This document shows, piece after piece, positions 1-64,000 of a stretch of 64,000 nucleotides of DNA (positions are counted from its first letter, which is position 1; every line of letters begins with the position of its first letter). Both the position numbers and the translations under genes were made by a program. Source of the DNA: Desulfobulbaceae bacterium (GTDB lineage: Bacteria; Bacteroidota; Ignavibacteria; Kapaibacteriales; UBA2268). The notes below the pieces were generated by a model. That model worked only from the letters and a program-made list of their open reading frames with translations. It made no database searches and had not been told where the DNA came from. Location: NCBI GenBank assembly GCA_018335795.1, contig JAGXRP010000032.1, positions 1 to 64,000 on the forward strand. Direction: 5' to 3'.

Positions 1-144
1 ATTATTTTCGATATCGCTTATATCAATTTCATCAATAATTTTATTTATTGTCCTAACAGGATGAGTTTCTTTAATCATTTCATCAAGAGATGGGGGAAGT
101 AGAAACGCTTGTGATTGATTATAGTATTTAAACTTTGGTCTCAT
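1..144 (-). CDS. IS1182-family transposase, N-terminal fragment (runs off the window)
   Basis: Reading from ATG at 144 down to base 1 gives 48 codons with no stop. The protein starts MRPKFKYYNQSQAFLLPPSL and continues DEMIKETHPVRTINKIIDEI. The 'YNQSQ..LLPPSLDE.I...HPVR.IN..ID' pattern is characteristic of the N-terminal (DUF772-like) domain of IS1182/IS5-group DDE transposases. The catalytic domain is outside the window, so it cannot be judged whether the gene is intact. It catalyses cut-and-paste movement of its own element. Confidence 0.8.
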   Translation of the reverse strand, partial: MRPKFKYYNQSQAFLLPPSLDEMIKETHPVRTINKIIDEIDISDIENN

Positions 145-256
145 TGCATCGCTAACTTATTGTTGATTACAGCTGTTATGACGCCGATTTACACCTAGTA
201 TTTTCTCTTTTTTTTCCACAAAAATAACAAAAGTGGCTGCCCTTATGAGACAGCCT
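1..256 (-). mobile_element. Partial IS1182-type insertion sequence (5' end)
   Basis: The left edge cuts an insertion sequence. It contains the first 48 codons of a transposase on the minus strand and, upstream of that, the likely outer end of the element at about 228-256. Read outward-in on the minus strand, this end starts AGGCTGTCTCATAAGGGCAG. Almost the same sequence recurs at 14685-14710, which supports it being an IS terminus. The exact tip and any target duplication cannot be fixed, because the other end lies outside the window. Confidence 0.7.
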
Positions 257-264
257 CAGAAAGA

Positions 265-399
265 AAAACATAGCCCATGAATTTATTCGTGGGTAAAGAA
301 TTTTAAAATAAGACAACCACCCCGTCTGCTGCGCATACACCCCTCAAGAGGGGAATTTAAGTCAAAACATAGCCCATGAATTCATTCGTGGGTGAAGAA
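265..399. repeat. 36-bp direct repeat, two copies (265-300 and 364-399)
   Basis: The two copies differ at two positions and are separated by 63 bp. Each contains an imperfect palindrome of the form CCCATGAATT.ATTCGTGGG that could fold into a 9-bp stem with one G-T pair. Such palindromic units are common intergenic repeats; the function is unknown. Confidence 0.75.
340..353. repeat. CCCCTC-AA-GAGGGG hairpin
   Basis: A perfect 6-bp GC-rich stem with a two-base spacer, lying between the two copies of the 36-bp repeat. No U-tract follows, so it is not a typical intrinsic terminator. It is probably part of a dispersed intergenic repeat. Confidence 0.5.
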
Positions 400-410
400 A
401 ATGACCTTGT

Positions 411-492
411 AGATGTGCCACACCTCGCAGATGTTACATCTCTATTGATTAATTCAGCCCATGACTCCAAACGTCTCAGGTGTGGCACATCT
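411..492. repeat. Perfect 15-bp inverted repeat (411-425 / 478-492)
   Basis: AGATGTGCCACACCT at 411-425 is exactly complementary to AGGTGTGGCACATCT at 478-492, with a 52-base spacer. This could be the two ends of a small non-autonomous element or a long-range hairpin. No open frame lies between the arms. Confidence 0.7.
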
Positions 493-684
493 TAGTTGTT
501 TTAAATCTTTTTTTTGTGAAAAGTGTAACTAATCGAACTTTCACTTGTTTATACATATATGAGAAAGTACAAATTCAAAATGTAAATTTATATTTGGTAA
601 TCTCAAAAAACTTTTTTACGTTAGCATTGAACAAACATACAATAAAGACAATTGATGTTAGGAAGTTCGAAAATAGGGATTTAT

Positions 685-714
685 ACAGAGCTACAGAGCT
701 ACAGAGCTACAGAG
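685..714. repeat. 8-bp tandem repeat ACAGAGCT (3.75 copies)
   Basis: Three full ACAGAGCT units at 685-708 are followed by a partial ACAGAG at 709-714. It is a microsatellite in non-coding sequence, with no evident role. Confidence 0.85.
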
Positions 715-1016
715 GAGCGACGAGATGCTAAAATCTTATTGTACCCTATTGCACGGAACTTTTCCACAATTCATTACACTTGAAACACACAAGAATCATA
801 GTTTAAATTTATTAACCAAACTCTCGCAAAGTTCATTGACATACTATAAATCGTATTCGCTCATAAACAAGCGAGGTCGTTTATGATTGTCAGCTAAGCA
901 CCCAGAGCACGGGGAGCTTTGGGGGTGGCTTATTCCCGCCGCGAGAAAGTAAACATTGATTTTTTGGTTTTTTGTTTTAAAAAATAACATTTTTTTAAAT
1001 AATTTTGAGTAATAAC

Positions 1017-1931
1017 ATGAAAAAATTAGTTTTGATCTTAACTGGTTTTGTTTTAATAACATTGTCTTTCAATTCCTCTTTATACGGACAAAATGTTCCC
1101 TGTCACTCCGAATACCAAGGGTTGTTTTATACTATCCAGACAAACCAAACCAGTCCACCCTTTTCAACCGATATGCCCTTGGATGTATTTGTCGGGTATT
1201 TAGCAATGGATAGTCTTAGTAAATCAATAAAGTTAAATGATTTTAACGATTTTTTAGAGCGGCAAACATATAATGACACTATCAAAACAATGATGAGATA
1301 CTTTTACAAAGTAATGGAATATGACCAAATTAAATTTTTAAATTATGAGCATGATAACAAAGCAATTATCAGAAAATCTCCAATAAGGTTCTTAGTAAGA
1401 GATTTTATTGAATTTATTGAAAGTATATCTCCATATCCTGTTTTGGACGCTTATCTTATGTCTTCATATTTTATAGGTACGGTAACAGTAACAACTGTAT
1501 ATAATTATACAGATACAAATGCAGTATTTGCCAGAACGTGTTCAATAATTTCTGCACAGATAGACAGTTTAATTAAGGGCAAAGCCCCCCTATACTGTAC
1601 AAATAATTTAAGTATCAGCCCAACTAATACTAAATGTATTGATTTTGAAATTGTTAAAGAGTGGTTCGGACAAGATACTACGGTATTTCCCTTATTACCA
1701 GGCCAAAAATATTTAATTTCTGGTGATTATAGATATCTGTGCAATGTTGATTCAACAAACTATTATACAATTTTGCCTTTAGGAAGAGGAGGGAGACGAA
1801 TTTATCCGATAATTGAGAACAATTTGATAGATTTGGAAAATGAGTTAGGATTTGGGGTAAGTACGAATATAAATATTATTTACAATAATATAAATAATAG
1901 AATCAATGAAATAAAAAGTTTTCAACCATAG
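1017..1931 (+). CDS. Hypothetical secreted protein
   Basis: I do not recognise the family. The 304-residue product starts MKKLVLILTGFVLITLSF, a typical Sec signal peptide with a likely cleavage near 'LYGQ'. I chose the ATG at 1017 over an in-frame TTG four codons upstream because it directly yields the signal peptide. The mature part has several cysteines and many aromatic residues but no catalytic motif I can name, and no T9SS sorting tail. It lies 12 bases upstream of the metzincin gene in the same direction, so the two are probably co-transcribed; it may be a partner or substrate of that protease (inference only). Confidence 0.7.
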   Translation: MKKLVLILTGFVLITLSFNSSLYGQNVPCHSEYQGLFYTIQTNQTSPPFSTDMPLDVFVGYLAMDSLSKSIKLNDFNDFLERQTYNDTIKTMMRYFYKVMEYDQIKFLNYEHDNKAIIRKSPIRFLVRDFIEFIESISPYPVLDAYLMSSYFIGTVTVTTVYNYTDTNAVFARTCSIISAQIDSLIKGKAPLYCTNNLSISPTNTKCIDFEIVKEWFGQDTTVFPLLPGQKYLISGDYRYLCNVDSTNYYTILPLGRGGRRIYPIIENNLIDLENELGFGVSTNINIIYNNINNRINEIKSFQP

Positions 1932-1943
1932 AGGGCATATAAA

Positions 1944-3020
1944 ATGAATAAAAATATAATCATTATTTTTGTATTATCAGGGATGAATCTTTTCTCGCAA
2001 GTTTGCGGAGACCCGATTTACTGTGATCCTGCCATAAAATACCCTTATATACAATGTTTTGGCAAAACAGCAAAAATAGTATGTTCAGACTCACCGTTAA
2101 CTTTAAATCCTAAGATAATTTTTGCTAAAATGCCAATTTGTTTGGATATTGTTTGGAAAGATTCGCCTGGCACTATTAAATTACCTACCACAATCGGTGA
2201 AGAAATAGTTTTTGATAATTCGACGTTCGCTAACGACGTCATGACAGCTCTATATGATTGGAATTGTATTTGTGGAAAACAAAATACGCCCTGTTCCCAA
2301 GGTTGTAGAATGAAAATTAGGTTTATATCAAATGAAAAAGAATTATTGTATAAAAATGACCCAGCTGAGGCCGATAGTAAATGGTCATTTCCACATGGAA
2401 CAACTAATTGTACATTCGATTGTGCTAAAAGCGAAATTAGAATGAATAATACAAAAGGTTTCAAAGGGAAATTAATAAATGGATACTATGAAAATAACTT
2501 TTGTAATTCAAACTCAAGCTACTATTTACAGGCGAATAGTACTTATGCTACATGGAATATTTTAACGATTATTAAGCATGAAATTGGTCACTTGTTAGGA
2601 TTGCATCATTTCAATAAAAACATGTGTAATGGTACTATACCGGAAATTACAAGCAACTCAGTTATGAATTCAAGTTTGGGCTCCGACGCACCACCAAAAG
2701 AATTATCTATTTATGATAAATGTGCTGTTGCAAAATTGCATTGTCCTTCAGTGACACCAGTTGAAGAAATTCAAATTGATGATGACCAAACAAGCACTTA
2801 TCCCAACCCAGCATCCGAATACATTACTATCCAAACTTCGGAAGTTTTGAAAACTTTACAAGTTATGGAAATCAAAATCTTCAATACGCTAGGTGAATGT
2901 GTAATGACCGAAACAATTCATCCGATGACTCAGAAGCAGCAGTTGAATGTAGAATCTCTACCTCGTGGTTTGTACTATATTCGTATCGGTAATCGGACGC
3001 AGATATTTGTGAAAGAATGA
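1944..3020 (+). CDS. Metzincin-type zinc metalloprotease with T9SS C-terminal sorting domain
   Basis: The 358-residue product has an N-terminal signal peptide (ending near 'NLFSQ') and is cysteine-rich. The zinc-binding signature HEIGHLLGLHH at about 212-222 fits HExxHxxGxxH, and 'SVMNSS' about 20 residues later supplies the methionine turn (M241), which places it among metzincins of matrixin type. Residues from about 286 ('YPNPASEYITIQ') to the end 'GLYYIRIGNRTQIFVKE' form a type A T9SS sorting domain, so the protein should be exported across the outer membrane and processed or anchored. The substrate is unknown. It is the second gene of a likely two-gene unit ending at the terminator at 3083-3114. 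Confidence 0.85.
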   Translation: MNKNIIIIFVLSGMNLFSQVCGDPIYCDPAIKYPYIQCFGKTAKIVCSDSPLTLNPKIIFAKMPICLDIVWKDSPGTIKLPTTIGEEIVFDNSTFANDVMTALYDWNCICGKQNTPCSQGCRMKIRFISNEKELLYKNDPAEADSKWSFPHGTTNCTFDCAKSEIRMNNTKGFKGKLINGYYENNFCNSNSSYYLQANSTYATWNILTIIKHEIGHLLGLHHFNKNMCNGTIPEITSNSVMNSSLGSDAPPKELSIYDKCAVAKLHCPSVTPVEEIQIDDDQTSTYPNPASEYITIQTSEVLKTLQVMEIKIFNTLGECVMTETIHPMTQKQQLNVESLPRGLYYIRIGNRTQIFVKE

Positions 3021-3042
3021 TTTCTATGATTATGTTTTTCCT

Positions 3043-3067
3043 CCCGTCAGGTGTTACACCTGGCGGG
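3043..3067 (+). repeat. GC-rich hairpin after the metzincin gene
   Basis: CCCGTCAGGTG / CACCTGGCGGG form an 11-bp stem (one G-T pair) with a three-base loop, 22 bases after the stop codon. There is no adjacent U-run, so it may stabilise the 3' end or act together with the terminator just downstream. Confidence 0.55.
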
Positions 3068-3082
3068 ACGATAAACAAAAAA

Positions 3083-3114
3083 GGAGATGAATAAACATTC
3101 ATCTCCATTTTTTT
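3083..3114 (+). terminator. Bidirectional intrinsic terminator
   Basis: GGAGATGAAT (3083-3092) pairs with ATTCATCTCC (3097-3106) around a four-base loop and is followed by a run of seven T. On the minus strand it is followed by six T, so it can serve both the metzincin gene and the convergent gatE-gatD operon. Confidence 0.85.
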
Positions 3115-3140
3115 CAAGCTATTATTTTTTTGTTTTTAAT

Positions 3141-4532
3141 CTATTTCCTAAACTTCGAGATAAATTCTTCAACTTCGGGGATGCCGCCTTGATAGACAAG
3201 ATAGCCGTTTGAAGGCTCTCTGTCGGTGGTTTCGCCGTTGATTGGGTCTAACATAATTTCTTTTACTTTTTCCAAATCCGAAGTCTGCCCCAAAGCCCAA
3301 CAAAGTTTCATGTAGGCAACTTCGGGAAGCATGTTTGCAGTAGGTACAACACCGAGGTCCATCATCTCACGACCTGTCTCGTAAACGTACATTTGGACAT
3401 AGCCCCAAAGCGTTTGAACGGTCATGTAAACTGCGACACCTTTATCTTTCGCTCTTTTCAGCGCAGGATAAAGCGGCTTGTTGACGTGACCAAGCCCGGT
3501 TCCGGCAATCACAATGCCCTTATATCCCGAATCAATCATCGAATCAATCATATCGGGCATCATATTGGGATAATAATAGACCATCCCTACTCTTTCTTCA
3601 AAATATGGAGCCAATATGAAATTATTGTCAGTTCTGCGGCGCTTGTAATCTTGTCTGAGCGGAGATATTTTATTCCTATCAATCATTGCCAAGGGAATAT
3701 CGCCAATTGTGCGGAATGTTGAGCGATAGGATGAGTGCATTTTACGTACTCGAGTTCCGCGATGCAATAATCCGTAGGAATCTGACGTAGGTCCGAACAT
3801 ACAAACCATAACTTCGGCAATATCGCTTTCTCCGGCTGCTTTGACGGCATGAATCAAATTCAATGCCGCATCGGATGAGGGTCTGTCTGATGAACGTTGC
3901 GAACCAACCATGACGATGGGCACAGGTGAATTTTGAATCATGAATGATAGAATAGCTGCAGTGTGGTGCATTGTATCAGTACCATGACCGATTACGATGC
4001 CTTTGACGCCCTTTTCAATTTCTTTGGCGATTGCATTTGCAGTGCCAATCCATTGTTCGGGACCCATATTTTCGGAAAATACGCCGTAAAGTTTTTCAGT
4101 TTCTAAGTTGCAATAGTCAGCTAATTCAGGGACAGAACCGTAAAGTTCGCCCGGTGAAAATGCCGGAATAACAGCCCCTGTGCGATAATCCAAACGACTT
4201 GCGATTGTACCGCCGGTCCCAAAAAGTTTGACGCGTGGTTTGCCTTTGTCATATGGGAATGCCTTTTCAGGGATTTTGTAATTTGCAACTTTGCGACCTT
4301 TGATTACAATTGAGGAAATCTTATCGGCTCTGATACCAATATTATAACCTGTTGCCATTTTCAAAACTAAGTGCAATTTATCTGCGGTTTCGGAGCGTGG
4401 CAAAATTATACCCGAATATTTTGAGCCTTCGGAGGTTTCGACATCAATGTCGCTCCAAACGAAAGCACCCCATTTCTTCATTACATCGAGCGTAATGCTG
4501 CTGTATCCTTTGAATAATTCCTTATCTTCCAT
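3141..4532 (-). CDS. gatD: Glutamyl-tRNA(Gln) amidotransferase subunit D
   Basis: This 463-residue protein is the glutaminase subunit of the GatDE complex, releasing ammonia from glutamine (or asparagine) for conversion of Glu-tRNA(Gln) to Gln-tRNA(Gln). An N-terminal GatD-specific domain (about 1-85) precedes a type I asparaginase-like domain. The catalytic motifs are FGTGGTI at 104-110 (Thr) and GHGTDTM at 182-188 (Thr-Asp), followed by 'GSQRSSDRPSSDA'. Plain bacterial asparaginases are about 330 residues and lack the N-terminal domain. The start overlaps the end of gatE by 11 bases, a tight translational coupling. GatDE is regarded as archaeal, so its presence here is notable. I am confident in the identity because gatE is its immediate partner. 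Confidence 0.93.
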   Translation of the reverse strand: MEDKELFKGYSSITLDVMKKWGAFVWSDIDVETSEGSKYSGIILPRSETADKLHLVLKMATGYNIGIRADKISSIVIKGRKVANYKIPEKAFPYDKGKPRVKLFGTGGTIASRLDYRTGAVIPAFSPGELYGSVPELADYCNLETEKLYGVFSENMGPEQWIGTANAIAKEIEKGVKGIVIGHGTDTMHHTAAILSFMIQNSPVPIVMVGSQRSSDRPSSDAALNLIHAVKAAGESDIAEVMVCMFGPTSDSYGLLHRGTRVRKMHSSYRSTFRTIGDIPLAMIDRNKISPLRQDYKRRRTDNNFILAPYFEERVGMVYYYPNMMPDMIDSMIDSGYKGIVIAGTGLGHVNKPLYPALKRAKDKGVAVYMTVQTLWGYVQMYVYETGREMMDLGVVPTANMLPEVAYMKLCWALGQTSDLEKVKEIMLDPINGETTDREPSNGYLVYQGGIPEVEEFISKFRK

Positions 4533-6459
4533 TACTCATCTCCGAATTTAATTTACTTGAAACCATTTTGCTAACCATTTTTCCGTCCACTCTGCCTCTT
4601 AAGTCGTCCATTATTATTCCCATCACGATTTCGTATTTTTTCTCTGGGTTGATTAATGTTATATGATTGATTTGCTTCATTGCCATACCAACGCGAATAT
4701 TAATTTCTTCGTCAGTGCATGGGCTCGGCAATTTAGATTCATCAATTTCACCGTTGCGCAAAAACATATCTAAAGCTATCAATACAGCATCTTTTAAAAT
4801 TTTTCCTGATGAATATAATTTGAATACTCTTTCAAACTCATCGTGAGTTAATTTTTCAATAGGAAGTCCACGCTTGCGCAATCTCTTAGGATATTGGATA
4901 ATAGCAGTAGCTACAAAAACCGGGTCTATATTGAAAGGTTCTGCAACTAACATCTCAAATGAAGATGCAAATCTTGATATAGCAAGCTCCTCAATCAAGT
5001 CATCAGGAACACCTAGCTTTGTATATTTTTGAGTACGAATCCAAATTTGCTCGGGAGCTCTTGAACGAATAAGTTTCTTTCTTTCATCGGTAATTGGCTT
5101 TGGTGGCAAATCGGTATCCGGATACATTCTTTCGGGTCCGGGCAGAATCCTTTCAAAACCATTTGTTCCGTCGGGATATGCTTGACGCGTTTCAGAAGGT
5201 ATGCCAATTGTAGCTTCGCGTGCACGAATGATAATTTCGTTTGCACCCATTAGTGCATCAGCGTCATCGCCCCAAACTAAAATTAGAGCATCATCAGCAG
5301 TTACATTCATAAATTTCTTGAGTGACACCCATTCAGCCGAAGCGAGTGTTTCGCTTATATTATCGGAATGGATAATATTTGGCAATGTAGTCAGACAAGC
5401 AATTACGCGGACTCTATCAGAAATTTCTTTAGAGAAATAAGTATCAGTTTGAGTTTGCCATTTGAGATAGCCGGCAAATCCGTCAAGTTTGACACAATTA
5501 ACCTTGAAACCATTTTGAATAGCATCGGCAATAGGTTTGAAGTGAGTTTTCTTGATAATTTTAGTAACATCTTCGAAATTCGCTTTGAAAGTTTCCGGTG
5601 TGATTCCCTTATTTGCAAGAGATTCCCTCATTCTGAGCAAATTCCATTGTCTCATGGCTTCGTTGTATGTCAGAAGAGGAATTCGTTTGATGCTCGGGAC
5701 ACCTTTGATTTCTACACGTGTGCCACCTGTAACGCTGACGTTAACGTCTTCGCGTCCGGCACCAACACCTGTACGAACTCTACCTGTAGAACGGACTAAT
5801 CTCCGGAGAATTTGATTTACTTCAGCCACTTCTTGAGGTGTTTTCATCTCAGGATACGTTACAGTTTCAATCAACGGCATACCCAATCTATCTGTCAAAT
5901 ACACTCTTCTATGCCCAACGTCACTTGTTTCACGGCACGAATCTTCTTCGATTGACATTTGGATTATATTGATATACCTATCTTTATATGGTATCCTACC
6001 GCCTACACTTGTAATTGCAGTACGTTGAAATCCTGTCGGGATACTTCCGTCCAAGTATTGCTTGCGTGCAATGTGGAGTTCGTCCACAATGTAGGCATCG
6101 AGCAACATACCAACTTCAATCGCAATATCAAGTGCTTGCTCGTTGATTTGGAACGGCGGCGTGTCGTCCATTTCGTAGGTACACACTGTATCATAATGGA
6201 TACGATATATAATATCCTTTTTGGTTTTAAATTCCATCAATGCAGTGCCGTCATACTCGCCAAGCTCCGACAAAGTCGGACGCATGTGTCTGAGAATTTC
6301 AGCATTGTATGATTTTTGATATTTGCCAGCCGGACAACGGCAAAACAATTTTTGGTCTGTAAGCAACTGTTGATGCACTTCGAGCCCGGACATGAAACCT
6401 ACGCGAGCATAGTCTTCGGGGGTCATCTCATCAAAGGGTTTGAATTCAAAATCGTACAT
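4522..6459 (-). CDS. gatE: Glutamyl-tRNA(Gln) amidotransferase subunit E
   Basis: GatE is the kinase/transamidase and tRNA-binding subunit that phosphorylates Glu-tRNA(Gln) and amidates it with ammonia from GatD. The GatB-type catalytic core begins with 'GLEVHQQL' and the cysteine pair in 'LFCRCPAGK'. The central 'ILPGPERMYPDTDLPP' segment (about residue 440) is a GatE hallmark, and the length (about 645) fits GatE (about 620-650) rather than GatB (about 480), because GatE carries an inserted AspRS-like domain. A YqeY-like helical tail ends the protein. I prefer ATG 6459, preceded by GAGGGTGAT, over the in-frame ATG at 6477 that has no ribosome site. It is the first gene of the gatE-gatD operon. 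Confidence 0.93.
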   Translation of the reverse strand: MYDFEFKPFDEMTPEDYARVGFMSGLEVHQQLLTDQKLFCRCPAGKYQKSYNAEILRHMRPTLSELGEYDGTALMEFKTKKDIIYRIHYDTVCTYEMDDTPPFQINEQALDIAIEVGMLLDAYIVDELHIARKQYLDGSIPTGFQRTAITSVGGRIPYKDRYINIIQMSIEEDSCRETSDVGHRRVYLTDRLGMPLIETVTYPEMKTPQEVAEVNQILRRLVRSTGRVRTGVGAGREDVNVSVTGGTRVEIKGVPSIKRIPLLTYNEAMRQWNLLRMRESLANKGITPETFKANFEDVTKIIKKTHFKPIADAIQNGFKVNCVKLDGFAGYLKWQTQTDTYFSKEISDRVRVIACLTTLPNIIHSDNISETLASAEWVSLKKFMNVTADDALILVWGDDADALMGANEIIIRAREATIGIPSETRQAYPDGTNGFERILPGPERMYPDTDLPPKPITDERKKLIRSRAPEQIWIRTQKYTKLGVPDDLIEELAISRFASSFEMLVAEPFNIDPVFVATAIIQYPKRLRKRGLPIEKLTHDEFERVFKLYSSGKILKDAVLIALDMFLRNGEIDESKLPSPCTDEEINIRVGMAMKQINHITLINPEKKYEIVMGIIMDDLRGRVDGKMVSKMVSSKLNSEMSNGR

Positions 6460-6781
6460 ATCACCCTCGTTATTCATATAGTCATTATAAATATATAAGT
6501 GTCAAAATATAGAAAAGCAAAATTACGAAATTTTCAGCAAATTTATGACATTTTTGTCATTTTCATTTGAAATTAGATCTTTAATGTTATAATTTCATAG
6601 TTTATCCTTGATTAATTTTGTTTTTATTGTTATCTAATTATCATTATTTAACATATTTTAGACCATTTTTGTGATTATTATAATTTTTTCCTTGCGTAGT
6701 TAAATTTTAATCATTATGTTTACATGAACGATAAGGAATATTATAAAAAAAGTTCTTATAAATTTGAAAAAGGTGTAGGAT
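6460..6781. other. AT-rich divergent intergenic region
   Basis: About 320 bases separate gatE (minus) from the cytochrome gene (plus). The sequence is strongly AT-rich and contains no coding frame I would accept. It must hold promoters for both units. The best candidate for the cytochrome gene is given separately. On the gatE side there is a TAATTTTG box (6525 to 6518, minus strand) without a well-placed upstream element. Confidence 0.5.
6759..6766 (+). promoter_or_regulatory. Putative -7 promoter box TAAATTTG
   Basis: It matches the Bacteroidota-type TAnnTTTG element 15 bases before the cytochrome start codon and just upstream of its AAGG-like ribosome site. No clear TTG is seen about 19 bases upstream, so confidence is limited. 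Confidence 0.35.
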
Positions 6782-8131
6782 ATGAACAAAATCCATCTCT
6801 TTATTATTGCATTAGCATCTGTATCTTTGTTTATCTTTAGTTGTTCTGATGATAGTCCGTCAGACAACAACAACAACAACGAAAGTGTAGCATCATGCGA
6901 AGGATGCCACACAAATTACGCTCATCTCAAAGCTGTAGCCAAACCATACGAAGACCCGGGTGGTGGCGGATGCGGTGGCGATGTGCCACACGTCGAAATC
7001 TATGATGCAGTTTATCTCGGTGGTTCGGGTTTTGAAGAATACAAAAAATCAGAGCATTACAAGCTTGATTGTATTGCATGTCACAATGGAGTTGACAAGA
7101 CAGACGACAAAGCTGTCGCCCACAGCGGTAATTTTATAGCAAAACCATCTCAACATGCCGAAGAAAAATGCGCCACATGCCATGCCGATATCGTTGCTTC
7201 TACTAAAAATAGTTTGCACGAACAAGGATGGGGACAAAAACGCAAAGTAACAATGCGTTCAGGATTGAGCGGACCGCAAGAATTCACAAAATTATCATTT
7301 GATATGCAACAAGGTTATGGTAAAAATTGTGCTACTTGCCATGCAACGTGCGGTGATTGTCACGTCAATCGTCCACACGCTTCAGGTGGTGGATTGTTGA
7401 ACGGTCACAATTTCAGCAAAGAACCTGATATGCTCAATACATGTATTGCTTGCCATAAAACTCGCGGCGGTCACGCTTTCTTGGGTGTAGCTCCGGGCAC
7501 AAAGCCTGACGTACATCAAACCAAAGGAATGACATGCACAAGTTGCCACAGCCAACAAGAAATTCATGGCGACGGCACAATCGTCGAACATCGCTATGCA
7601 TATTCACAACTACCGGAATGTACAGATTGCCACACAGGAATTCAAAACAAGAATATGTACCATACTTTGCATTGGGATACATTCAATTGCCAAAGCTGCC
7701 ATTCGCAAAAATATAATAGCTGTGGAAGCTGCCACGTCGGCGGCGAAGGAGTGCGAATCACTTCATATCAAGATTTCAAAATTGCAATGAATCCTATTCC
7801 CGGCACAAAACCTTACAAATTTGCACTCGTAAGAAGAACACCCGGGGCACCTGATACATTCGAGAAATTCGGTACACCGAACTATTCGAACTTCGAAGCA
7901 TTTCCGACATACAATTACACAACTCCTCACAACATTTTGCGTTGGACTGAAGTCACACAAGTAGCTTCGGGCAAACATTGTGGCGATAATTGCCATATAG
8001 TAAAAGAAAATGGCAAATTCCGCAACAAAAAACTATACCTTTTCGAGGAAGACTTATTAAATTGGGAAGTAAAGGCAACTAAACCCATTACCGTTGACGG
8101 CAAATTGCCTGCAAAATGGGAAGTTCAATAA
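6782..8131 (+). CDS. Decahaem c-type cytochrome lipoprotein
   Basis: The 449-residue product starts with a lipoprotein signal whose lipobox ends at Cys21 ('FIFSCSDD'), so it should sit in a membrane facing the periplasm or the cell surface. Ten CxxCH haem sites are visible, with first cysteines near 39, 97, 130, 183, 190, 221, 252, 280, 303 and 314. A further 'CGDNCH' near 402 is a CxxxCH variant. Histidines are plentiful, as needed for axial ligands. The protein probably carries electrons in respiration or extracellular transfer; I cannot assign it to a named family. It is followed by a double-rhodanese lipoprotein in the same direction, 45 bases on, and the two probably act together. Confidence 0.88.
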   Translation: MNKIHLFIIALASVSLFIFSCSDDSPSDNNNNNESVASCEGCHTNYAHLKAVAKPYEDPGGGGCGGDVPHVEIYDAVYLGGSGFEEYKKSEHYKLDCIACHNGVDKTDDKAVAHSGNFIAKPSQHAEEKCATCHADIVASTKNSLHEQGWGQKRKVTMRSGLSGPQEFTKLSFDMQQGYGKNCATCHATCGDCHVNRPHASGGGLLNGHNFSKEPDMLNTCIACHKTRGGHAFLGVAPGTKPDVHQTKGMTCTSCHSQQEIHGDGTIVEHRYAYSQLPECTDCHTGIQNKNMYHTLHWDTFNCQSCHSQKYNSCGSCHVGGEGVRITSYQDFKIAMNPIPGTKPYKFALVRRTPGAPDTFEKFGTPNYSNFEAFPTYNYTTPHNILRWTEVTQVASGKHCGDNCHIVKENGKFRNKKLYLFEEDLLNWEVKATKPITVDGKLPAKWEVQ

Positions 8132-8176
8132 TATCATATAATTATCTTTTTTTAAAAATTACAAGGAGTAACAACC

Positions 8177-9160
8177 ATGTTGAACAGATTTTCAAAATTC
8201 TTTGCTATTTTATTAGCAATCGTATTCATCGCTTCATGTTCCGATGATGAAACAACAACACCGACTATTAACGAAGGCGACCTTCTGATTAAATATTTAG
8301 AAGCAAATGGCGACTACGTTAATACATACTTGCCTGCGTTAATTACAGCATCTGATTTGCACACACTCAACCAAACAGGTAAAGCATATATCATTGACTT
8401 ACGTGCTGATACAGACTTCGCAACCGGACACATCAAGAACGCTGTGAATGTAAAATTGGCTGACCTACTTACTCATATCAAAACTGTTGATATGACAAAA
8501 TACGACAAAGTAGCATTAGTATGCTATACAGGTCAAACAGCAGGCTTTGCAACTTCATTGATGAGATTTTTGGGTTATGATAAAGTATTCGACCTAAAAT
8601 TTGGAATGTGTTCATGGCACAATGACTTCGCCGGAAAATGGAAAGGTGCAATTAGCAATTCATATGCTTCACAATTCGTGAATACACCAAGCCCGGCAAA
8701 ACCTGCAAAAGGCAAATTGCCAGAGCTTAAGACTGGGAAAACCACAGGTAAAGAAATCTTAGAAGCACGCGTTGACGCATTGCTCAAAGAAGGTTTTGGA
8801 GCTGCGGGTATCAATGCTCAAGCCACTTTCCAAGATTTGAGCAAATATTACATAGCAAACTATTGGACAGAAGCACAATATCTCGACCCGGGTCACATCC
8901 CAGGAGCAATCCAATACACTCCGAAAGAAAGCTTGAAATATTCGGTGGATTTGACTACTTTGCCAACTGATAAGCCAATCATTATCTATTGCCATACTGG
9001 AACACAAAGCTCGATGCTTGCTGCATTCCTCAGACTTATGGGCTACGATGCAAAATCATTACTCTTTGGTGCTAATTCCATGATTTATGACAAAATGGTT
9101 GAAAAGAAACTCAGCATCTGGAAAGACGCAGAAATCATTGGTTTAGAATACGAAAAATAA
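8177..9160 (+). CDS. Double rhodanese-domain lipoprotein
   Basis: The 327-residue protein has a lipobox ending at Cys21 ('FIASCSDD') and two rhodanese-like domains. The first (about 55-155) has the loop 'CYTGQTAG' with Cys116; the second (about 215-320) has 'CHTGTQSS' with Cys272. Rhodaneses carry sulfur as a persulfide on this cysteine, and both copies keep it. Placement outside the cytoplasm beside a multihaem cytochrome suggests periplasmic sulfur transfer or a role in a cytochrome complex, as for rhodanese-like proteins in porin-cytochrome clusters of metal reducers (inference). An AAGGAG ribosome site precedes the ATG. A strong terminator follows the gene. Confidence 0.88.
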   Translation: MLNRFSKFFAILLAIVFIASCSDDETTTPTINEGDLLIKYLEANGDYVNTYLPALITASDLHTLNQTGKAYIIDLRADTDFATGHIKNAVNVKLADLLTHIKTVDMTKYDKVALVCYTGQTAGFATSLMRFLGYDKVFDLKFGMCSWHNDFAGKWKGAISNSYASQFVNTPSPAKPAKGKLPELKTGKTTGKEILEARVDALLKEGFGAAGINAQATFQDLSKYYIANYWTEAQYLDPGHIPGAIQYTPKESLKYSVDLTTLPTDKPIIIYCHTGTQSSMLAAFLRLMGYDAKSLLFGANSMIYDKMVEKKLSIWKDAEIIGLEYEK

Positions 9161-9179
9161 GAATCTTAACAATTCCTAC

Positions 9180-9219
9180 AAGCTATCCGATTCGCAAGAG
9201 TCGGATAGCTTTTTTTTTT
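9180..9219 (+). terminator. Intrinsic terminator of the cytochrome-rhodanese unit
   Basis: AAGCTATCCGA (9180-9190) pairs with TCGGATAGCTT (9201-9211) around a 10-base loop, followed by an unbroken T-run to 9219. The T-run overlaps the stop codon of the convergent restriction-modification gene. Confidence 0.93.
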
Positions 9220-12200
9220 AAACCCAAATATCAAACGAAGCTTTGATGAAATCGTCCATTTCGGCTTTTGTTTCACTGCCATCACCATAAGTGAAAGTTG
9301 ATGTTATATGCTTCCACTCATCTTTAGTCAATCCGTATAAATCGCGAGCAATTAGTACTTCAATTTCTGCACGAAGTAATGTTGGGTCTTCACTTTCGTG
9401 AATCAATATGCCAAGCTCCTCTCTCAGTTCTTCAAATTCCAATCTACCGCTTGACAAATATAATATCTTGAAAGCAAGATCGGACAAACGTTTCTTAACA
9501 CTATCCCCAGCTTCTGCAATTGGCATCTCATAAATAAAATTCATTGTTAAATTAGCAGATATTTTGTTTCGAATATAATAATTCAATGTTATCGAATTAA
9601 AGAGAGCCATGATATAAAACAATTCATTGATTGGCATAATATTAGGAATAATTATATTCCCTGATAAATCATAATCCATATTAACAATATGATTCATTGA
9701 ATGTCCAATAAACACATTCTTAGGAATAATTGAGCAAATCAAAGTACGTTCGTTTGTAGAACTTCCAATAGCCCGATAAGCCAGCCTGTATGTTTGATAG
9801 TCAAGTTTGAAATTTTCACCATAATCAAGTGCGTCAATCTCTTGTGCAGAAAGTTTATTTTCAGATTTAATCCGATGAAGCACTTTACGCAAAAGTATAT
9901 CGCAAGCGGCTTCTTCGTCAATAAAATATCGAGGGATAGAATAATTTGCGTTGTATTGATGAATCATTTTTCCCTCGTATAGCCGCAGAAATCTCCTGCC
10001 CTTGAAAATTTTCAAATCCTCCAAAGAGTTGAATAAATTACTGTCATTTGTCATATCAAATTCGCGTCGTAATTTGATATTAAAATGCGACAATTTTTTG
10101 TGGTCACTCAAAATCTTGCTACAAATTTCATAATCCTTATCGGATTTGAATTCCATTATGGATATATTAGTCGGAGAGAATTGTTTGATTTTCTCTATAT
10201 CGTAGTATATAAAATCGTCATTATATAAATCATTCGGGTTATGTAAATAAAATTTTGCTTTGAATTTGTAATCAATTCCGTTGATAATCTCTTTTTTGGC
10301 ATAAACCACAGAAAATTTGAATCTGCTATCTACTTCAGGAAATAATCTAACTTTGGAATCTTTATTTGATTCATTATACCCTCTATTTTCAAAAGAAGAT
10401 AACTCAATCAACCTATAATCCTCTATTAACATTTTCCTGAGCATATTTGCACCTTCGTCAGTTTGGAAGCCTGAAGGCACAAGCAAGCAGTACAAAGCAT
10501 CATCCTTGATAATTTGGAAATCTCTTTCCATAAAGAATTTGTAAAAATTCGGGTCGCCGGAACTTTGGTGAGAGTATTTTGAATAAAGGTATTGAGTGTA
10601 TTTCTTGTAATTTTCTGTATATGAATTCCATTTTGCTTTAAATTCATCGTTAGTATTGATTTGCAAATCAAACCATTTGTTAAATTTAAGGACATCCATT
10701 TCAAATTTGCCTTGTTTCGCAAACTCCTTTTTCACTGGTTTAATAGCTTCCCAAGGCGGATTGCTGATAATTCCGTCAAAACCGCGTTGAGCCTTTGGTA
10801 ATGGATTGCCATGCTTATCAAAAAAGCAGAAGAAATATTCCAGCGGAAAAAATAATGCATCGGCGAATTCGGATTCCTCTTTCAATTTATTACGGATATT
10901 ATCTTTAATACTATTAACATTTTCCAGCAATGCAGGATTGAAAATATCATATAAATAACTGTTTCGGATAAGATGCAATTCAATAATTTCGGCTTTGAAA
11001 TTCTCAGTTATTATACTAATCTGCAAATCAAAATCTATATCGGATAAAGAATCTCCTTTTATGAAATTCATTCCCAAATTTGGTAAAATATGTTCTTTTT
11101 CTTCCGGTAAATATCTGAAATTATAGATTTGCGGATTGAGTTTAACGGCTTCCTTCCAAATATTTGTTTTTGCAGTATCAATCGCTCTTTCATCTTTATC
11201 AGCACCAAAAATGTGTCTGACTATAATCTTGGAAATCAGAAAAAGTTCATTACCGGTTATAAAATCCATATCCTTACGGAACTGGTCAACAATTCTAACA
11301 TTTATAGGCGTATTCGCCAGAGTTTTGCTTTCGAATTGACTTGCCCATTCAGTAGATTCTTTCAGCCGCTCATAATGAGTATATATTCTCCTTAATACCT
11401 TTATCAAAAAGCTTCCACTACCCGATGTGCTGTCAATAATTTTTATTGAAGCGATTTTATCAGTCAACGAGTGAACAAGATTTTCATCTAAGTTGCTTTT
11501 TTTCAATTCAGCAATCAGTTCATTTACAGGTTGCTCAAAAAGTGAATCTACAATCAAATCAGCCATATAGACAGTAATTGAAGCAGGGGTATAATAAATT
11601 CCTTCATCTTTTCGGTTTTCAGCTATCCATGTTTCATAAGCTTTACCGAAAATGTCTTCGTTAATTTTTCTATAATTATAATGAACCAAACCTTTACCAA
11701 AAGTGCTTGACCATTTATCTAATCCAAGTATTAGTTCGAATACTCTTCGGAAAGTGGTTAAGTTAGATTTGTTTTTGTCAACATAATCCCAAAAATAATG
11801 GTCGAAAAGTTCGGTATTATAGAAATCTTGAAAAAATTTCTCAATAACATTGAAAAAATTAGAAAATACTTGTTGATTCCCTTTTACCCCCCATCTGTAA
11901 TCTACTTTTTCAAATTCATCTTGAATAAAGCGATAGGGAATTAAACCGTAATCCTCGAGAGTTTTAATAAAAATGAATTTATTCAGGAAAAGCACAACAA
12001 CTTCTTCATGAGAAAAATTTGCATTACTTATCATCTTGACATAACTAAATTCTGAGTACCATTTTTTCAAATCATTAAAAAATGCCGTGTCCAAATCATG
12101 CGTATATTCATCATCTTCCCGTCGCCGAAGGACATCCCACATATTCCCGGTATTAATGTAATCATCAATCAAATCAACAAAAGTAGTACTTGAAAAAGGT

Positions 12201-12661
12201 TCGAATTTGATTAGAGAATTACGATTGAAAATATAAACATGCTCGACATTTGTTAAAATCACATATTCAACATTACGTTTGCTGAGGTAATTTTTAATCT
12301 GATTTTCATGTTTTCTGTAATTGAAATCAAATCGAGTTAGAGCATTTTTGGAATCTTTATAAGAAAAAAGCGGTTTAAGTTCGATACATATAGGATTCCC
12401 TGTACCTCTATCATGCAAAATGAAATCAATAAATCGCCCTTCGATATTGACTTCCGGTTTAACTTCACCTTCAAAAATATTTTTCATGAATTCGTAAAAC
12501 AGCTGTCCTGTTGCAGTTTCCGATTTTACTTTACTTCTTAGGGACGCAATATAATCATTGATTGGTTCGAAGTCAAATTTAACCGAACTTACAGTGTCAT
12601 AAGGAATAATTTCCTGTTTGAAAAAGTCGCTAATTGATTTTAAAATTTCTTGTTTTGTCAT
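9218..12661 (-). CDS. Type IIG-like restriction endonuclease / N6-adenine DNA methyltransferase
   Basis: A single 1147-residue chain appears to combine cleavage and methylation. The N-terminus has a PD-(D/E)xK-like nuclease pattern: D79 in 'GRFIDFILHD', then E94 and K96 in 'ICIELKPL'. The methyltransferase domain has an AdoMet motif I reading 'DSTSGSGSF' (about 408-416) where D-P-A-C-G-S-G is usual, and the catalytic motif NPPW near 634, typical of gamma-class N6-adenine enzymes. The C-terminal third, with 'RFLRLYEGKMIHQY' near 900, resembles the target-recognition part of Eco57I-class enzymes. No separate specificity or restriction gene lies nearby, which fits type IIG. It could also be a BREX- or DISARM-like methylase, but the nuclease motif argues against that. 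The target site is unknown. Confidence 0.82.
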   Translation of the reverse strand: MTKQEILKSISDFFKQEIIPYDTVSSVKFDFEPINDYIASLRSKVKSETATGQLFYEFMKNIFEGEVKPEVNIEGRFIDFILHDRGTGNPICIELKPLFSYKDSKNALTRFDFNYRKHENQIKNYLSKRNVEYVILTNVEHVYIFNRNSLIKFEPFSSTTFVDLIDDYINTGNMWDVLRRREDDEYTHDLDTAFFNDLKKWYSEFSYVKMISNANFSHEEVVVLFLNKFIFIKTLEDYGLIPYRFIQDEFEKVDYRWGVKGNQQVFSNFFNVIEKFFQDFYNTELFDHYFWDYVDKNKSNLTTFRRVFELILGLDKWSSTFGKGLVHYNYRKINEDIFGKAYETWIAENRKDEGIYYTPASITVYMADLIVDSLFEQPVNELIAELKKSNLDENLVHSLTDKIASIKIIDSTSGSGSFLIKVLRRIYTHYERLKESTEWASQFESKTLANTPINVRIVDQFRKDMDFITGNELFLISKIIVRHIFGADKDERAIDTAKTNIWKEAVKLNPQIYNFRYLPEEKEHILPNLGMNFIKGDSLSDIDFDLQISIITENFKAEIIELHLIRNSYLYDIFNPALLENVNSIKDNIRNKLKEESEFADALFFPLEYFFCFFDKHGNPLPKAQRGFDGIISNPPWEAIKPVKKEFAKQGKFEMDVLKFNKWFDLQINTNDEFKAKWNSYTENYKKYTQYLYSKYSHQSSGDPNFYKFFMERDFQIIKDDALYCLLVPSGFQTDEGANMLRKMLIEDYRLIELSSFENRGYNESNKDSKVRLFPEVDSRFKFSVVYAKKEIINGIDYKFKAKFYLHNPNDLYNDDFIYYDIEKIKQFSPTNISIMEFKSDKDYEICSKILSDHKKLSHFNIKLRREFDMTNDSNLFNSLEDLKIFKGRRFLRLYEGKMIHQYNANYSIPRYFIDEEAACDILLRKVLHRIKSENKLSAQEIDALDYGENFKLDYQTYRLAYRAIGSSTNERTLICSIIPKNVFIGHSMNHIVNMDYDLSGNIIIPNIMPINELFYIMALFNSITLNYYIRNKISANLTMNFIYEMPIAEAGDSVKKRLSDLAFKILYLSSGRLEFEELREELGILIHESEDPTLLRAEIEVLIARDLYGLTKDEWKHITSTFTYGDGSETKAEMDDFIKASFDIWV

Positions 12662-12724
12662 AATTTGTATTTATATAAAATTTAAACCAAGATTGACATG
12701 CAAACACTTTCACTGCCGTTTACC

Positions 12725-12958
12725 CTACGGTGTAGTAGTTTCTCTCATGAAATTCATGTTTTCAAAAGGTAGTGAATCAATCAATAAGTCATGGAAATTA
12801 ATTTTCCCTTTGGCAGCGAGGATTTCGAAACCAACCAGATTACCATCAGAATCAAAATCAGCTACTACGCCATCAGTAATTTCATCACTTTCGATACTTT
12901 TTTTATCGCTGAGTATGATATAGAATGTGTCCGTGTCCTTGATGTATTTTAATTTCAT
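12725..12958 (-). CDS. DUF2283 family small protein
   Basis: This 77-residue protein begins MKLKYIKDTDTFYIILSD and contains 'DGVVADFDSDGNLVGFEIL', the family's typical pattern (MKhxYDxexDxhYhxhs..., then 'G.h.D.D..G.hVGhEIL'). The function of DUF2283 is unknown; members are often found near toxin-antitoxin or mobile genes. It lies 63 bases upstream of the restriction-modification gene on the same strand, so they may share a transcript. The tail after 'GKINFHDLL' is less typical. Confidence 0.82.
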   Translation of the reverse strand: MKLKYIKDTDTFYIILSDKKSIESDEITDGVVADFDSDGNLVGFEILAAKGKINFHDLLIDSLPFENMNFMRETTTP

Positions 12959-13013
12959 TTTTATTTTCCTTTATCATAAATATTATTTCTGTCAAAAAAT
13001 GCTGTTCAACCCC

Positions 13014-14555
13014 CTACTCCCACTCGATGGTGCCGGGTGGCTTGCTGGTGATGTCGTAAACGACGCGGTTGATGCCACGCACTTCGTTGATAATGCGGTT
13101 GCTCATGCGGGCAAGCACTTCGTAGGGCATTGGGTACCAATCGGCGGTCATGCCGTCCACGCTGGTCACGGCGCGAAGTACGGCGGTGTTCTCGTAGGTG
13201 CGCTCGTCACCCATGACGCCGACTGATTTCACGGGCAGCAAAACGGCGAATGCTTGCCAGATTTCGTCGTAAAGCCCGGCGTTGCGGATTTCGTCGAGAT
13301 AGATTTCGTCGGCTTTTTGGAGGGTTACGATTTTATCTTTGGTGATGTCACCCAAAATTCGGATGCCGAGTCCGGGACCCGGGAATGGATGACGATTTAC
13401 AAACCATTCGGGTACTCCGAGTTCGCGACCGACTGCACGTACTTCGTCTTTGAATAGCTCGCGAAATGGTTCTATGATTTTGAGATTCATTTTTTCGGGC
13501 AGCCCGCCAACGTTGTGGTGGGATTTGATGGTTGCCGATGGACCTTTGACGGAGACTGACTCGATGACATCGGGGTACAGTGTGCCTTGGGCGAGCCATT
13601 TCGCATCATTGAATTTTGTGGCTTCCACTTCGAAAACTTCGATGAATTTGTTGCCGATGATTTTACGCTTCTTTTCGGGGTCGCTTACTCCGCTGAGGGC
13701 GTCCAGGAACAGCTTCTCGGCGTCTATGATGTCAACGGATATATCGAAATGGTGCTTGAACAAATCGTAAATCTGGCGGCTTTCGTTCAGTCGCATCAAG
13801 CCGGAATCAACGTGGATGCAATGCAATTTATCGCCAATTGCTTTGTGCAGTAGCACGGCAAGCACGGTAGAATCTACTCCTCCGCTGAGGGCGCAAATCA
13901 CTCCCCCATCGCCGACTTTCTCGCGAATATCTGCGATAGCTTGTTCGATGAATGATGTTGGTGACCAGATTGCTTCTACTTTGCAAATTTTTCGCAAGAA
14001 GTTATTCAAAATTATGTTGCCTTGCTCGGAGTGATGCACCTCGGGGTGGAATTGCACGCCGAAAATCTGTTTGTCAGCCGAACGAATTGCACAAACGGGC
14101 GAATTGTCCGAATGAGCAATGATTTCAAATCCTTTTGGAGGAGCCGTGAGTGCGTCGCCGTGTGACATCCAGACAGTAGTTGCAGCATTAACTCCATCAA
14201 AAAGGTCGTCAAATGAGTCAATTCTCAAAGTTGCTCTGCCATATTCGCGTTTTGCGGCTTTGTCCACCTCGCCGCCGAGTTGGTATGCTGTAAGTTGCAA
14301 GCCGTAGCAGATGCCAAGTACGGGAATTCCGAGCTCAAAAACGTTGAATCCGGGAATTGGAGCATCACTTTCAAATACGCTCGAAGGTCCGCCGGAAAGG
14401 ATGAGTCCGTTTGGGTTGATGTCTTGGAGCGCTTCCAATTTGACAGAAAATGGGTGAATTTCGCAGTAAACGCCGAGTTCACGGACTTTGCGGGCTATCA
14501 ATTGTGTGTATTGAGAGCCAAAGTCTAAGATTACGATTTTTTCAGATATGTTCAT
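13014..14555 (-). CDS. guaA: GMP synthase (glutamine-hydrolysing)
   Basis: It converts XMP to GMP using ATP and glutamine, the last step of GMP synthesis. The 513-residue length is normal. The class I glutaminase domain has the nucleophile in 'GICYGLQL', and '[10 protein letters not shown]' provides the His/Glu pair. The ATP-pyrophosphatase domain has the P-loop 'LSGGVDSTV', and the C-terminal dimerisation domain ends with '[10 protein letters not shown]', the usual terminus. The start [20 protein letters not shown] is standard. The coding sequence is visibly richer in G+C than its neighbours, perhaps reflecting high expression or different ancestry. There is no sign of an operon with guaB here. 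Confidence 0.97.
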
Positions 14556-14684
14556 GATGAAATTTATTTATGTTTGTAAAATTTGTTTCTTGGGAATGAG
14601 GCTTGCATAGTGTTCGTTCAAATTGTGTTGTGACGAGCTCAAAAGCACTAAACAAGCCCCGGACTTGAGTGAGCAGATTATACA

Positions 14685-14976
14685 AGGTTGTCTCATAATG
14701 GCAACTTTTGCATTTCAAAACTGTTCACTCCACCAAAAATCTTTAATACAAAATCCCCCTTAATCCCCCTTTGACAAAGGGGGAAAGCGAGCTTGTGAGC
14801 AGGGGGATTTTTCAATAATTTAAAATCTCCACTTATATCACGCCCTAAGAGAAATTTTCTACATTTTTGAGACAGTCCCAAAGCGAGCTTGTGAGCAGGG
14901 GGATTTTTCAATAATTTAAAATCTCCACTTATATCACGCCCTAAGAGAAATTTTCTACATTTTTGAGACAGTCCCA
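14685..14976. mobile_element. Non-autonomous element or remnant related to the left-edge IS
   Basis: The left end AGGTTGTCTCATAATGGCAA (from 14685) closely matches the outer end of the IS1182-type element at 228-256 (minus strand). The right end, read inward on the minus strand, is TGGGACTGTCTCAAAAATGT (from 14976), so the ends share an imperfect inverted G.CTGTCTCA.AA core. No transposase is encoded. Inside lies a perfect hairpin CCCCCTTT-GAC-AAAGGGGG at 14765-14783. It reads as a MITE-like element or an IS remnant, enlarged by a tandem duplication. Confidence 0.6.
14784..14975. repeat. Perfect 96-bp tandem duplication
   Basis: 14784-14879 and 14880-14975 are identical by eye, from AAAGCGAGCTTGTGAGCAGG through TTTTTGAGACAGTCCC. 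Both copies include the IS-like terminus, so the element has two right ends in a row. Perfect identity suggests recent origin. Confidence 0.9.
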
Positions 14977-15125
14977 TTATATAAGTATAGTCAATAGTAA
15001 TCATTATTAACACTAATTTCATAAAAATTCAATCTCAAATATATTGATTTTTCGGCACTTAAAAAAGCAGAGCGAAAATATAGTCTGCTGAAAAAATTAT
15101 TCTTTCAAATGTCGTTCAAGTTTGC

Positions 15126-15133
15126 TATTTTTG
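15126..15133 (+). promoter_or_regulatory. Putative -7 promoter box TATTTTTG for tRNA-Pro
   Basis: A TAnnTTTG match ends 13 bases before the tRNA 5' end. Transcription would start near 15137, giving a short leader removed by RNase P. The upstream -33 region shows only a weak TTTC. Confidence 0.5.
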
Positions 15134-15146
15134 CACTTGGATTGTT

Positions 15147-15220
<74 letters not shown>

Positions 15221-15379
15221 CAAAATTCCCTGCTTAAATCGCTTTTCATATTCAATCAATCTTCATATTCATAAGCAAATATCAACATTTGTGCAGCATT
15301 GTTAATGCACGAAAACATTGATTAACACGAGGTTAACAGAGTCGGTAGCAATTAACACAACATTATTGATTCCTTAATA

Positions 15380-15407
15380 TTGTGTTCAAATTCGAAGTGT
15401 ACTTTTG
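15380..15407 (+). promoter_or_regulatory. Putative promoter of the sugar-biosynthesis operon
   Basis: TTG at 15380-15382 and TACTTTTG at 15400-15407 (a TAnnTTTG match) are separated by 17 bases. Transcription would begin about 15412, just ahead of the AAAGGAAAA ribosome site and the first start codon. It is the only good candidate upstream of eight tightly linked genes. Confidence 0.5.
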
Positions 15408-15429
15408 ATAAATAAAATTAAAAGGAAAA

Positions 15430-16482
15430 TTGAAACGAATGGAAAGCAAAAACATATTATTTATCTGCGGTTCGCTGAATCAAACTACAATGATGCACGC
15501 AATCTCAAAACACCTCGAGGATTACAACTGCTTTTTCACACCTTACTATGCTGATGGCTACATTGATGTTTTAGCTCGAAAAGGTTATCTTGACTTTTCG
15601 ATTTTGGGCGGAAGTTTCAAAGGAGCGTCTATGAATTACCTTTGGAAGGAAAATCTTCGCGTGGATTACTATGGCAATTCGTATAATTATGACTTGGTTG
15701 TCACATGCAGTGACTTGCTTGTTCCCAAGAATATCCAAAATAAGAAGCTGATACTCGTGCAAGAAGGCATGACTGACCCTAAGAATTTTGCATATTATTT
15801 GGTGAAGTGGTTTAAATTCCCGCGATACATTGCAAGCACGTCAACAAATGGCTTATCCGACGCCTATGACGTCTTTTGTGTAGCATCTGAGGGTTACAAG
15901 CAGCTATTCGTGCAAAATGGCATCAAAGAGGAGAAAATACGCGTTACAGGCATTCCGAATTTTGATAATTGCCAACAATACGCCAATAATGAGTTCCCAT
16001 ATAGGAATTTTGTTTTAGTTGCCACTTCCGATTCGCGCGAAACATTCAAATACGAGAACAGGAAAAAATTTATCGAATATTCAGTAAAAATTGCCAATGG
16101 AAAGCAATTAATTTTCAAATTACATCCTAACGAAAATCACGAAAAAGCAACCGGCGAAATCAATAAATACGCTCCCGAAGCATTGGTTTATACGCAAGGA
16201 AATATACATGAAATGATTGCTAATTGCGATGTGCTGATCACTAAATATTCGACTGTGGTTTATACAGGAATTGCTTTGGGGAAAGAAGTTTATTCATATT
16301 TTGAAATTGATGATTTGAAACAAATGACACCTATACAAAATGGCGGTACATCGGCATTCAATATTGCTCAGGAATGTTTGAAATTGCTCAATAATAAAAA
16401 GCTGACCAAAAAAGAACCCAAAACCGTAAAACTAAAAAATAGAATCAAGAATTATGTCAGCTCTCTCGCGGGAGTTCTGTGA
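15430..16482 (+). CDS. GT-B-fold glycosyltransferase / CDP-glycerol transferase-like protein
   Basis: This protein of about 350 residues resembles nucleotide-sugar (or CDP-alcohol) dependent transferases of the GT-B fold. An N-terminal Rossmann-like half ('ILFICGSLNQTTMMHAISKH') is followed by 'RVTGIPNFDN' near 178 and a C-terminal half with 'LIFKLHPNENHE' and 'CDVLITKYSTVVYTGIALGK'. The HPNE and TKYSTV segments are like those in CDP-glycerol glycerophosphotransferases and UDP-GlcNAc 2-epimerase-like proteins. TTG at 15430 is better spaced from AAAGGA, while ATG at 15439 is the alternative. It overlaps the next gene by four bases and heads the operon. It could transfer the sugar made by the following enzymes, or act as a hydrolysing epimerase; I favour transferase. 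Confidence 0.65.
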   Translation: MKRMESKNILFICGSLNQTTMMHAISKHLEDYNCFFTPYYADGYIDVLARKGYLDFSILGGSFKGASMNYLWKENLRVDYYGNSYNYDLVVTCSDLLVPKNIQNKKLILVQEGMTDPKNFAYYLVKWFKFPRYIASTSTNGLSDAYDVFCVASEGYKQLFVQNGIKEEKIRVTGIPNFDNCQQYANNEFPYRNFVLVATSDSRETFKYENRKKFIEYSVKIANGKQLIFKLHPNENHEKATGEINKYAPEALVYTQGNIHEMIANCDVLITKYSTVVYTGIALGKEVYSYFEIDDLKQMTPIQNGGTSAFNIAQECLKLLNNKKLTKKEPKTVKLKNRIKNYVSSLAGVL

Positions 16483-17273
16483 GCAATAGCTTGAAGATAG
16501 TCGTTGTTATTCAAGCTCGAATGAGTTCGACAAGGTTTCCGGGGAAAGTGCTTCAAAAAGTACTTGGAAAGCCTTTGCTATTGCATCAATATGAGCGAAT
16601 TGCAGAATCGAAGTTAGAACCTTTGATTGTAGTCGCTACAAGTACCGATGAAAGTGACGAGCCGATTGTTGAGTTATGCAAACTCCACGGAATCAACTGT
16701 TTCAGGGGCAACCTTAATGATTTACTGGATAGGCATTACAAAGCGGGTTTGGCATATGAAGCAGACGCAATCGTCAAAATTCCGTCTGATTGTCCACTAA
16801 TTTCACCGACAGCGATTGACATAGTTTTAACAAAATACATTGAATTTTATCCCGAAATTGACTATGTAAGCAATCTCCACCCAGCGAGCTATCCTGATGG
16901 CAATGATGTAGAGATCATAAGCATGAAAGCATTGCAAAACGTTTGGCAAAATGCAAGCAAGGACTTTGAACTAGAACATACGACTCCTTACATTTGGGAA
17001 AATCCCGAATTATTTCGTATCGAAAATATAACATGGGAAAGCGGATTAGATTATTCCAAGAGCCATCGCTTCACGATTGATTATCCAGAAGATTTACTGT
17101 TTATCAAGGCGATTTATGAGAATTTATATCCGAAAAAGCAATATTTCGAGCTTGAAGATATTTTGGAATTATTGCAGGAAAAGCCGGAAATCATGGAACT
17201 AAACAAGGATTACGCAGGTGAGTATTGGTATAAAAATCATCTGAGCGAACTAAAAACAATAATAAATTATTAA
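16479..17273 (+). CDS. SpsF-like cytidylyltransferase
   Basis: The 264-residue protein starts (GTG) within the end of the previous gene and contains 'VIQARMSSTRFPGKVL', the nucleotide-binding signature of the SpsF / acylneuraminate cytidylyltransferase group. 'DAIVKIPSDCPLISP' near 100 provides the conserved metal-binding region. These enzymes activate sialic-acid-like sugars as CMP derivatives. With the NeuB-type synthase downstream, it probably makes the CMP-sugar of this pathway. The substrate is not known. Confidence 0.82.
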   Translation: MSNSLKIVVVIQARMSSTRFPGKVLQKVLGKPLLLHQYERIAESKLEPLIVVATSTDESDEPIVELCKLHGINCFRGNLNDLLDRHYKAGLAYEADAIVKIPSDCPLISPTAIDIVLTKYIEFYPEIDYVSNLHPASYPDGNDVEIISMKALQNVWQNASKDFELEHTTPYIWENPELFRIENITWESGLDYSKSHRFTIDYPEDLLFIKAIYENLYPKKQYFELEDILELLQEKPEIMELNKDYAGEYWYKNHLSELKTIINY

Positions 17274-17291
17274 AATTTTAGGGTAAATATT

Positions 17292-18104
17292 TTGAAAATT
17301 CACAGCGAAAAGGAATTGACTCAATTCGCAAAAAATGTACGCCAACATATACTCAAAATGTCCACGAACGGAGGATGCTTTGCCGGCGCCTCACTTTCGA
17401 TGGTTGAACTCGTTACGTACTTGTACAATAACTACATGAATATCAGCAAGGACTTGCTTGTCTCAGATGAGCGTGATTTCTTGTTCTTATCGAAAGGACA
17501 TGCTGTGCCGGCTCTCTATGGTGCATTTGCCGAACTTGGCTGGATAGATGCGACAAGATTTAATAACCATCTTAAAATTAAAGATGATATTTATTGGCAT
17601 CCGAACACGAATATTCCGGGAATTGAATTTCATTCAGGTTCACTCGGTCATGCGTTACCAATCGCGGTGGGAGTAGCATTATCAGTGAAAATTGACAAAT
17701 TAAATAATAAAGAAATTGTCATACTCGGTGACGGCGAATTAAACGAGGGTTCCAATTGGGAAGCCGTAATGGTGGCAGCATCGAAAAATCTCGACAATTT
17801 AATTATTATCATTGACAGAAATAAATTTCAAGCAAATCTCCAAACCGAACATTTGTTGCCAATCGAGCCGATTGCAGATAAATTTCTCTCATTTAATTGC
17901 GGAGTCCGACGCATTAACGGTCACTCATTCGAGGAAATCAGACAATCACTCGATGATGTGCCTTATTCATATGGCAAACCAAGCGTGATAATCGCTGATA
18001 CTATAAGAGGGAAGGGTATAAAAGAATGGGAAAATAAAGCAGACAAGTGGTTCTGCAACATTAGTAACGATGAATATCATTTGTTAAAGAAGGAAATTGC
18101 ATGA
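17292..18104 (+). CDS. Transketolase, N-terminal (thiamine diphosphate-binding) subunit
   Basis: The 270-residue protein corresponds to the N-terminal half of transketolase. Features seen are 'FLSKGHAVPALYGAFAELGW', 'GSLGHALPIAVGVALS' and the ThDP/metal-binding 'ILGDGELNEGSNWEA' with the later 'IDRNKFQ'. The start is TTG, since no in-frame ATG precedes the conserved region and AGGG lies upstream. It overlaps the C-terminal subunit by four bases. Split transketolases like this are common in secondary sugar pathways. Located inside a nonulosonate-type cluster, it probably moves a two-carbon ketol unit to or from a pathway sugar rather than serving the pentose phosphate pathway. Confidence 0.88.
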   Translation: MKIHSEKELTQFAKNVRQHILKMSTNGGCFAGASLSMVELVTYLYNNYMNISKDLLVSDERDFLFLSKGHAVPALYGAFAELGWIDATRFNNHLKIKDDIYWHPNTNIPGIEFHSGSLGHALPIAVGVALSVKIDKLNNKEIVILGDGELNEGSNWEAVMVAASKNLDNLIIIIDRNKFQANLQTEHLLPIEPIADKFLSFNCGVRRINGHSFEEIRQSLDDVPYSYGKPSVIIADTIRGKGIKEWENKADKWFCNISNDEYHLLKKEIA

Positions 18105-19027
18105 ATTCCTCAATAACAAACTATGAGCAATTGATTTATCAACTCTGCCAAAAAGACCTCTCGCTTGTTGTGATGACTGCGGAAAACAGAGCCGCTATTC
18201 GCAATATACCCGAGAAGTTAGGCGAGCGTTTTGTTGATGTTGGGATTTGCGAAATGACATTAGCGGGAGCTGCCGCAGGAATGGCACTTAGAGGTAAAAA
18301 ACCTATAATTCATGCTTTAGCAATGTTTCTAACCGGTAGAGCTTTTGAATTTGTTCGTACAGATATCGGTTACCCGAAACTGCCTGTCAAACTTGTTGGC
18401 TATATTCCCGGAATATTGTCAACGGCAAATGGTGCCACTCATCAAGCAGTTGATGATGTGGGTCTGATGACGGGCATTCCGGGTATGAATGTATTCGCAC
18501 CGGCTGATATTGATGATTTATTGATTTGTTTGCCGCAAATTATCGAAAGCGACGAGCCATACTACATTCGCTATACTGATAATCCAAAAATCATTAATCA
18601 CAAAATGCAATTCGAAATTGGCAAAGCCGAGCAAATTAAAGATGGCATTAATGTTACAATATTCAGCTACGGACCAATGCTCAAGCAAGGACTTATTGCT
18701 TCTAAGAAACTCGAAGAATTGGGGATTTCTGTCAGACTTTTCAATTTAAGGACAGTAAAGCCGATTGATACTGAGGCGATTTTGAATGCCGCACTTGAAA
18801 CGCAACTCATCGTCACGCTCGAAGACCATTTTGAGTCAACAGGCATGTATTCTATAGTTTGTCGAATATTAAATAGCAACAGATTATTTTGTCCTGTATT
18901 GCCGATGGGATTGAAAGATAAATATTTCAAACCGGCACATAACATTGATGATATTTTATTGCACGAAGGTTTAGCCGGTAGTTTAATAGCAAACAGAATT
19001 TACGATGAATTCAAAAGGAGCAAATAA
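18101..19027 (+). CDS. Transketolase, C-terminal subunit
   Basis: The 308-residue partner supplies the pyrimidine-binding and C-terminal domains. 'ERFVDVGICEMTLAGAAAGM' contains the catalytic glutamate of the ThDP fold, followed by 'GKKPIIHALAMFLTGRAFE' and a C-terminal Rossmann-like part with 'VRLFNLRTVKPIDTEAIL'. The start overlaps the end of the N-terminal subunit, consistent with equimolar production. Together they form one complete enzyme of about 580 residues. Confidence 0.88.
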   Translation: MNSSITNYEQLIYQLCQKDLSLVVMTAENRAAIRNIPEKLGERFVDVGICEMTLAGAAAGMALRGKKPIIHALAMFLTGRAFEFVRTDIGYPKLPVKLVGYIPGILSTANGATHQAVDDVGLMTGIPGMNVFAPADIDDLLICLPQIIESDEPYYIRYTDNPKIINHKMQFEIGKAEQIKDGINVTIFSYGPMLKQGLIASKKLEELGISVRLFNLRTVKPIDTEAILNAALETQLIVTLEDHFESTGMYSIVCRILNSNRLFCPVLPMGLKDKYFKPAHNIDDILLHEGLAGSLIANRIYDEFKRSK

Positions 19028-19028
19028 G

Positions 19029-20360
19029 ATGTCCAACACCGTAAGGTTGAACGAAGATTACCCGAAAATTGAAATCTCGAAAGGATTGCTTTCAAGAGCA
19101 GAAAAATTAATCCCTGCAACTACACAAACTTTGGCAAAAGGACCCGGACAACATGTTCGGGGAATTGCACCTCATTATTTGGAAAGAGGTTCCGGTGCTC
19201 ACGTTTGGGATGTTGATGGCAATGAATATATTGACTACACCATGGGCGTCGGACCTTTATCGCTCGGATATTGCTATCCGAGTGTTGACCAAGCGATTAG
19301 AGAACAGCTCGAAAGCGGAATAACATTTTCCCTTATGCACCCTTTAGAAGTTGAAGTAGCCGAATTAATTTCATCAATCATCCCGAATGCAGAAGCAGTA
19401 AGATACAGCAAGACGGGATGTGACGTTACTACAGCTGCTATTCGCTTAGCCAGAGCTTTTACCGGGAAAAACAAAGTTCTATGTTGTGGTTATCACGGTT
19501 GGCATGATTGGTATATCGCCGTTACAGACCGCAATAAAGGCATACCGCAAGAAGTCACAGATTTGACATATACTTTTGCTTATAATGACATTGATAGCGT
19601 TTTGAATTCAATTGATGACGATACAGCTGCAATTATACTCGAGCCGGTAGTTTTCGAGGAGCCGAGAGATAATTTCCTTCACAAATTACGTGAAATATGC
19701 ACAGAAAAAGGCATAGTTTTAATTTTCGATGAAATGTGGACCGGTTTCCGAATGGCTCTGGGTGGTGCTCAAGAATATTTCGGCATCAAAGCGGATTTGG
19801 CTACATTCTCGAAAGCGGTTGCTAACGGAATGCCCTTGTCAATTCTTACAGGTAGAGCCGATATTATGCAATTGCTCGAAAAAGATGTCTTTTTCTTTAC
19901 AACGTTTGGTGGTGAGGCATTGTCATTGGCAGCAGCGAAAGCGACCATAGAAGAAATGCAACAAAAAGATGTTATTTCAGCCTTGCATAATAAAGGCTCA
20001 ATTCTCAAAGACGGTATCAAATCTATGATTCAAGAGATTGGGATTGATTTTGTTGGAATTACCGGTTATCCATTCAAGACGGTGATTACTTTCGATGCAA
20101 AAGCCGGAAATCCACTAATAATGAAATCATACATGCAGCAAGAGTTCCTGAAACGCGGCATTTTGTGGTCAGGATTTCACAATATGTCATATTCCCATTC
20201 CGATGAAGATATTTCATATACTTTGAAAGCATATTCCGAAGTCTTAGTTATGCTCAAAAAAGCCATAGAAACGGACAACCTCGAAAATAGTTTACTTGGA
20301 ACACCAATCGAGCCTGTGTTCAGAAGAGTTGGCAATTTTAACATTAAACCGAAGAATTAA
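19029..20360 (+). CDS. Class III aminotransferase (glutamate-1-semialdehyde aminotransferase-like)
   Basis: The 443-residue PLP enzyme has 'GAHVWDVDGNEYIDYTMG' near 60, 'YHGWHDWY' near 160, 'LIFDEMWTGFRMALGG' and the PLP lysine in 'LATFSKAVANGMP' near 264. It resembles GSA aminomutases but sits in a sugar cluster, like other GSA-type enzymes that aminate keto-sugars. ATG 19029 is chosen because AAAAGGAG lies just upstream; the longer frame from 19005 would overlap the transketolase gene. It probably puts an amino group on a pathway ketose. Confidence 0.87.
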   Translation: MSNTVRLNEDYPKIEISKGLLSRAEKLIPATTQTLAKGPGQHVRGIAPHYLERGSGAHVWDVDGNEYIDYTMGVGPLSLGYCYPSVDQAIREQLESGITFSLMHPLEVEVAELISSIIPNAEAVRYSKTGCDVTTAAIRLARAFTGKNKVLCCGYHGWHDWYIAVTDRNKGIPQEVTDLTYTFAYNDIDSVLNSIDDDTAAIILEPVVFEEPRDNFLHKLREICTEKGIVLIFDEMWTGFRMALGGAQEYFGIKADLATFSKAVANGMPLSILTGRADIMQLLEKDVFFFTTFGGEALSLAAAKATIEEMQQKDVISALHNKGSILKDGIKSMIQEIGIDFVGITGYPFKTVITFDAKAGNPLIMKSYMQQEFLKRGILWSGFHNMSYSHSDEDISYTLKAYSEVLVMLKKAIETDNLENSLLGTPIEPVFRRVGNFNIKPKN

Positions 20361-20361
20361 T

Positions 20362-21165
20362 ATGGAAATATTTTCATTGAAAGGAAAGGTTGCTATCGTA
20401 ACCGGAGCAACAGGTTTAATAGGTCAGTATCATTGCAAAGCTTTATCGGAAGCGGGTGCAAACGTTGTAGTAACGGACATGGATATTGACAAGTGCACGG
20501 CACTATCCGAAAGTATGCCAACTAAATCAATTGGAATTGCTTGTGATATCACAAAAAAAATTGAGCTATATTCCTTACTTTCCGACACAATCAGTATGTT
20601 CGGGAAAGTGGACATACTTGTCAATAATGCTGCAATTAATGATATGGTGGAAATTCCTCTGAACTCGCTGGATGAATCAAAATTTGAAAATTACAGCTTA
20701 GATTTTTTCAGAAAAATAATTGATGTCAACGTTACGGGCATGTTTCTGACTTCGCAAGTGATTGGTAGCGAAATGGCTGAAATCAAAAGCGGTAGCATAA
20801 TAAATATTGCTTCCACATACGGAATTGTAGCGCCCGACCAATCTTTGTACTTGGACAGAGACGGCAATCGCAAAATGTACAAATCTCCCGCTTACCCCAC
20901 AACAAAGGGTGCTGTCATATCATTCACCAAATATTTGGCTGCGTATTGGGGTAAAAGCGGAGTCCGTGTGAATGCACTTTCGCCCGGCGGAGTTGAAAAT
21001 AGACAAGATGAATTCTTCATCCAAAAATACTCCGAACGAACACCACTCGGACGCATGGCTCAACCCGATGAATATATGGGTGGACTTGTTTTTTTAGCAT
21101 CTGATGCTTCTTCTTACATGACAGGCGCCAATCTCGTTATTGATGGCGGTTGGACAATTTGGTAA
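20362..21165 (+). CDS. Short-chain dehydrogenase/reductase
   Basis: The 267-residue protein begins MEIFSLKGKVAIVTGATGLI, with the NAD(P)-binding pattern TGxxxxIG. Other features are 'ILVNNAAIND', a catalytic serine in 'IINIASTYG' and YxxxK in 'SPAYPTTKGAV'. The C-terminal 'SYMTGANLVIDGGWTIW' is typical. The start lies one base after the aminotransferase stop; the longer frame from 20296 is a read-in. It probably oxidises or reduces a hydroxyl/keto group of the pathway sugar. The family is broad, so the substrate cannot be inferred. Confidence 0.88.
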   Translation: MEIFSLKGKVAIVTGATGLIGQYHCKALSEAGANVVVTDMDIDKCTALSESMPTKSIGIACDITKKIELYSLLSDTISMFGKVDILVNNAAINDMVEIPLNSLDESKFENYSLDFFRKIIDVNVTGMFLTSQVIGSEMAEIKSGSIINIASTYGIVAPDQSLYLDRDGNRKMYKSPAYPTTKGAVISFTKYLAAYWGKSGVRVNALSPGGVENRQDEFFIQKYSERTPLGRMAQPDEYMGGLVFLASDASSYMTGANLVIDGGWTIW

Positions 21166-21189
21166 ATTAATTAATTATAAGGATAAAAA

Positions 21190-22074
21190 ATGAGTAATTC
21201 AGAAAGATTTGTAAAAGTCGGTGAAAAAAGCATCGGCGATGGATTTCCGGTTTATGTAATAGCCGAAATTGGGATTAACCACAACGGCTCGGTTGAATTA
21301 GCGAAAAAGATGATTGCAGGAGCTTCAGCAGCGGGTGTTGATGCCGTTAAATTCCAAAAACGCACTCCTGAACTATGCGTGCCGAAAGACCAATGGAATA
21401 TCGAACGTGACACTCCTTGGGGCAGAATGACTTATATTGACTATCGTCACAAAGTGGAATTTGGCATTGATGAATATGACGAGATTGATAAATTCTGTAA
21501 ATCGCATGGTATATCATGGCTTGCCTCTTGTTGGGATGAAACTGCAGTTGATTTCATTAATAAATATGATGTGCCCTTTTTCAAAGTTCCTTCAGCTTGT
21601 CTGACAGACCACAAACTAATTATGAAAACAAAAGTAACGGGCAAACCTGTGATGATTTCGACGGGGATGTCAACAATTGAAGAAATTGAAACCACAATTA
21701 ATCTAATGGGTTTTGAAAATTTGATGGTTGCTCATGCTACTTCGACTTACCCATGTAAAGTTTCGGAATTGAACTTGAATGTAATCAAATCCTATCGCGA
21801 AAATTATCCCGATACGCCAATTGGTTACTCGGGACATGAAGTGGGACTATCACCTACTTGGGCGGCAGTAACTTTGGGAGCAAACTTCGTTGAGCGACAC
21901 ATTACATTAGACCGCTCAATGTGGGGCACCGACCAAGCTGCTTCAGTCGAAATCGGTGGCTTCATAAGGCTTGTCCAAAATATTCGCGATATTGAGCAAG
22001 CTTTGGGAGACGGCGTTAAAAGAATTTACGAAAGCGAAATGTCCTCAAGAATCAAGCTTCGAAGGGTTAAGTAA
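21190..22074 (+). CDS. NeuB-family nonulosonic acid synthase lacking the SAF domain
   Basis: NeuB enzymes condense phosphoenolpyruvate with a C6 amino sugar to make sialic, legionaminic or pseudaminic acid. The TIM-barrel is complete: 'VIAEIGINHNGSVELAKKMI' at about 18-37, 'AVKFQKR', 'FFKVPSACLTDH', 'PVMISTGMST', 'IGYSGHEVG' and 'FVERHITLDRSMWGTDQAAS'. At 294 residues it ends just after the barrel, whereas usual NeuB proteins (about 340-350) carry a C-terminal antifreeze-like SAF domain that contacts the substrate. The next gene is a phosphoesterase, so the domain has not simply been split off. It is the defining enzyme of the operon. Confidence 0.9.
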   Translation: MSNSERFVKVGEKSIGDGFPVYVIAEIGINHNGSVELAKKMIAGASAAGVDAVKFQKRTPELCVPKDQWNIERDTPWGRMTYIDYRHKVEFGIDEYDEIDKFCKSHGISWLASCWDETAVDFINKYDVPFFKVPSACLTDHKLIMKTKVTGKPVMISTGMSTIEEIETTINLMGFENLMVAHATSTYPCKVSELNLNVIKSYRENYPDTPIGYSGHEVGLSPTWAAVTLGANFVERHITLDRSMWGTDQAASVEIGGFIRLVQNIRDIEQALGDGVKRIYESEMSSRIKLRRVK

Positions 22075-22081
22075 CTACTCT

Positions 22082-23146
22082 ATGAAAAATGAAATTCATT
22101 ATTCGCGTATATTAGAGCGCCTTTACAACAAAGTACAACAGATTGACATTACTGACAACGATAAAATAGTTATCTTCAGCGACTTTCATCTTGGAAACCG
22201 TGGCAGGAAAGATGATTTCCTTCATAATTCTGAGCTTTTTATCAAAGTGCTGAGAGAACATTATCTTGAAAAAGGATATAAATTAATTTTAAACGGTGAT
22301 ATTGAGGATTTATATAGGTTCGACATCAGTAAAATCGCCGAATCTTGGAGTGATTTGTTTGATCTTTTCAACGAATTCAACAAGAAGGGAAATTTGTTTA
22401 AAATAATTGGCAATCATGATTACTTGCTTTGTAAACAACGCAAGCCGGAGGTTAACAAGAAAATTCTCCAAGGTTTGAAATTGAAATACAAGGATAATGA
22501 TATTTTCATTTATCATGGGCACCAAATTTCTAATTTCATAGAGACATTCAACCTTCTAAGCTTGTATTTGATTAAATATATTGTCACTCCTTTGGGAATT
22601 CATAATAATACAGTTTCGATTAACAGCATAAAAAAATTCAAGACCGAAATCCGTGCCTATAATTTTTCAGCCCGGAAGAAGATTATCTCTATTATTGGAC
22701 ACACTCACAGACCGCTTTTCGAATCAATGTCAAAAATTGATGCACTCAATATGCTGATTGAAAAATATCTGCGATTATTGCACAAAACTGTAAACGAGAA
22801 TAAAGAGTTTATAATTCATAAAATTTCCTTGTTGCGAACCGAATTCAATAACCTTCGTAAAAATGGTGAAAATTATTTTCTAAAAAAAGGAATTTACGGC
22901 GATGAATTGCTTGTGCCTTGTTTGTTCAATTCTGGAGCTGTCATTGGGAAACGAGGTATGACGGCTCTCGAAATTAAAAAAGGTAAAATATATTTGGTCT
23001 ATTGGTTTGATTCAAACAAGAGTAAACGATATTTGAACTACGACAACGTAAAGAGCAAGCAATTCAAAGACACGCAGTATTACAAAGCAATACTAAAAAA
23101 AGAGAGTCTCGATTATATTTTCAATCGGATAAAATTATTGGCGTAA
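22082..23146 (+). CDS. Calcineurin-like metallophosphoesterase
   Basis: This protein of about 354 residues shows the five metallophosphoesterase blocks in order: 'FSDFHLGNRG', 'NGDIEDLY', 'IGNHDYLL', 'IYHGHQ' and 'IGHTHRP'. The 'DxHLG...GD..D' style recalls LpxH/UDP-diacylglucosamine hydrolase and related enzymes, but the protein is longer, with a helical insert at about 215-265. I start it at ATG 22082, seven bases after neuB; the frame open from 21971 reads through neuB out of phase. As last gene of the operon it could remove a phosphate from a nonulosonate-9-phosphate or a lipid carrier (inference). Confidence 0.82.
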   Translation: MKNEIHYSRILERLYNKVQQIDITDNDKIVIFSDFHLGNRGRKDDFLHNSELFIKVLREHYLEKGYKLILNGDIEDLYRFDISKIAESWSDLFDLFNEFNKKGNLFKIIGNHDYLLCKQRKPEVNKKILQGLKLKYKDNDIFIYHGHQISNFIETFNLLSLYLIKYIVTPLGIHNNTVSINSIKKFKTEIRAYNFSARKKIISIIGHTHRPLFESMSKIDALNMLIEKYLRLLHKTVNENKEFIIHKISLLRTEFNNLRKNGENYFLKKGIYGDELLVPCLFNSGAVIGKRGMTALEIKKGKIYLVYWFDSNKSKRYLNYDNVKSKQFKDTQYYKAILKKESLDYIFNRIKLLA

Positions 23147-23202
23147 TTTGCAAAGACGTCTTTTATATTCGAGAACGTCTATTATGCTTGAATATAGTTT
23201 AT

Positions 23203-23210
23203 TATCTTTG
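23203..23210 (+). promoter_or_regulatory. Putative -7 promoter box TATCTTTG
   Basis: A TAnnTTTG match lies only three bases before the start codon at 23214. If used, the transcript would begin at or near the ATG and be almost leaderless. No well-spaced TTG element is visible. Confidence 0.35.
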
Positions 23211-23213
23211 TAA

Positions 23214-25172
23214 ATGATTTTGAGTACAAGCAAAAAAATATTGAAATTCAAAGTTAGTGTAATAGTGCTTTTAGCATTAATTGCCCTAACGCAGAATTTA
23301 TATTCTCAAACCGATACTGACTCAACCGACATCAGGGACTATCGGGATTCCATCATTCGCATACCGAACCACAGGCACGGAAAAATGTTCATGCTTGATT
23401 CGACTGCAGCAACAAGCATTTCAAAACGCGATTTCCAATTTGTAAATTATACAGGATTGAGCGATATTTTGAGTAGCAAAAGCGATTTTTATCCTCTTTC
23501 GCTCGGCTCATACGGTTTGTTCAATCATTTCATGGTTGATGGCGGAATGCCTTCGGCTATTTCATTTGCATCGAACGGCAGACCTTTGACAGATGTCGGA
23601 TATGGCAATTTCAATCCCGAACTCATAGCACCGGAATTTTTGGAAAGCATCGAAATATTTTATGGCTCGAAGGCTTCAATTTTTGGCGATAATTCCCCGG
23701 GTGCATTTGTAAATATTCAAGAAGTCCGCCACAATACCCAAAAGCCATTCACAAAAATATGGATTGCTCAAGGTGGTGCAGAATTTTTAGCTGCTGACGG
23801 AATTATCTCGCAAAATTTTCATCCTGAATGGAATTTCACATTCGGGTTCAGGAATATCAATGCTGATGGGCGTTTTTCAAACAATTGGGTCCATTCTTGG
23901 AATACTCGGATATTATTGCGTTGGAGCCCTGATGATTCGACTTCACTAACTTTCACCGAATCGTTTTCAAATCATGGCCACGGAAATAGCGGTGGAATCA
24001 ATACTCATTCTGAACAAGATTTATACGACGAATTATCATCGCGTCCTTTGTTCGATGGGCTAAACGAGAGAATTTTCCGCCACGATTTGAATCTGTCATT
24101 TTCCAAAATTTTCCCGACAAATTCTGCAATTACATTAACAGCATACTTTTCACATGCCGATTATGAGCGCTCATCCGGCAGAAATTTCAGTTTCGGTCCT
24201 GCTGATACAAGTCGGCATATTTACAAAAACGGATTTCATTATTATGGCATTTCGGGCAGATACGAACAAAAGCTTTTCGGATTTATGAATTTCAAAACCG
24301 GTGGCTACTTCGACCGACGCCAAGCCGACGAATCGTATATTCATGGTGAAGTAAAGGGCGTTTCATTTGCGGGATTTGGGCATTTAGCTTTCAATCTTTC
24401 AGATTATTTGGTGCTTTCCGGTGGTACAAGACTGTTTACATTGTATGAAAATGTCGGTGTAGCAATCGGAGCCAATTTGTTGATGAAAATTTCGGATAAA
24501 AGCACTCTCGAATTCGATATATCGCGTTCTAATCGTCTTCCCCACCCTGCCGAAGGACTAAATTTGCTGAGTGAAGAGCATTATACGGCATTTGCTTTGT
24601 TTAATCACAAGTTCGGCGAATCTACCAACTTTAGGCTCAAAGCATTTGGAAAAAGAATCAACGATTTCATTGCTAGACAAGCGGCTATCACAGGCAGAGA
24701 CACATTGTCCGGGCTCATCTTAAGCAATGCCGGTAGCGTGGAAATGTTGGGGTTGCAAAGCACAATTGATTTCAAAGTAGGCAAAGACTTCACAGTGTTG
24801 ATGCGTTTGTGGAGCTATCCGATGGCATCAGGTGATTACAAAGATAAATTCCCGCTCCTTTACGGCGGAGTGCGATTCTTCTACACTTATTCACCGGGCA
24901 GAAGTATTTTGAGAGTTGGGCTTGATTTAAAAGCATCAAGCGGCAGCACAAGCTATTCCTACATGCCATTGAGCAGAACATATTATAGCTCGGATTTTGA
25001 ATCGGACTTCACTCCTCACGGATTGGATGCATTTATCGAAATAAAAATTGGGACGGCATATTTCAAAGGCTCGTTTATGAATTTGCTATCTACGAATTAC
25101 CATCAAGTTGCCCTGTATCCCGATTTGACGCGAAATTTCAGGATGAGTGTCAATTGGGCATTTTTGGAATAA
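23214..25172 (+). CDS. TonB-dependent receptor-like outer membrane protein
   Basis: The 652-residue protein has a signal sequence ending near 'LYSQ', then a plug-like domain with 'FLESIEIFYGSKASIFGD' (about 140-157), which matches the end of TonB-receptor plugs. The remainder is rich in alternating aromatic beta-strands typical of a 22-strand barrel, and the end 'FRMSVNWAFLE' is like a barrel terminus. It lacks the CarboxypepD-like N-terminal domain frequent in Bacteroidota SusC proteins, and no SusD partner is near. The ligand is unknown. Its stop abuts that of the convergent PAP2 gene. Confidence 0.78.
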   Translation: MILSTSKKILKFKVSVIVLLALIALTQNLYSQTDTDSTDIRDYRDSIIRIPNHRHGKMFMLDSTAATSISKRDFQFVNYTGLSDILSSKSDFYPLSLGSYGLFNHFMVDGGMPSAISFASNGRPLTDVGYGNFNPELIAPEFLESIEIFYGSKASIFGDNSPGAFVNIQEVRHNTQKPFTKIWIAQGGAEFLAADGIISQNFHPEWNFTFGFRNINADGRFSNNWVHSWNTRILLRWSPDDSTSLTFTESFSNHGHGNSGGINTHSEQDLYDELSSRPLFDGLNERIFRHDLNLSFSKIFPTNSAITLTAYFSHADYERSSGRNFSFGPADTSRHIYKNGFHYYGISGRYEQKLFGFMNFKTGGYFDRRQADESYIHGEVKGVSFAGFGHLAFNLSDYLVLSGGTRLFTLYENVGVAIGANLLMKISDKSTLEFDISRSNRLPHPAEGLNLLSEEHYTAFALFNHKFGESTNFRLKAFGKRINDFIARQAAITGRDTLSGLILSNAGSVEMLGLQSTIDFKVGKDFTVLMRLWSYPMASGDYKDKFPLLYGGVRFFYTYSPGRSILRVGLDLKASSGSTSYSYMPLSRTYYSSDFESDFTPHGLDAFIEIKIGTAYFKGSFMNLLSTNYHQVALYPDLTRNFRMSVNWAFLE

Positions 25173-26132
25173 TCAAGCGTTTTTGAATTTCAATTTCTCT
25201 TTCACAAATAATCGTACTTTCGGCTCAAGATATAATGCGATTACTGCACATACTGCACCTGCCATAACATCAACCATGTAGTGATAGCGTAAGTAGATTG
25301 TGGAAACAATCAAAGACAATCCAAAAATTAAAATTGGGTAGCGAAAGATTGATTTATTTCGGAATACAACGTATATATTAACCAAGGTAACCATCGTATG
25401 CCCGCTCGGCATACAATCGCGATTGACAAAATCGGCAGGATTCATTACTCCGTCAGGAATTCCGCCTCCACTATTAACAACATTGCGGAAAAAGTCTGTA
25501 AGAAATAAACCGGGTAATTCCAAATCCATTGCGAAAAAGTCATGAATGAAAAACCGTGGTCCAATTGCCGGCATGATGAAATACAGCAAATAAGACGTAT
25601 AAAAAGCAAACAAGATTATTCGTGAAAATTCGCCCAATTTCTTATCTTCGCGTTTTAGGTGCAACTCTATGCCATGAGCCAAAGGCATAAAAAAGTAAAG
25701 CATATAACTCGTTTGCATGAATTCTGTCAATGCGGGAAACGCAAATTGATAAATCCATTCAGTCGGATTGACACCAAATATAGCCTTATCCCACGCAATC
25801 AAAGTCAAATCATATAAATTGGGATTGAGCATTGGAATGTAGTTCTGGATTTGGTCATAAACAATGAATATCAAGGGCGCTATGTAAACTCGTCTGAATA
25901 AAGTGAACAATCTGCCGGCTTTGAATTTCTCGTCAATAGTCGCAATAGAAACTATTCCTGCCATAATTAATATATTTATATAAATCAATGTGATTGAACC
26001 ATCAATATACGGAGAAAAAAATATGGCAAGCAAAGTATAAACGCTCAAAATGCTTAGTGAATAGATGTCCGACATTTTGAGAATTTCTTTCAAATTGAAT
26101 TGTAGGAGTGGCTCTTTGATTTTGTCAATCAT
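25173..26132 (-). CDS. PAP2/Aur1-like membrane phosphatase or phosphotransferase
   Basis: The roughly 319-residue protein has about six to eight membrane segments and the PAP2 motifs 'CMPSGHTMV' and 'YLRYHYMVDVMAG', whose two histidines and aspartate form the active site. The long spacing and the 'GPRFF' segment before the SGH motif resemble the PAP2_3/Aur1 (inositol phosphorylceramide synthase) group rather than plain undecaprenyl-PP phosphatases. I chose ATG 26132, overlapping rsmA by eight bases, over TTG 26156. It is last in a HIT-rsmA-PAP2 operon. It may transfer a phospho-headgroup to a lipid; the substrate is uncertain. Confidence 0.78.
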   Translation of the reverse strand: MIDKIKEPLLQFNLKEILKMSDIYSLSILSVYTLLAIFFSPYIDGSITLIYINILIMAGIVSIATIDEKFKAGRLFTLFRRVYIAPLIFIVYDQIQNYIPMLNPNLYDLTLIAWDKAIFGVNPTEWIYQFAFPALTEFMQTSYMLYFFMPLAHGIELHLKREDKKLGEFSRIILFAFYTSYLLYFIMPAIGPRFFIHDFFAMDLELPGLFLTDFFRNVVNSGGGIPDGVMNPADFVNRDCMPSGHTMVTLVNIYVVFRNKSIFRYPILIFGLSLIVSTIYLRYHYMVDVMAGAVCAVIALYLEPKVRLFVKEKLKFKNA

Positions 26133-26937
26133 TGCGTTGTTCTCTGATTTTATCAAACAAATTCACAAGTTCGGTTAGAGATAGCTGTTCCGGGCGTTTA
26201 CTCAGTGTAGCTTCAATTGAAGGTGCAAGTTGAGCAAGTCTTTCTTTCGGGAGATAATTTTTGATAGAATTCGAAATCATTTTCCGACGCTGATTGAACA
26301 AAGTTTTTATAAATTTCATGAAATCGTCATAATACTGCTGTTCGATTTGCTTATTCATCTCAAGTGATATAACACCGGACGTCACCTTTGGAGCAGGATA
26401 GAAACTTCCCGGAGCAATATCAAAATGATACATCGGAGTGCTCACCATCCATGCAGCAATTGAAGTGATGCCATAAATTCGGCTTCCTTCTTGCGACGTA
26501 ATTCGTTGCCCAACTTCCTTTTGCACTGTTAACACAATATTTTCTATTATATCCCTGTTTTCAAGCAGTTTAAACAAAATTTCGGTAGATATATTGTATG
26601 GAATATTGCCGATAACTTTAATTTTTTTGTTGCCGTATTGCTTATAGATTTTCATGAAATCTAAATCAAGAATGCTTTGGTGAATGATTTTTAAATTTGA
26701 AAATTTGTCTGCTTTAAATTTTTCATTTAGGTATGAAATTGCATGTTCATCAAGTTCGACAGCGACTAATTTGATTTGATTGCCTAACAGAATTTCAGTC
26801 AAAGCGCCCATACCGGGACCGATTTCAATAACAATATCATCGGAGACAACATTGAGAAGAGATACTATTTTTGAAGAGATGTTTTTATCAGTAAGGAAAT
26901 TTTGACCGAATGATTTTTTGGGTTTAACCTTTTCCAA
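26125..26937 (-). CDS. rsmA: 16S rRNA dimethyladenosine transferase
   Basis: RsmA (KsgA) dimethylates A1518 and A1519 in 16S rRNA during small-subunit assembly. The 270-residue protein has the usual start 'KPKKSFGQNFLTD', the AdoMet site 'VIEIGPGMGALTEILL', catalytic motif IV 'IGNIPYNIST' and the C-terminal 'NQRRKMISNSIKNYL'. It lies three bases after the HIT gene and overlaps the PAP2 gene. Confidence 0.96.
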   Translation of the reverse strand: MEKVKPKKSFGQNFLTDKNISSKIVSLLNVVSDDIVIEIGPGMGALTEILLGNQIKLVAVELDEHAISYLNEKFKADKFSNLKIIHQSILDLDFMKIYKQYGNKKIKVIGNIPYNISTEILFKLLENRDIIENIVLTVQKEVGQRITSQEGSRIYGITSIAAWMVSTPMYHFDIAPGSFYPAPKVTSGVISLEMNKQIEQQYYDDFMKFIKTLFNQRRKMISNSIKNYLPKERLAQLAPSIEATLSKRPEQLSLTELVNLFDKIREQRND

Positions 26938-26940
26938 AGT

Positions 26941-27441
26941 TTACCACCTTGAACAATGTTCGAACAATTTTAGGTAAGTATCATTGATTGATTCAGAAAT
27001 CACTTTCACTTCGGAAATAACAGGCAAAAAATTCGTATCTCCATTCCAACGTGGAAGTACATGGAAATGCAAATGTGAGGGCACCCCTGCGCCGGCTGCT
27101 CTGCCTAAATTAGCCCCAATATTAAAACCCTGAGGCGAGTAAACGTCATTCAATACACCTACGCATCGTCTCGTGAGTGCGGAAATATCAGCAAAAACTT
27201 CATCAGGTAAGGCAAGAATGTCATTTGTATGAATTTTGGGAGCAATCAACAGGTGACCGTTATTGTAGGGGAATTTATTCATCATCACAATTGCATGATT
27301 GGAAGTATGCAAAACGAGATGCTCGCGAGGATGTTCGAAATCGCTTACAGCGACGCAAAAGAAACAAACCTCGCCTTGCGAGTCTTGCTCTTTGAAAGAA
27401 TCAATGTATTGTGCTCTCCAAGGTGACCACAGCCTTTCCAA
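26941..27441 (-). CDS. HIT family (histidine triad) hydrolase
   Basis: The roughly 166-residue protein has the histidine triad 'HLHFHVLPRW', the helix 'GANLGRAAGAGVPSH' and a CxxC-like 'CFFCV' near the N-terminus, as in bacterial AP4A-hydrolase/phosphorylase-type HIT proteins that act on dinucleoside polyphosphates or nucleoside phosphoramidates. I start it at TTG 27441, giving 'MERLWSPWRAQYID' with GGAG five bases upstream; the longer frame to 27465 has no ribosome site. It is the first gene of an operon with rsmA. Confidence 0.9.
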   Translation of the reverse strand: MERLWSPWRAQYIDSFKEQDSQGEVCFFCVAVSDFEHPREHLVLHTSNHAIVMMNKFPYNNGHLLIAPKIHTNDILALPDEVFADISALTRRCVGVLNDVYSPQGFNIGANLGRAAGAGVPSHLHFHVLPRWNGDTNFLPVISEVKVISESINDTYLKLFEHCSRW

Positions 27442-27462
27442 AGCTACTCCGTTATAATTCAA

Positions 27463-27520
27463 CAAAAAAATAACCGATTCATCCTGTAGTTTGGATTATC
27501 AACTTACAAGAGAATCGGTT
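27463..27520 (-). terminator. Intrinsic terminator-like hairpin
   Basis: On the minus strand, AACCGATTC (27520-27512) pairs with GAATCGGTT (27480-27472) across a 31-base loop and is followed by ATTTTTTTG. It would end transcription of the beta-barrel gene at 27536-28399 just before the HIT gene. The long loop lowers confidence. Confidence 0.6.
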
Positions 27521-27535
27521 CTGAAAATTTAACTA

Positions 27536-28399
27536 TTATAGACCGAGTTTAACAGCCCATCTCAAATCTACACCAACTTGCAAAGCGTTTACACGCCAGC
27601 TTTCTTGGCTCGAAAGATTTGTTACACCAAAGTTATAATACATTGCCGGAACAATAGTCAAAGTTTTGACCAAAATTTCATATTGAACGCCGGCTTTGAT
27701 ACCGAGACGAAAAGCATTTGAATTCGGTATGTCGCCTTCTTTGATAACTATTGTTCTGTCATTATCAATATAACGGTAGCCTAATTGGTCAATTGCATCT
27801 TGATTCCTTCTAAACTGAGCTTCAAGTGGTTGCAATAATTCATAACGTTGGTCCTGAGTCTTTGTAAGTGCAAAGTCGAAAGTTGGTCCAATTGTGAAAC
27901 CTAATCCCATACCCGGAATTGGATTGATTTTATAACAAACTTCAGCCGATACAACCGAGTAATCAATCTGTTGAGTATGCCTTGTTGAGGAATTGATTAT
28001 GGTCTCACCATCAGGGTTACCTTGACTATCTACAATAGTAATTAATGAAGGAATCGGCTCTTCAGTAGTTTCCATAAAAGCCGGCATAGTGGAATAGAGG
28101 ACCCTGAAAATAAAAGAGGACGTTGAAGCAGCAGCATCTTTTCCCAAATGTTGCTCGAAACTGAAACCTACATAAAACCCATTATCATTTCCATTTACGA
28201 ATCTTGGACAAATTGCTTCGTCGAAAGATGCCAAATCAACACTATGAATTGAACGATTGTAACCAAACACCGGACCAATATAGATAGGGACTTCTTCGGT
28301 TGTCACAAAGATTGGTGTAGGTGCAGACGTTTGCCCAAAAACAGTTAATGTAGAGAACATAGCCGAAATCAAGAGAACAGGTAGAATACGTAACTTCAT
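27536..28399 (-). CDS. Outer membrane beta-barrel protein
   Basis: The 287-residue protein has a signal peptide 'MKLRILPVLLISAMFSTLTV' ending near 'FGQ', followed by alternating hydrophobic/aromatic strands and a C-terminal 'VGVDLRWAVKLGL' like a barrel end. This resembles the PorT/OmpA-like 'outer membrane protein beta-barrel' group of Bacteroidota, with no enzymatic motif. ATG 28399 is preceded by AAGGTGG at good spacing; a start three codons upstream is less likely. It sits 19 bases after the large T9SS protein gene and is probably co-transcribed with it. Confidence 0.72.
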   Translation of the reverse strand: MKLRILPVLLISAMFSTLTVFGQTSAPTPIFVTTEEVPIYIGPVFGYNRSIHSVDLASFDEAICPRFVNGNDNGFYVGFSFEQHLGKDAAASTSSFIFRVLYSTMPAFMETTEEPIPSLITIVDSQGNPDGETIINSSTRHTQQIDYSVVSAEVCYKINPIPGMGLGFTIGPTFDFALTKTQDQRYELLQPLEAQFRRNQDAIDQLGYRYIDNDRTIVIKEGDIPNSNAFRLGIKAGVQYEILVKTLTIVPAMYYNFGVTNLSSQESWRVNALQVGVDLRWAVKLGL

Positions 28400-28418
28400 A
28401 AAGACCACCTTAAATTAA

Positions 28419-31400
28419 TTATTTAATGATTACAAACATAATATTTTTTTCAAAACTATCGCTCCTAAAATGAAGCATATATGAACCGCTTTGCAAATCA
28501 CCGATACTAAACATTTGCTCGTGCAAACCTCTTTCCAAAGCGGGGAGCGTACCCAACGACTTTGTGTTGCCGAATAAATCAGAAATATCTATAGCGATAT
28601 CATCCATTTTTCTATCAGTCAAAATCTTCAATTTCATCTCATCGTGTACAGGATTTGGGTAAATATTAATATCTTGAAAATTAGCCAAAAATTGTACATG
28701 TCTTAAGTCAAAAATACACAAATCATTTAACTTAGTCTTAATATTTTTTTCATCAGGCACAAAACACTCATCAGAACTGACTTTTATAGTCCAAGTCTTT
28801 TCTTTTTCCGGTGGTAATAAGCCCAGAGCCTTTATTTCAATTGACCATTGTGAATTCTCAGATACTTTTATTAATCTTTCACCAAAAATAAGTTCCAATT
28901 TATCAAAAAATATGCTTTTATACAATAAATATTTATTCATAATTCCATTTTTTTCGATATTTAAGTAAATTTCTTCGTCTAAAATGAAAAAATAGTCTTT
29001 TCTGAGGTCTAAGATGAACTTAAATGAAACAAGTGTATCCGCATCACTATGAAAATTTCCTGAGAAATTGAATGTAACAGTATCATCAACATCGTATATA
29101 ATGTCTTCATTTTGATTGATAGTAATGCCTGCAGCCGGGAGTTGAAGTTCGAAACTTCGCTCTATTTCAAATTCTCCGAATAGTTCGATGTTAATTGTAA
29201 GTGAGCCTGTAACATTGCGTTCGAGATAGTATTCAAATCCATAAATTACCGTTTCGTTCGGTTCGAGAGACTTTGGCTCAAAATTCTTTATTCGAGCCAT
29301 TATCGCGGGATTGTCCGTTTTAATAGTCAATCCTGTTATATCAGTTCTTACTTCTCCTTTATTTGTAATTGACACTTCACCTAAATGTAATAAACAAACG
29401 AAAGTCGGATTTGTTACAATTTCGACCAATAAATTTTCAGTCTGTGGTGCAATCGAATTTGCCGTTACCTTGAATTGCTTGACTGAACGTGTGTAATTAG
29501 GATTTGCATCATTTACGACACCAAAAATAATTTCATGCGAGCCAAGTCTCATAGGGGCAAATTCTATTTCAAAAGGTAAATTGTTGTTAGGGTCAACTGA
29601 AGTGTTTTTGTAATCATCAAGATTAAAATTGAAAGAACCAACATCACCATTGATAATGAAGATAGAATCTATAGCAAGCATTTCATTCCCATTTGAAAAG
29701 ACAGCTGAGAAAGTTGCTGTTTTAGTCGAGTAAATCTCAACATTCCCAAAATCGTAATCTGCGGTTTCGATTTCAGGGATTGTCGGAACACCTTTGAGCC
29801 TGATGGTAAAAGGTTCATGTAAAGTCCAGTTAGCAGTATATTCAGCCTCGAGTAAATAATCGGGACCTTGAATTGGTAAATAGCTGAAATTTACTTCGAT
29901 TGAGTCTTGGAATGGAACAGAGGCATTATGCAATTGGCTGAGTGTTACAGAATTATCATCGTTGAAGTCATTGTAGTTGAATTGCGAAAATTTGATTAAA
30001 CCGTCGATTGTGCCTCTATTTTTGACAAATATTGTAGTATCATTTGTCGTGCCGATTCGTCTGTTGCCCCAATCAACGATATAAGAATCAAATTTTGGCG
30101 ATACTCCACGTCCCTTTATAATGCCATAAACATAATAATCATATTCATTTCGGAAAATGACCGAATCCTCGTAAGTAACATTCATTGACGGGATGAAACA
30201 TACTTGAAACTTTACCGACTCATCTGGATTGAGTAGCAAGGGCAATCTCCCTGCAGTATCGAGAATGAATTCCGGCAAATTGAATGCTGTGTTCAATTCT
30301 GAAATAGTTACAGAAGTGTTGCTTTTATTTGTAATGCTAATGCTGTCGCATGGTAAATCGCCTAAAAGTACATCGCCAAAATCATGCCCCGATGCTATAA
30401 TTTCGAGAGCAAGCACATCGCCTCGGTAATTGTATGAAAAATTAATATCGCACTCAAATTTCAAATCAATTTTGCCTAGGACTGCACTTGTTTCCCCTTT
30501 AGGGTTGACACAAATAGTGAATTTAACAGAGCTACCGGGTGGAATTTCATAGGGTAAAGCCGGGTCGGTGAAAAGCTCTACTCTGCTATCTGCACTCCAA
30601 CTGACAGAATTCAGTATAATAGGGGAAAGCCCGTCATTTGTCACTACATGGTCGAAACAAGTTGAATCTAACCACCCTATCCCATTCAAAATAATTAAAT
30701 CGGGGTGTTTGATTTTTATAGCATTATGAGTTTTTGTATAAGTGCCTTTATTTCCACTTTTATCATAATAATCAATGACAAATTTACCATCTTTGAAAAT
30801 ATTTATAGGCTTGGCAGTAAATGTAATGTTCCTTGCGTCAGATGCGATAGGGTCAATTTTCCAATTGTAGTTAGTTGAAGCAATTTGATTGACAATTGCA
30901 TAATAAATCCCGAAACTCTTGTCGCTGACTTCATCTGTGATAGTACCTTTCAGTTCGAAGCAGTCTTCTGTAACGATTATAGTTGGATTTGTTTTATCGT
31001 CGCTGAATGGATTTTTGAGCGATGAACCGAGCACCATAGCATATGAGTCAAAATTACCAACACCAAAAATGATGCCCGAAAACCTTCCTGTATCGCATGT
31101 TATTTTATGTTGCCCTTGTCCTATTTCGATTCTCGCCCAGTGCATATCAGTACCGGGAATTACTTGATTGCGAATATCACTTATGTTTTCGACAAGATTG
31201 TTGTCCAAGGTCAAAGATTCGAGAGCAATACTTTGAGCAACAATCGTGACAAAATGATTGCTATACTTAACTGCATCAGGAGGTTGAAAAACTTCGCCCG
31301 GAGTCAGAAACTTAATGCTTGAAATATATTGTTCGACCGGAGGCAATACCACCATCCCCGGGTCATAATTAAATGTTTCGAGCGAATCGCCCACCCTATA

Positions 31401-32462
31401 CATAAACTGAGCAAGTTGGATGGGTGCTGATGCAACCCATAAAGCAGGTTTATTCAATCCGGGCAGTTCCTGAATATTACTATTTGCGGGAAATTTTATT
31501 TCAAGTGGACCAGTTGAAGTAAAAATATCAACTTTTGCTTCTTTAGTCCGAGTTATGAGTTTGAAATAATCTCCCCTATTAGGATTTGTCCCGAACGGAA
31601 CCGAAATAAAAGTTCTCCCCCAAGAGGCAACCGGCATCAACATCTCTATGATATGGTCTTTCGAATCAGGTGGTTGGGCACTAAACCCTTGAGCCAACGC
31701 AGTTCTCACATGCCCTGTCAAGACTCCGATAGGTTTATCGGCTTTTATAAATGAACCGGATAAATCTCCTTGCCCGCGCATATATTGCCAAGATTGAACC
31801 AAATAACATTCACCTTTGTTGAGCAATACCGAATAAGCAGAATCTACTTGATTCAACTTACGAGTCATAGATTTCGGGTAATAAGTCACCAAAGTATTAT
31901 CGTAAGCAGCCATAATCATAAATTGCGATGAGCGAGGGGTGAAATCTCTGATGGAATCCAGAGTTGGTTGATTATAATGGTCATTTGGTAAAGTAAGAGC
32001 AACGTATTCATTACCCCAATTCGATACCGGAATGACAGAATAGCTATCGGATGAATGTTTCATGCTCGAAAATGCGTAAACTGTTATAGGGACTTCGGCT
32101 GTAATCTCAATCAAATTTTTTGAAACAACTTCGGAGTTGAAATTCTCCATACTGCGTGGCACAAGTATGTTAACTACTTCGTTGAATGGTATAAACACAT
32201 TAAAGGGAGATTGCTGCCCGTATTTGACTTTTATAGTTGTTTCGAATTCGGACGTAATGAAAATGAACTGTTCTAAGTTTTTGCTTGGCAAAGCTACATT
32301 TGATTCATTTTCCATGAAACCAACATAGAAGTGAAGCCCCTCATACGAGGAAAGCTTTGGTTGTGTATAACTGCTACTTAAAGTAAGTGGCAACAAAACC
32401 CAAATAAACAATATGATTCTAATCGTAAACAAAATTTTGCATTTTAATAATTTAGCCAACAT
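28419..32462 (-). CDS. Large secreted protein: IgGFc-binding-like N-terminus, anchor-D-like repeats, T9SS tail
   Basis: The 1347-residue protein has a signal peptide (about 1-34). Residues from about 35 to 470 resemble the IgGFc_binding domain, with 'VPITVYAFSS', 'VIPVSNWGNEYVALT' and 'GVLTGHVRTAL'. From about 590 on, repeated units such as 'HDFGDVLLGDLPCDSISITN', 'VDWGNRRIGTTNDTTIFVKN' and 'YDFGNVEIYSTKTATF' are choice-of-anchor-D/ASH-like immunoglobulin folds. The end, 'INIYPNPVHDEMKLK' to the C-terminus, is a type A T9SS sorting domain. It is likely a cell-surface or secreted adhesin or structural protein. It lies 78 bases after the OstA-like gene. Confidence 0.85.
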   Translation of the reverse strand: MLAKLLKCKILFTIRIILFIWVLLPLTLSSSYTQPKLSSYEGLHFYVGFMENESNVALPSKNLEQFIFITSEFETTIKVKYGQQSPFNVFIPFNEVVNILVPRSMENFNSEVVSKNLIEITAEVPITVYAFSSMKHSSDSYSVIPVSNWGNEYVALTLPNDHYNQPTLDSIRDFTPRSSQFMIMAAYDNTLVTYYPKSMTRKLNQVDSAYSVLLNKGECYLVQSWQYMRGQGDLSGSFIKADKPIGVLTGHVRTALAQGFSAQPPDSKDHIIEMLMPVASWGRTFISVPFGTNPNRGDYFKLITRTKEAKVDIFTSTGPLEIKFPANSNIQELPGLNKPALWVASAPIQLAQFMYRVGDSLETFNYDPGMVVLPPVEQYISSIKFLTPGEVFQPPDAVKYSNHFVTIVAQSIALESLTLDNNLVENISDIRNQVIPGTDMHWARIEIGQGQHKITCDTGRFSGIIFGVGNFDSYAMVLGSSLKNPFSDDKTNPTIIVTEDCFELKGTITDEVSDKSFGIYYAIVNQIASTNYNWKIDPIASDARNITFTAKPINIFKDGKFVIDYYDKSGNKGTYTKTHNAIKIKHPDLIILNGIGWLDSTCFDHVVTNDGLSPIILNSVSWSADSRVELFTDPALPYEIPPGSSVKFTICVNPKGETSAVLGKIDLKFECDINFSYNYRGDVLALEIIASGHDFGDVLLGDLPCDSISITNKSNTSVTISELNTAFNLPEFILDTAGRLPLLLNPDESVKFQVCFIPSMNVTYEDSVIFRNEYDYYVYGIIKGRGVSPKFDSYIVDWGNRRIGTTNDTTIFVKNRGTIDGLIKFSQFNYNDFNDDNSVTLSQLHNASVPFQDSIEVNFSYLPIQGPDYLLEAEYTANWTLHEPFTIRLKGVPTIPEIETADYDFGNVEIYSTKTATFSAVFSNGNEMLAIDSIFIINGDVGSFNFNLDDYKNTSVDPNNNLPFEIEFAPMRLGSHEIIFGVVNDANPNYTRSVKQFKVTANSIAPQTENLLVEIVTNPTFVCLLHLGEVSITNKGEVRTDITGLTIKTDNPAIMARIKNFEPKSLEPNETVIYGFEYYLERNVTGSLTINIELFGEFEIERSFELQLPAAGITINQNEDIIYDVDDTVTFNFSGNFHSDADTLVSFKFILDLRKDYFFILDEEIYLNIEKNGIMNKYLLYKSIFFDKLELIFGERLIKVSENSQWSIEIKALGLLPPEKEKTWTIKVSSDECFVPDEKNIKTKLNDLCIFDLRHVQFLANFQDINIYPNPVHDEMKLKILTDRKMDDIAIDISDLFGNTKSLGTLPALERGLHEQMFSIGDLQSGSYMLHFRSDSFEKNIMFVIIK

Positions 32463-32540
32463 TAAATTAACAAAAAAACCTGATATAAACTAACTATTTT
32501 CTTTAAAAGATAGTAAAAACACTCACTTTTATTGTAGTTT

Positions 32541-33881
32541 TTAAAATTGTCTCTCTTTTTCTTTCCTACCGAACGTGATTTTCTGAATTTCAGGTCGGAT
32601 ATCTGACCATTTGAATTCCGGCAAGAAGTATGATTTGATATTGCCAAAAATAACATTTTCGGGATAAAACTCAGCAATCGAACTACCAATCCAAAATATG
32701 TTTTCGGGTTCGCCATTAGTAAATTCTACATGAATAGAATCGGTTGATTTTCTGTCAACGCCGTTGTAGCCTTCTTCGTCTTTAAAAAAATACAAACTTG
32801 AAGCATTGAGATTGCCCCTGAGACTATTAATTTTGCCATTGTCAAATTCGATATAAATATCATTTGCAGCAATTTGATTGATACGTTCTTTGTCGAGCGA
32901 ATCAACTTTTGTTACTGCAATTGAGTTCCCGAAAGCACTAATTTTTTTCAACTTGTTGTCAATCAGTTCAATTACTATCGAATCCGAAAACAGTTGCGTA
33001 GAATCATACCATACGATAGGCTTGTCGCGAAGAATTATTATGTTCCGGTTTTTGTAAAAGACAGCAGATTTGGCTATTGCTTTAATATTTTCTTTCACTA
33101 TTTGCACATTGCCATCGAAAAAATATTCTTCGTCGCCGATGAATCTATAAGCTTGCATTGTATCGCAAGAGATGCTTAAAGTGTCAAGTGACAAGATATA
33201 AGTAGAAAAGAACTGTTCCTCCTCTTCGACAAAAATGGAATCAAGTCGTCGAACAGTATCAATTTTGAACAAAACTGTGTTGCCTGTGCTTATAGAATAA
33301 CTATCTTTGGGAATATTGATGATTGTATCACCTTTCATAATGACATTTGTATATTTGCCGAATATCCAAACATCACCCGTGGCGAAGCTTTCGCGAGTAG
33401 TGCGGTTATGAACAACATTATCCGAGTAAATTTTGACCGAATCATCTTCGATAAAAACATCACCATAAAAATCTGCCAAATATGCTTTTGTCGAGTAGGT
33501 GCCTTTTTCTGCTTCAAGATAGCTGTTTGCATCTCTTAGTGCTACACCGTTATTCGCGACTGCTATACCTGAACTACCGTTATAGAAAATTTTAGGAGAC
33601 TTAAGAATCATAGTTTTTTGAGTGATGACAACATTACCGAGCAAATCCACAGCATTGGAATTGATAAATTGCTTGGCATAATCACACTTCAAATCTAAGT
33701 CTTTTTGAATCAACCAAACATTGCCAAAGAATTCTCTGAAGCTGCCTTCTTCGATATTAAGTCCACGCAAACTATCTGCATTCCTCAAAATGATGTCATC
33801 AGATTTTGAAATTGAGGACATCGCTAAGAGACAGATTCCGAGAAATATGATTTTTATAGATATTATTTTGAAAGTCTGCAT
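32541..33881 (-). CDS. OstA-like protein (LptA/LptD N-terminal fold), LPS transport
   Basis: The 446-residue protein starts with a signal sequence ('IIFLGICLLAMSSISKS') followed by repeated beta-strand units such as 'FGNVWLIQKDLDLKCDYA', 'LGNVVITQKTMILKSPKIFY' and 'YGDVFIEDDSVKIYSDNVVH'. These are the beta-jellyroll turns of the OstA family, which carries LPS across the periplasm. It is longer than LptA (about 185) and lacks the LptD barrel, as is common for OstA-like proteins of Bacteroidota. It is divergent from the TPR protein and heads a run of three envelope genes. Confidence 0.8.
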   Translation of the reverse strand: MQTFKIISIKIIFLGICLLAMSSISKSDDIILRNADSLRGLNIEEGSFREFFGNVWLIQKDLDLKCDYAKQFINSNAVDLLGNVVITQKTMILKSPKIFYNGSSGIAVANNGVALRDANSYLEAEKGTYSTKAYLADFYGDVFIEDDSVKIYSDNVVHNRTTRESFATGDVWIFGKYTNVIMKGDTIINIPKDSYSISTGNTVLFKIDTVRRLDSIFVEEEEQFFSTYILSLDTLSISCDTMQAYRFIGDEEYFFDGNVQIVKENIKAIAKSAVFYKNRNIIILRDKPIVWYDSTQLFSDSIVIELIDNKLKKISAFGNSIAVTKVDSLDKERINQIAANDIYIEFDNGKINSLRGNLNASSLYFFKDEEGYNGVDRKSTDSIHVEFTNGEPENIFWIGSSIAEFYPENVIFGNIKSYFLPEFKWSDIRPEIQKITFGRKEKERQF

Positions 33882-33969
33882 AAGAGTACGATTGATACTG
33901 AATTCAATAACATTTTACAAAATACAACGTCTTCTTTGTGAAATAGTTGCAAAAATTATAACCGAAAAT

Positions 33970-35772
33970 ATGAAAAAATCCTTATTAATAATATTACTGT
34001 TCTTAATCTTTTATATTTCTGCTCAAAGCCAAAGTGCTTTAATCCAAAAATTTAGACTTGGGCAATCTTACGAACAAGGCGGCAATTTGGAAAGTGCTTT
34101 GAGTATTTATGAAGAACTTTACAATGAAAAACCTGAAGATGATACGTATTTTTTTGCACTTGCAAGAGTAATGAAGCAAATGAGTAAATTTTCGGATTTG
34201 CTGAAATATGCAGAAGAAAAAGCGAACAAAAAGCCAAATCCAGAGATTTTAATCATAGCTGCTGAGATGAATTGGCGAACAGGAAACTCTAAAAAAGCTG
34301 ATGAAATTTGGAAAAATATTATGAATATGAGCGGTATTACAGCCGTAACTTACGAATACGTTGCAAATAGTCAAATAGATCTGAAATTATTCCAAAAGGC
34401 AATTGAAACTTACATTGCCGCACGAAAGAAATTTGGCGATAGTTCACTTTTTTCGGATAATTTAATCAAATTATACATTTCAACCGGCAATCATGTGGAC
34501 GGCACAGAGGAAATACTCGACTTATTGGACAATAATTACAATATTGCATTGGCTCAAGGTCGTCTGTTTGCATTTATGTCCAACGAAGCAGGATTTGAGC
34601 ATATTGACAAAGTCTTGAAACGCCGAGCTGATTCAGAAAAATCGAACATAGTTTACCAAGAAGTCTATACATGGTTTCTGCGTGAAGCCAAAAGATTGGA
34701 ACAAGCTCTCGAAATGACGATAAGAATAGATGAATTGAAACAATCGCGTGGTTTGGATATTTTGAATTTTGCGAATTCCACATCTCGTGATGGCGAACAT
34801 GAGATTGCACTGAAAGCTTTTTCAATCTTGATAGACCGAGGTAAAAACAGTCCATACGCATCTTCTGCACTTTACGGATATACTCGTACACTAGAAGGAA
34901 AGCTTGCAGGAACAAAGACAAGATTCACTGAAAGTGAACTGAAAAACATCATGAACCGCTATGATGCAATAATTAAAGAGCACCCAAAGTCATCTCATGC
35001 CGCAGAGAGTATGATAAGGCTTGCTAAAATTTATTCCGAGTATTTGAATGATTACGATAAAGCAATCAATCAATATAAGCAATTAATCAAAGATTTTCCA
35101 AATCACGGCTTTTCGGTTGAAGCAGGAATTGAATTAGCAAAAGTTTATCTTATCCGAAATGATATCGAAAACGCTTCCAAAACAATACAACAAATATTGA
35201 AAAGTCGAAATTCCGACCCTAAAGCGAAGGACTTTGCTAATTTGTTATCCGCAATGATTGAATATTTCAGCGGTGATATTGTAAAAGCAAAAGAATCGTA
35301 TAAAGCACTTACATTGAACCCAAATTCGGATATTGCGAATGTAGCAATCCAAAAATATGCTTTCATTACCGAAAATGAAAATTTCATCAATCCATTGATG
35401 CTCTTTGCAAAAGCGGAATTTGAAGAATACAAGCGAAATTTTGACAAAGCAATCGAAATGTATGTGGAAGTATCTGCAAATTCTTCGAGCGATAATTTAA
35501 TGGAGCTGTCATATATAAGGATTTCGGAAATTTATCTGAATGACGGGAAGTATGATTTATCGCGAAAAGCTGCATTGAAGCTGTTGACAGAATTTCCTGA
35601 ATCAATCTATTTGGATAGGATGACAAAAATGATAGCAGATACATATTACGCTGAGAAAAATACTGCTGAGGCATTACGCTATTACACAGAGATACTTATG
35701 AAATACCCCGGCTCGATTTATTTGCACGAAGCCAGAACCCGTATTCGCGAGCTAAGAGAAGAAAAAATCTAA
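33970..35772 (+). CDS. Secreted or periplasmic TPR-repeat protein
   Basis: The 600-residue protein has a signal peptide 'MKKSLLIILLFLIFYISA' and then tandem tetratricopeptide-like helices throughout, for example 'GQSYEQGGNLESALSIYEEL' at 33-52 and 'AEALRYYTEILMKYPGSIYL' near the end. The C-terminal part resembles YbgF/BamD-type outer-membrane TPR proteins. I start at ATG 33970, because upstream in-frame sequence to 33721 overlaps the divergent OstA gene and would bury the signal peptide. It is probably a scaffold for envelope complexes. Confidence 0.82.
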   Translation: MKKSLLIILLFLIFYISAQSQSALIQKFRLGQSYEQGGNLESALSIYEELYNEKPEDDTYFFALARVMKQMSKFSDLLKYAEEKANKKPNPEILIIAAEMNWRTGNSKKADEIWKNIMNMSGITAVTYEYVANSQIDLKLFQKAIETYIAARKKFGDSSLFSDNLIKLYISTGNHVDGTEEILDLLDNNYNIALAQGRLFAFMSNEAGFEHIDKVLKRRADSEKSNIVYQEVYTWFLREAKRLEQALEMTIRIDELKQSRGLDILNFANSTSRDGEHEIALKAFSILIDRGKNSPYASSALYGYTRTLEGKLAGTKTRFTESELKNIMNRYDAIIKEHPKSSHAAESMIRLAKIYSEYLNDYDKAINQYKQLIKDFPNHGFSVEAGIELAKVYLIRNDIENASKTIQQILKSRNSDPKAKDFANLLSAMIEYFSGDIVKAKESYKALTLNPNSDIANVAIQKYAFITENENFINPLMLFAKAEFEEYKRNFDKAIEMYVEVSANSSSDNLMELSYIRISEIYLNDGKYDLSRKAALKLLTEFPESIYLDRMTKMIADTYYAEKNTAEALRYYTEILMKYPGSIYLHEARTRIRELREEKI

Positions 35773-35788
35773 GTTTAGTAATACATTG

Positions 35789-36139
35789 TCACCATGGCAA
35801 ATCAACCTTAACGGGTATTGTACGAGGTAAGTTGATAGGTAGTTTAGGCGAAAGAACTTCTGCTAAATAAAGCATAACGCTTTCCCTTTTAAGAGCAGAC
35901 ACTTCAGCCCACGAAACATAAACACCGTGGTGAGAGAAAATTTGAATAGCGAGGTCGCTTCTCTCCTTCTTCAATTCTGTCGAGATAAGACCTGAGCCGA
36001 CCTTCAGAACGCTTTTTTCAGTTGTGCCGCTCCAAACTATATACACACCTGATAGATTTCGGAGAAATTCATGTTCCAAATCTAACTGGAACAAGTCACA
36101 CCAAACTCCACCTTTGCATTTGTGCCAATCTATTGCCAT
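35789..36139 (-). CDS. Small hypothetical protein with a GIY-YIG-like N-terminal pattern
   Basis: The 116-residue protein contains 'LSGVYIVWSGTTEKSVLKVG' followed by a helix and 'GVYVSWAEVSALKRESVMLY', then 'LAEVLSPKLP'. A GVYh...hKVG pattern with a later conserved Glu resembles small GIY-YIG-like domain proteins, though I cannot confirm catalytic residues. It lies 15 bases after rsmE and probably shares its transcript. No mobile-element context is seen. Confidence 0.6.
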   Translation of the reverse strand: MAIDWHKCKGGVWCDLFQLDLEHEFLRNLSGVYIVWSGTTEKSVLKVGSGLISTELKKERSDLAIQIFSHHGVYVSWAEVSALKRESVMLYLAEVLSPKLPINLPRTIPVKVDLPW

Positions 36140-36154
36140 AAATAAAATCCTAAA

Positions 36155-36844
36155 TTAGAGATTCAAACATAAAATGCTCATTGCAATTGCAGCTGTTTCT
36201 GCACGCAATCTTCTATTGCCGAGATTGACGAGTGATGCCTTGTCTAAATTTTGTAACATTGAAATTTCTTCTTCAGAAAATCCGCCTTCGGGTCCAACAA
36301 TTAATGCTACTCTGCTTTTCAAGTTGAATGATTTGAATGATTGACCATTTTCGTCAGCCAAATAGACATCATAATCGCCAATTACGCTATCAATCTTTGC
36401 AATATCAATCGTTGGGTTGAACTTCGGCAGCATTGCTCTTTTGCATTGCTTAATCGTAGCGATGGCTTTTGCTTGTAGCCTGTCAGGATTTATTTGCCTT
36501 TTGGTAGAATATCTCGTATTTAAAAATGTAAACTCCGACACACCGATTTCAATACATTTTTCGATGCAAAAATCTATTCTGTCTTTATTATCAATCAAAG
36601 CTATAAAGGCATGCACATATTTGTCAGGCTCTCCGAAATTTGGGTAAGATTCCAAAATTCTACAGTTCAAGGTATTTTTTGAATAGCTTACTAATTCCGA
36701 AAGATAAAGCGAACCGATTCCGTTAGTAAGATAAATATTATCACCTTCACGCAAGCGAAGAGCTCGTGCGTGCTTAGATTCATCGGTATTTAGTTCGCAA
36801 ATTTCACCGACATTTAAGATTTTATTTATATAAAGACATTCCAT
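36155..36844 (-). CDS. rsmE: 16S rRNA (uracil1498-N3)-methyltransferase
   Basis: RsmE methylates N3 of U1498 in 16S rRNA. The 229-residue protein has an N-terminal PUA-like region ('HARALRLREGDNIYLTNGIG') and a SPOUT knot with 'LIVGPEGGFSEEEI' and 'VNLGNRRLRAETAAIAMSIL', which form the AdoMet site. It is slightly short (usual about 240) but complete. It is transcribed with the small protein downstream and divergently from the PgpH-like gene. Confidence 0.95.
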   Translation of the reverse strand: MECLYINKILNVGEICELNTDESKHARALRLREGDNIYLTNGIGSLYLSELVSYSKNTLNCRILESYPNFGEPDKYVHAFIALIDNKDRIDFCIEKCIEIGVSEFTFLNTRYSTKRQINPDRLQAKAIATIKQCKRAMLPKFNPTIDIAKIDSVIGDYDVYLADENGQSFKSFNLKSRVALIVGPEGGFSEEEISMLQNLDKASLVNLGNRRLRAETAAIAMSILCLNL

Positions 36845-36926
36845 GAATTACATCGAAAAAAAATATTATGATTATATTCGCAATAATATGAAAAAGTTTT
36901 CAAAATAAAAAGCAAAAGAAAACAAG

Positions 36927-39137
36927 ATGCTAAACCCTAAACAAACATTGTTCCAAAAAATATTGGTGGATAACGCAATCGCATCACAAATGGATTACAA
37001 TCGCATTAAAGGCTCATTGCGTCTGAAAGTTATCATCATCATCGTTAGTTTGTTGTTGACATCATTATTTTTTGTGATTCAATTAGACCAAAAGGCATAT
37101 AATATACCGGATTATAGGATGGTGAAAGGCTCTACATGGGAAGATGAACCAATAATCGCTGAATTTTCTTACCCGATATACAAAGAACCAACAAAGTACT
37201 CTGACGAAAGACGCCTCGCCGCTGAGGAAGCTTTACCGGTGTTTGTCATAGATGAAGCAGCGTCATTATCAAATCGTACTGCTCTGACCGCAATTTTAGA
37301 TATCCTCGAAGAGATGTTGACTCAGACAGTAGAAACCCTTCCAAATCCTATTTCTGAGAAGTCACTCAAGCCATTATTAGATATGCCGCTTAAGCAAAGA
37401 TTAGCACAGTTCAAATTAATAAAACAAAGCTTAGAAAAATATTTATCAGAAGCTTATGACAACGGATTTGTAAATATCGCTTTGGATAGAATATCAAAAT
37501 CCGAAATCATGGTTCGAGTTGATAAGAACCAATTCATAATACTAAATAAAGTGAATCTGGTTGACAAGTCCAAATTTATTGATAATGCCGAATCATTAAT
37601 CAGCAAAACAATCCAGACCCCACTGCAACCGCTGGCAATAGAAATCATTAAACGACTTGACGTTCCGAACTTAGTTTTTCATAATGATTTGACTGACCAA
37701 GCAATCGAGCAATCAATGAATTCTGTACCTCGAACTATTGGTTTTGTCCGTGCCGGGGAAGTCATCATTCATAGCAAAGAAAAACTCACAGAATTGAACA
37801 TTGCCAAAATCAAATCCTACCAAAGCTCCCGTTTCATGACGGATGAGGATAGCTATGGAGTATTATATTATATTGGTAATTTCGGACATTCGGCGATGAT
37901 ATTGTCAATCCTGATAGTATATTTGTTGATACTACGTAAGCGAGTCATAACGGACAACGTAGAACTAAGCATATTGATGGCATCAATGGTTTTTATCGCT
38001 ATTTTGAGCTGGCTTTCGATTGAAATTGTATCGGACTTGCCATTGCAATATTTGATTTTCATTCCGGCGATATCTATGCTCATAGCTATCGTATTTGATT
38101 CGAGGACGGCATTTGTAAGTACAGTCACTATGTCGCTTTTGATGGCAGGAATCAGAGGAAATGATTATATTACGGCTACACAGATGATTTTCGTAGGGAT
38201 GCTTGCTTCTTACACCGTGCGTGATATTCAAAATCGGACTCAAATGTACCAATCAATATTTTTTATATTCATCGGCTTTTTTATTTCTATTCTTGTTTTT
38301 AGTGCAGAAAGCAACACAGAAAACGTTGATTTGTTAAAATCTATGAGTATGGCTCTGATTTGTTCGATAATTTCACCACTTATAACCTTTGGATTGTTAT
38401 TCATAATCGAACGATTGCCGAATATTTCAACAGATTTGCAAATCAAAGAATACGACAATCCTGACCACCCATTGCTTAAGAGATTGACTGAAATTTCTCC
38501 CGGCACCTACCAACACACAATGGCGGTTGCAATGCTTGCCGAACGTTGTGCACGCGAAATCGGAGCAAATCATTTGCTCACAAAAGTAGGCACATATTTC
38601 CATGACCTTGGAAAGATGGAAAAGCCGGAATATTTTACTGAAAATCAGATTGGCATTGATAATAAACACGAACAAATTTCACCAAAAAAGAGTGCTCAAA
38701 TTATTATTGACCATGTTGCCGCCGGTATAGAATTGGCGAGACAATATAAATTGCCACAAAGACTGATTGATTTTATCCCGATGCACCATGGCACTACACT
38801 TGTCAAACATTTTTACGCGCAAGCCTTAGAAATGAATCCCGATAAAGAAGTTAACGAGGATGATTTCCGCTATCCGGGTCCGAAACCCAGAACTAAAGAA
38901 ACTGCGATTTTGATGATTTGCGACAGTGCCGAAGCAATCTCTCGAATTGAATCAAAATCTCTCGAAGAAATTGAGCTTATTATTGAAAAAAATATCCAAG
39001 ATAGAATTCTTGACGGGCAGTTTGACGAATGCAACATTACTATTAGCGATTTGAATAAAATCAAAACGGTGATTGCAAAAAGTCTAATTGGAATGGGGCA
39101 CAAACGAGTTTCATATAAAGAGATTCCCAAAAAATAA
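36927..39137 (+). CDS. 7TM-HD phosphodiesterase, PgpH-like
   Basis: The 736-residue membrane protein has one N-terminal transmembrane helix (about 34-52), an extracytoplasmic 7TMR-HD domain, a block of seven helices (about 310-500) and a C-terminal HD domain. The HD residues are visible in 'PGTYQHTMAVAMLAE', 'YFHDLGKMEKP', 'IIDHVAAG' and 'PMHHGTTLVKHFY'. This is the PgpH architecture; in Firmicutes and elsewhere PgpH degrades c-di-AMP. No diadenylate cyclase gene is in the window. It is directly followed, with no gap, by the Xer recombinase gene. Confidence 0.9.
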   Translation: MLNPKQTLFQKILVDNAIASQMDYNRIKGSLRLKVIIIIVSLLLTSLFFVIQLDQKAYNIPDYRMVKGSTWEDEPIIAEFSYPIYKEPTKYSDERRLAAEEALPVFVIDEAASLSNRTALTAILDILEEMLTQTVETLPNPISEKSLKPLLDMPLKQRLAQFKLIKQSLEKYLSEAYDNGFVNIALDRISKSEIMVRVDKNQFIILNKVNLVDKSKFIDNAESLISKTIQTPLQPLAIEIIKRLDVPNLVFHNDLTDQAIEQSMNSVPRTIGFVRAGEVIIHSKEKLTELNIAKIKSYQSSRFMTDEDSYGVLYYIGNFGHSAMILSILIVYLLILRKRVITDNVELSILMASMVFIAILSWLSIEIVSDLPLQYLIFIPAISMLIAIVFDSRTAFVSTVTMSLLMAGIRGNDYITATQMIFVGMLASYTVRDIQNRTQMYQSIFFIFIGFFISILVFSAESNTENVDLLKSMSMALICSIISPLITFGLLFIIERLPNISTDLQIKEYDNPDHPLLKRLTEISPGTYQHTMAVAMLAERCAREIGANHLLTKVGTYFHDLGKMEKPEYFTENQIGIDNKHEQISPKKSAQIIIDHVAAGIELARQYKLPQRLIDFIPMHHGTTLVKHFYAQALEMNPDKEVNEDDFRYPGPKPRTKETAILMICDSAEAISRIESKSLEEIELIIEKNIQDRILDGQFDECNITISDLNKIKTVIAKSLIGMGHKRVSYKEIPKK

Positions 39138-40049
39138 ATGGAAACGATAAACAGAAATTTTCTGAAGTTGATTAATTCATTTGTTCAATTTTTGAGTTTG
39201 GAAAAGGGGCTCGCTGACAACACCAAACATTCATATTTGCATGACGTACGTAGTTTTGCTTCATATTTACAGACCGAGGGCATAGAGACATTTGCTGATG
39301 CTCAAGCAATCAATGTTGAACATTTTTTGGCTCAATTGACTGAATTAGGTTTGGCAACCTCAAGCCGTGCAAGATATTTGTCTTCGATAAGGGCATTGTA
39401 TAAATATTTGGTCTCGGTTAATAAAGCTAAAGATGATATAACCGAAACCATCGAACAAGCAAAATCCGGCAGGAAATTGCCCGAAACGCTGTCTATTGAA
39501 GACATTAACAAAATTTTAGACCAACCTGACACAGCTTCTCTTGCCGGAATCAGAGACAGAGCCATGTTTGAGACAATGTACGCATGTGGCTTGCGAGTAT
39601 CGGAATTAATCGGACTAACGAAACGTGATATTCTGGTAGAATCTGAAATCGTCCGTGTCTTTGGCAAAGGCTCAAAAGAGCGAATAGTGCCTATTGGGCA
39701 ATCTGCTCTTGAGTGGATTGCTCGATACATGGGCGAAGCGCGGTCGCAGTTTTATGTCCCAAACAAATCTCATGATTTCCTATTCCTGAATCAACGCGGT
39801 TCGCCTCTTTCTCGAATGGGAATATGGAAATTATTAGCAAAATATTCGGCAATGGCTGGAATCAGCGTAAAAGTTCATCCTCATATTTTCAGACATTCTT
39901 TCGCTACACATTTGCTCGAAGGTGGAGCCGATTTGCGCGCTGTGCAAGAAATGCTGGGGCATTCCGACATATCAACCACACAAATATATACGCATTTGGA
40001 TAGAGAATTCATCAAAGAAGTACATCGCACTTTTCATCCGCGAGCATGA
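39138..40049 (+). CDS. Tyrosine recombinase XerC/XerD
   Basis: The 303-residue protein is a full-length Xer recombinase, which resolves chromosome dimers at dif during division. The SAM-like N-terminal domain (about 10-95) is followed by the catalytic domain with R in 'ACGLRVSELIGL', K in 'VFGKGSKER', HxxR in 'HPHIFRHSFATHL', H in 'LGHSDISTTQIYTH' and the nucleophilic Tyr in the same segment. The start codon directly follows the stop of the phosphodiesterase gene. I cannot decide between XerC and XerD; nothing nearby suggests an integron or phage integrase. Confidence 0.93.
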   Translation: METINRNFLKLINSFVQFLSLEKGLADNTKHSYLHDVRSFASYLQTEGIETFADAQAINVEHFLAQLTELGLATSSRARYLSSIRALYKYLVSVNKAKDDITETIEQAKSGRKLPETLSIEDINKILDQPDTASLAGIRDRAMFETMYACGLRVSELIGLTKRDILVESEIVRVFGKGSKERIVPIGQSALEWIARYMGEARSQFYVPNKSHDFLFLNQRGSPLSRMGIWKLLAKYSAMAGISVKVHPHIFRHSFATHLLEGGADLRAVQEMLGHSDISTTQIYTHLDREFIKEVHRTFHPRA

Positions 40050-41942
40050 TTAGCCAATACTTTCGGAAAGTTCCATCCATCGTTCGGTTTTTTGGTCTAT
40101 TAATTTTTGCAGTTCTTCAATTTTAGAAGATAAAGTTTCGATTTGCTTGTAATCTTTGCCGTCATGATTAGTCATCATTCGTTGATGGTCATCTAACTCA
40201 ATTTCCAATGAAGAAATTTCTTCTTCGAGCATATCAAATTCCCTTTGCTCTTTGTAAGAGAGCTTTTTGCGAACTTTGACCGTATCCTTGATTCTTGTAT
40301 CGGTTTTGACTTGATTTTGACTTGCCAATTGCCTTCTGAGAGATTCTTCCTTTTCCTTTTGCTCAAGATAGTATGAATAATTTCCGGGATATTCCTTAAT
40401 CGTGCCATCGGGGCGGAATACCCATACAAATTCTACCATACGGTCTATGAATGCTCTGTCGTGTGATACGATAATCAAAACACCGTAAAAATCATCAAAA
40501 TAAGTTTCAATCGCATTCAATGTTTCGATATCGAAATCATTTGTTGGTTCATCGAGCAAAATCACATTCGGATTAGCCATAAACATACGCAAAAGTGCCA
40601 ACCGGCGACGTTCACCACCTGATAAGGTTGAAATATAGGCAAAATGTTGAAATGGCGGAAACAGGAATCTTTCGAGCAATTCTTTAGCCGTAATATAGCG
40701 GTCACGACCAACTCCTACATCAATAAATTCGGCGATTTCGCGCAAAGAATTGATTACGGTTTGGTCGTCTTTCAAATCATCAATTTCTTGCTTGAAGTAC
40801 CCGACTTTGGCACTTGCTCCGAGTTCGAAGCTACCGTCATCAGTTTGAATTTTTCCGGCTAAAAGATTGAGCAAAGTTGATTTGCCACAGCCGTTGGGAC
40901 CTATGATTCCGATGCGGTCTTTGGGTTTTGCCATATAAGTAAAATTGCTGAATAACTTTTTTCCGGCAATGGATTTGGCAATGTAATGAGCTTCGATGAT
41001 TGTATTTCCCAAGAAAGTCTTGCCCAATTCAATTTTGATTTTTTTATCTTTCGATTTAATCGAGCTTTTTTTCAGTTCATCAATCCAATCAATGCGGCTT
41101 TTTTGCTTAGTCCGACGAGCTTTGGCGCCTTTTTGCAACCAAGCAAGCTCATTGCGAAGTTTCGATAAATTATGCTCTAAAGTGGAAGATTGAGTTCTGG
41201 CAAAAATTTCCTTCTGTTCGAGATATTTCTCGTAATTGCCATCATAAGTGAAAATTTTCCTATCGTTGATTTCGAGTATACTCTCAGATACGGCATCGAG
41301 AAAATATCTATCATGGGTGACAAATATCAACGATATTGGCATGGATTGCAAATAATCTTGCAACCACTGAATTGTATCGGCATCAAGATGGTTTGTGGGT
41401 TCGTCCAATAATAGCAAATCCGGGCGTGACATTAAAACATATGCCAATGCTACTCGCTTCTTTTGTCCGCCGGACAAAGTATGAACAATAACTTCATAAT
41501 CAGTAATACCGAGCATTCCCAAATATTTCTTAGCTTCGAGTTCGTGATTCCATCCATTAAGCGAATCGAGAGTATGATTTATTTCGGAGAATCGAGCCGA
41601 TTCCTTTTCAGTCAAATTTGGTTTGTGTGAGTATTTGTGATGCTCGTCAATCAAATTGTTTATTTCTTCATTTCCCTTCATCACAAATTCCAAAGCTGAA
41701 TCAAATGAATCAAATTCGGAATTTTGGTCAAGGTACATCAATTTTGTATTGTTGTTCACAACTACAGAGCCTGAATCAGCTGTTTCAATACCGGAAATGA
41801 TTTTAAGCAAAGTAGATTTCCCGGCACCATTCTTTCCGATGATGCCGACTTTATCACCTTGGTTCAATCCAAAAGAAATCGAATCAAAAAGGACTTTGTC
41901 CTTAAAAGATTTTGATAAATCACTGCAAGATAGTATATTCAT
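40050..41942 (-). CDS. ABC-F family ATPase, Uup-like
   Basis: The 630-residue soluble protein has two ABC ATPase domains. Walker A sites are 'GKNGAGKST' (about 36-44) and 'GPNGCGKST' (about 350); signature/Walker B pairs are 'LSGGQKKRVAL...LLLLDEPTNHLD' and 'LSGGERRRLAL...VILLDEPTNDFD'. A C-terminal coiled coil (about 550-630) follows. The second 'DEPTNDFDIETL' and the C-terminal coiled coil point to the Uup subfamily, which binds ribosomes or branched DNA rather than transporting. The start abuts the stop of the acyltransferase gene upstream, so they form one transcript. Confidence 0.9.
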   Translation of the reverse strand: MNILSCSDLSKSFKDKVLFDSISFGLNQGDKVGIIGKNGAGKSTLLKIISGIETADSGSVVVNNNTKLMYLDQNSEFDSFDSALEFVMKGNEEINNLIDEHHKYSHKPNLTEKESARFSEINHTLDSLNGWNHELEAKKYLGMLGITDYEVIVHTLSGGQKKRVALAYVLMSRPDLLLLDEPTNHLDADTIQWLQDYLQSMPISLIFVTHDRYFLDAVSESILEINDRKIFTYDGNYEKYLEQKEIFARTQSSTLEHNLSKLRNELAWLQKGAKARRTKQKSRIDWIDELKKSSIKSKDKKIKIELGKTFLGNTIIEAHYIAKSIAGKKLFSNFTYMAKPKDRIGIIGPNGCGKSTLLNLLAGKIQTDDGSFELGASAKVGYFKQEIDDLKDDQTVINSLREIAEFIDVGVGRDRYITAKELLERFLFPPFQHFAYISTLSGGERRRLALLRMFMANPNVILLDEPTNDFDIETLNAIETYFDDFYGVLIIVSHDRAFIDRMVEFVWVFRPDGTIKEYPGNYSYYLEQKEKEESLRRQLASQNQVKTDTRIKDTVKVRKKLSYKEQREFDMLEEEISSLEIELDDHQRMMTNHDGKDYKQIETLSSKIEELQKLIDQKTERWMELSESIG

Positions 41943-43676
41943 TTATTTATTTACAAAACTTTTTTGGTTGTAAAGACGCTTTTTTGCGTCTTCTTTCATC
42001 ATAGTCAAATCTAATACAATCAGTCCGTCTACGGAATTATTGAAGTTTACATTAACGCACCAATTGATAATTGTTGCACCGCCGTATTCGCACAATTCTG
42101 TATAACGACGTAACAAAATCGGAACTGATAAATTCATAATGCGAAGTGCTTCTTTGAGATTTTTTAAATCATCAATATAGTTATCAGCAGTTAAAATGGC
42201 TTCGACTTCTTTCATAATGTTGTCGGAAATATCGTATTCATAAATGGGTGTAGCCCACTCAGTATTGCCACCATACCATTTTTTGTAATATGATATAATT
42301 AGTGCCTTAGCAAATCCGGAATAAGAGTCGCTTATTGAAACTGCACCCCAGGCATATCTGATTTCGGGATTCCTAATAATGAAAGCTACCATACCCTGCC
42401 AAATCAAGTCGAGTGCGTTGCTATTCCAATACTTTTGTTGGATAAAACTCCTGCCGACTTCGATAGATTGGCTCAGAAAGGTATCTGTGCCTTCGTTCAA
42501 ACTAAAAAGAGAACTATTGTACAGTCCTCTTTTATCGAATTTATGGATAATCTCCGACCCTATACCGAGTCGGTAAGAACCAACTATATCTAAATGTTCA
42601 TCATCCCAAAGAATAATGTGTTTGTAGAAAAAATCATAGATGTCTATATCGCAAATTTTGCCGGTACCTTCGCCAACTTTACGGAAAGTAAGCTCTCGCA
42701 AACGCGAAATCTCCTTCATAACATTTTGAGCTTTTGAATAATCAACGAGATAGATACGTTTATCATCGAACGTAGAGCCAAGCAATTCGCTTTCTTTAAG
42801 TTCCTTTTCGACAAGACTTTGCTCAACAGGGTGAATCACAGTCTTGTCGGTTTTAAAATTTCCGACTTTGCCTGCCCCCAACTTATAAGTATGTTGGAGC
42901 AAAAGTTTTGCCAGAACTTTTGGTTTTAGAACGTTGAATAATTTTGATGGAATTATCTCTCCTACAAGTATTGTAATCGCTTTACGGCGATGACGAAAAA
43001 GCTCTCCCGGTAGCATCAACATGCCAAGTTTATCATTGATAAGCGCAGAGAAATAAAACAATAGAGAATTCCGCCCTTTGATAAATATCGGCAGTATTGG
43101 TGCAGACGTTTTTGTGCTAAATTTTGTAGCTCCATTCAACCACTTCCGGTCACGGATGCCTTTGAAAGACAATCGAGACACTTTTCCTGACGGAAAAATA
43201 ATGACAGCTTCCTCGTTTAATAGCGCCTGTTCAATAGTGGCGATTTGAGTTCTTTGGCTTGAGATGGAGTATATATCCAGCGGTAAGAAAACATCACTCA
43301 AATTTTCGACTTTCATCAACAAATCATTAGCGACGATTCGAGCATCGGGGCGAACTTCGCGAATTGCTTTTACGAGTGCGAGTCCGTCCAATCCACCGAG
43401 AGGATGATTGGAAACAATGACAAGTCTGCCTTCTGACGGAATTTTATTCTTGTCTCTATCGGATATTTTATAGCTGAAACCTAATGTATCGAACAGTGAA
43501 TTGATGAAATCTAATCCGATATTATTTTGATTATTGCGGATAAATTCATTGATTTCCTTGAGTTTCAGTAATTTTGTCAGGGCGAATAAGATGAACTTAT
43601 TGACAAACGCTGGTTTCTTTTCAAAAAACTCCGGTGCCTTTGATTCAATCAATTGCTTTATATCAATTTCTTTCAC
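41943..43676 (-). CDS. OlsF-like fused acyltransferase, copy 2
   Basis: The 577-residue protein fuses a PlsC-like O-acyltransferase (about 60-290, motif 'NHPLGGLDG' at 90-98 and 'IIFPSGKVSRL') to a GNAT-like N-acyltransferase domain of the OlsB/hemolysin type (about 330-520, 'RELTFRKVGEGTGK' and 'LDIVGSYRLGIGSEI'). This is the OlsF layout; OlsF makes ornithine lipids in two steps, and related proteins make glycine lipids. The histidine-aspartate motif is H-x5-D here rather than H-x4-D. It is a close paralogue of the gene at 43849-45588, 172 bases upstream, and is followed without a gap by the ABC-F gene. Confidence 0.82.
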   Translation of the reverse strand: MKEIDIKQLIESKAPEFFEKKPAFVNKFILFALTKLLKLKEINEFIRNNQNNIGLDFINSLFDTLGFSYKISDRDKNKIPSEGRLVIVSNHPLGGLDGLALVKAIREVRPDARIVANDLLMKVENLSDVFLPLDIYSISSQRTQIATIEQALLNEEAVIIFPSGKVSRLSFKGIRDRKWLNGATKFSTKTSAPILPIFIKGRNSLLFYFSALINDKLGMLMLPGELFRHRRKAITILVGEIIPSKLFNVLKPKVLAKLLLQHTYKLGAGKVGNFKTDKTVIHPVEQSLVEKELKESELLGSTFDDKRIYLVDYSKAQNVMKEISRLRELTFRKVGEGTGKICDIDIYDFFYKHIILWDDEHLDIVGSYRLGIGSEIIHKFDKRGLYNSSLFSLNEGTDTFLSQSIEVGRSFIQQKYWNSNALDLIWQGMVAFIIRNPEIRYAWGAVSISDSYSGFAKALIISYYKKWYGGNTEWATPIYEYDISDNIMKEVEAILTADNYIDDLKNLKEALRIMNLSVPILLRRYTELCEYGGATIINWCVNVNFNNSVDGLIVLDLTMMKEDAKKRLYNQKSFVNK

Positions 43677-43848
43677 TTAATTTGATTTCGTTTTTGTCAA
43701 TAAAAATAAATTTGTATAATAATCATTGTTTTGGGATTATGATACATTGTTAAAAATTATAAACGCATATAAGTATGGAAACTTGTTAAAAAGCTTTGAA
43801 TTCATTGTTTTTGCAAGACTAAGCTTGTTCTGACATTTCAAACATTTT

Positions 43849-45588
43849 CTAAGAGGATTTGTTCATAAAACTTTTTTGATTATAATAACGTTTTTTAGCT
43901 TCTTCTTTCAATTTTGTCAAATCCAGAATAATCAAGCCATCAATGGAATTATTAAAATTGACATCAATACACCAATTTACAAATTTAGAGCCGCCATAAT
44001 CGCATAATTCGGTGTAACGCCTGAACAAGACTGGCACAGAATAGTTCAAATTCTTCATGGCTTGTTTGAGATTTTTGAAATCATCAATATGATTATCAGC
44101 AGTGAGCACAGATTCAATTTCTTTCTGATATATTTCGGGAGTGACATATTCATAGACAGGTTCAGCCCATGATTTATCTCCCCCGTACCACTTTTTGTAG
44201 TATCCTATTATCAAACCCTTAGCCAAATCCGAATATGAATCACTAATTGAAACCGCTCCCCATAGGTATTTGATTTCGGGATGTCGAATAAGGAATGCCC
44301 CAATTCCCTGCCAAATATAATCCAAGGCATTGCTTTTCCAATATTTTTGTTGGATAAAACTCCTGCCGACTTCAATTGATTGGGTTAAAATTTCATCAAA
44401 TCCTTCATTTAGTGCGAACTGTGAACTATTGTAAAGTCCGTTTTTGCCAAACTGTTTAACGATTTCTGATGTTATGCCGAGCCTGTAAGAACCTACAATG
44501 TCTAAAGTTTCTTCATCCCAAAGTACGATATGTTTGTAATACAAATCATAAATATCCATATCATAAGTTTTTCCTGTTCCTTCGCCAACTTTTCTGAATG
44601 TTACTTCCCTCAATCTTGAGATTTCTTTCAAAATGTTATTTGCATCGGCATAATCAACCAGATAAATTTTCTTTCCGTCAAATGTATATCCGAGTAGTTC
44701 GTTGCTCTGGAGTTCTTTTTTGAGTAATCTGGTATCAATCGGGTGTATAACTGTCTTTTCAGTAATGAAATTTCCGGTTTTGTTAGCACCAATCTTATAA
44801 GTATGTTGCAACAATAATTTTGCTTGGACTTTGGGCTTGAGAGATTTGAAAGAATTTGCAGGGATTAAATCGCCGACAATCATAGTAATGATTTTGTCAT
44901 TGTGTCGGAATAATTCGCTCGGCAGCATGAACATCCCAATTCTATCATTGATTAAGGCTGCTAAGTAAAACAAAAGTGAATTTCTGCCTTTGATAAAAAT
45001 CGGTAGTATTGGTGCAGACATTTTCGTACTAAACTTAGTTGCACCATTTTGCCATTTCAAATCGCGAATGCCTTGCATTGTCAGACGTGATACTTTGCCG
45101 GATGGGAATATAATAACGGCTTCTTCGTTCAACAATGCTTGTTCTATAGACGCTATTTGGGATTTTTGCCCCGAAATTGAATATACATCTAATGGAAGAA
45201 AAATCTCACTTACGTTTTCGACTTTCATTAACAAATCATTAGCTACAATTCTGACATCCGGTCGGACATCCCGAACAGCTTTGATTAAAGCCAAACCATC
45301 TAAGCCACCAAGTGGATGATTGGCAACGATTATAACTTTGCCCTCAGCAGGTATTTTACATTTGTCGCGGTCGGAAATGCGATAACTAAACCTTAAAGTA
45401 TCAAACAAACGATTGATGAATTCAATACCAAATACACTATGATTTTCGCGGATAAATTTATTTATTTCATTCAACTTCAAGAACTTTGCCAATGCAAATA
45501 GAATAAATTTATTCACAAAAGCCGGTTTTTTATCAAAAAAGTCCGATGACTTAGATTCTATCAATTGCTTTATATCAATTTCTTTCAT
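43849..45588 (-). CDS. OlsF-like fused acyltransferase, copy 1
   Basis: This 579-residue protein has the same two-domain layout as its downstream neighbour and aligns without large gaps; by eye about two-thirds or more of residues match. The PlsC-like motif is 'NHPLGGLDG', and the GNAT part has 'REVTFRKVGEGTGK' and 'LDIVGSYRLGITSEI', so both active sites look intact. The end differs slightly ('NQKSFMNKSS'). Two full copies suggest different amino-acid or acyl-chain preferences, or regulation under different conditions (inference). Confidence 0.82.
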   Translation of the reverse strand: MKEIDIKQLIESKSSDFFDKKPAFVNKFILFALAKFLKLNEINKFIRENHSVFGIEFINRLFDTLRFSYRISDRDKCKIPAEGKVIIVANHPLGGLDGLALIKAVRDVRPDVRIVANDLLMKVENVSEIFLPLDVYSISGQKSQIASIEQALLNEEAVIIFPSGKVSRLTMQGIRDLKWQNGATKFSTKMSAPILPIFIKGRNSLLFYLAALINDRIGMFMLPSELFRHNDKIITMIVGDLIPANSFKSLKPKVQAKLLLQHTYKIGANKTGNFITEKTVIHPIDTRLLKKELQSNELLGYTFDGKKIYLVDYADANNILKEISRLREVTFRKVGEGTGKTYDMDIYDLYYKHIVLWDEETLDIVGSYRLGITSEIVKQFGKNGLYNSSQFALNEGFDEILTQSIEVGRSFIQQKYWKSNALDYIWQGIGAFLIRHPEIKYLWGAVSISDSYSDLAKGLIIGYYKKWYGGDKSWAEPVYEYVTPEIYQKEIESVLTADNHIDDFKNLKQAMKNLNYSVPVLFRRYTELCDYGGSKFVNWCIDVNFNNSIDGLIILDLTKLKEEAKKRYYNQKSFMNKSS

Positions 45589-45681
45589 TATATTTGAATT
45601 AAGTTTTACACAAAATAATTAGTCAATTTAAGCAAAGTTATTCAATTACAAAAGCAGTTTTATGTTAATTTGGAGCCTAAA

Positions 45682-46440
45682 ATGTTAAGCAGTCGTAAAT
45701 TTTATGAATTCGCTTTTGCTCTAATTCTTGGATTGGTACTACCATCATACGGACAAGGAGAAAGCCAAATTAACAATTCAAATTTGGGATTTTCCTTGAG
45801 CGGAGGTATTGGATTGCATGATACTAAAACAAAATCACTATCAGGTACACCATCATGTTGTAATGAAGAATTGGGTGGTTCGGGCATGTATCTCGGCTTT
45901 GGGGCTGAGTATATTTACAATTATTCGGATATGCTGAGTTTCACATTCAGTACCGGAATAGAGCGGCACAAAATGGATTTTATTAGTCCCGAGAAAATAA
46001 TTTTGAATATTGATGGCGAGCCGATTGAAGGCTTGTTCAATCATAAAACCGAGCTTGAGATTTTCTTCATACACCCACAAATTGGACTCATGTACGAATT
46101 TTATTACGATTTTCTACTATCAATACAATTAGGTTCATCTTTTCACCTAACAAATTCGGTCTCACAATATGAGGAACTTGTAGAGCCAGAAGATATAGGC
46201 GTATTTCCGGATTCGGGTACAAGAGTTAGGAACAAGCAATCGGGCGAGTTAATCAATATATCCACATTTATTCCCTCTTTAGAATTGGCACTACACAAAA
46301 GACTGCCTTTGAGCATGAACAGTACATCCTTTTTGCAATTGACCGGTTCCGCCAATTACATGCCATTTGAAATCACAGAAAACAGCAAGTGGTCAATACT
46401 TACTTTTAAGCTAAAGGCATCATTCTTTTTTCCAATTTAA
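45682..46440 (+). CDS. Hypothetical outer membrane beta-barrel protein
   Basis: The 252-residue protein has a signal peptide 'MLSSRKFYEFAFALILGLVL' ending near 'SYGQ' and alternating strands such as 'YLGFGAEYIYNYSDMLSFTF', ending 'WSILTFKLKASFFFPI', which looks like the last strand of a small barrel. I see no enzyme motif. GGAG six bases before ATG 45682 sets the start; a TTG four codons upstream is less likely. It stands alone between the divergent acyltransferase gene and the ClC channel gene. Confidence 0.68.
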   Translation: MLSSRKFYEFAFALILGLVLPSYGQGESQINNSNLGFSLSGGIGLHDTKTKSLSGTPSCCNEELGGSGMYLGFGAEYIYNYSDMLSFTFSTGIERHKMDFISPEKIILNIDGEPIEGLFNHKTELEIFFIHPQIGLMYEFYYDFLLSIQLGSSFHLTNSVSQYEELVEPEDIGVFPDSGTRVRNKQSGELINISTFIPSLELALHKRLPLSMNSTSFLQLTGSANYMPFEITENSKWSILTFKLKASFFFPI

Positions 46441-46454
46441 TATCATTTTTTTCA

Positions 46455-46484
46455 TTGTCAATAGTTTGCTAACCATTAAGTTTG
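46455..46484 (+). promoter_or_regulatory. Putative promoter of the ClC gene
   Basis: TTG at 46455-46457 and TAAGTTTG at 46477-46484 are 19 bases apart, the spacing of Bacteroidota -33/-7 promoters. The start would be near 46488, giving a leader of about 25 bases. Confidence 0.55.
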
Positions 46485-46513
46485 AATTGTAGCACAAGAC
46501 AAAATCCGAGAAA

Positions 46514-48592
46514 ATGAATAAAATAAGAGTTTGGATTCGTTATATATATTTACAATCATCGCGACAAGCCTCGCATTGGTTAGAGCATCTTCAGACAACT
46601 GAGCATATATTTATGATAGCTATGGCAGTCATCATAGGTGTCGTTAGTGGTTTTGGAGCTGTGGGAATCAAATATTTAGTGGATTTGATATCCGGGATTG
46701 CCTTTGGGCATGGTGGAAATTTGATTGAAAGAATATCCAACACACCATGGTATATGTTGCTTTTGATACCTACCATCGGTGGATTGATAGTTGGACCAAT
46801 TACGCATTTCGTAGCGCCCGAAGCACGCGGTCACGGTGTACCGGAAGTGATGCAAGCAATATTGACCAAAGGTGGTGTAATAAGACCTGTGGTAGCAATT
46901 GTCAAATCATTTACCGCGGCAGTTACAATAGGTACAGGAGGTTCGGTCGGGAAAGAAGGACCAATTGTGCAAATTGGCGCTTCAATAGGCTCCACAATCG
47001 GACAATTTTTCAGAGTCCCATCTCGCAGAATGAAAACTTTAGTCGGATGTGGTTCGGCTGCAGGTATTGCAGCAGTTTTCAATGTTCCTGTAGCAGGTGC
47101 TTTATTTGCGATTGAAGTCATTTTGCTTGATTTTTCGGTTAAGCAGTTTGCTCCAATAGTCATATCATCAGTAATTGCAACTACAATTGCTCATGCTTTC
47201 GTTGGAAATTTTGCCGAATTTTATATCCCGCCTATTATCATGCACAGCAATATCGAGATACTTTACTATTTCGTGTTGGGTGCTTTATGTGGATTAGTTT
47301 CATATTTGATGATAAAAGTCTTATATTTTTCTGATGATTTTTTTGATGAAAAGGTAAAAATACCGCCATATTTAAAACCTGCGATTGGTGGGTTCATAGT
47401 TGGTATAATTGGGATTTATTTCCCCCAAGTTATGGGTGTTGGAAACGATATGATAAATATCTCTATCAACAATCAAGCTATTTGGTACATTGCATTCGCT
47501 TTGGTTTTCCTGAAAATCATTGCTACATCTATCACTCTCGGTTCGGGTGGTTCGGGTGGGACACTTTCTCCTGCTCTCTTTGTTGGTGCCGTACTCGGCG
47601 CATTTTTTGGATCGGTGATGAATTATATAGCACCCGAAACGACGGCACAGTCCGGCTCGTATGCCTTGGTTGCTATGGGTGGACTCATCGCAGGAACTGT
47701 ACGAGCACCACTTACAGCAATTATTTTAGTTTTTGAATTGACAAAAGAGTCATCTTCAATTTTACCTTTGATGATTGTTTGTACAATTAGCTTAATTTTA
47801 TCATCAAAGCTTTCACGTGAGTCAATTTATACGTTACGTCTTGTGATGAACAAAATCCAAATCAAAAATTATGCTGAAACGAATGTAATGAAAACCATTC
47901 TCGCAAAGGATGTGTATTCGACTACATTTATCTCAATCCCCGAAAACTATACATTCGAGCAGATCGTAAAAATTATGATGCAAGATGAGGTGCAGTCAAT
48001 ATCTGTGCATGATTTGAGCGGAAATTTTATGGGTATGATCTCAATCAATAACATAAAAGATGCACTTTTTGACCACGAAAGTCTGAATTTTGTTATCATT
48101 GCCGGGGATATTGCCGACAAAAATGTCCAAAGAGTTGACTTGGATGAAAGCTGCATGAGTATAATTGACAAAATGGGCAAATGCAATCATGATATTTTGC
48201 CTGTAATGGATAATAAAAATTTAGACAAGCAAATCGGAATTATTTACAGACGCGAAATCAATGAATTATACTCTAGAGAAATTGAAAAAATTGAAATGAC
48301 ATCTGATTTGGCACAAAAAATCACAAAAATGAACGTAGAAAATGATGTCCAATTCATCGAAGGGCACGTTATTGCCGAAATCAAAGTTCCTAGAAAATTC
48401 ATTGGCAGAACTATCGGTGGTCTGAAAATCCGAAATGTTTATGATGTGGACATAATATCAATCAAGACTGATACGGGAACAGAACAAAAAATTAAAGCTG
48501 TACCCAAAGCCGAATATGTCCTTACTTCCAACGATTACCTGATTATAGCAGGTGAAATCGAAAAAGTTAACAAGTTGAAAAACCTAATTTAA
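46514..48592 (+). CDS. ClC-family chloride channel/antiporter with CBS and TrkA-C-like domains
   Basis: The 692-residue membrane protein has the ClC core (about 30-440). Selectivity motifs are visible: 'GTGGSVGKEGPIVQIGASIG' near 141-160, with the gating glutamate in GKEGP, and 'GSGGSGGTLSPALFVGAVLG' near 345. Two CBS domains (about 455-595) and a TrkA-C-like domain (about 610-690, 'FIGRTIGGLKIRNVYDVDII') follow in the cytoplasm and would sense nucleotides or other ligands. Whether it is a channel or an H+/Cl- antiporter is not decided. Its stop abuts that of the beta-lactamase-like gene. Confidence 0.92.
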   Translation: MNKIRVWIRYIYLQSSRQASHWLEHLQTTEHIFMIAMAVIIGVVSGFGAVGIKYLVDLISGIAFGHGGNLIERISNTPWYMLLLIPTIGGLIVGPITHFVAPEARGHGVPEVMQAILTKGGVIRPVVAIVKSFTAAVTIGTGGSVGKEGPIVQIGASIGSTIGQFFRVPSRRMKTLVGCGSAAGIAAVFNVPVAGALFAIEVILLDFSVKQFAPIVISSVIATTIAHAFVGNFAEFYIPPIIMHSNIEILYYFVLGALCGLVSYLMIKVLYFSDDFFDEKVKIPPYLKPAIGGFIVGIIGIYFPQVMGVGNDMINISINNQAIWYIAFALVFLKIIATSITLGSGGSGGTLSPALFVGAVLGAFFGSVMNYIAPETTAQSGSYALVAMGGLIAGTVRAPLTAIILVFELTKESSSILPLMIVCTISLILSSKLSRESIYTLRLVMNKIQIKNYAETNVMKTILAKDVYSTTFISIPENYTFEQIVKIMMQDEVQSISVHDLSGNFMGMISINNIKDALFDHESLNFVIIAGDIADKNVQRVDLDESCMSIIDKMGKCNHDILPVMDNKNLDKQIGIIYRREINELYSREIEKIEMTSDLAQKITKMNVENDVQFIEGHVIAEIKVPRKFIGRTIGGLKIRNVYDVDIISIKTDTGTEQKIKAVPKAEYVLTSNDYLIIAGEIEKVNKLKNLI

Positions 48593-49381
48593 CTATTTCA
48601 AAATATTCAGTTCACGCAAAAACTTATATGTGAGCTCGATTCTATCACGCATAAATTGACTGTCCAGACTATCTCGAACAGAAATATTCAAAGCGAAAAT
48701 CTTAGCGTTATCTTTGGTTTCGACCCAACCGACAAACCAACCAACATTATCCGCGATAGAGGCTCCGGTTTTGCCTCGAATAGTATAATTTCCGTCTTGG
48801 TTGTACATCATCATATCCTTGACTATACCAACGGTCCGCGGGGAGAAAGGCAATTCATTTTTATAAAGTTTAGTCAAGAACTTAACTTGCTCGTCTGCAC
48901 TAATTTTAAGGCTACCGTCAAGCCAAAACTCGTCAATCTTGCTTGCTCTGACCATAGTGCCGTAATCAGTCAAAGTGTCGAGCCAAATTTTCATAGTACT
49001 GTCACCAATTCGATTAGCGATGTCTTTATAGTACCATACAACAGAATATTTGAATGCAGATGCCAAGTCGTGGTCGCGATTCCAATCCGGAATCGGTTTT
49101 TCTATACCATTATATCGAATTGTGTCTTTATCTGATTGAACAGCTTTTGTTTCGAGCGCAATCAGTGAATTTGGAATTTTAAAAGTCGAAGCCGGGGAAA
49201 ATCTCTCAAAGCATCTTTCACGATTGACATATGTTGTCATATCCGTTTTGATATCATAGACCATAAAGCAACCACTATAAGCTGCTGTATCGAATATATG
49301 AATCAAATCATTTCGATATTCTTCTTTGCTCGAGCATGAGCAAATCGCCATTATAATGACAAGATATTTCAAATATTGCAC
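48593..49381 (-). CDS. Class D beta-lactamase-like lipoprotein (OXA/BlaR-sensor fold)
   Basis: The 262-residue protein has the serine penicillin-binding motifs of class D enzymes: 'SPASTFKIPNSLIALE' (STFK, acyl-Ser and Lys), S-x-V in 'KYSVVWYY', 'FWLDGSLKIS' (compare FWLEGPLKIS in OXA enzymes) and 'RGKTGAS' (KTG). The YGN motif reads YGT ('TDYGTMV'). I start it at GTG 49381 because AGGA precedes it and it gives a short lipoprotein signal 'MQYLKYLVIIMAICSCSS'; a longer frame to 49447 adds an odd basic stretch. It should hydrolyse or bind beta-lactams in the periplasm. Activity is likely but unproven. Confidence 0.87.
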   Translation of the reverse strand: MQYLKYLVIIMAICSCSSKEEYRNDLIHIFDTAAYSGCFMVYDIKTDMTTYVNRERCFERFSPASTFKIPNSLIALETKAVQSDKDTIRYNGIEKPIPDWNRDHDLASAFKYSVVWYYKDIANRIGDSTMKIWLDTLTDYGTMVRASKIDEFWLDGSLKISADEQVKFLTKLYKNELPFSPRTVGIVKDMMMYNQDGNYTIRGKTGASIADNVGWFVGWVETKDNAKIFALNISVRDSLDSQFMRDRIELTYKFLRELNILK

Positions 49382-49500
49382 AAAATTCCTAAAAAAATTG
49401 AATTCATTTTTAACTTTTTTTAAAAATAATATAATAAAATGAAACATATCTTATCTTTAGTTGTTATAATGATAACTTTTAAACAAAAACGGAGAAAAAA

Positions 49501-50400
49501 ATGAAATTTTTACTTAAAACACTTGCATTGGGATTTTTGGTGTTCGTTTTTTACGCCTGCGAACAAGACAAAAAACCTGTTGCTTTAGAACCTATGAACC
49601 AAAATTTGCCAAAGGCTGATTCATTAGTTGACCAATTCAGCTATGTTCAAGGTTATGAATTTGGATTTTACCAAAGTTTTGATTCTATTGTATTAAATTT
49701 TGATTATTTCATGCAAGGTTACTGGGATGCATTTAATAAGAAAGACGCGATGTTTAATAAAGACTCAATTGAATTTATCAAACAATCATGGATGCAGAAA
49801 ATACAGGAGCTTCGAGACCTTAAACTTGAAGAAAGTCGAAAAAAAATGGAAGAAGTTGGGAAAGTTGTCCTTGAAAGAGACCAAAAATTCATGTTGGATA
49901 TTAGACAAAAAGAAGGCATGATTACGAGACCGAGTGGTTTAGTTTATAAAATCATCCAACAAGGTAAAGGTCCGGTACCGACCAACGAAGATTTTGTCAA
50001 AATGCACTTTGTGCAGAAATTGACTGATGGCAAAGTTATAGACAGTACTTACAAAGGAGATGCTTTTAATTTGCCTGTTCAGGCTGTATATGCGGGTTGG
50101 AATGAAGCATTGAGAATGATGCCTGTTGGTTCTATTTGGGAACTTTACATACCGCCACATTTAGCATTTCGTGACGTTGGTTTTGGAGATTTGATTCCTC
50201 CACATTCAGCTATAATTTTGAGAATTGAACTTATAAGCATACTTGAGGGTGAAGATTTGCAAAGAGCTATTCAAGAGTACATGCAATTGACTAATCCCGG
50301 TGGACAGGGCGGTGGTCCCGGTGGACAGGGCGGTGGTCCCGGTGGTCCGGGCGGTGGTCCCGGTGGTCCGGGCGGACCTCCTCAAGGTGGAAGAAGATAA
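49501..50400 (+). CDS. FKBP-type peptidyl-prolyl isomerase lipoprotein with Gly/Pro-rich tail
   Basis: The 299-residue protein has a lipobox at 'VFYACEQDKK' (Cys20), a helical dimerisation part (about 35-140, FkpA-like) and an FKBP domain (about 140-255) with 'RPSGLVYKIIQQGKGPVP' and 'GWNEALRMMPVGSIWELYIP'. The C-terminal 35 residues are almost only Gly, Pro and Gln, encoded by four 21-bp repeats. FkpA-type proteins aid folding of envelope proteins. Such a tail is not part of the usual family. The start has GGAG upstream, and a terminator follows. Confidence 0.9.
   Translation: MKFLLKTLALGFLVFVFYACEQDKKPVALEPMNQNLPKADSLVDQFSYVQGYEFGFYQSFDSIVLNFDYFMQGYWDAFNKKDAMFNKDSIEFIKQSWMQKIQELRDLKLEESRKKMEEVGKVVLERDQKFMLDIRQKEGMITRPSGLVYKIIQQGKGPVPTNEDFVKMHFVQKLTDGKVIDSTYKGDAFNLPVQAVYAGWNEALRMMPVGSIWELYIPPHLAFRDVGFGDLIPPHSAIILRIELISILEGEDLQRAIQEYMQLTNPGGQGGGPGGQGGGPGGPGGGPGGPGGPPQGGRR
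50296..50379 (+). repeat. Four 21-bp coding repeats
   Basis: The unit CCCGGTGGACAGGGCGGTGG plus T occurs at 50296 and 50317; variants with TCC in place of ACA start at 50338 and 50359. Each codes seven residues of the Gly/Pro-rich tail. The local GC content is far above that of the surroundings, and length variation between strains is likely. Confidence 0.9.
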
Positions 50401-50422
50401 TAGGAAATTATATGATAATAGA

Positions 50423-50452
50423 GAGGTTGCCTAATATGGCAGCCTCTTTTTA
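50423..50452 (+). terminator. Intrinsic terminator after the FKBP gene
   Basis: GAGGTTGCC (50423-50431) pairs with GGCAGCCTC (50438-50446), with one G-T pair and a six-base loop, followed by five T, one A and two more T. Confidence 0.85.
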
Positions 50453-50457
50453 TTAAT

Positions 50458-51231
50458 TTAATGATTCTTTCTTTTCGAAGAAATCTTCTTTTCGTACAAC
50501 ATTGCATACTTCAGAAATGTTCCCATCATACTACTGAAAGACGCAACCAGACCAAGCTTACCGTCCATGAATGCTCCATGCCGAATGTACATATTGCAAA
50601 AAGCAAATATGGGATTGGCAATCAAATTGAAAAATGAAACTGTTCTGCCTTTCTCAAAATAATTTTCAGCAGATAATCGGGCATATTCGACAGTTTTATG
50701 GAAGTGCGTTTTCATCGAATCATACGAATAATGCAGCATTTCGCCTTGCATTACGGCAGTTTTGCCCTCAATGCTTAGATTTTCATGAACAAAATCGCCC
50801 ATCCATTTTGGGTTTGAATTTCGGCGAACTAAACGTAATTTTTTATCCGGTTGCCAAGCGTATTCCATAATCTTACCGCAATACACAGAGCGACGATTGA
50901 TAAAATATCCATTAATGTCCTGTCGCAAACAAATGTTACCGGCAATTTCAAAACGTAACTCGGGAGTAAGCACTTCGTCGCAATCTAAAAAAAGCACCCA
51001 ATCTTTTGTACATTTCGATAAAGCTGAATTTTTTTGTTCAGCAAATCCTTTCCAATCCTCGATGAATACTTTTGCTCCGCAACTTTCGGCAATTGCGATT
51101 GTATTATCAGTCGAACCGCTGTCCACAATAATAATTTCCGAACAAAGCCCTGAGACGCTCTCTAAAGTCCGAAGAATTCGATTTTCTTCGTTGAATGAAA
51201 TTAAGGCAACTGATATTTGGCAACTGTTCAT
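50458..51231 (-). CDS. Family 2 glycosyltransferase, WaaE/KdtX-like
   Basis: The 257-residue cytoplasmic GT-A enzyme has 'VALISFNEENRILRTLESV', 'IIIVDSGSTDNTIAIAESCG', the DxD-like 'LFLDCDEVLTPEL' and 'PKWMGDFVHENLSIEG', all like WaaE/KdtX enzymes that add a beta-linked sugar to the LPS inner core. The C-terminal region has an amphipathic or hydrophobic helix (about 205-220). It is divergent from the heptosyltransferase-like gene with a 60-base shared promoter region, consistent with LPS core synthesis. Confidence 0.88.
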   Translation of the reverse strand: MNSCQISVALISFNEENRILRTLESVSGLCSEIIIVDSGSTDNTIAIAESCGAKVFIEDWKGFAEQKNSALSKCTKDWVLFLDCDEVLTPELRFEIAGNICLRQDINGYFINRRSVYCGKIMEYAWQPDKKLRLVRRNSNPKWMGDFVHENLSIEGKTAVMQGEMLHYSYDSMKTHFHKTVEYARLSAENYFEKGRTVSFFNLIANPIFAFCNMYIRHGAFMDGKLGLVASFSSMMGTFLKYAMLYEKKISSKRKNH

Positions 51232-51291
51232 TATCTTAGCAGATTATTTTTTATCAAATTCTTAAACAAATATAAAGCCAAAATACAAAAT

Positions 51292-52293
51292 ATGACTGAC
51301 ATAATGAAGTTTGAAAATGCTCAAAATATTGCGGTAGTCAGAACTGATAAACTTGGCGACATGGTGCTCACATTACCTTTGGTGAAGGCGATTAAGTCAA
51401 ATTTCCCTGATAAGACTGTATCAGTCATAGCCCAAAGCTATTGTAAACCATTGTTAAAGAATTCGGAATACTTTGATAAATGCTACTTTATTGATGAATT
51501 CAACAAAGGGTTGAAAGATATTTTCAAAATCGAGAAATTTGATGTTGCATTTTTCCCGAGACCGGTTTTTGATGAAGCGCTTGCAGCATTTACAAGCGGT
51601 ATCAAACTTAGAATCGGTTCTGCATATCGTGCCTATTCGATTTTATTCAACCACAAAGTCCGTGACCATCGCAAAGTATCGCTATTTCACGAGGCTGAAT
51701 ATAATGTGAGAATGTTAGAATCTATTACGGGAGCTAAATATTCAACGGAGCTAATCAGACCGTTCATAGATGAAATCGGTCTTCAAAAAATGCGGAGTTT
51801 GCTGAATAATGCTGAAGATAAAATAAAAATCATCATACATCCCGGCAGTGGCGGTTCAGCACGAGATTTGCCGATTGAAAAATTAATAGACGGGTTAAAA
51901 GCGTTCGCTAATGACAGCAAATTCCAATTTATAATAACGGGGATTGCTTCTGAAAGCAAGATTTGCGATGATTTGCATCAACACTTAGCCCAATCGCTAA
52001 ATTTTTGCGGTCAATTGAATTTAAATGAGATGATAGCACTCATCGAATTGAGCGACGGAATGATAGCAAATTCTACAGGAGTACTGCATATTGCAGCATC
52101 GCTCAGTAAGCAAGTAATCGGCTTTTATCCAAATTCGCCGCATATAAGCCAAAAGAGATGGGGACCTTACGGAACTGACTCAATAATAATCAATCCACCT
52201 ATGAACGAGAATATGCGCATTTCTGACGATATGAATAAAATTGACTGCAATGATATTACCAAGGCTGTAATTAAGCTTTTCGTGAAAGATTAA
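51292..52293 (+). CDS. Family 9 glycosyltransferase (heptosyltransferase-like)
   Basis: The 333-residue GT-B enzyme starts 'MTDIMKFENAQNIAVVRTDK' and has 'DKLGDMVLTLPLVKAIKSNF' near the N-terminus, 'IIIHPGSGGSARDLPIEK' in the middle and 'NSTGVLHIAASLSKQVIGFY' near the C-terminus, as in ADP-heptose:LPS heptosyltransferases. ATG 51292 is chosen; the frame open from 51217 overlaps the divergent gene. It probably adds heptose or a similar sugar to the LPS core. Confidence 0.9.
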   Translation: MTDIMKFENAQNIAVVRTDKLGDMVLTLPLVKAIKSNFPDKTVSVIAQSYCKPLLKNSEYFDKCYFIDEFNKGLKDIFKIEKFDVAFFPRPVFDEALAAFTSGIKLRIGSAYRAYSILFNHKVRDHRKVSLFHEAEYNVRMLESITGAKYSTELIRPFIDEIGLQKMRSLLNNAEDKIKIIIHPGSGGSARDLPIEKLIDGLKAFANDSKFQFIITGIASESKICDDLHQHLAQSLNFCGQLNLNEMIALIELSDGMIANSTGVLHIAASLSKQVIGFYPNSPHISQKRWGPYGTDSIIINPPMNENMRISDDMNKIDCNDITKAVIKLFVKD

Positions 52294-53189
52294 AATGGTG
52301 TCCATGCAAACGATGCAACAGGGAAAATATAAGGTACCGAAAAAACTGCAAGCCCGAAATCTGCTGAAAACGAAGTATTTTGCAATCTAACACCAGCCAT
52401 GATTGCAGTATTGGTCACGTTCGAAATATTGATATTCCAAAGTTCGCCGATAAAATAAAGTCCGTGACGCCGTGAAAACTTAGTTTTAATGCCAACACCG
52501 ATTCCAAAAGCACCATCTTCGTAAATGAAATCTACAATTTCCATTCCAAAACGAGCTGTATAGAAGTCTTTATTTCCGGTCTTGAGGAAAATAATTCCGT
52601 TAATATCAGTCCTTTCACCTGTGAAATTGATTGAAGTGTAAACGTGATTAAGGTTGTTTCGGTTATTGACAAAAGTTAGATTGCCACCAAGTGCCAATGA
52701 CATTCCCCCGGGAGCATTTTCCCAATACATTCTCACCAAAGTCGCTTTGGCGTTAATTATCGAAATCTGGTCATGCGACAGTACAGTTGGCAAAAAACTC
52801 CTGCCCACTGTAAATGAAAAAAAATCCATCACACCGAACCCGGCGTAAAACAAACCGAGTTCGTAATTGGCAATGAAATGGTCTCGCCCAATCGCATCGC
52901 CTGTAGGCATTATAAATATACGATTTTTTGTCCTATCAGCAGTAACTTTCGGGTAAATTTCGGAAATTTCCTTGTAATAAATCACGGGCGAACCTAAAAA
53001 TGTTTTGAGTTGGATTCCTCCACCATTTTCCGTTTCATCTAAAACATCAATAATAATACCCGTTAGCATATCACCGTTCTTAAGACGAACGACATATTCC
53101 AAAGAATCGGGATCGGAGACTTGATTTGCAAATAACTCGCCAACCATCGTAAAGAAAAAAATGATTGATAAGAAGAAAATTGATTTCAT
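52290..53189 (-). CDS. Hypothetical outer membrane protein
   Basis: The 299-residue protein has a signal peptide ('IFFLSIIFFFTMVGELFA'). A short N-terminal beta domain (about 28-85) with 'VVRLKNGDMLTGIIIDV' resembles LSm/SH3-like 'KNGDxhxGxhh' folds. A barrel-like region follows, with alternating strands and the end 'YIFPVASFAWTPF'. I do not recognise a defined family. It is 16 bases downstream of rlmN, and its last bases overlap the convergent heptosyltransferase gene by four. Confidence 0.68.
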   Translation of the reverse strand: MKSIFFLSIIFFFTMVGELFANQVSDPDSLEYVVRLKNGDMLTGIIIDVLDETENGGGIQLKTFLGSPVIYYKEISEIYPKVTADRTKNRIFIMPTGDAIGRDHFIANYELGLFYAGFGVMDFFSFTVGRSFLPTVLSHDQISIINAKATLVRMYWENAPGGMSLALGGNLTFVNNRNNLNHVYTSINFTGERTDINGIIFLKTGNKDFYTARFGMEIVDFIYEDGAFGIGVGIKTKFSRRHGLYFIGELWNINISNVTNTAIMAGVRLQNTSFSADFGLAVFSVPYIFPVASFAWTPF

Positions 53190-53205
53190 GAATTTATCTC
53201 TATTG

Positions 53206-54258
53206 TTATGATAATGCTAATTGTCCGCAAGCAGCTTCAATATCTTGCCCGAAAGTATCACGAATAGTAACCCGGCCACCGTTTTGCCTAATGATATCGC
53301 CAAATTCTAAAATCAAATTTTTAGGAGTTGGTTTAAGTTCTTTCCCAAATCCCGAAGGCATTGCGAATGATATATCGTTGAATGGAATAATATTCACTCT
53401 CGATGGCACTCTTTTCAAAATCTTCGCAAGTCGCCGTGCATCAGCAGGTGTATCGTTGAATCCCAAAAATGGGATATACTCGTAAGTTACGGGCATTTTT
53501 GTTTCGCGATAATATTCTTCGACCGCTGAAAGTAGTTCGCTAAGTTTAAGATTTTTTGCTAATGGGATAATTTTTCCGCGAGTTTCGTCTGTTGTAGCAT
53601 GCAATGATAAAGCAAGTTTTACCGGACGAATCTCTTTATGTAGTTGTTTTATCCTATTAGTGATGCCGACAGTTGATAAAGTGATTTTTCGTCTTGATAA
53701 ATTTAAACCCCATTCTGCAGTCATGATTTCCAAAGATTTTACAACGTTTTTGTAATTCAGCAGTGGCTCACCCATTCCCATGAATACGATGTTTGTAATT
53801 TCGCATCCAAGCTCCTTTTGAACCAACAAAATTTGGTCAATTATTTCAGCTGAGTCAAGGTTACGGAGCAAACCAAGTGTTCCTGTTGCACAGAAAGCAC
53901 ATTCTACGGGACAACCTGCCATAGATGAAATGCAAAGAGTAATGCGTTCCATTGTATCGAAATCGTCATCATACCAAGGCATATAGACAGCTTCAATGTG
54001 TTTGCCATCATGTAGCTCGAAAAGAAATTTCACCGAGCCATCAACTGATTTTCTAACTTTTGAGATTTTGATTGAAAACATCTCGAAAGTCTTAATCAAC
54101 TTCTCTCTAAAAGCTTTTGGCAGCGTTTCGATTTGTGTAAAATCGCCGAGATTATTCGTGTAAACTGCATTCAAAATTTGGGCAGCGCGATATTGCTCAA
54201 CGCCCTGCTCCACACACCATGACTTTAATTCATCTAAATTATAATTTTTAAGGTACAA
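53206..54258 (-). CDS. rlmN: Dual-specificity 23S rRNA (A2503) / tRNA (A37) C2-methyltransferase
   Basis: RlmN is a radical-SAM enzyme methylating C2 of A2503 in 23S rRNA and A37 in some tRNAs. The 350-residue protein has the 4Fe-4S cluster motif CxxxCxxC in 'GCPVECAFCATGTLGLLRNL', 'NIVFMGMGEPLLNY' and the C-terminal 'TIRDTFGQDIEAACGQL', which includes the catalytic cysteine. No ATG exists between the upstream stop and the conserved N-terminus, so the start is TTG at 54258. It lies 78 bases after the dehydratase gene. Confidence 0.95.
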   Translation of the reverse strand: MYLKNYNLDELKSWCVEQGVEQYRAAQILNAVYTNNLGDFTQIETLPKAFREKLIKTFEMFSIKISKVRKSVDGSVKFLFELHDGKHIEAVYMPWYDDDFDTMERITLCISSMAGCPVECAFCATGTLGLLRNLDSAEIIDQILLVQKELGCEITNIVFMGMGEPLLNYKNVVKSLEIMTAEWGLNLSRRKITLSTVGITNRIKQLHKEIRPVKLALSLHATTDETRGKIIPLAKNLKLSELLSAVEEYYRETKMPVTYEYIPFLGFNDTPADARRLAKILKRVPSRVNIIPFNDISFAMPSGFGKELKPTPKNLILEFGDIIRQNGGRVTIRDTFGQDIEAACGQLALS

Positions 54259-54336
54259 TGATTTTCTCGAAAATGACTAAAAAGTATTAAACGCTTTTAA
54301 GAGTGAATTTGTTGCATTACTCATTAGAATCTACAA

Positions 54337-55293
54337 TCAAAATGGTAATTTTGCCAAATCCACATTGCCGCCGGACAAAATACAGACAACTTTTTTCCCT
54401 TTGAAAAATTCCGAATTTGACAGTATTGCAGCTAAAGTTACAGCAGCAGAAGGTTCGACCACGATTTTCATTCTCTGCCAAATCAGTTTCATCGCTTCGA
54501 TTATTACAATTTCCGAAACGCGAAAAATATCATCTGTATATTTGCTGATGATTGCAAAAGTCTTGTCGCCGAGTGAAGTCAATAATCCATCAGCGATAGT
54601 TTTGGGATTAACAGACGGAACAATGGCACCGGATTTGAAAGAACGATATGCATCATCGGCGCCTTCTGGTTCGGCAGCATACACTTTAATGTTTGAAGCG
54701 ATAGATTTCGCAGCCAATGAAGTCCCGCTAAGCAGACCACCACCACCGACAGGAGCTATTATGCAATCAATATCACCCATATCCTCTAATATTTCCAAAG
54801 TTGCAGTGCCTTGCCCGCAGATAACTTTATAATTATTATATGGGTGGATGAATATAGCGCCTGTTTCTTCTACCACTTGATTTAGGGTGTCTTCACGAGC
54901 TTGCAAAGTTGGCTCACAAAAAATTATTTTTCCGCCATATTCGCGAACGGCGTCCGATTTGACAATTGGGGAATTATTCGGCATAACGATGTAAGCAGGG
55001 ATATTTCGGTGAGAAGCGGCTAAGGCTAATGCTTGTGCATGATTGCCGGAAGAATGAGTGGCTACACCTTTTGCAGCATCTGATTGGCTCAATGACAATA
55101 CTGCATTTGTTGCTCCACGAAATTTGAATGCACCTACTTTTTGGAAATTTTCGCATTTGAATGAGACTTCAGCACCTGTAATTCGGTTAATTGAGCTTGA
55201 ATTTAGTATCGGAGTTCGAGTCACATGCCCTACAATTAATTTTTTTGCGTCTATAATATCCGATAAAGTTATTTCTGAGATTTGTTCTTTCAT
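54337..55293 (-). CDS. Threonine/serine dehydratase-like PLP enzyme
   Basis: The 318-residue fold type II PLP enzyme has the PLP lysine in 'FQKVGAFKFRGATNAVL' (about 51-67), 'SSGNHAQALALAASH', a glycine loop 'APVGGGGLLSGTSLA' and 'ILSGGNVDL' near the end. It lacks the C-terminal ACT domain, so it is closest to catabolic threonine dehydratase or serine racemase, converting threonine to 2-oxobutyrate or interconverting serine forms. The exact substrate is not decided. Confidence 0.88.
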   Translation of the reverse strand: MKEQISEITLSDIIDAKKLIVGHVTRTPILNSSSINRITGAEVSFKCENFQKVGAFKFRGATNAVLSLSQSDAAKGVATHSSGNHAQALALAASHRNIPAYIVMPNNSPIVKSDAVREYGGKIIFCEPTLQAREDTLNQVVEETGAIFIHPYNNYKVICGQGTATLEILEDMGDIDCIIAPVGGGGLLSGTSLAAKSIASNIKVYAAEPEGADDAYRSFKSGAIVPSVNPKTIADGLLTSLGDKTFAIISKYTDDIFRVSEIVIIEAMKLIWQRMKIVVEPSAAVTLAAILSNSEFFKGKKVVCILSGGNVDLAKLPF

Positions 55294-55387
55294 GATTTTA
55301 TTCTTATTTTCATAATTGCAAAAATATTAAATTCTCATTAACTATTTGAGAATGAATTGTATTTATAAATGATTTCGGAGAGCTGAC

Positions 55388-56200
55388 ATGAAAAATTTTC
55401 TGGCGATTTTAATTATCACGTTTTTAACATTTTGGGGATGTTCGGACGAGAAACCCAATCCTGAAACTGATGGCGTAATTGCACCTGACGGAATAAGCTT
55501 CAGTGGCTATAATTGGCAAATCAAATCAACGGATAATATCGCTGACAGTCGCTATTTTTGTCTGACGGATAAATCAAACGTAAGAATTGACGACGAAGGG
55601 CACTTAGTGCTGAAGCTCACTTCGATGGATGCAATTTGGCACGGAGCAGAATTGATTACACAAGAGGATTTTGGTTTTGGTACTTTCAAAATTCAAATCG
55701 AAACAGATTTTACTAATTTTGACAGAAACGTCAGTTTCATGGCATCTGCTATTAATGTCACCGAAGATATTTTTGAAGGCATGACCCAAGCCGGGCTTCG
55801 ATACAGTTTTTACGGCGAGGAAAACAATCCCAATCCCCTTTCTTATATTTTATATGCTACTGATAAAAAATACGCAGAAGAGTATAATTCGGGAAATCAA
55901 TATAGTCAGTCAAAATCTGTGACTACGCATGAAATCAAGGTTTTACCTGATGAATTAGCTTTTGAAAGCTACGTAGGTACGTCGAAAGATGAGCTGTTGG
56001 CTAAATATTCGACCAAAACAAGCGATGGCAGCGGAAATGATTATCTCGATATAAGTTTTTCAAAAACATTCCCGTCGAATAAGTTCATCTTTACGGTATG
56101 TTTGGGTGAATTCAACGAACCTGAAAAAGGCAAAGATTTGGAAATTAAAATTTTGAAATTCGAATTCACTCCGCATACAGACAGTTATAGTAAGAAATAA
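55388..56200 (+). CDS. Lipoprotein with a concanavalin/GH16-like fold
   Basis: The 270-residue lipoprotein has a lipobox '[11 protein letters not shown]' (Cys18). The body has '[10 protein letters not shown]', '[20 protein letters not shown]' and '[16 protein letters not shown]', the strand order of family 16 glycoside hydrolase-like jelly rolls. The catalytic ExDxE segment is not seen where expected ('[12 protein letters not shown]'), so it is more likely a carbohydrate-binding or degenerate member. It lies 32 bases upstream of the carboxylase genes, perhaps on the same transcript. Confidence 0.65.
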
Positions 56201-56232
56201 TCTTGCAATTATACATTCCAAACAAGACTAAA

Positions 56233-57840
56233 ATGCAAAGAATAAAATCAAAACTGAACACACACTCTTCCGAATATATCAGCTATTTCGAGAATTCAAT
56301 TCGTTTGATTGATGAATTGAGAGCAAATCTGCAACGCGTCAAACTTGGCGGACCGGAAAGCTCGCGCGAAAGGCACATCAATCGAAACAAGCTATTAGCT
56401 CGAGATAGGATTAAATATTTATGTGATGAAAATACTCCATTTCTAGAATTGAATGCATTCGCAGCTTGGGATATGTACGACGGAGACGCGCCGTCAGCGG
56501 GTGTGATAACCGGAATTGGGATTATACGCGGCAGAGAGTGTATGATAGTCGCAAATGATGCCACTGTCAAGGGTGGGACTTATTTCCCGATGACAATCAA
56601 AAAGCATATTCGCGCCCAACGCGTAGCTCTCGAAAATCGCCTTCCGTGTATTTATCTCGTTGATTCAGGTGGAATCTTTCTGCCATTTCAATCGGAAACT
56701 TTTGCCGACAAAGAGCATTTCGGGAATATTTTTTTCAATCAAGCCCAGATGTCGGCACTCGGAATACCACAAATAGCATGTGTAATGGGTTCTTGCACAG
56801 CCGGTGGAGCATATGTTCCGGCAATGAGTGACGAAACAGTAATAGTCAAAAATCAAGGTACTATTTTCATTGGCGGTCCGCCTTTAGTCAAGGCTGCAAC
56901 GGGCGAAGAAGTTACGGACGAAGAGTTGGGCGGAGCAGACGTTCACACGAAAATATCCGGTGTAGCAGACCACTTGGCGCTAAATGATGAACATGCCCTA
57001 TCAATTGTCCGTAATATTGTCGAAAATCTTGGGCATTCGAGTAAATTTGATATTGGCAGAATAGCCCCAGAAGAGCCTTACTATGACCCGAAAGAACTCT
57101 ATGGCTTGATTCCGGATTCGCTTAAAAAGACTTTCAACATGTATGAAATAATTGCCCGAATTGTTGATGGCAGCCGCTTTCAGGAATTCAAAGCCGAATA
57201 TGGCAAAACTCTAATCACAGGATTTGCCCGGATTAAGGGCTATCCAGTGGGAATTGTTGCAAATAACGGCGTTCTGTTTTCGGAATCCTCATTGAAAGGA
57301 GCACATTTCATAGAGCTATGCTCAATGCGGAAAATTCCGCTCGTCTTTTTGCAAAATATAACTGGATTTATAGTCGGGAAAAAATACGAACATGGCGGTA
57401 TCGCTCGCGATGGTGCAAAAATGGTTCATGCAGTTGCAAATGCGCAAGTGCCGAAATTTACTATGATTGTAGGCGGTTCTTATGGTGCAGGTAATTATGC
57501 AATGTGCGGAAGAGGATATAATCCAAACCTTTTGTACATGACACCACACAGTAGAATATCTGTTATGGGTGGAGAGCAGGCAGCGAGTGTTTTAGCATCT
57601 GTCAAAGTAAATCAATTACAAAAAGCAGGCAAAAAGCTAACCGAAGAAGATATTGATGCAATAAAACAGCCGATACTCGACCAATATGAGCTTGAAGCGT
57701 CGCCATATTACAGTTCGGCAAGGCTTTGGGATGACGGCATAATTGACCCGATTGATATTCGGCACGTGCTTGGTCTCGGTATTTCAATGGCATTGAATAA
57801 AAGCATTGACGATGCTAAATTCGGTGTTTTTAGGATGTAG
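56233..57840 (+). CDS. Acyl-CoA carboxylase, carboxyltransferase subunit (methylcrotonyl-CoA carboxylase beta-like)
   Basis: The 535-residue protein transfers CO2 from carboxybiotin to an acyl-CoA. It contains '[19 protein letters not shown]', '[17 protein letters not shown]', '[17 protein letters not shown]' and '[19 protein letters not shown]', features that favour the 3-methylcrotonyl-CoA (or geranyl-CoA) carboxylase beta subunit over PccB. ATG 56233 is chosen over TTG 56203 by position of the conserved start. It is followed by the biotin carboxylase and biotin carrier subunits. If the substrate is methylcrotonyl-CoA it serves leucine breakdown. Confidence 0.9.
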
Positions 57841-57865
57841 GAACAAAATCCAAGGAAAAGATAAA

Positions 57866-59377
57866 TTGATAAAAAAAGTATTAATTGCAAATAGAAGCGA
57901 AATCGCTTGCAGGATTATCAAAAGCTGTAAGGCTATGGGAATTGAAACTGTGGCGATTTATTCCGATGCCGACGCAAATGCCTTGCACGTCAAAAGTGCT
58001 GACTTCGCAGAACATATCGGCGAGTCAGAAGCAAAGAAATCATACCTTGATATGGACAAAGTAATCCGAGCAGCTGTCGAAAGCGGCTGTGATGCTGTAC
58101 ATCCCGGGTACGGTTTCTTATCGGAAAATCATGAATTCAATAGAAAAGTTCGCCAAAATGGGCTGATTTTTATTGGTCCAAGTGCGGAATCAATGGAATT
58201 GATGGGCTCCAAAACAAGTTCACGAACTTTGATGATTGAACATGGAATTCCTGTAGTCCCCGGTATGTTCATAGATAAATTAGAGGAAAGCAAAATTGCT
58301 GAACTGGCTGATGAAATTGGCTATCCAATATTAATCAAAGCGGCTGCAGGTGGTGGTGGCAAAGGTATGCGCGTAGTTCGTGCGAGCAATGAATTGATTT
58401 CAGCGATTGAATCCGCTCGCCGTGAATCTATGTCAGCTTTTGGAAGTGACGAGGTGTTTATCGAAAAATATGTCGAAAACCCTCGCCATATAGAATTTCA
58501 GATTGCTGCAGACCAACACGGCAATATCGTTCACCTTTTCGAGCGAGAATGCTCTATCCAACGCCGCCATCAAAAAATAATCGAAGAAACGCCATCAACA
58601 GCATTGACAAAAGATTTACGGGAAAAAATGGGCGAAGTAGCCAAAAAAGTTTGCCAAGTGGCAAATTATAACAATCTCGGTACTGTGGAATTTCTTTTCG
58701 ATAATTCGGGCAATTTCTACTTTCTCGAAGTCAATGCCCGAATCCAAGTTGAGCACCCGATTACCGAAGAAACAACCGGAATAGACCTCGTGAAATTGCA
58801 AATTGACATCGCGAATGATTTGCCATTACCTTTTGAGCAAAATGATTTGAAGCAAACAGGTCACGCAATCGAATGCCGAATTTATGCTGAAGATGGCGAC
58901 AATGACTTTTTGCCGTCATCGGGAAAGATATTGATGTTAAAAACGCCAGTTGGTGAAGGAGTTAGATATGATTCGGGTATTGAAACAGGTTCGGATGCAA
59001 CAATTTACTACGACCCAATTCTTGCAAAACTCATTGTCCATGCAAATGATAGGGAATCTGCCAGATTGAAAATGATTGCAGCGCTGAAAAGCAATGTGAT
59101 ATTGGGCGTGAAAACTTCCATTAATTTCATGATTGCATGTCTCGAATCTGATGAATTCAAATCGGGAGATACATACACGAGCTTTATAGCCTTGAATTAT
59201 GAAAAATTGAAAAATTATAGGCAAGATAAATTGTTGAATTTGGGGCTCGCGACTGCTAATCAATATCTTCATGATGCACAGGCAAGTCAAATTATTTACG
59301 ATTACAGTAAATCCAATCCTTGGCTCGAAATGGGTAATTGGGAAATATGTTCAAAGTATGAAGCGAGGTCATTATGA
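57866..59377 (+). CDS. Biotin carboxylase subunit of acyl-CoA carboxylase
   Basis: The 503-residue ATP-grasp enzyme carboxylates biotin. It has 'KKVLIANRSEIACRIIKSC', 'AVHPGYGFLSEN', the glycine-rich ATP loop 'IKAAAGGGGKGMRVVR', 'ERECSIQRRHQKIIEETPS' and 'FLEVNARIQVEHPITEET'. The chain ends without a biotinyl domain, which is in the next gene. I start at TTG 57866 (AAGGAAAA upstream), giving the standard 'MIKKVLIANR'; the ATG at 57806 would overlap the beta subunit by 35 bases. Confidence 0.93.
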   Translation: MIKKVLIANRSEIACRIIKSCKAMGIETVAIYSDADANALHVKSADFAEHIGESEAKKSYLDMDKVIRAAVESGCDAVHPGYGFLSENHEFNRKVRQNGLIFIGPSAESMELMGSKTSSRTLMIEHGIPVVPGMFIDKLEESKIAELADEIGYPILIKAAAGGGGKGMRVVRASNELISAIESARRESMSAFGSDEVFIEKYVENPRHIEFQIAADQHGNIVHLFERECSIQRRHQKIIEETPSTALTKDLREKMGEVAKKVCQVANYNNLGTVEFLFDNSGNFYFLEVNARIQVEHPITEETTGIDLVKLQIDIANDLPLPFEQNDLKQTGHAIECRIYAEDGDNDFLPSSGKILMLKTPVGEGVRYDSGIETGSDATIYYDPILAKLIVHANDRESARLKMIAALKSNVILGVKTSINFMIACLESDEFKSGDTYTSFIALNYEKLKNYRQDKLLNLGLATANQYLHDAQASQIIYDYSKSNPWLEMGNWEICSKYEARSL

Positions 59378-59859
59378 TTTTGAGTTATAACAATCAAAAC
59401 TATCGTGTTTACGATGATAATGGCTCCTACGACATAAACAAAGTCAAAATCGGGTTAACTCTCTCGCAAACATCAAAAGGCTCTTACAGAGCAATTACAA
59501 GCGAAAAATCATATGATGTATTAGTAGCAAATGATGAAGAATTTTTGTACTTGTTTATCGAAGGTAAACAATTTACTTTCCGAAAGATTTCCGAAGATAA
59601 TTTTAATCATGGAATTGATTCATCAGATATGGGTACCGGCGAAATTCATGCTCCAATGCCCGGAAGCGTTGTCAAAGTACTTGTTAAGGTTGGCGATAAA
59701 GTCGAAATAGGCACTCCTGTTCTAATCATCGAAGCAATGAAAATGGAGTCAACGCTTTATGCCGATATTGAAGGAGTGGTAACAGCAGTGAATGCAATTG
59801 GAAAGGAACAGGTAGGAACAGAGAAAGCATTAGTAGTGATTGAATCTGTAAAAAAATAA
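59374..59859 (+). CDS. Biotin carboxyl carrier protein of acyl-CoA carboxylase
   Basis: The 161-residue protein carries biotin on the lysine of 'IIEAMKMEST'. The preceding 'GEIHAPMPGSVVKVLVKVGD' is a typical biotinyl fold; the first 80 residues probably form the docking region for the other subunits. Its ATG overlaps the stop of the biotin carboxylase gene by four bases. Together with the two genes upstream it makes a complete three-chain carboxylase. Confidence 0.94.
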   Translation: MILSYNNQNYRVYDDNGSYDINKVKIGLTLSQTSKGSYRAITSEKSYDVLVANDEEFLYLFIEGKQFTFRKISEDNFNHGIDSSDMGTGEIHAPMPGSVVKVLVKVGDKVEIGTPVLIIEAMKMESTLYADIEGVVTAVNAIGKEQVGTEKALVVIESVKK

Positions 59860-59917
59860 AATAGATTATTTTTATTTACGACAATAAAATTTATTCTATA
59901 ACAATTTTGAGAGTGCT

Positions 59918-60544
59918 ATGGGTAAACATTTTGTTTCAAATCAAACAGAATCCGTAAAGATGTTTGGCAATCCTGTTGTCGAAGCATTATCAAAAGTACA
60001 TTGGACAGTGCCACTGATAGTATATATTCCCATCATTTTATTTTTCCAATATCAATCAATTTTTACCTACAATTTTGGTATCCTCGAGTCATTTGCTTTG
60101 TTCTTGGGAGGCTTGTTTATTTGGACGCTGACTGAATATTTGTTGCATAGATTTGTATTTCATTTCGAACCAAAGTCACCTTTGGGCAAACGACTGCATT
60201 GGATGTTCCATGGCGTTCATCATGATTACCCGCAAGACAGATTCAGACTTGTGATGCCGCCTTCGATTTCATTGCCACTTGCTACTATGTTTTATTTCCT
60301 TTTCCTTCTCGTTTTTGGCAGCGTTCATTTGCCGGCAATCTTTTCGGGCTTTTTAGCGGGCTATCTTGCGTATGACACAATTCATTACGCAATTCACCAT
60401 AACGGATTCAGAAATAAATTTATGTTGAAAATTAAGCAACATCATATGCGACATCATTATACCGAACCAAATGAAGGATACGGTGTGTCAAGTCCCTTGT
60501 GGGATTATGTTTTCAACACTCGACCAACAAAGAAATTGGGTTAG
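59918..60544 (+). CDS. Fatty acid hydroxylase (sterol desaturase superfamily), FA2H-like
   Basis: The 208-residue integral membrane di-iron enzyme has the histidine clusters 'HRFVFHF', 'HGVHHDYPQD', 'HYAIHH' and 'HHMRHH', and 'PNEGYGVSSPLWDYVFNT', as in fatty acid 2-hydroxylases (Scs7/FA2H). It lacks the cytochrome b5 domain of the eukaryotic enzymes. It probably introduces a hydroxyl at C2 of a fatty acyl chain in an amide-linked lipid. It follows the carboxylase genes by 58 bases. Confidence 0.87.
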   Translation: MGKHFVSNQTESVKMFGNPVVEALSKVHWTVPLIVYIPIILFFQYQSIFTYNFGILESFALFLGGLFIWTLTEYLLHRFVFHFEPKSPLGKRLHWMFHGVHHDYPQDRFRLVMPPSISLPLATMFYFLFLLVFGSVHLPAIFSGFLAGYLAYDTIHYAIHHNGFRNKFMLKIKQHHMRHHYTEPNEGYGVSSPLWDYVFNTRPTKKLG

Positions 60545-62373
60545 TACTCATATTTCACTTTATTGAGAGTAACTGATTTAACGTAGTTTGTTTGTGCAGA
60601 AGTATTCAATAATTCGAGCATTGATGAAGTTGAATTATGGATAATGCTAACGAAAATCTCATCAGAATCCGATTCAATATCGAACCAATAATCATCATTT
60701 AACTTCGGGAGCGTTAGGTATGCTTTTTGAAGATGTTCCATTTTCAATTTCAAGGTTGAATCAATCATTTGGGCGTGCACGTGCAAAGTATCTGCGAATA
60801 AATATCCGGGAATCGTGATTTCATCATCATTCCGAATAATCCCAACTTTAGGACTATTCAAACGGAAGTAAACTTTTGAAAGAAAATCACTTTCTTGCAA
60901 ATAGATAGAAATGGGTTTATATTCAGCATGAAATTTTTCGTTTTGTTCGAGTTCAAGGCCTGTCCGAAAAGTAGGATAATTGCCCACATTGAAGATAATC
61001 AAATCCGGCTCACGAGATAAAACATATTCACCATCGCCGAGTTCATGCCCCAACATTCCATCGCCAACATCAATCGGACGATTTTTGGCAATATGTTTAT
61101 CATTCAGTCCGAGCATATCCAATGAGGGCAATTCTGACCAATATGGAATGGACCCCGCCGCAGTGATGGCTACTAATGGTTGTGAATCTAAAAAAGAATG
61201 TTTAAGTGTAATCCCCAATTCTTTACCAATCCATTCCCAACGCTCATGTTTTGCTCTTCTACTTGCCGTGTTGACGATTTGTAATCCAAGAAATAAGAGC
61301 AAAAAACATAAAATCAAAACAGTTTTAGGCACTTTTCCGGAAAATTTTTCAAAACTTGATAAAAACGACATTATTTGATGATTGCCATTTAAAATGAGGG
61401 AAAAAAATGCTACAACAACGACAGTCATGTGACGATATGCCGGGAAAACATCTCCCCCAATGAAAATCAGATAAGGTATGTATAAGATGAGGAATGTAAG
61501 GATATAAACATAAACCGGGTTTGATTTCAGCTTTGATGATGTGAAAAGTTGCTTGAATGCAAAAAATGAAAATGGTAGCATGAACAATAGTGCACCAAAT
61601 ACATACTCCAGCCCATTGAGAAGATGATTGCCCGATGGAGTGATTTTGACATAGGCAGTATTTGGCAGCAAATCATTGTAATAAATCATCCTAAATGTTA
61701 ATTGCCCGATGAAAGCTGCAATCGGAAAGGAGAGCACTTTTATAAGCGGAATGATTTTATGCTCTTTTTGCAATTGTGAACGATGCAAAATAAAAGTAAT
61801 AGCAAAAGCTATTATGAATAGCGGTGTGTCCGGTCGAGTAAGAATCATTAGGGAAAAAGTCAAACCCAATAAAAGTATATTTTTTGGGGCTGATGAATCA
61901 GCAAAAAATCTCGGGAGCAAAAACAAGCTGAATGCAAATAGAAGCATCAATAAGGGCTGCTCAAGACCACCGATTGCCCAAACAATAATCGGTGCAGAAA
62001 AGGAATAAAAGATTACCCCAAACCATAAATCATTGATTGTTTTGCCATGTTTGAATATGCGGTCGTAGAAAAAAAGCATAGGAATGAGCAAAACGCAAAT
62101 AAAGCCTAGTAATCTCACAGACACAATCAAATCTATACCAAACAATGCCAAAGCTGCATTCATCAAAATCCAAAGCAGATTCGAGTAGCCTTCAACATAT
62201 TCGCCATTGTTCCATGTCAAAAAGTCACCATCTATCAATCTTGCGGCATAACGCAATGAAATCAGAGCGTCATCCGACAAAAATGGGTAATAATATGAAG
62301 CATGTACAAATAGTATGATTGCCGTGATTGACGACAAAATGATTAATTGCCAAGTTTTGCTGAGAGATGTCAT
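60541..62373 (-). CDS. Multi-membrane-spanning GT-C-like glycosyltransferase
   Basis: The 610-residue protein has about ten hydrophobic segments in its first 400 residues and a soluble C-terminal domain. 'FLSDDALISLRYAARLIDGD' and 'WNNGEYVEGYSNLLWILM' near 30-75 resemble GT-C enzymes of the AftB/ArnT kind, where the aspartates in the first extracytoplasmic loop are catalytic. These use polyprenyl-phosphate sugars to modify envelope polymers. The acceptor is unknown. It overlaps the convergent hydroxylase gene by four bases. Confidence 0.75.
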   Translation of the reverse strand: MTSLSKTWQLIILSSITAIILFVHASYYYPFLSDDALISLRYAARLIDGDFLTWNNGEYVEGYSNLLWILMNAALALFGIDLIVSVRLLGFICVLLIPMLFFYDRIFKHGKTINDLWFGVIFYSFSAPIIVWAIGGLEQPLLMLLFAFSLFLLPRFFADSSAPKNILLLGLTFSLMILTRPDTPLFIIAFAITFILHRSQLQKEHKIIPLIKVLSFPIAAFIGQLTFRMIYYNDLLPNTAYVKITPSGNHLLNGLEYVFGALLFMLPFSFFAFKQLFTSSKLKSNPVYVYILTFLILYIPYLIFIGGDVFPAYRHMTVVVVAFFSLILNGNHQIMSFLSSFEKFSGKVPKTVLILCFLLLFLGLQIVNTASRRAKHERWEWIGKELGITLKHSFLDSQPLVAITAAGSIPYWSELPSLDMLGLNDKHIAKNRPIDVGDGMLGHELGDGEYVLSREPDLIIFNVGNYPTFRTGLELEQNEKFHAEYKPISIYLQESDFLSKVYFRLNSPKVGIIRNDDEITIPGYLFADTLHVHAQMIDSTLKLKMEHLQKAYLTLPKLNDDYWFDIESDSDEIFVSIIHNSTSSMLELLNTSAQTNYVKSVTLNKVKYEY

Positions 62374-62441
62374 AGAAAAAATAAATTCTTATAATTTGTA
62401 AATTTCAACAAGTGAAAATAATAACAAATTCGATAAGAAAA

Positions 62442-64000
62442 TTACCTAACTATGACAAGCTTACCTCTTTGGGGTTCGTGGAAATAGTTTCCTTCCGCAT
62501 TTACGACAAAAAAGTACACACCAGTCGGTAAAATGCTACCGTAATTATCTCTCAAATCAAATTGAACTTTATTCAAGCCAACTGCTAAAGTTTGTCCAAT
62601 TTTGCGAACTTCATTGCCGTGCAAATCAAAAAAAGAAATAACGACGTTTGCGCCGCCTGCGGGTGCTGCATACATGAATTCTATTTGAGTAAGCTCTGTA
62701 GCAGGATTTGGTACTACATTCGGTACGCTGATATTTGCGTTATTGAGCATCACTTTTGCAGTAAACTCAACAGTATCTGCATTTCCTTCGAGGTCGGAAA
62801 AATATACTATGATTGAGGCATCTGCATATTGCAATGTATCGGGCATAAATCTAAAAATTGCTTTCAAATCCGTGCCATCTGAAATCGGTTCGAATTCATG
62901 CCAAATTGTGCGTTGGTATGGATGTAAAAATCCATTTATTCTTACCGAAATCAATTTCGCATCGTCAAAACTTAATTTAGAATTATCGAACAAATGAACT
63001 TCGACAACGGGTTGTCGAGAAACGTAATTGCCATCAACGAAATCTAAGCCATCGAATTTAAGTCTGATATGTGGCTTTTCAGTATCGGGACCAACTCTTA
63101 GCGATGATGAAGCAGTATTATTGAAGGTGTACAGCTCATTAAGTTTGGCATCCCTGTCAATATTTATAAAAATCGAGTTCAATGAATCCAGTTCTTTTGT
63201 ATCAATCAGCATATTTGTCGTGATTGTTTCGTTTGCTCCGATACTTTCAATCTTATAATTATAGGTAATTGTTTCGTTTCCACCTTTTCTGACTACAACT
63301 TCTGCATCTACATTGTCGGCTGATGCTCTGAAAGATAGATTTCTGACAGCAACGTTCATGCTCGCCAAATCTCCAAGTATATAGCTTTCTTTATCCGATT
63401 TTGTTTCAGATTGGACTAAGGCAAGTTCAGCAGTTGGTAAATAATTTACAAGTATCGAAGTCAAATTTGTTTTCGCCGAGCTAAAGTATTGTTGCACCGA
63501 CAAATCTTTTGCAATAAATTCGACTTCAAAATAAATATGAGGATATTCGATTGCATTGATAGATGAAATATCAATATTTTGCTTCAAAGCAGAGCTGACG
63601 AGCAGAACGGGTGTATTTGTCTTATTTAGCCCATAGATTTTGATATTTATATCGGCAGTGGTAGTTTCCAAATTCCCGTTTATATTGATATTATTCCATT
63701 TCAGAGCGGGACCTATATTTGGCGAAGTCATTTTACCATTAGGTTCAAATTTTGTTATGAAACCATCAACTACAACGCTATCACCATCCATATTAATCCC
63801 TTCGGGTATAGAGCCGACCGGTGCTCCACGCCATCCCATCATAGCAAATGAAATGTTTTGTCCCAAATTATTGAGATTGATGTCGAGTGTGTCGCCTATC
63901 AATGAACCTAATTTCTTAAATTCAGCAAGCAAAGTATCTATGGAGCCATATCCGGGATTTTCTTCATATACCTTGAAATAAACCGGCAATCTGAATGATG
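62442..64000 (-). CDS. T9SS-sorted secreted protein, C-terminal part (runs off the window)
   Basis: The frame is open to the right edge, with at least 518 codons and no in-frame stop, so the N-terminus lies outside. The visible part has CARDB-like and Ig-like segments ('VAVRNLSFRASADNVDAEVV', 'DTEKPHIRLKFDGLDFVDGN') and a C-terminal T9SS sorting domain from about 'VVPNPATELTQIEFMYAAPA' to 'GKLVIVR'. The 'D.EKPHI.L.FDG' region followed by a sorting tail is like the C-terminal parts of large gingipain-like (C25) T9SS proteins. No peptidase motif is visible in the part available. Confidence 0.82.
   Translation of the reverse strand, partial: SFRLPVYFKVYEENPGYGSIDTLLAEFKKLGSLIGDTLDINLNNLGQNISFAMMGWRGAPVGSIPEGINMDGDSVVVDGFITKFEPNGKMTSPNIGPALKWNNININGNLETTTADINIKIYGLNKTNTPVLLVSSALKQNIDISSINAIEYPHIYFEVEFIAKDLSVQQYFSSAKTNLTSILVNYLPTAELALVQSETKSDKESYILGDLASMNVAVRNLSFRASADNVDAEVVVRKGGNETITYNYKIESIGANETITTNMLIDTKELDSLNSIFINIDRDAKLNELYTFNNTASSSLRVGPDTEKPHIRLKFDGLDFVDGNYVSRQPVVEVHLFDNSKLSFDDAKLISVRINGFLHPYQRTIWHEFEPISDGTDLKAIFRFMPDTLQYADASIIVYFSDLEGNADTVEFTAKVMLNNANISVPNVVPNPATELTQIEFMYAAPAGGANVVISFFDLHGNEVRKIGQTLAVGLNKVQFDLRDNYGSILPTGVYFFVVNAEGNYFHEPQRGKLVIVR

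Follow-up and report, generated by a model that had tools for sequence, protein, structure and literature searches.

GatDE is a tRNA-dependent amidotransferase in which GatD frees ammonia from glutamine or asparagine, while GatE phosphorylates Glu and then amidates it. The closest described systems are the archaeal enzymes of Pyrococcus abyssi (1zq1) and Methanothermobacter thermautotrophicus (2d6f). In passages of three reviews GatDE is described as exclusively archaeal (PMC8762117, PMC9499178, PMC8007984), the description from which the original prediction on this locus had started. All archaea are said there to be without GlnRS (PMC9499178), an absence tied to the co-evolution of GatDE and archaeal tRNA-Gln, and GatDE is treated as an archaeal signature protein, the base on which the last common ancestor is discussed (PMC9499178, PMC8762117). 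The archaeal enzyme is stated to read A1:U72 of tRNA-Gln (PMC9499178), and the elements listed for Gln identity in bacteria include U1-A72 and G73 (PMC9976931). Within the open-access literature searched, no paper was recognised as describing GatDE in bacteria.

The gatED gene pair and its products

The window is the 64-kb stretch of DNA that was analysed, from the genome referred to as G000; other G numbers denote comparison genomes. Both genes lie on the minus strand as complete open reading frames, as first predicted. The gatE gene (4522-6477) encodes Glu-tRNA(Gln) amidotransferase subunit E, of 651 aa from the first ATG. It overlaps by 11 bases (4522-4532, minus strand) with gatD (3141-4532), which encodes the 463-aa glutaminase/asparaginase-type subunit D with a GatD_N domain. 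Translation of gatE probably starts at 6459, six codons later than 6477 (giving 645 aa), since most aligned relatives have their first Met at the equivalent position. The product of the gene directly adjoining gatD has a T9SS sorting domain, in keeping with the bacterial appearance claimed for the genome, which is scored as 99.93% complete and 3.09% contaminated, in 82 contigs. At least one of these contigs, C65, looks foreign.

A stem of 10 pairs flanked by T runs at either end (3083-3106) matches the pattern of a terminator for two convergent genes, although such sites in the region are at chance level (3 observed vs 2.9 in shuffles). The intergenic region common to gatE and a divergent cytochrome gene (6478-6781) contains promoter-like consensus matches (10 of 12) at 6768-6740 on the minus strand and 6657-6684 on the plus strand.

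GatE passes the curated equivalog cut-offs of NF003107 (533.8 bits; cut-off 456) and TIGR00134 (465.2; 319.55), whereas all gatB equivalog models remain below theirs (best 146.9 vs 338). GatD passes TIGR02153 (511.7; 324) and NF003217 (507.8; 310). It also exceeds the cut-off of the type I asparaginase subfamily TIGR00519 (388.9 vs 260.5), because it is a member of the same asparaginase superfamily, and does not pass the type II asparaginase models. Pfam domains over cut-off are GatB_N and GatB_Yqey in GatE (PF02934, PF02637), and GatD_N (PF18195, 48.3 vs 25.7), Asparaginase and Asparaginase_C in GatD. The GatE hallmark 'ILPGPERMYPDTD' and both GatD asparaginase motifs were found in the translations, as had been noted. 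From the alignment, GatD carries T109, T185, D186 and K264, which we take to be catalytic as in the asparaginase family; this T/T/D/K set is kept in 86/86 bacterial GatD rows, some genomes being counted twice.

GatE has a catalytic domain, a middle insertion and a YqeY-like tail, and aligns to 1zq1_C over residues 22-648. The best solved relatives of both subunits are 1zq1 and 2d6f, which were also the top matches in a fold search with a predicted GatE model of mediocre quality (pLDDT 68.6, pTM 0.57), used for that search only. Both subunits match the archaeal proteins over most of their length, with the same domains, and GatD is 49% and GatE 35% identical to those of P. abyssi. In 99 GatE columns one residue is kept in both archaeal rows and in at least 32 of the 33 bacterial ones; in 35 others, equally fixed in bacteria, the two archaea agree on another residue. 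The catalytic columns are strictly kept and the C-terminal part is far more variable. Bacterial GatB shares the catalytic domain, with 40 of the 99 columns also common to two GatB rows, but GatE exceeds it in length, pairs with another protein and falls well short of every gatB cut-off. Similarly, GatD shares its asparaginase domain and T/T/D/K set with the type I asparaginases, but has the extra GatD_N, gets its higher scores from the GatD models and forms a gene pair with gatE. Judged from its sequence, the pair at 3141-6477 is a true full-length GatD-GatE in a bacterium.

Spread and descent of bacterial GatDE

The nearest 80 relatives are 51-69% identical and all bacterial, from about eight phyla by record title. 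GatD was seen in 70 of these 80 named loci, each time after GatE and on the same strand. The distribution is patchy, with GatDE in 22/73 genomes of the class and in 0/20 from other families of the order. No neighbour of gatED was seen to recur across phyla: over 86 loci, with six genomes represented at least twice, the widest clusters are gatE (81) and gatD (72), followed by an unannotated one in 10 loci and others in at most 6. One scan of viral contigs with the GatE alignment gave no relative, and one tblastn against plasmids matched two records, one of them archaeal.

In the GatE tree, proposed as a check on the assignment, five GatB rows form a separate branch (100/100), so that GatE stands apart from GatB. 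A grouping of the bacteria as one side of the root has support of 66/30, with long branches and two archaeal rows, which is not enough to root the family or give it an age. Rooting with GatB likewise involves long branches and gives no clear support to the order of archaea and bacteria at the root. Recent transfer from archaea is unlikely because the bacterial members are both widely distributed and diverse; an ancient one may have occurred.

Mis-binning of the contig, named at the outset as a refuting outcome, is unlikely, as GatDE is carried by three of four same-family genomes (G160, G196, G287) and by three single-contig genomes of the class (G124, G132, G294). It is also found on the chromosome records CP054675, CP070631, CP070707 and CP070718. 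The pair could still be thought a passenger, a fairly recent archaeal acquisition or binning artefact without a role, given the 82 contigs, the contamination, the foreign-looking contig and the reviews that call GatDE archaeal only. This explanation is already disfavoured and highly improbable in view of these carriers and of the 31-38% identity between bacterial GatE and the two archaeal GatE, since intact frames and motifs at such divergence mean that selection has acted.

Routes to Gln-tRNA and Asn-tRNA

G000 contains GlnRS, AsnRS, AsnB and a single GluRS. Its GlnRS scores 789.8 bits against a cut-off of 425.8, and is full-length with HIGH and KMSKS-like motifs. The genome search for glnS, gatA and gatB, suggested originally, thus found the first; GatA and GatB were not found in G000. 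In relatives gatB and gatA are on separate contigs or widely spaced, and a single missing contig therefore does not explain their absence. The idea that lateral transfer had replaced the bacterial route does not agree with an apparently intact GlnRS. The alternative, that the lineage keeps both, holds in G000 in an unexpected form, for GatDE beside GlnRS but not beside GatCAB.

Both tRNA-Gln genes judged to be G000's own have U1-A72, with G73 in tRNA-Gln, and not the archaeal A1-U72 for which a check had been advised. The absence of A1:U72 lowers the likelihood that the enzyme works exactly like its archaeal counterpart, not that it is a GatDE; neither this pair nor a missing GlnRS decides family membership, because they are features of the substrate and host, not of the protein. 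No tRNA-Gln turned up when the 80 named loci were all searched for tRNAs.

The G000 GluRS groups with those of its GlnRS-less relatives G109, G287 and G043 (100/99). The column of Thermus thermophilus Arg358 was tried as a test of GluRS discrimination and rejected: it is Arg in 30/31 rows, including G000 and these three GlnRS-less hosts, and so cannot separate discriminating from non-discriminating enzymes. The sole exception is a Tyr in one of the two GluRS of GlnRS-less G271. A passage in the literature also warns that this position is unreliable (PMC3927822).

GlnRS is present in 38/50 named GatDE carriers searched. Route combinations were counted in 63 genomes of the class, 22 GatDE carriers and 41 non-carriers; GlnRS occurs in 20/22 of the former and 24/41 of the latter (p 0.009, kinship not corrected). 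All three systems are present in 14/63, and GlnRS with GatCAB without GatDE in 22/63. Two genomes, G009 and G140, have GlnRS with neither amidotransferase, which indicates that GlnRS alone can suffice. Within the family, G109 has GatCAB only, G287 has GatCAB and GatDE, and G000, G160 and G196 have GlnRS and GatDE.

GatCAB is missing in 6/22 carriers and 2/41 non-carriers (p 0.018, kinship not corrected), as would be expected if GatDE had taken over the Asp-tRNA(Asn) job of a lost GatCAB. This explanation, already disfavoured, has only the slimmest chance of being correct. AsnRS and AsnB, over cut-off in all six GatCAB-less carriers, are the grounds for rejecting an Asn-tRNA role, and these six also have GlnRS. 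AsnB occurs in 8/8 GatB-less genomes of the 63 and GatB is kept in 22/22 AsnB-less ones, in none of which GatDE stands in for GatCAB. Together with the lack of association between GatE and AsnB (p 0.58), this pattern suggests that GatCAB follows the need for asparagine and GatDE does not.

A proposed role beside GlnRS and its meaning

About evenly balanced for and against is the proposal that the pair forms a functional tRNA-dependent amidotransferase, one of a bacterial GatDE subfamily, and acts on Glu-tRNA(Gln) alongside GlnRS, for repair or as a back-up. Going by gene content and motifs, repair is the most likely role, because GlnRS already supplies Gln-tRNA(Gln). GlnRS would do so directly, and GatDE would rescue Glu-tRNA(Gln) mischarged by a GluRS presumably descended from non-discriminating enzymes, a task that falls to GatCAB in close relatives that lack GlnRS. 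GatD would free ammonia from glutamine or asparagine, and GatE would phosphorylate the Glu side chain on the mischarged tRNA(Gln) and amidate it to Gln. The substrate would be a bacterial tRNA(Gln) with U1-A72, in which case it has to be recognised otherwise than through the A1:U72 contact used in archaea. Counted in favour are the GatDE scores and domains, the kept residues, the absence of GatB and GatA, the association of GatE with GlnRS and the GluRS grouping. Counted against are G009 and G140 with GlnRS alone, the 22/63 genomes with GlnRS and GatCAB without GatDE, the patchiness, and the 14/63 genomes with all three systems, which pure repair does not need.

It is rather doubtful that GatDE with a non-discriminating GluRS forms the main route to Gln-tRNA(Gln), GlnRS being a minor route, a recent gain or restricted to one isoacceptor. 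The position of the G000 GluRS among those of GlnRS-less relatives would suit such a route. GatDE may also be the only route in G316 (Neomarinimicrobiota, L216) and G319 (Calditrichaceae, L219), two named carriers whose available sequence has GluRS-type matches and no GlnRS or GatB over cut-off; the one tRNA-Gln in 292,911 bases of G316 has U1-A72. However, the G000 GlnRS is full-length with its motifs, tRNA-Gln keeps the U1-A72 and G73 of bacterial Gln identity, and GatDE is the only route in 0/63 genomes of the class. It is also improbable that GatDE makes no standard Gln-tRNA and acts instead on another acceptor or in particular circumstances, for instance with asparagine as donor when nitrogen is limiting. 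Its redundancy in genomes with GlnRS and GatCAB, its patchy presence and the variable C-terminal part of GatE would fit, but the catalytic columns are strictly kept and the lack of a recurrent neighbour points to no other pathway.

A further extension of the repair proposal, put forward tentatively, is that bacteria possess their own old GatDE subfamily, which reads U1-A72 tRNA(Gln) beside GlnRS and proofreads by amidation, not hydrolysis. A bacterial GatDE family, mostly with GlnRS, contradicts the status of archaeal signature and does away with the notion that GatDE and GlnRS are incompatible; what it does in bacteria calls for a fresh explanation. With the same-family series the order of gain and loss can be tested, and the bacterial proteins supply sequences for testing the question of the last common ancestor. 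If true, an old bacterial subfamily would end the standing of GatDE as an archaeal signature and reopen its presence in the last common ancestor.

The gatE-gatD pair and its genome

The gatE gene (4522-6477, minus strand) and the gatD gene lying downstream of it (3141-4532, minus strand) are both complete and overlap by 11 bases. The original prediction of two complete, overlapping subunits is thus borne out by the coordinates, by equivalog scores and by Pfam domains, which are as expected in both proteins, including GatD_N. Each protein exceeds the NCBI curated equivalog cut-offs by a wide margin, and GatE falls far under all of the GatB cut-offs listed among these models. The top solved relatives are the GatDE structures 1zq1 and 2d6f, and a fold search with a GatE model, predicted at middling quality, also ranks these two first. 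Residues T109, T185, D186 and K264 of GatD, whose catalytic role is assumed from the asparaginase family, are kept in 86/86 rows, some genomes appearing twice among them. The GatDE described here is a variant of the known enzyme and not a new kind of enzyme.

A terminator-like stem (3083-3106) is located between gatD and its convergent neighbour, although chance gives equally many such sites. Divergent from gatE (6782-9160, plus strand) is a gene whose product has a cytochrome c7-type match, followed by one with two rhodanese stretches. Beyond these, where G+C is low (about 31-35%), lies a gene for a 1147-aa Eco57I-type restriction-modification protein (9218-12661, minus strand).

GatE was scored over cut-off in 22 of 296 genomes drawn evenly from the phylum, every one in the Ignavibacteria (22/73 inside the class vs 0/223 outside). 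Three of the four further genomes in the window's family are carriers, as are three one-contig genomes (G124, G132 and G294). The GatDE of the window is therefore unlikely to be a binning error, the objection that had been foreseen for this contig. Among named records, those whose GatE lies closest in the tree to that of the window bear the titles Ignavibacteria and Candidatus Kapabacteria or Kapaibacterium, which suggests that the host is of Kapabacteria type, within Bacteroidota in the wide sense. The GatE of one genome, G156 (locus L053, 1498-3456, minus strand), is very divergent, with a long branch and 43% identity to that of the window; its GatD has 69% identity.

Spread and descent of bacterial GatE

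A scan for GatE relatives, taking one genome per species, gave at least 588 stretches; the best 80 were examined, and the 508 weaker relatives may include archaea. The best 80 share 51-69% identity (best segment) and have bacterial titles throughout, spanning approximately eight phyla by submitters' titles. These are Ignavibacteria, Kapabacteria and other Bacteroidetes or Chlorobi; Aminicenantes and other Acidobacteria; Phycisphaerae and other Planctomycetota; Neomarinimicrobiota; Caldithrix and KSB1; and, with a single record each, Latescibacterota, Cloacimonetes and Gemmatimonadetes. Some are titled just ‘bacterium’, and 4/80 are chromosome records. Of these 80 loci, 70 have a visible GatD, in every case after GatE and on the same strand. 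Seven of the other ten end at or soon past gatE, and no GatD was seen in L211, L228 and L214, which extend 1.8 kb, 2.7 kb and 6 kb past it. No third gene was seen to accompany the pair across phyla. In one draft genome only, a tRNA-Glu(CUC) lies just upstream of gatE (L230, 5756-5832, plus strand). A plasmid of Natrinema thermotolerans (L231, CP031304.1, 706116-707971) holds a GatE-like stretch in two frames with no listed gene, possibly a decayed copy.

The bacterial proteins share 31-38% identity with two archaeal GatE (33 bacterial rows, the divergent G156 omitted), the two archaea being 52.5% identical to each other, and a very long branch separates the two sets in the GatE trees. The Planctomycetota rows form one group (support 100), and the GatE of the window is sister to that of G196, of the same family (100/98). 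The best tree does not show the 35 rows taken as Bacteroidota-type, some titled just ‘bacterium’, as one group; keeping them together is not rejected (p 0.154). In a GatB-rooted tree with two archaeal rows, bacteria as one side receive 66/30. This pattern fits an old bacterial family that would have been inherited largely inside phyla. The comparison covers two archaea, and acquisition long ago from some other archaeal group is a possible alternative.

Co-occurrence with GlnRS and GatCAB

The genome of the window encodes a GlnRS (789.8 bits, a 575-residue frame with HIGH and the KMSKS-like VLSKR), AsnRS (495.8), AsnB (501.9) and a single GluRS (521.4). Searches for GatB and GatA found neither. 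The original prediction held that a transfer had replaced the bacterial route or that both were kept: replacement is not supported, as GlnRS is present and looks intact, whereas GatDE does stand beside GlnRS, with GatB and GatA absent. A check of tRNA-Gln for GatDE identity did not find A1-U72, the pair recognised by archaeal GatDE (PMC9499178); the CUG (contig C24) and UUG (C20) genes both have U1-A72 and G73. A third tRNA-Gln, also U1-A72, was set aside as it lies on C65 (L110, 3,063 bases), a contig probably foreign to the bin. This contig is A-T rich, with two glycosyltransferase-like frames read by eye.

The class table covers 63 of the 73 genomes (10 of 20 from the order's other families omitted), with GatCAB taken as GatB above cut-off. 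GlnRS is found with GatCAB in 22/63, with GatCAB and GatDE in 14, with GatDE in six and by itself in two. GatCAB occurs alone in 17 and with GatDE but not GlnRS in two, one of which (G251) has an assembly gap, its GluRS being fragmentary and its AsnRS missing too. GatDE is the sole system in none of the 63. Within the window's family, GatCAB occurs by itself in G109, GatCAB with GatDE in G287, and GlnRS with GatDE in the window's genome, G160 and G196. GatA, searched for in 27/63 genomes, is absent in six and under cut-off in two, exactly the eight without GatB. With kinship ignored, GatDE is associated across the 63 genomes with GlnRS (Fisher p 0.009) and with loss of GatCAB (p 0.018).

Eleven class genomes yielded 13 tRNA-Gln genes, counting the doubtful C65 copy, and 12 of these have U1-A72; this sample is skewed to the type of the window's genome, because the tRNA-Gln of that genome was the query for most and whole genes came from only some of 30 genomes. 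The exception is the tRNA-Gln(UUG) of G160 (C109:13458-13529; L244, 1501-1573, minus strand), which has the archaeal pair A1-U72. G160 has GatDE and GlnRS without GatB or GatA, and its A1-U72 fits relief from GatCAB; as a single case it proves nothing. The tRNA-Gln(UUG) of G109, a genome without GlnRS, has discriminator A73 instead of G73 (C28:7951-8021; L242, 1501-1573, plus strand).

Beyond the class, 50 genomes of the best 80 named carriers were searched for GlnRS and GatB (38 not titled Bacteroidota, Ignavibacteria, Kapabacteria or Chlorobi, and 12 others). GlnRS is above cut-off in 38/50 and GatB in 19/50. Among the 12 without GlnRS above cut-off, the gene lies in pieces at the ends of contigs in G315 and is represented by a C-terminal fragment in G312; G298, G300, G303 and G341 gave zero matches, GluRS included, and were treated as incomplete. 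GatB is above cut-off in G307, G336 and G344, where GlnRS is under cut-off, and forms two pieces under cut-off in G322. G316 and G319 have GluRS-type matches with neither GlnRS nor GatB above cut-off, and are candidates for GatDE as the sole route. The single tRNA-Gln found in 292,911 bases of G316 is U1-A72.

Possible role and significance

By the known chemistry of the family, GatD would release ammonia, and GatE would activate and amidate Glu on tRNA(Gln). In the window's genome, GatDE would rescue Glu-tRNA(Gln). Its GluRS groups with that of relatives in which GlnRS was not found (100/99), a grouping which also tracks kinship. The GluRS of those relatives should be non-discriminating because no GlnRS was found there, and some mischarging of tRNA(Gln) may thus be expected in the window's genome; sequence did not separate discriminating from non-discriminating GluRS. 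GatCAB would handle mischarging in the GlnRS-less relatives and, with GatCAB gone here, GatDE would step in. Against such a rescue role, two class genomes manage without any amidotransferase and 14 retain three systems. Asparagine supply as the reason that GatDE is kept is disfavoured. GatDE shows no association with AsnB in the 63 class genomes (Fisher p 0.58, kinship ignored), whereas GatCAB is found in 22/22 genomes with AsnB under cut-off and AsnB in 8/8 without GatCAB (p 0.042, kinship ignored). GatCAB may make asparagine on tRNA in the AsnB-less genomes, most of which also have GlnRS and AsnRS.

A survey of 366 bacterial genomes grouped them by GluRS, GlnRS and GatCAB, and GatDE is unmentioned in the parts consulted (PMC3927822). 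No paper on GatDE in bacteria was recognised in the open-access literature searched. Bacterial GatDE is real and evidently under selection, in conflict with the statement in reviews that the enzyme is exclusively archaeal (PMC8762117, PMC9499178, PMC8007984). The surprising part is its spread among bacteria and its co-occurrence with GlnRS.
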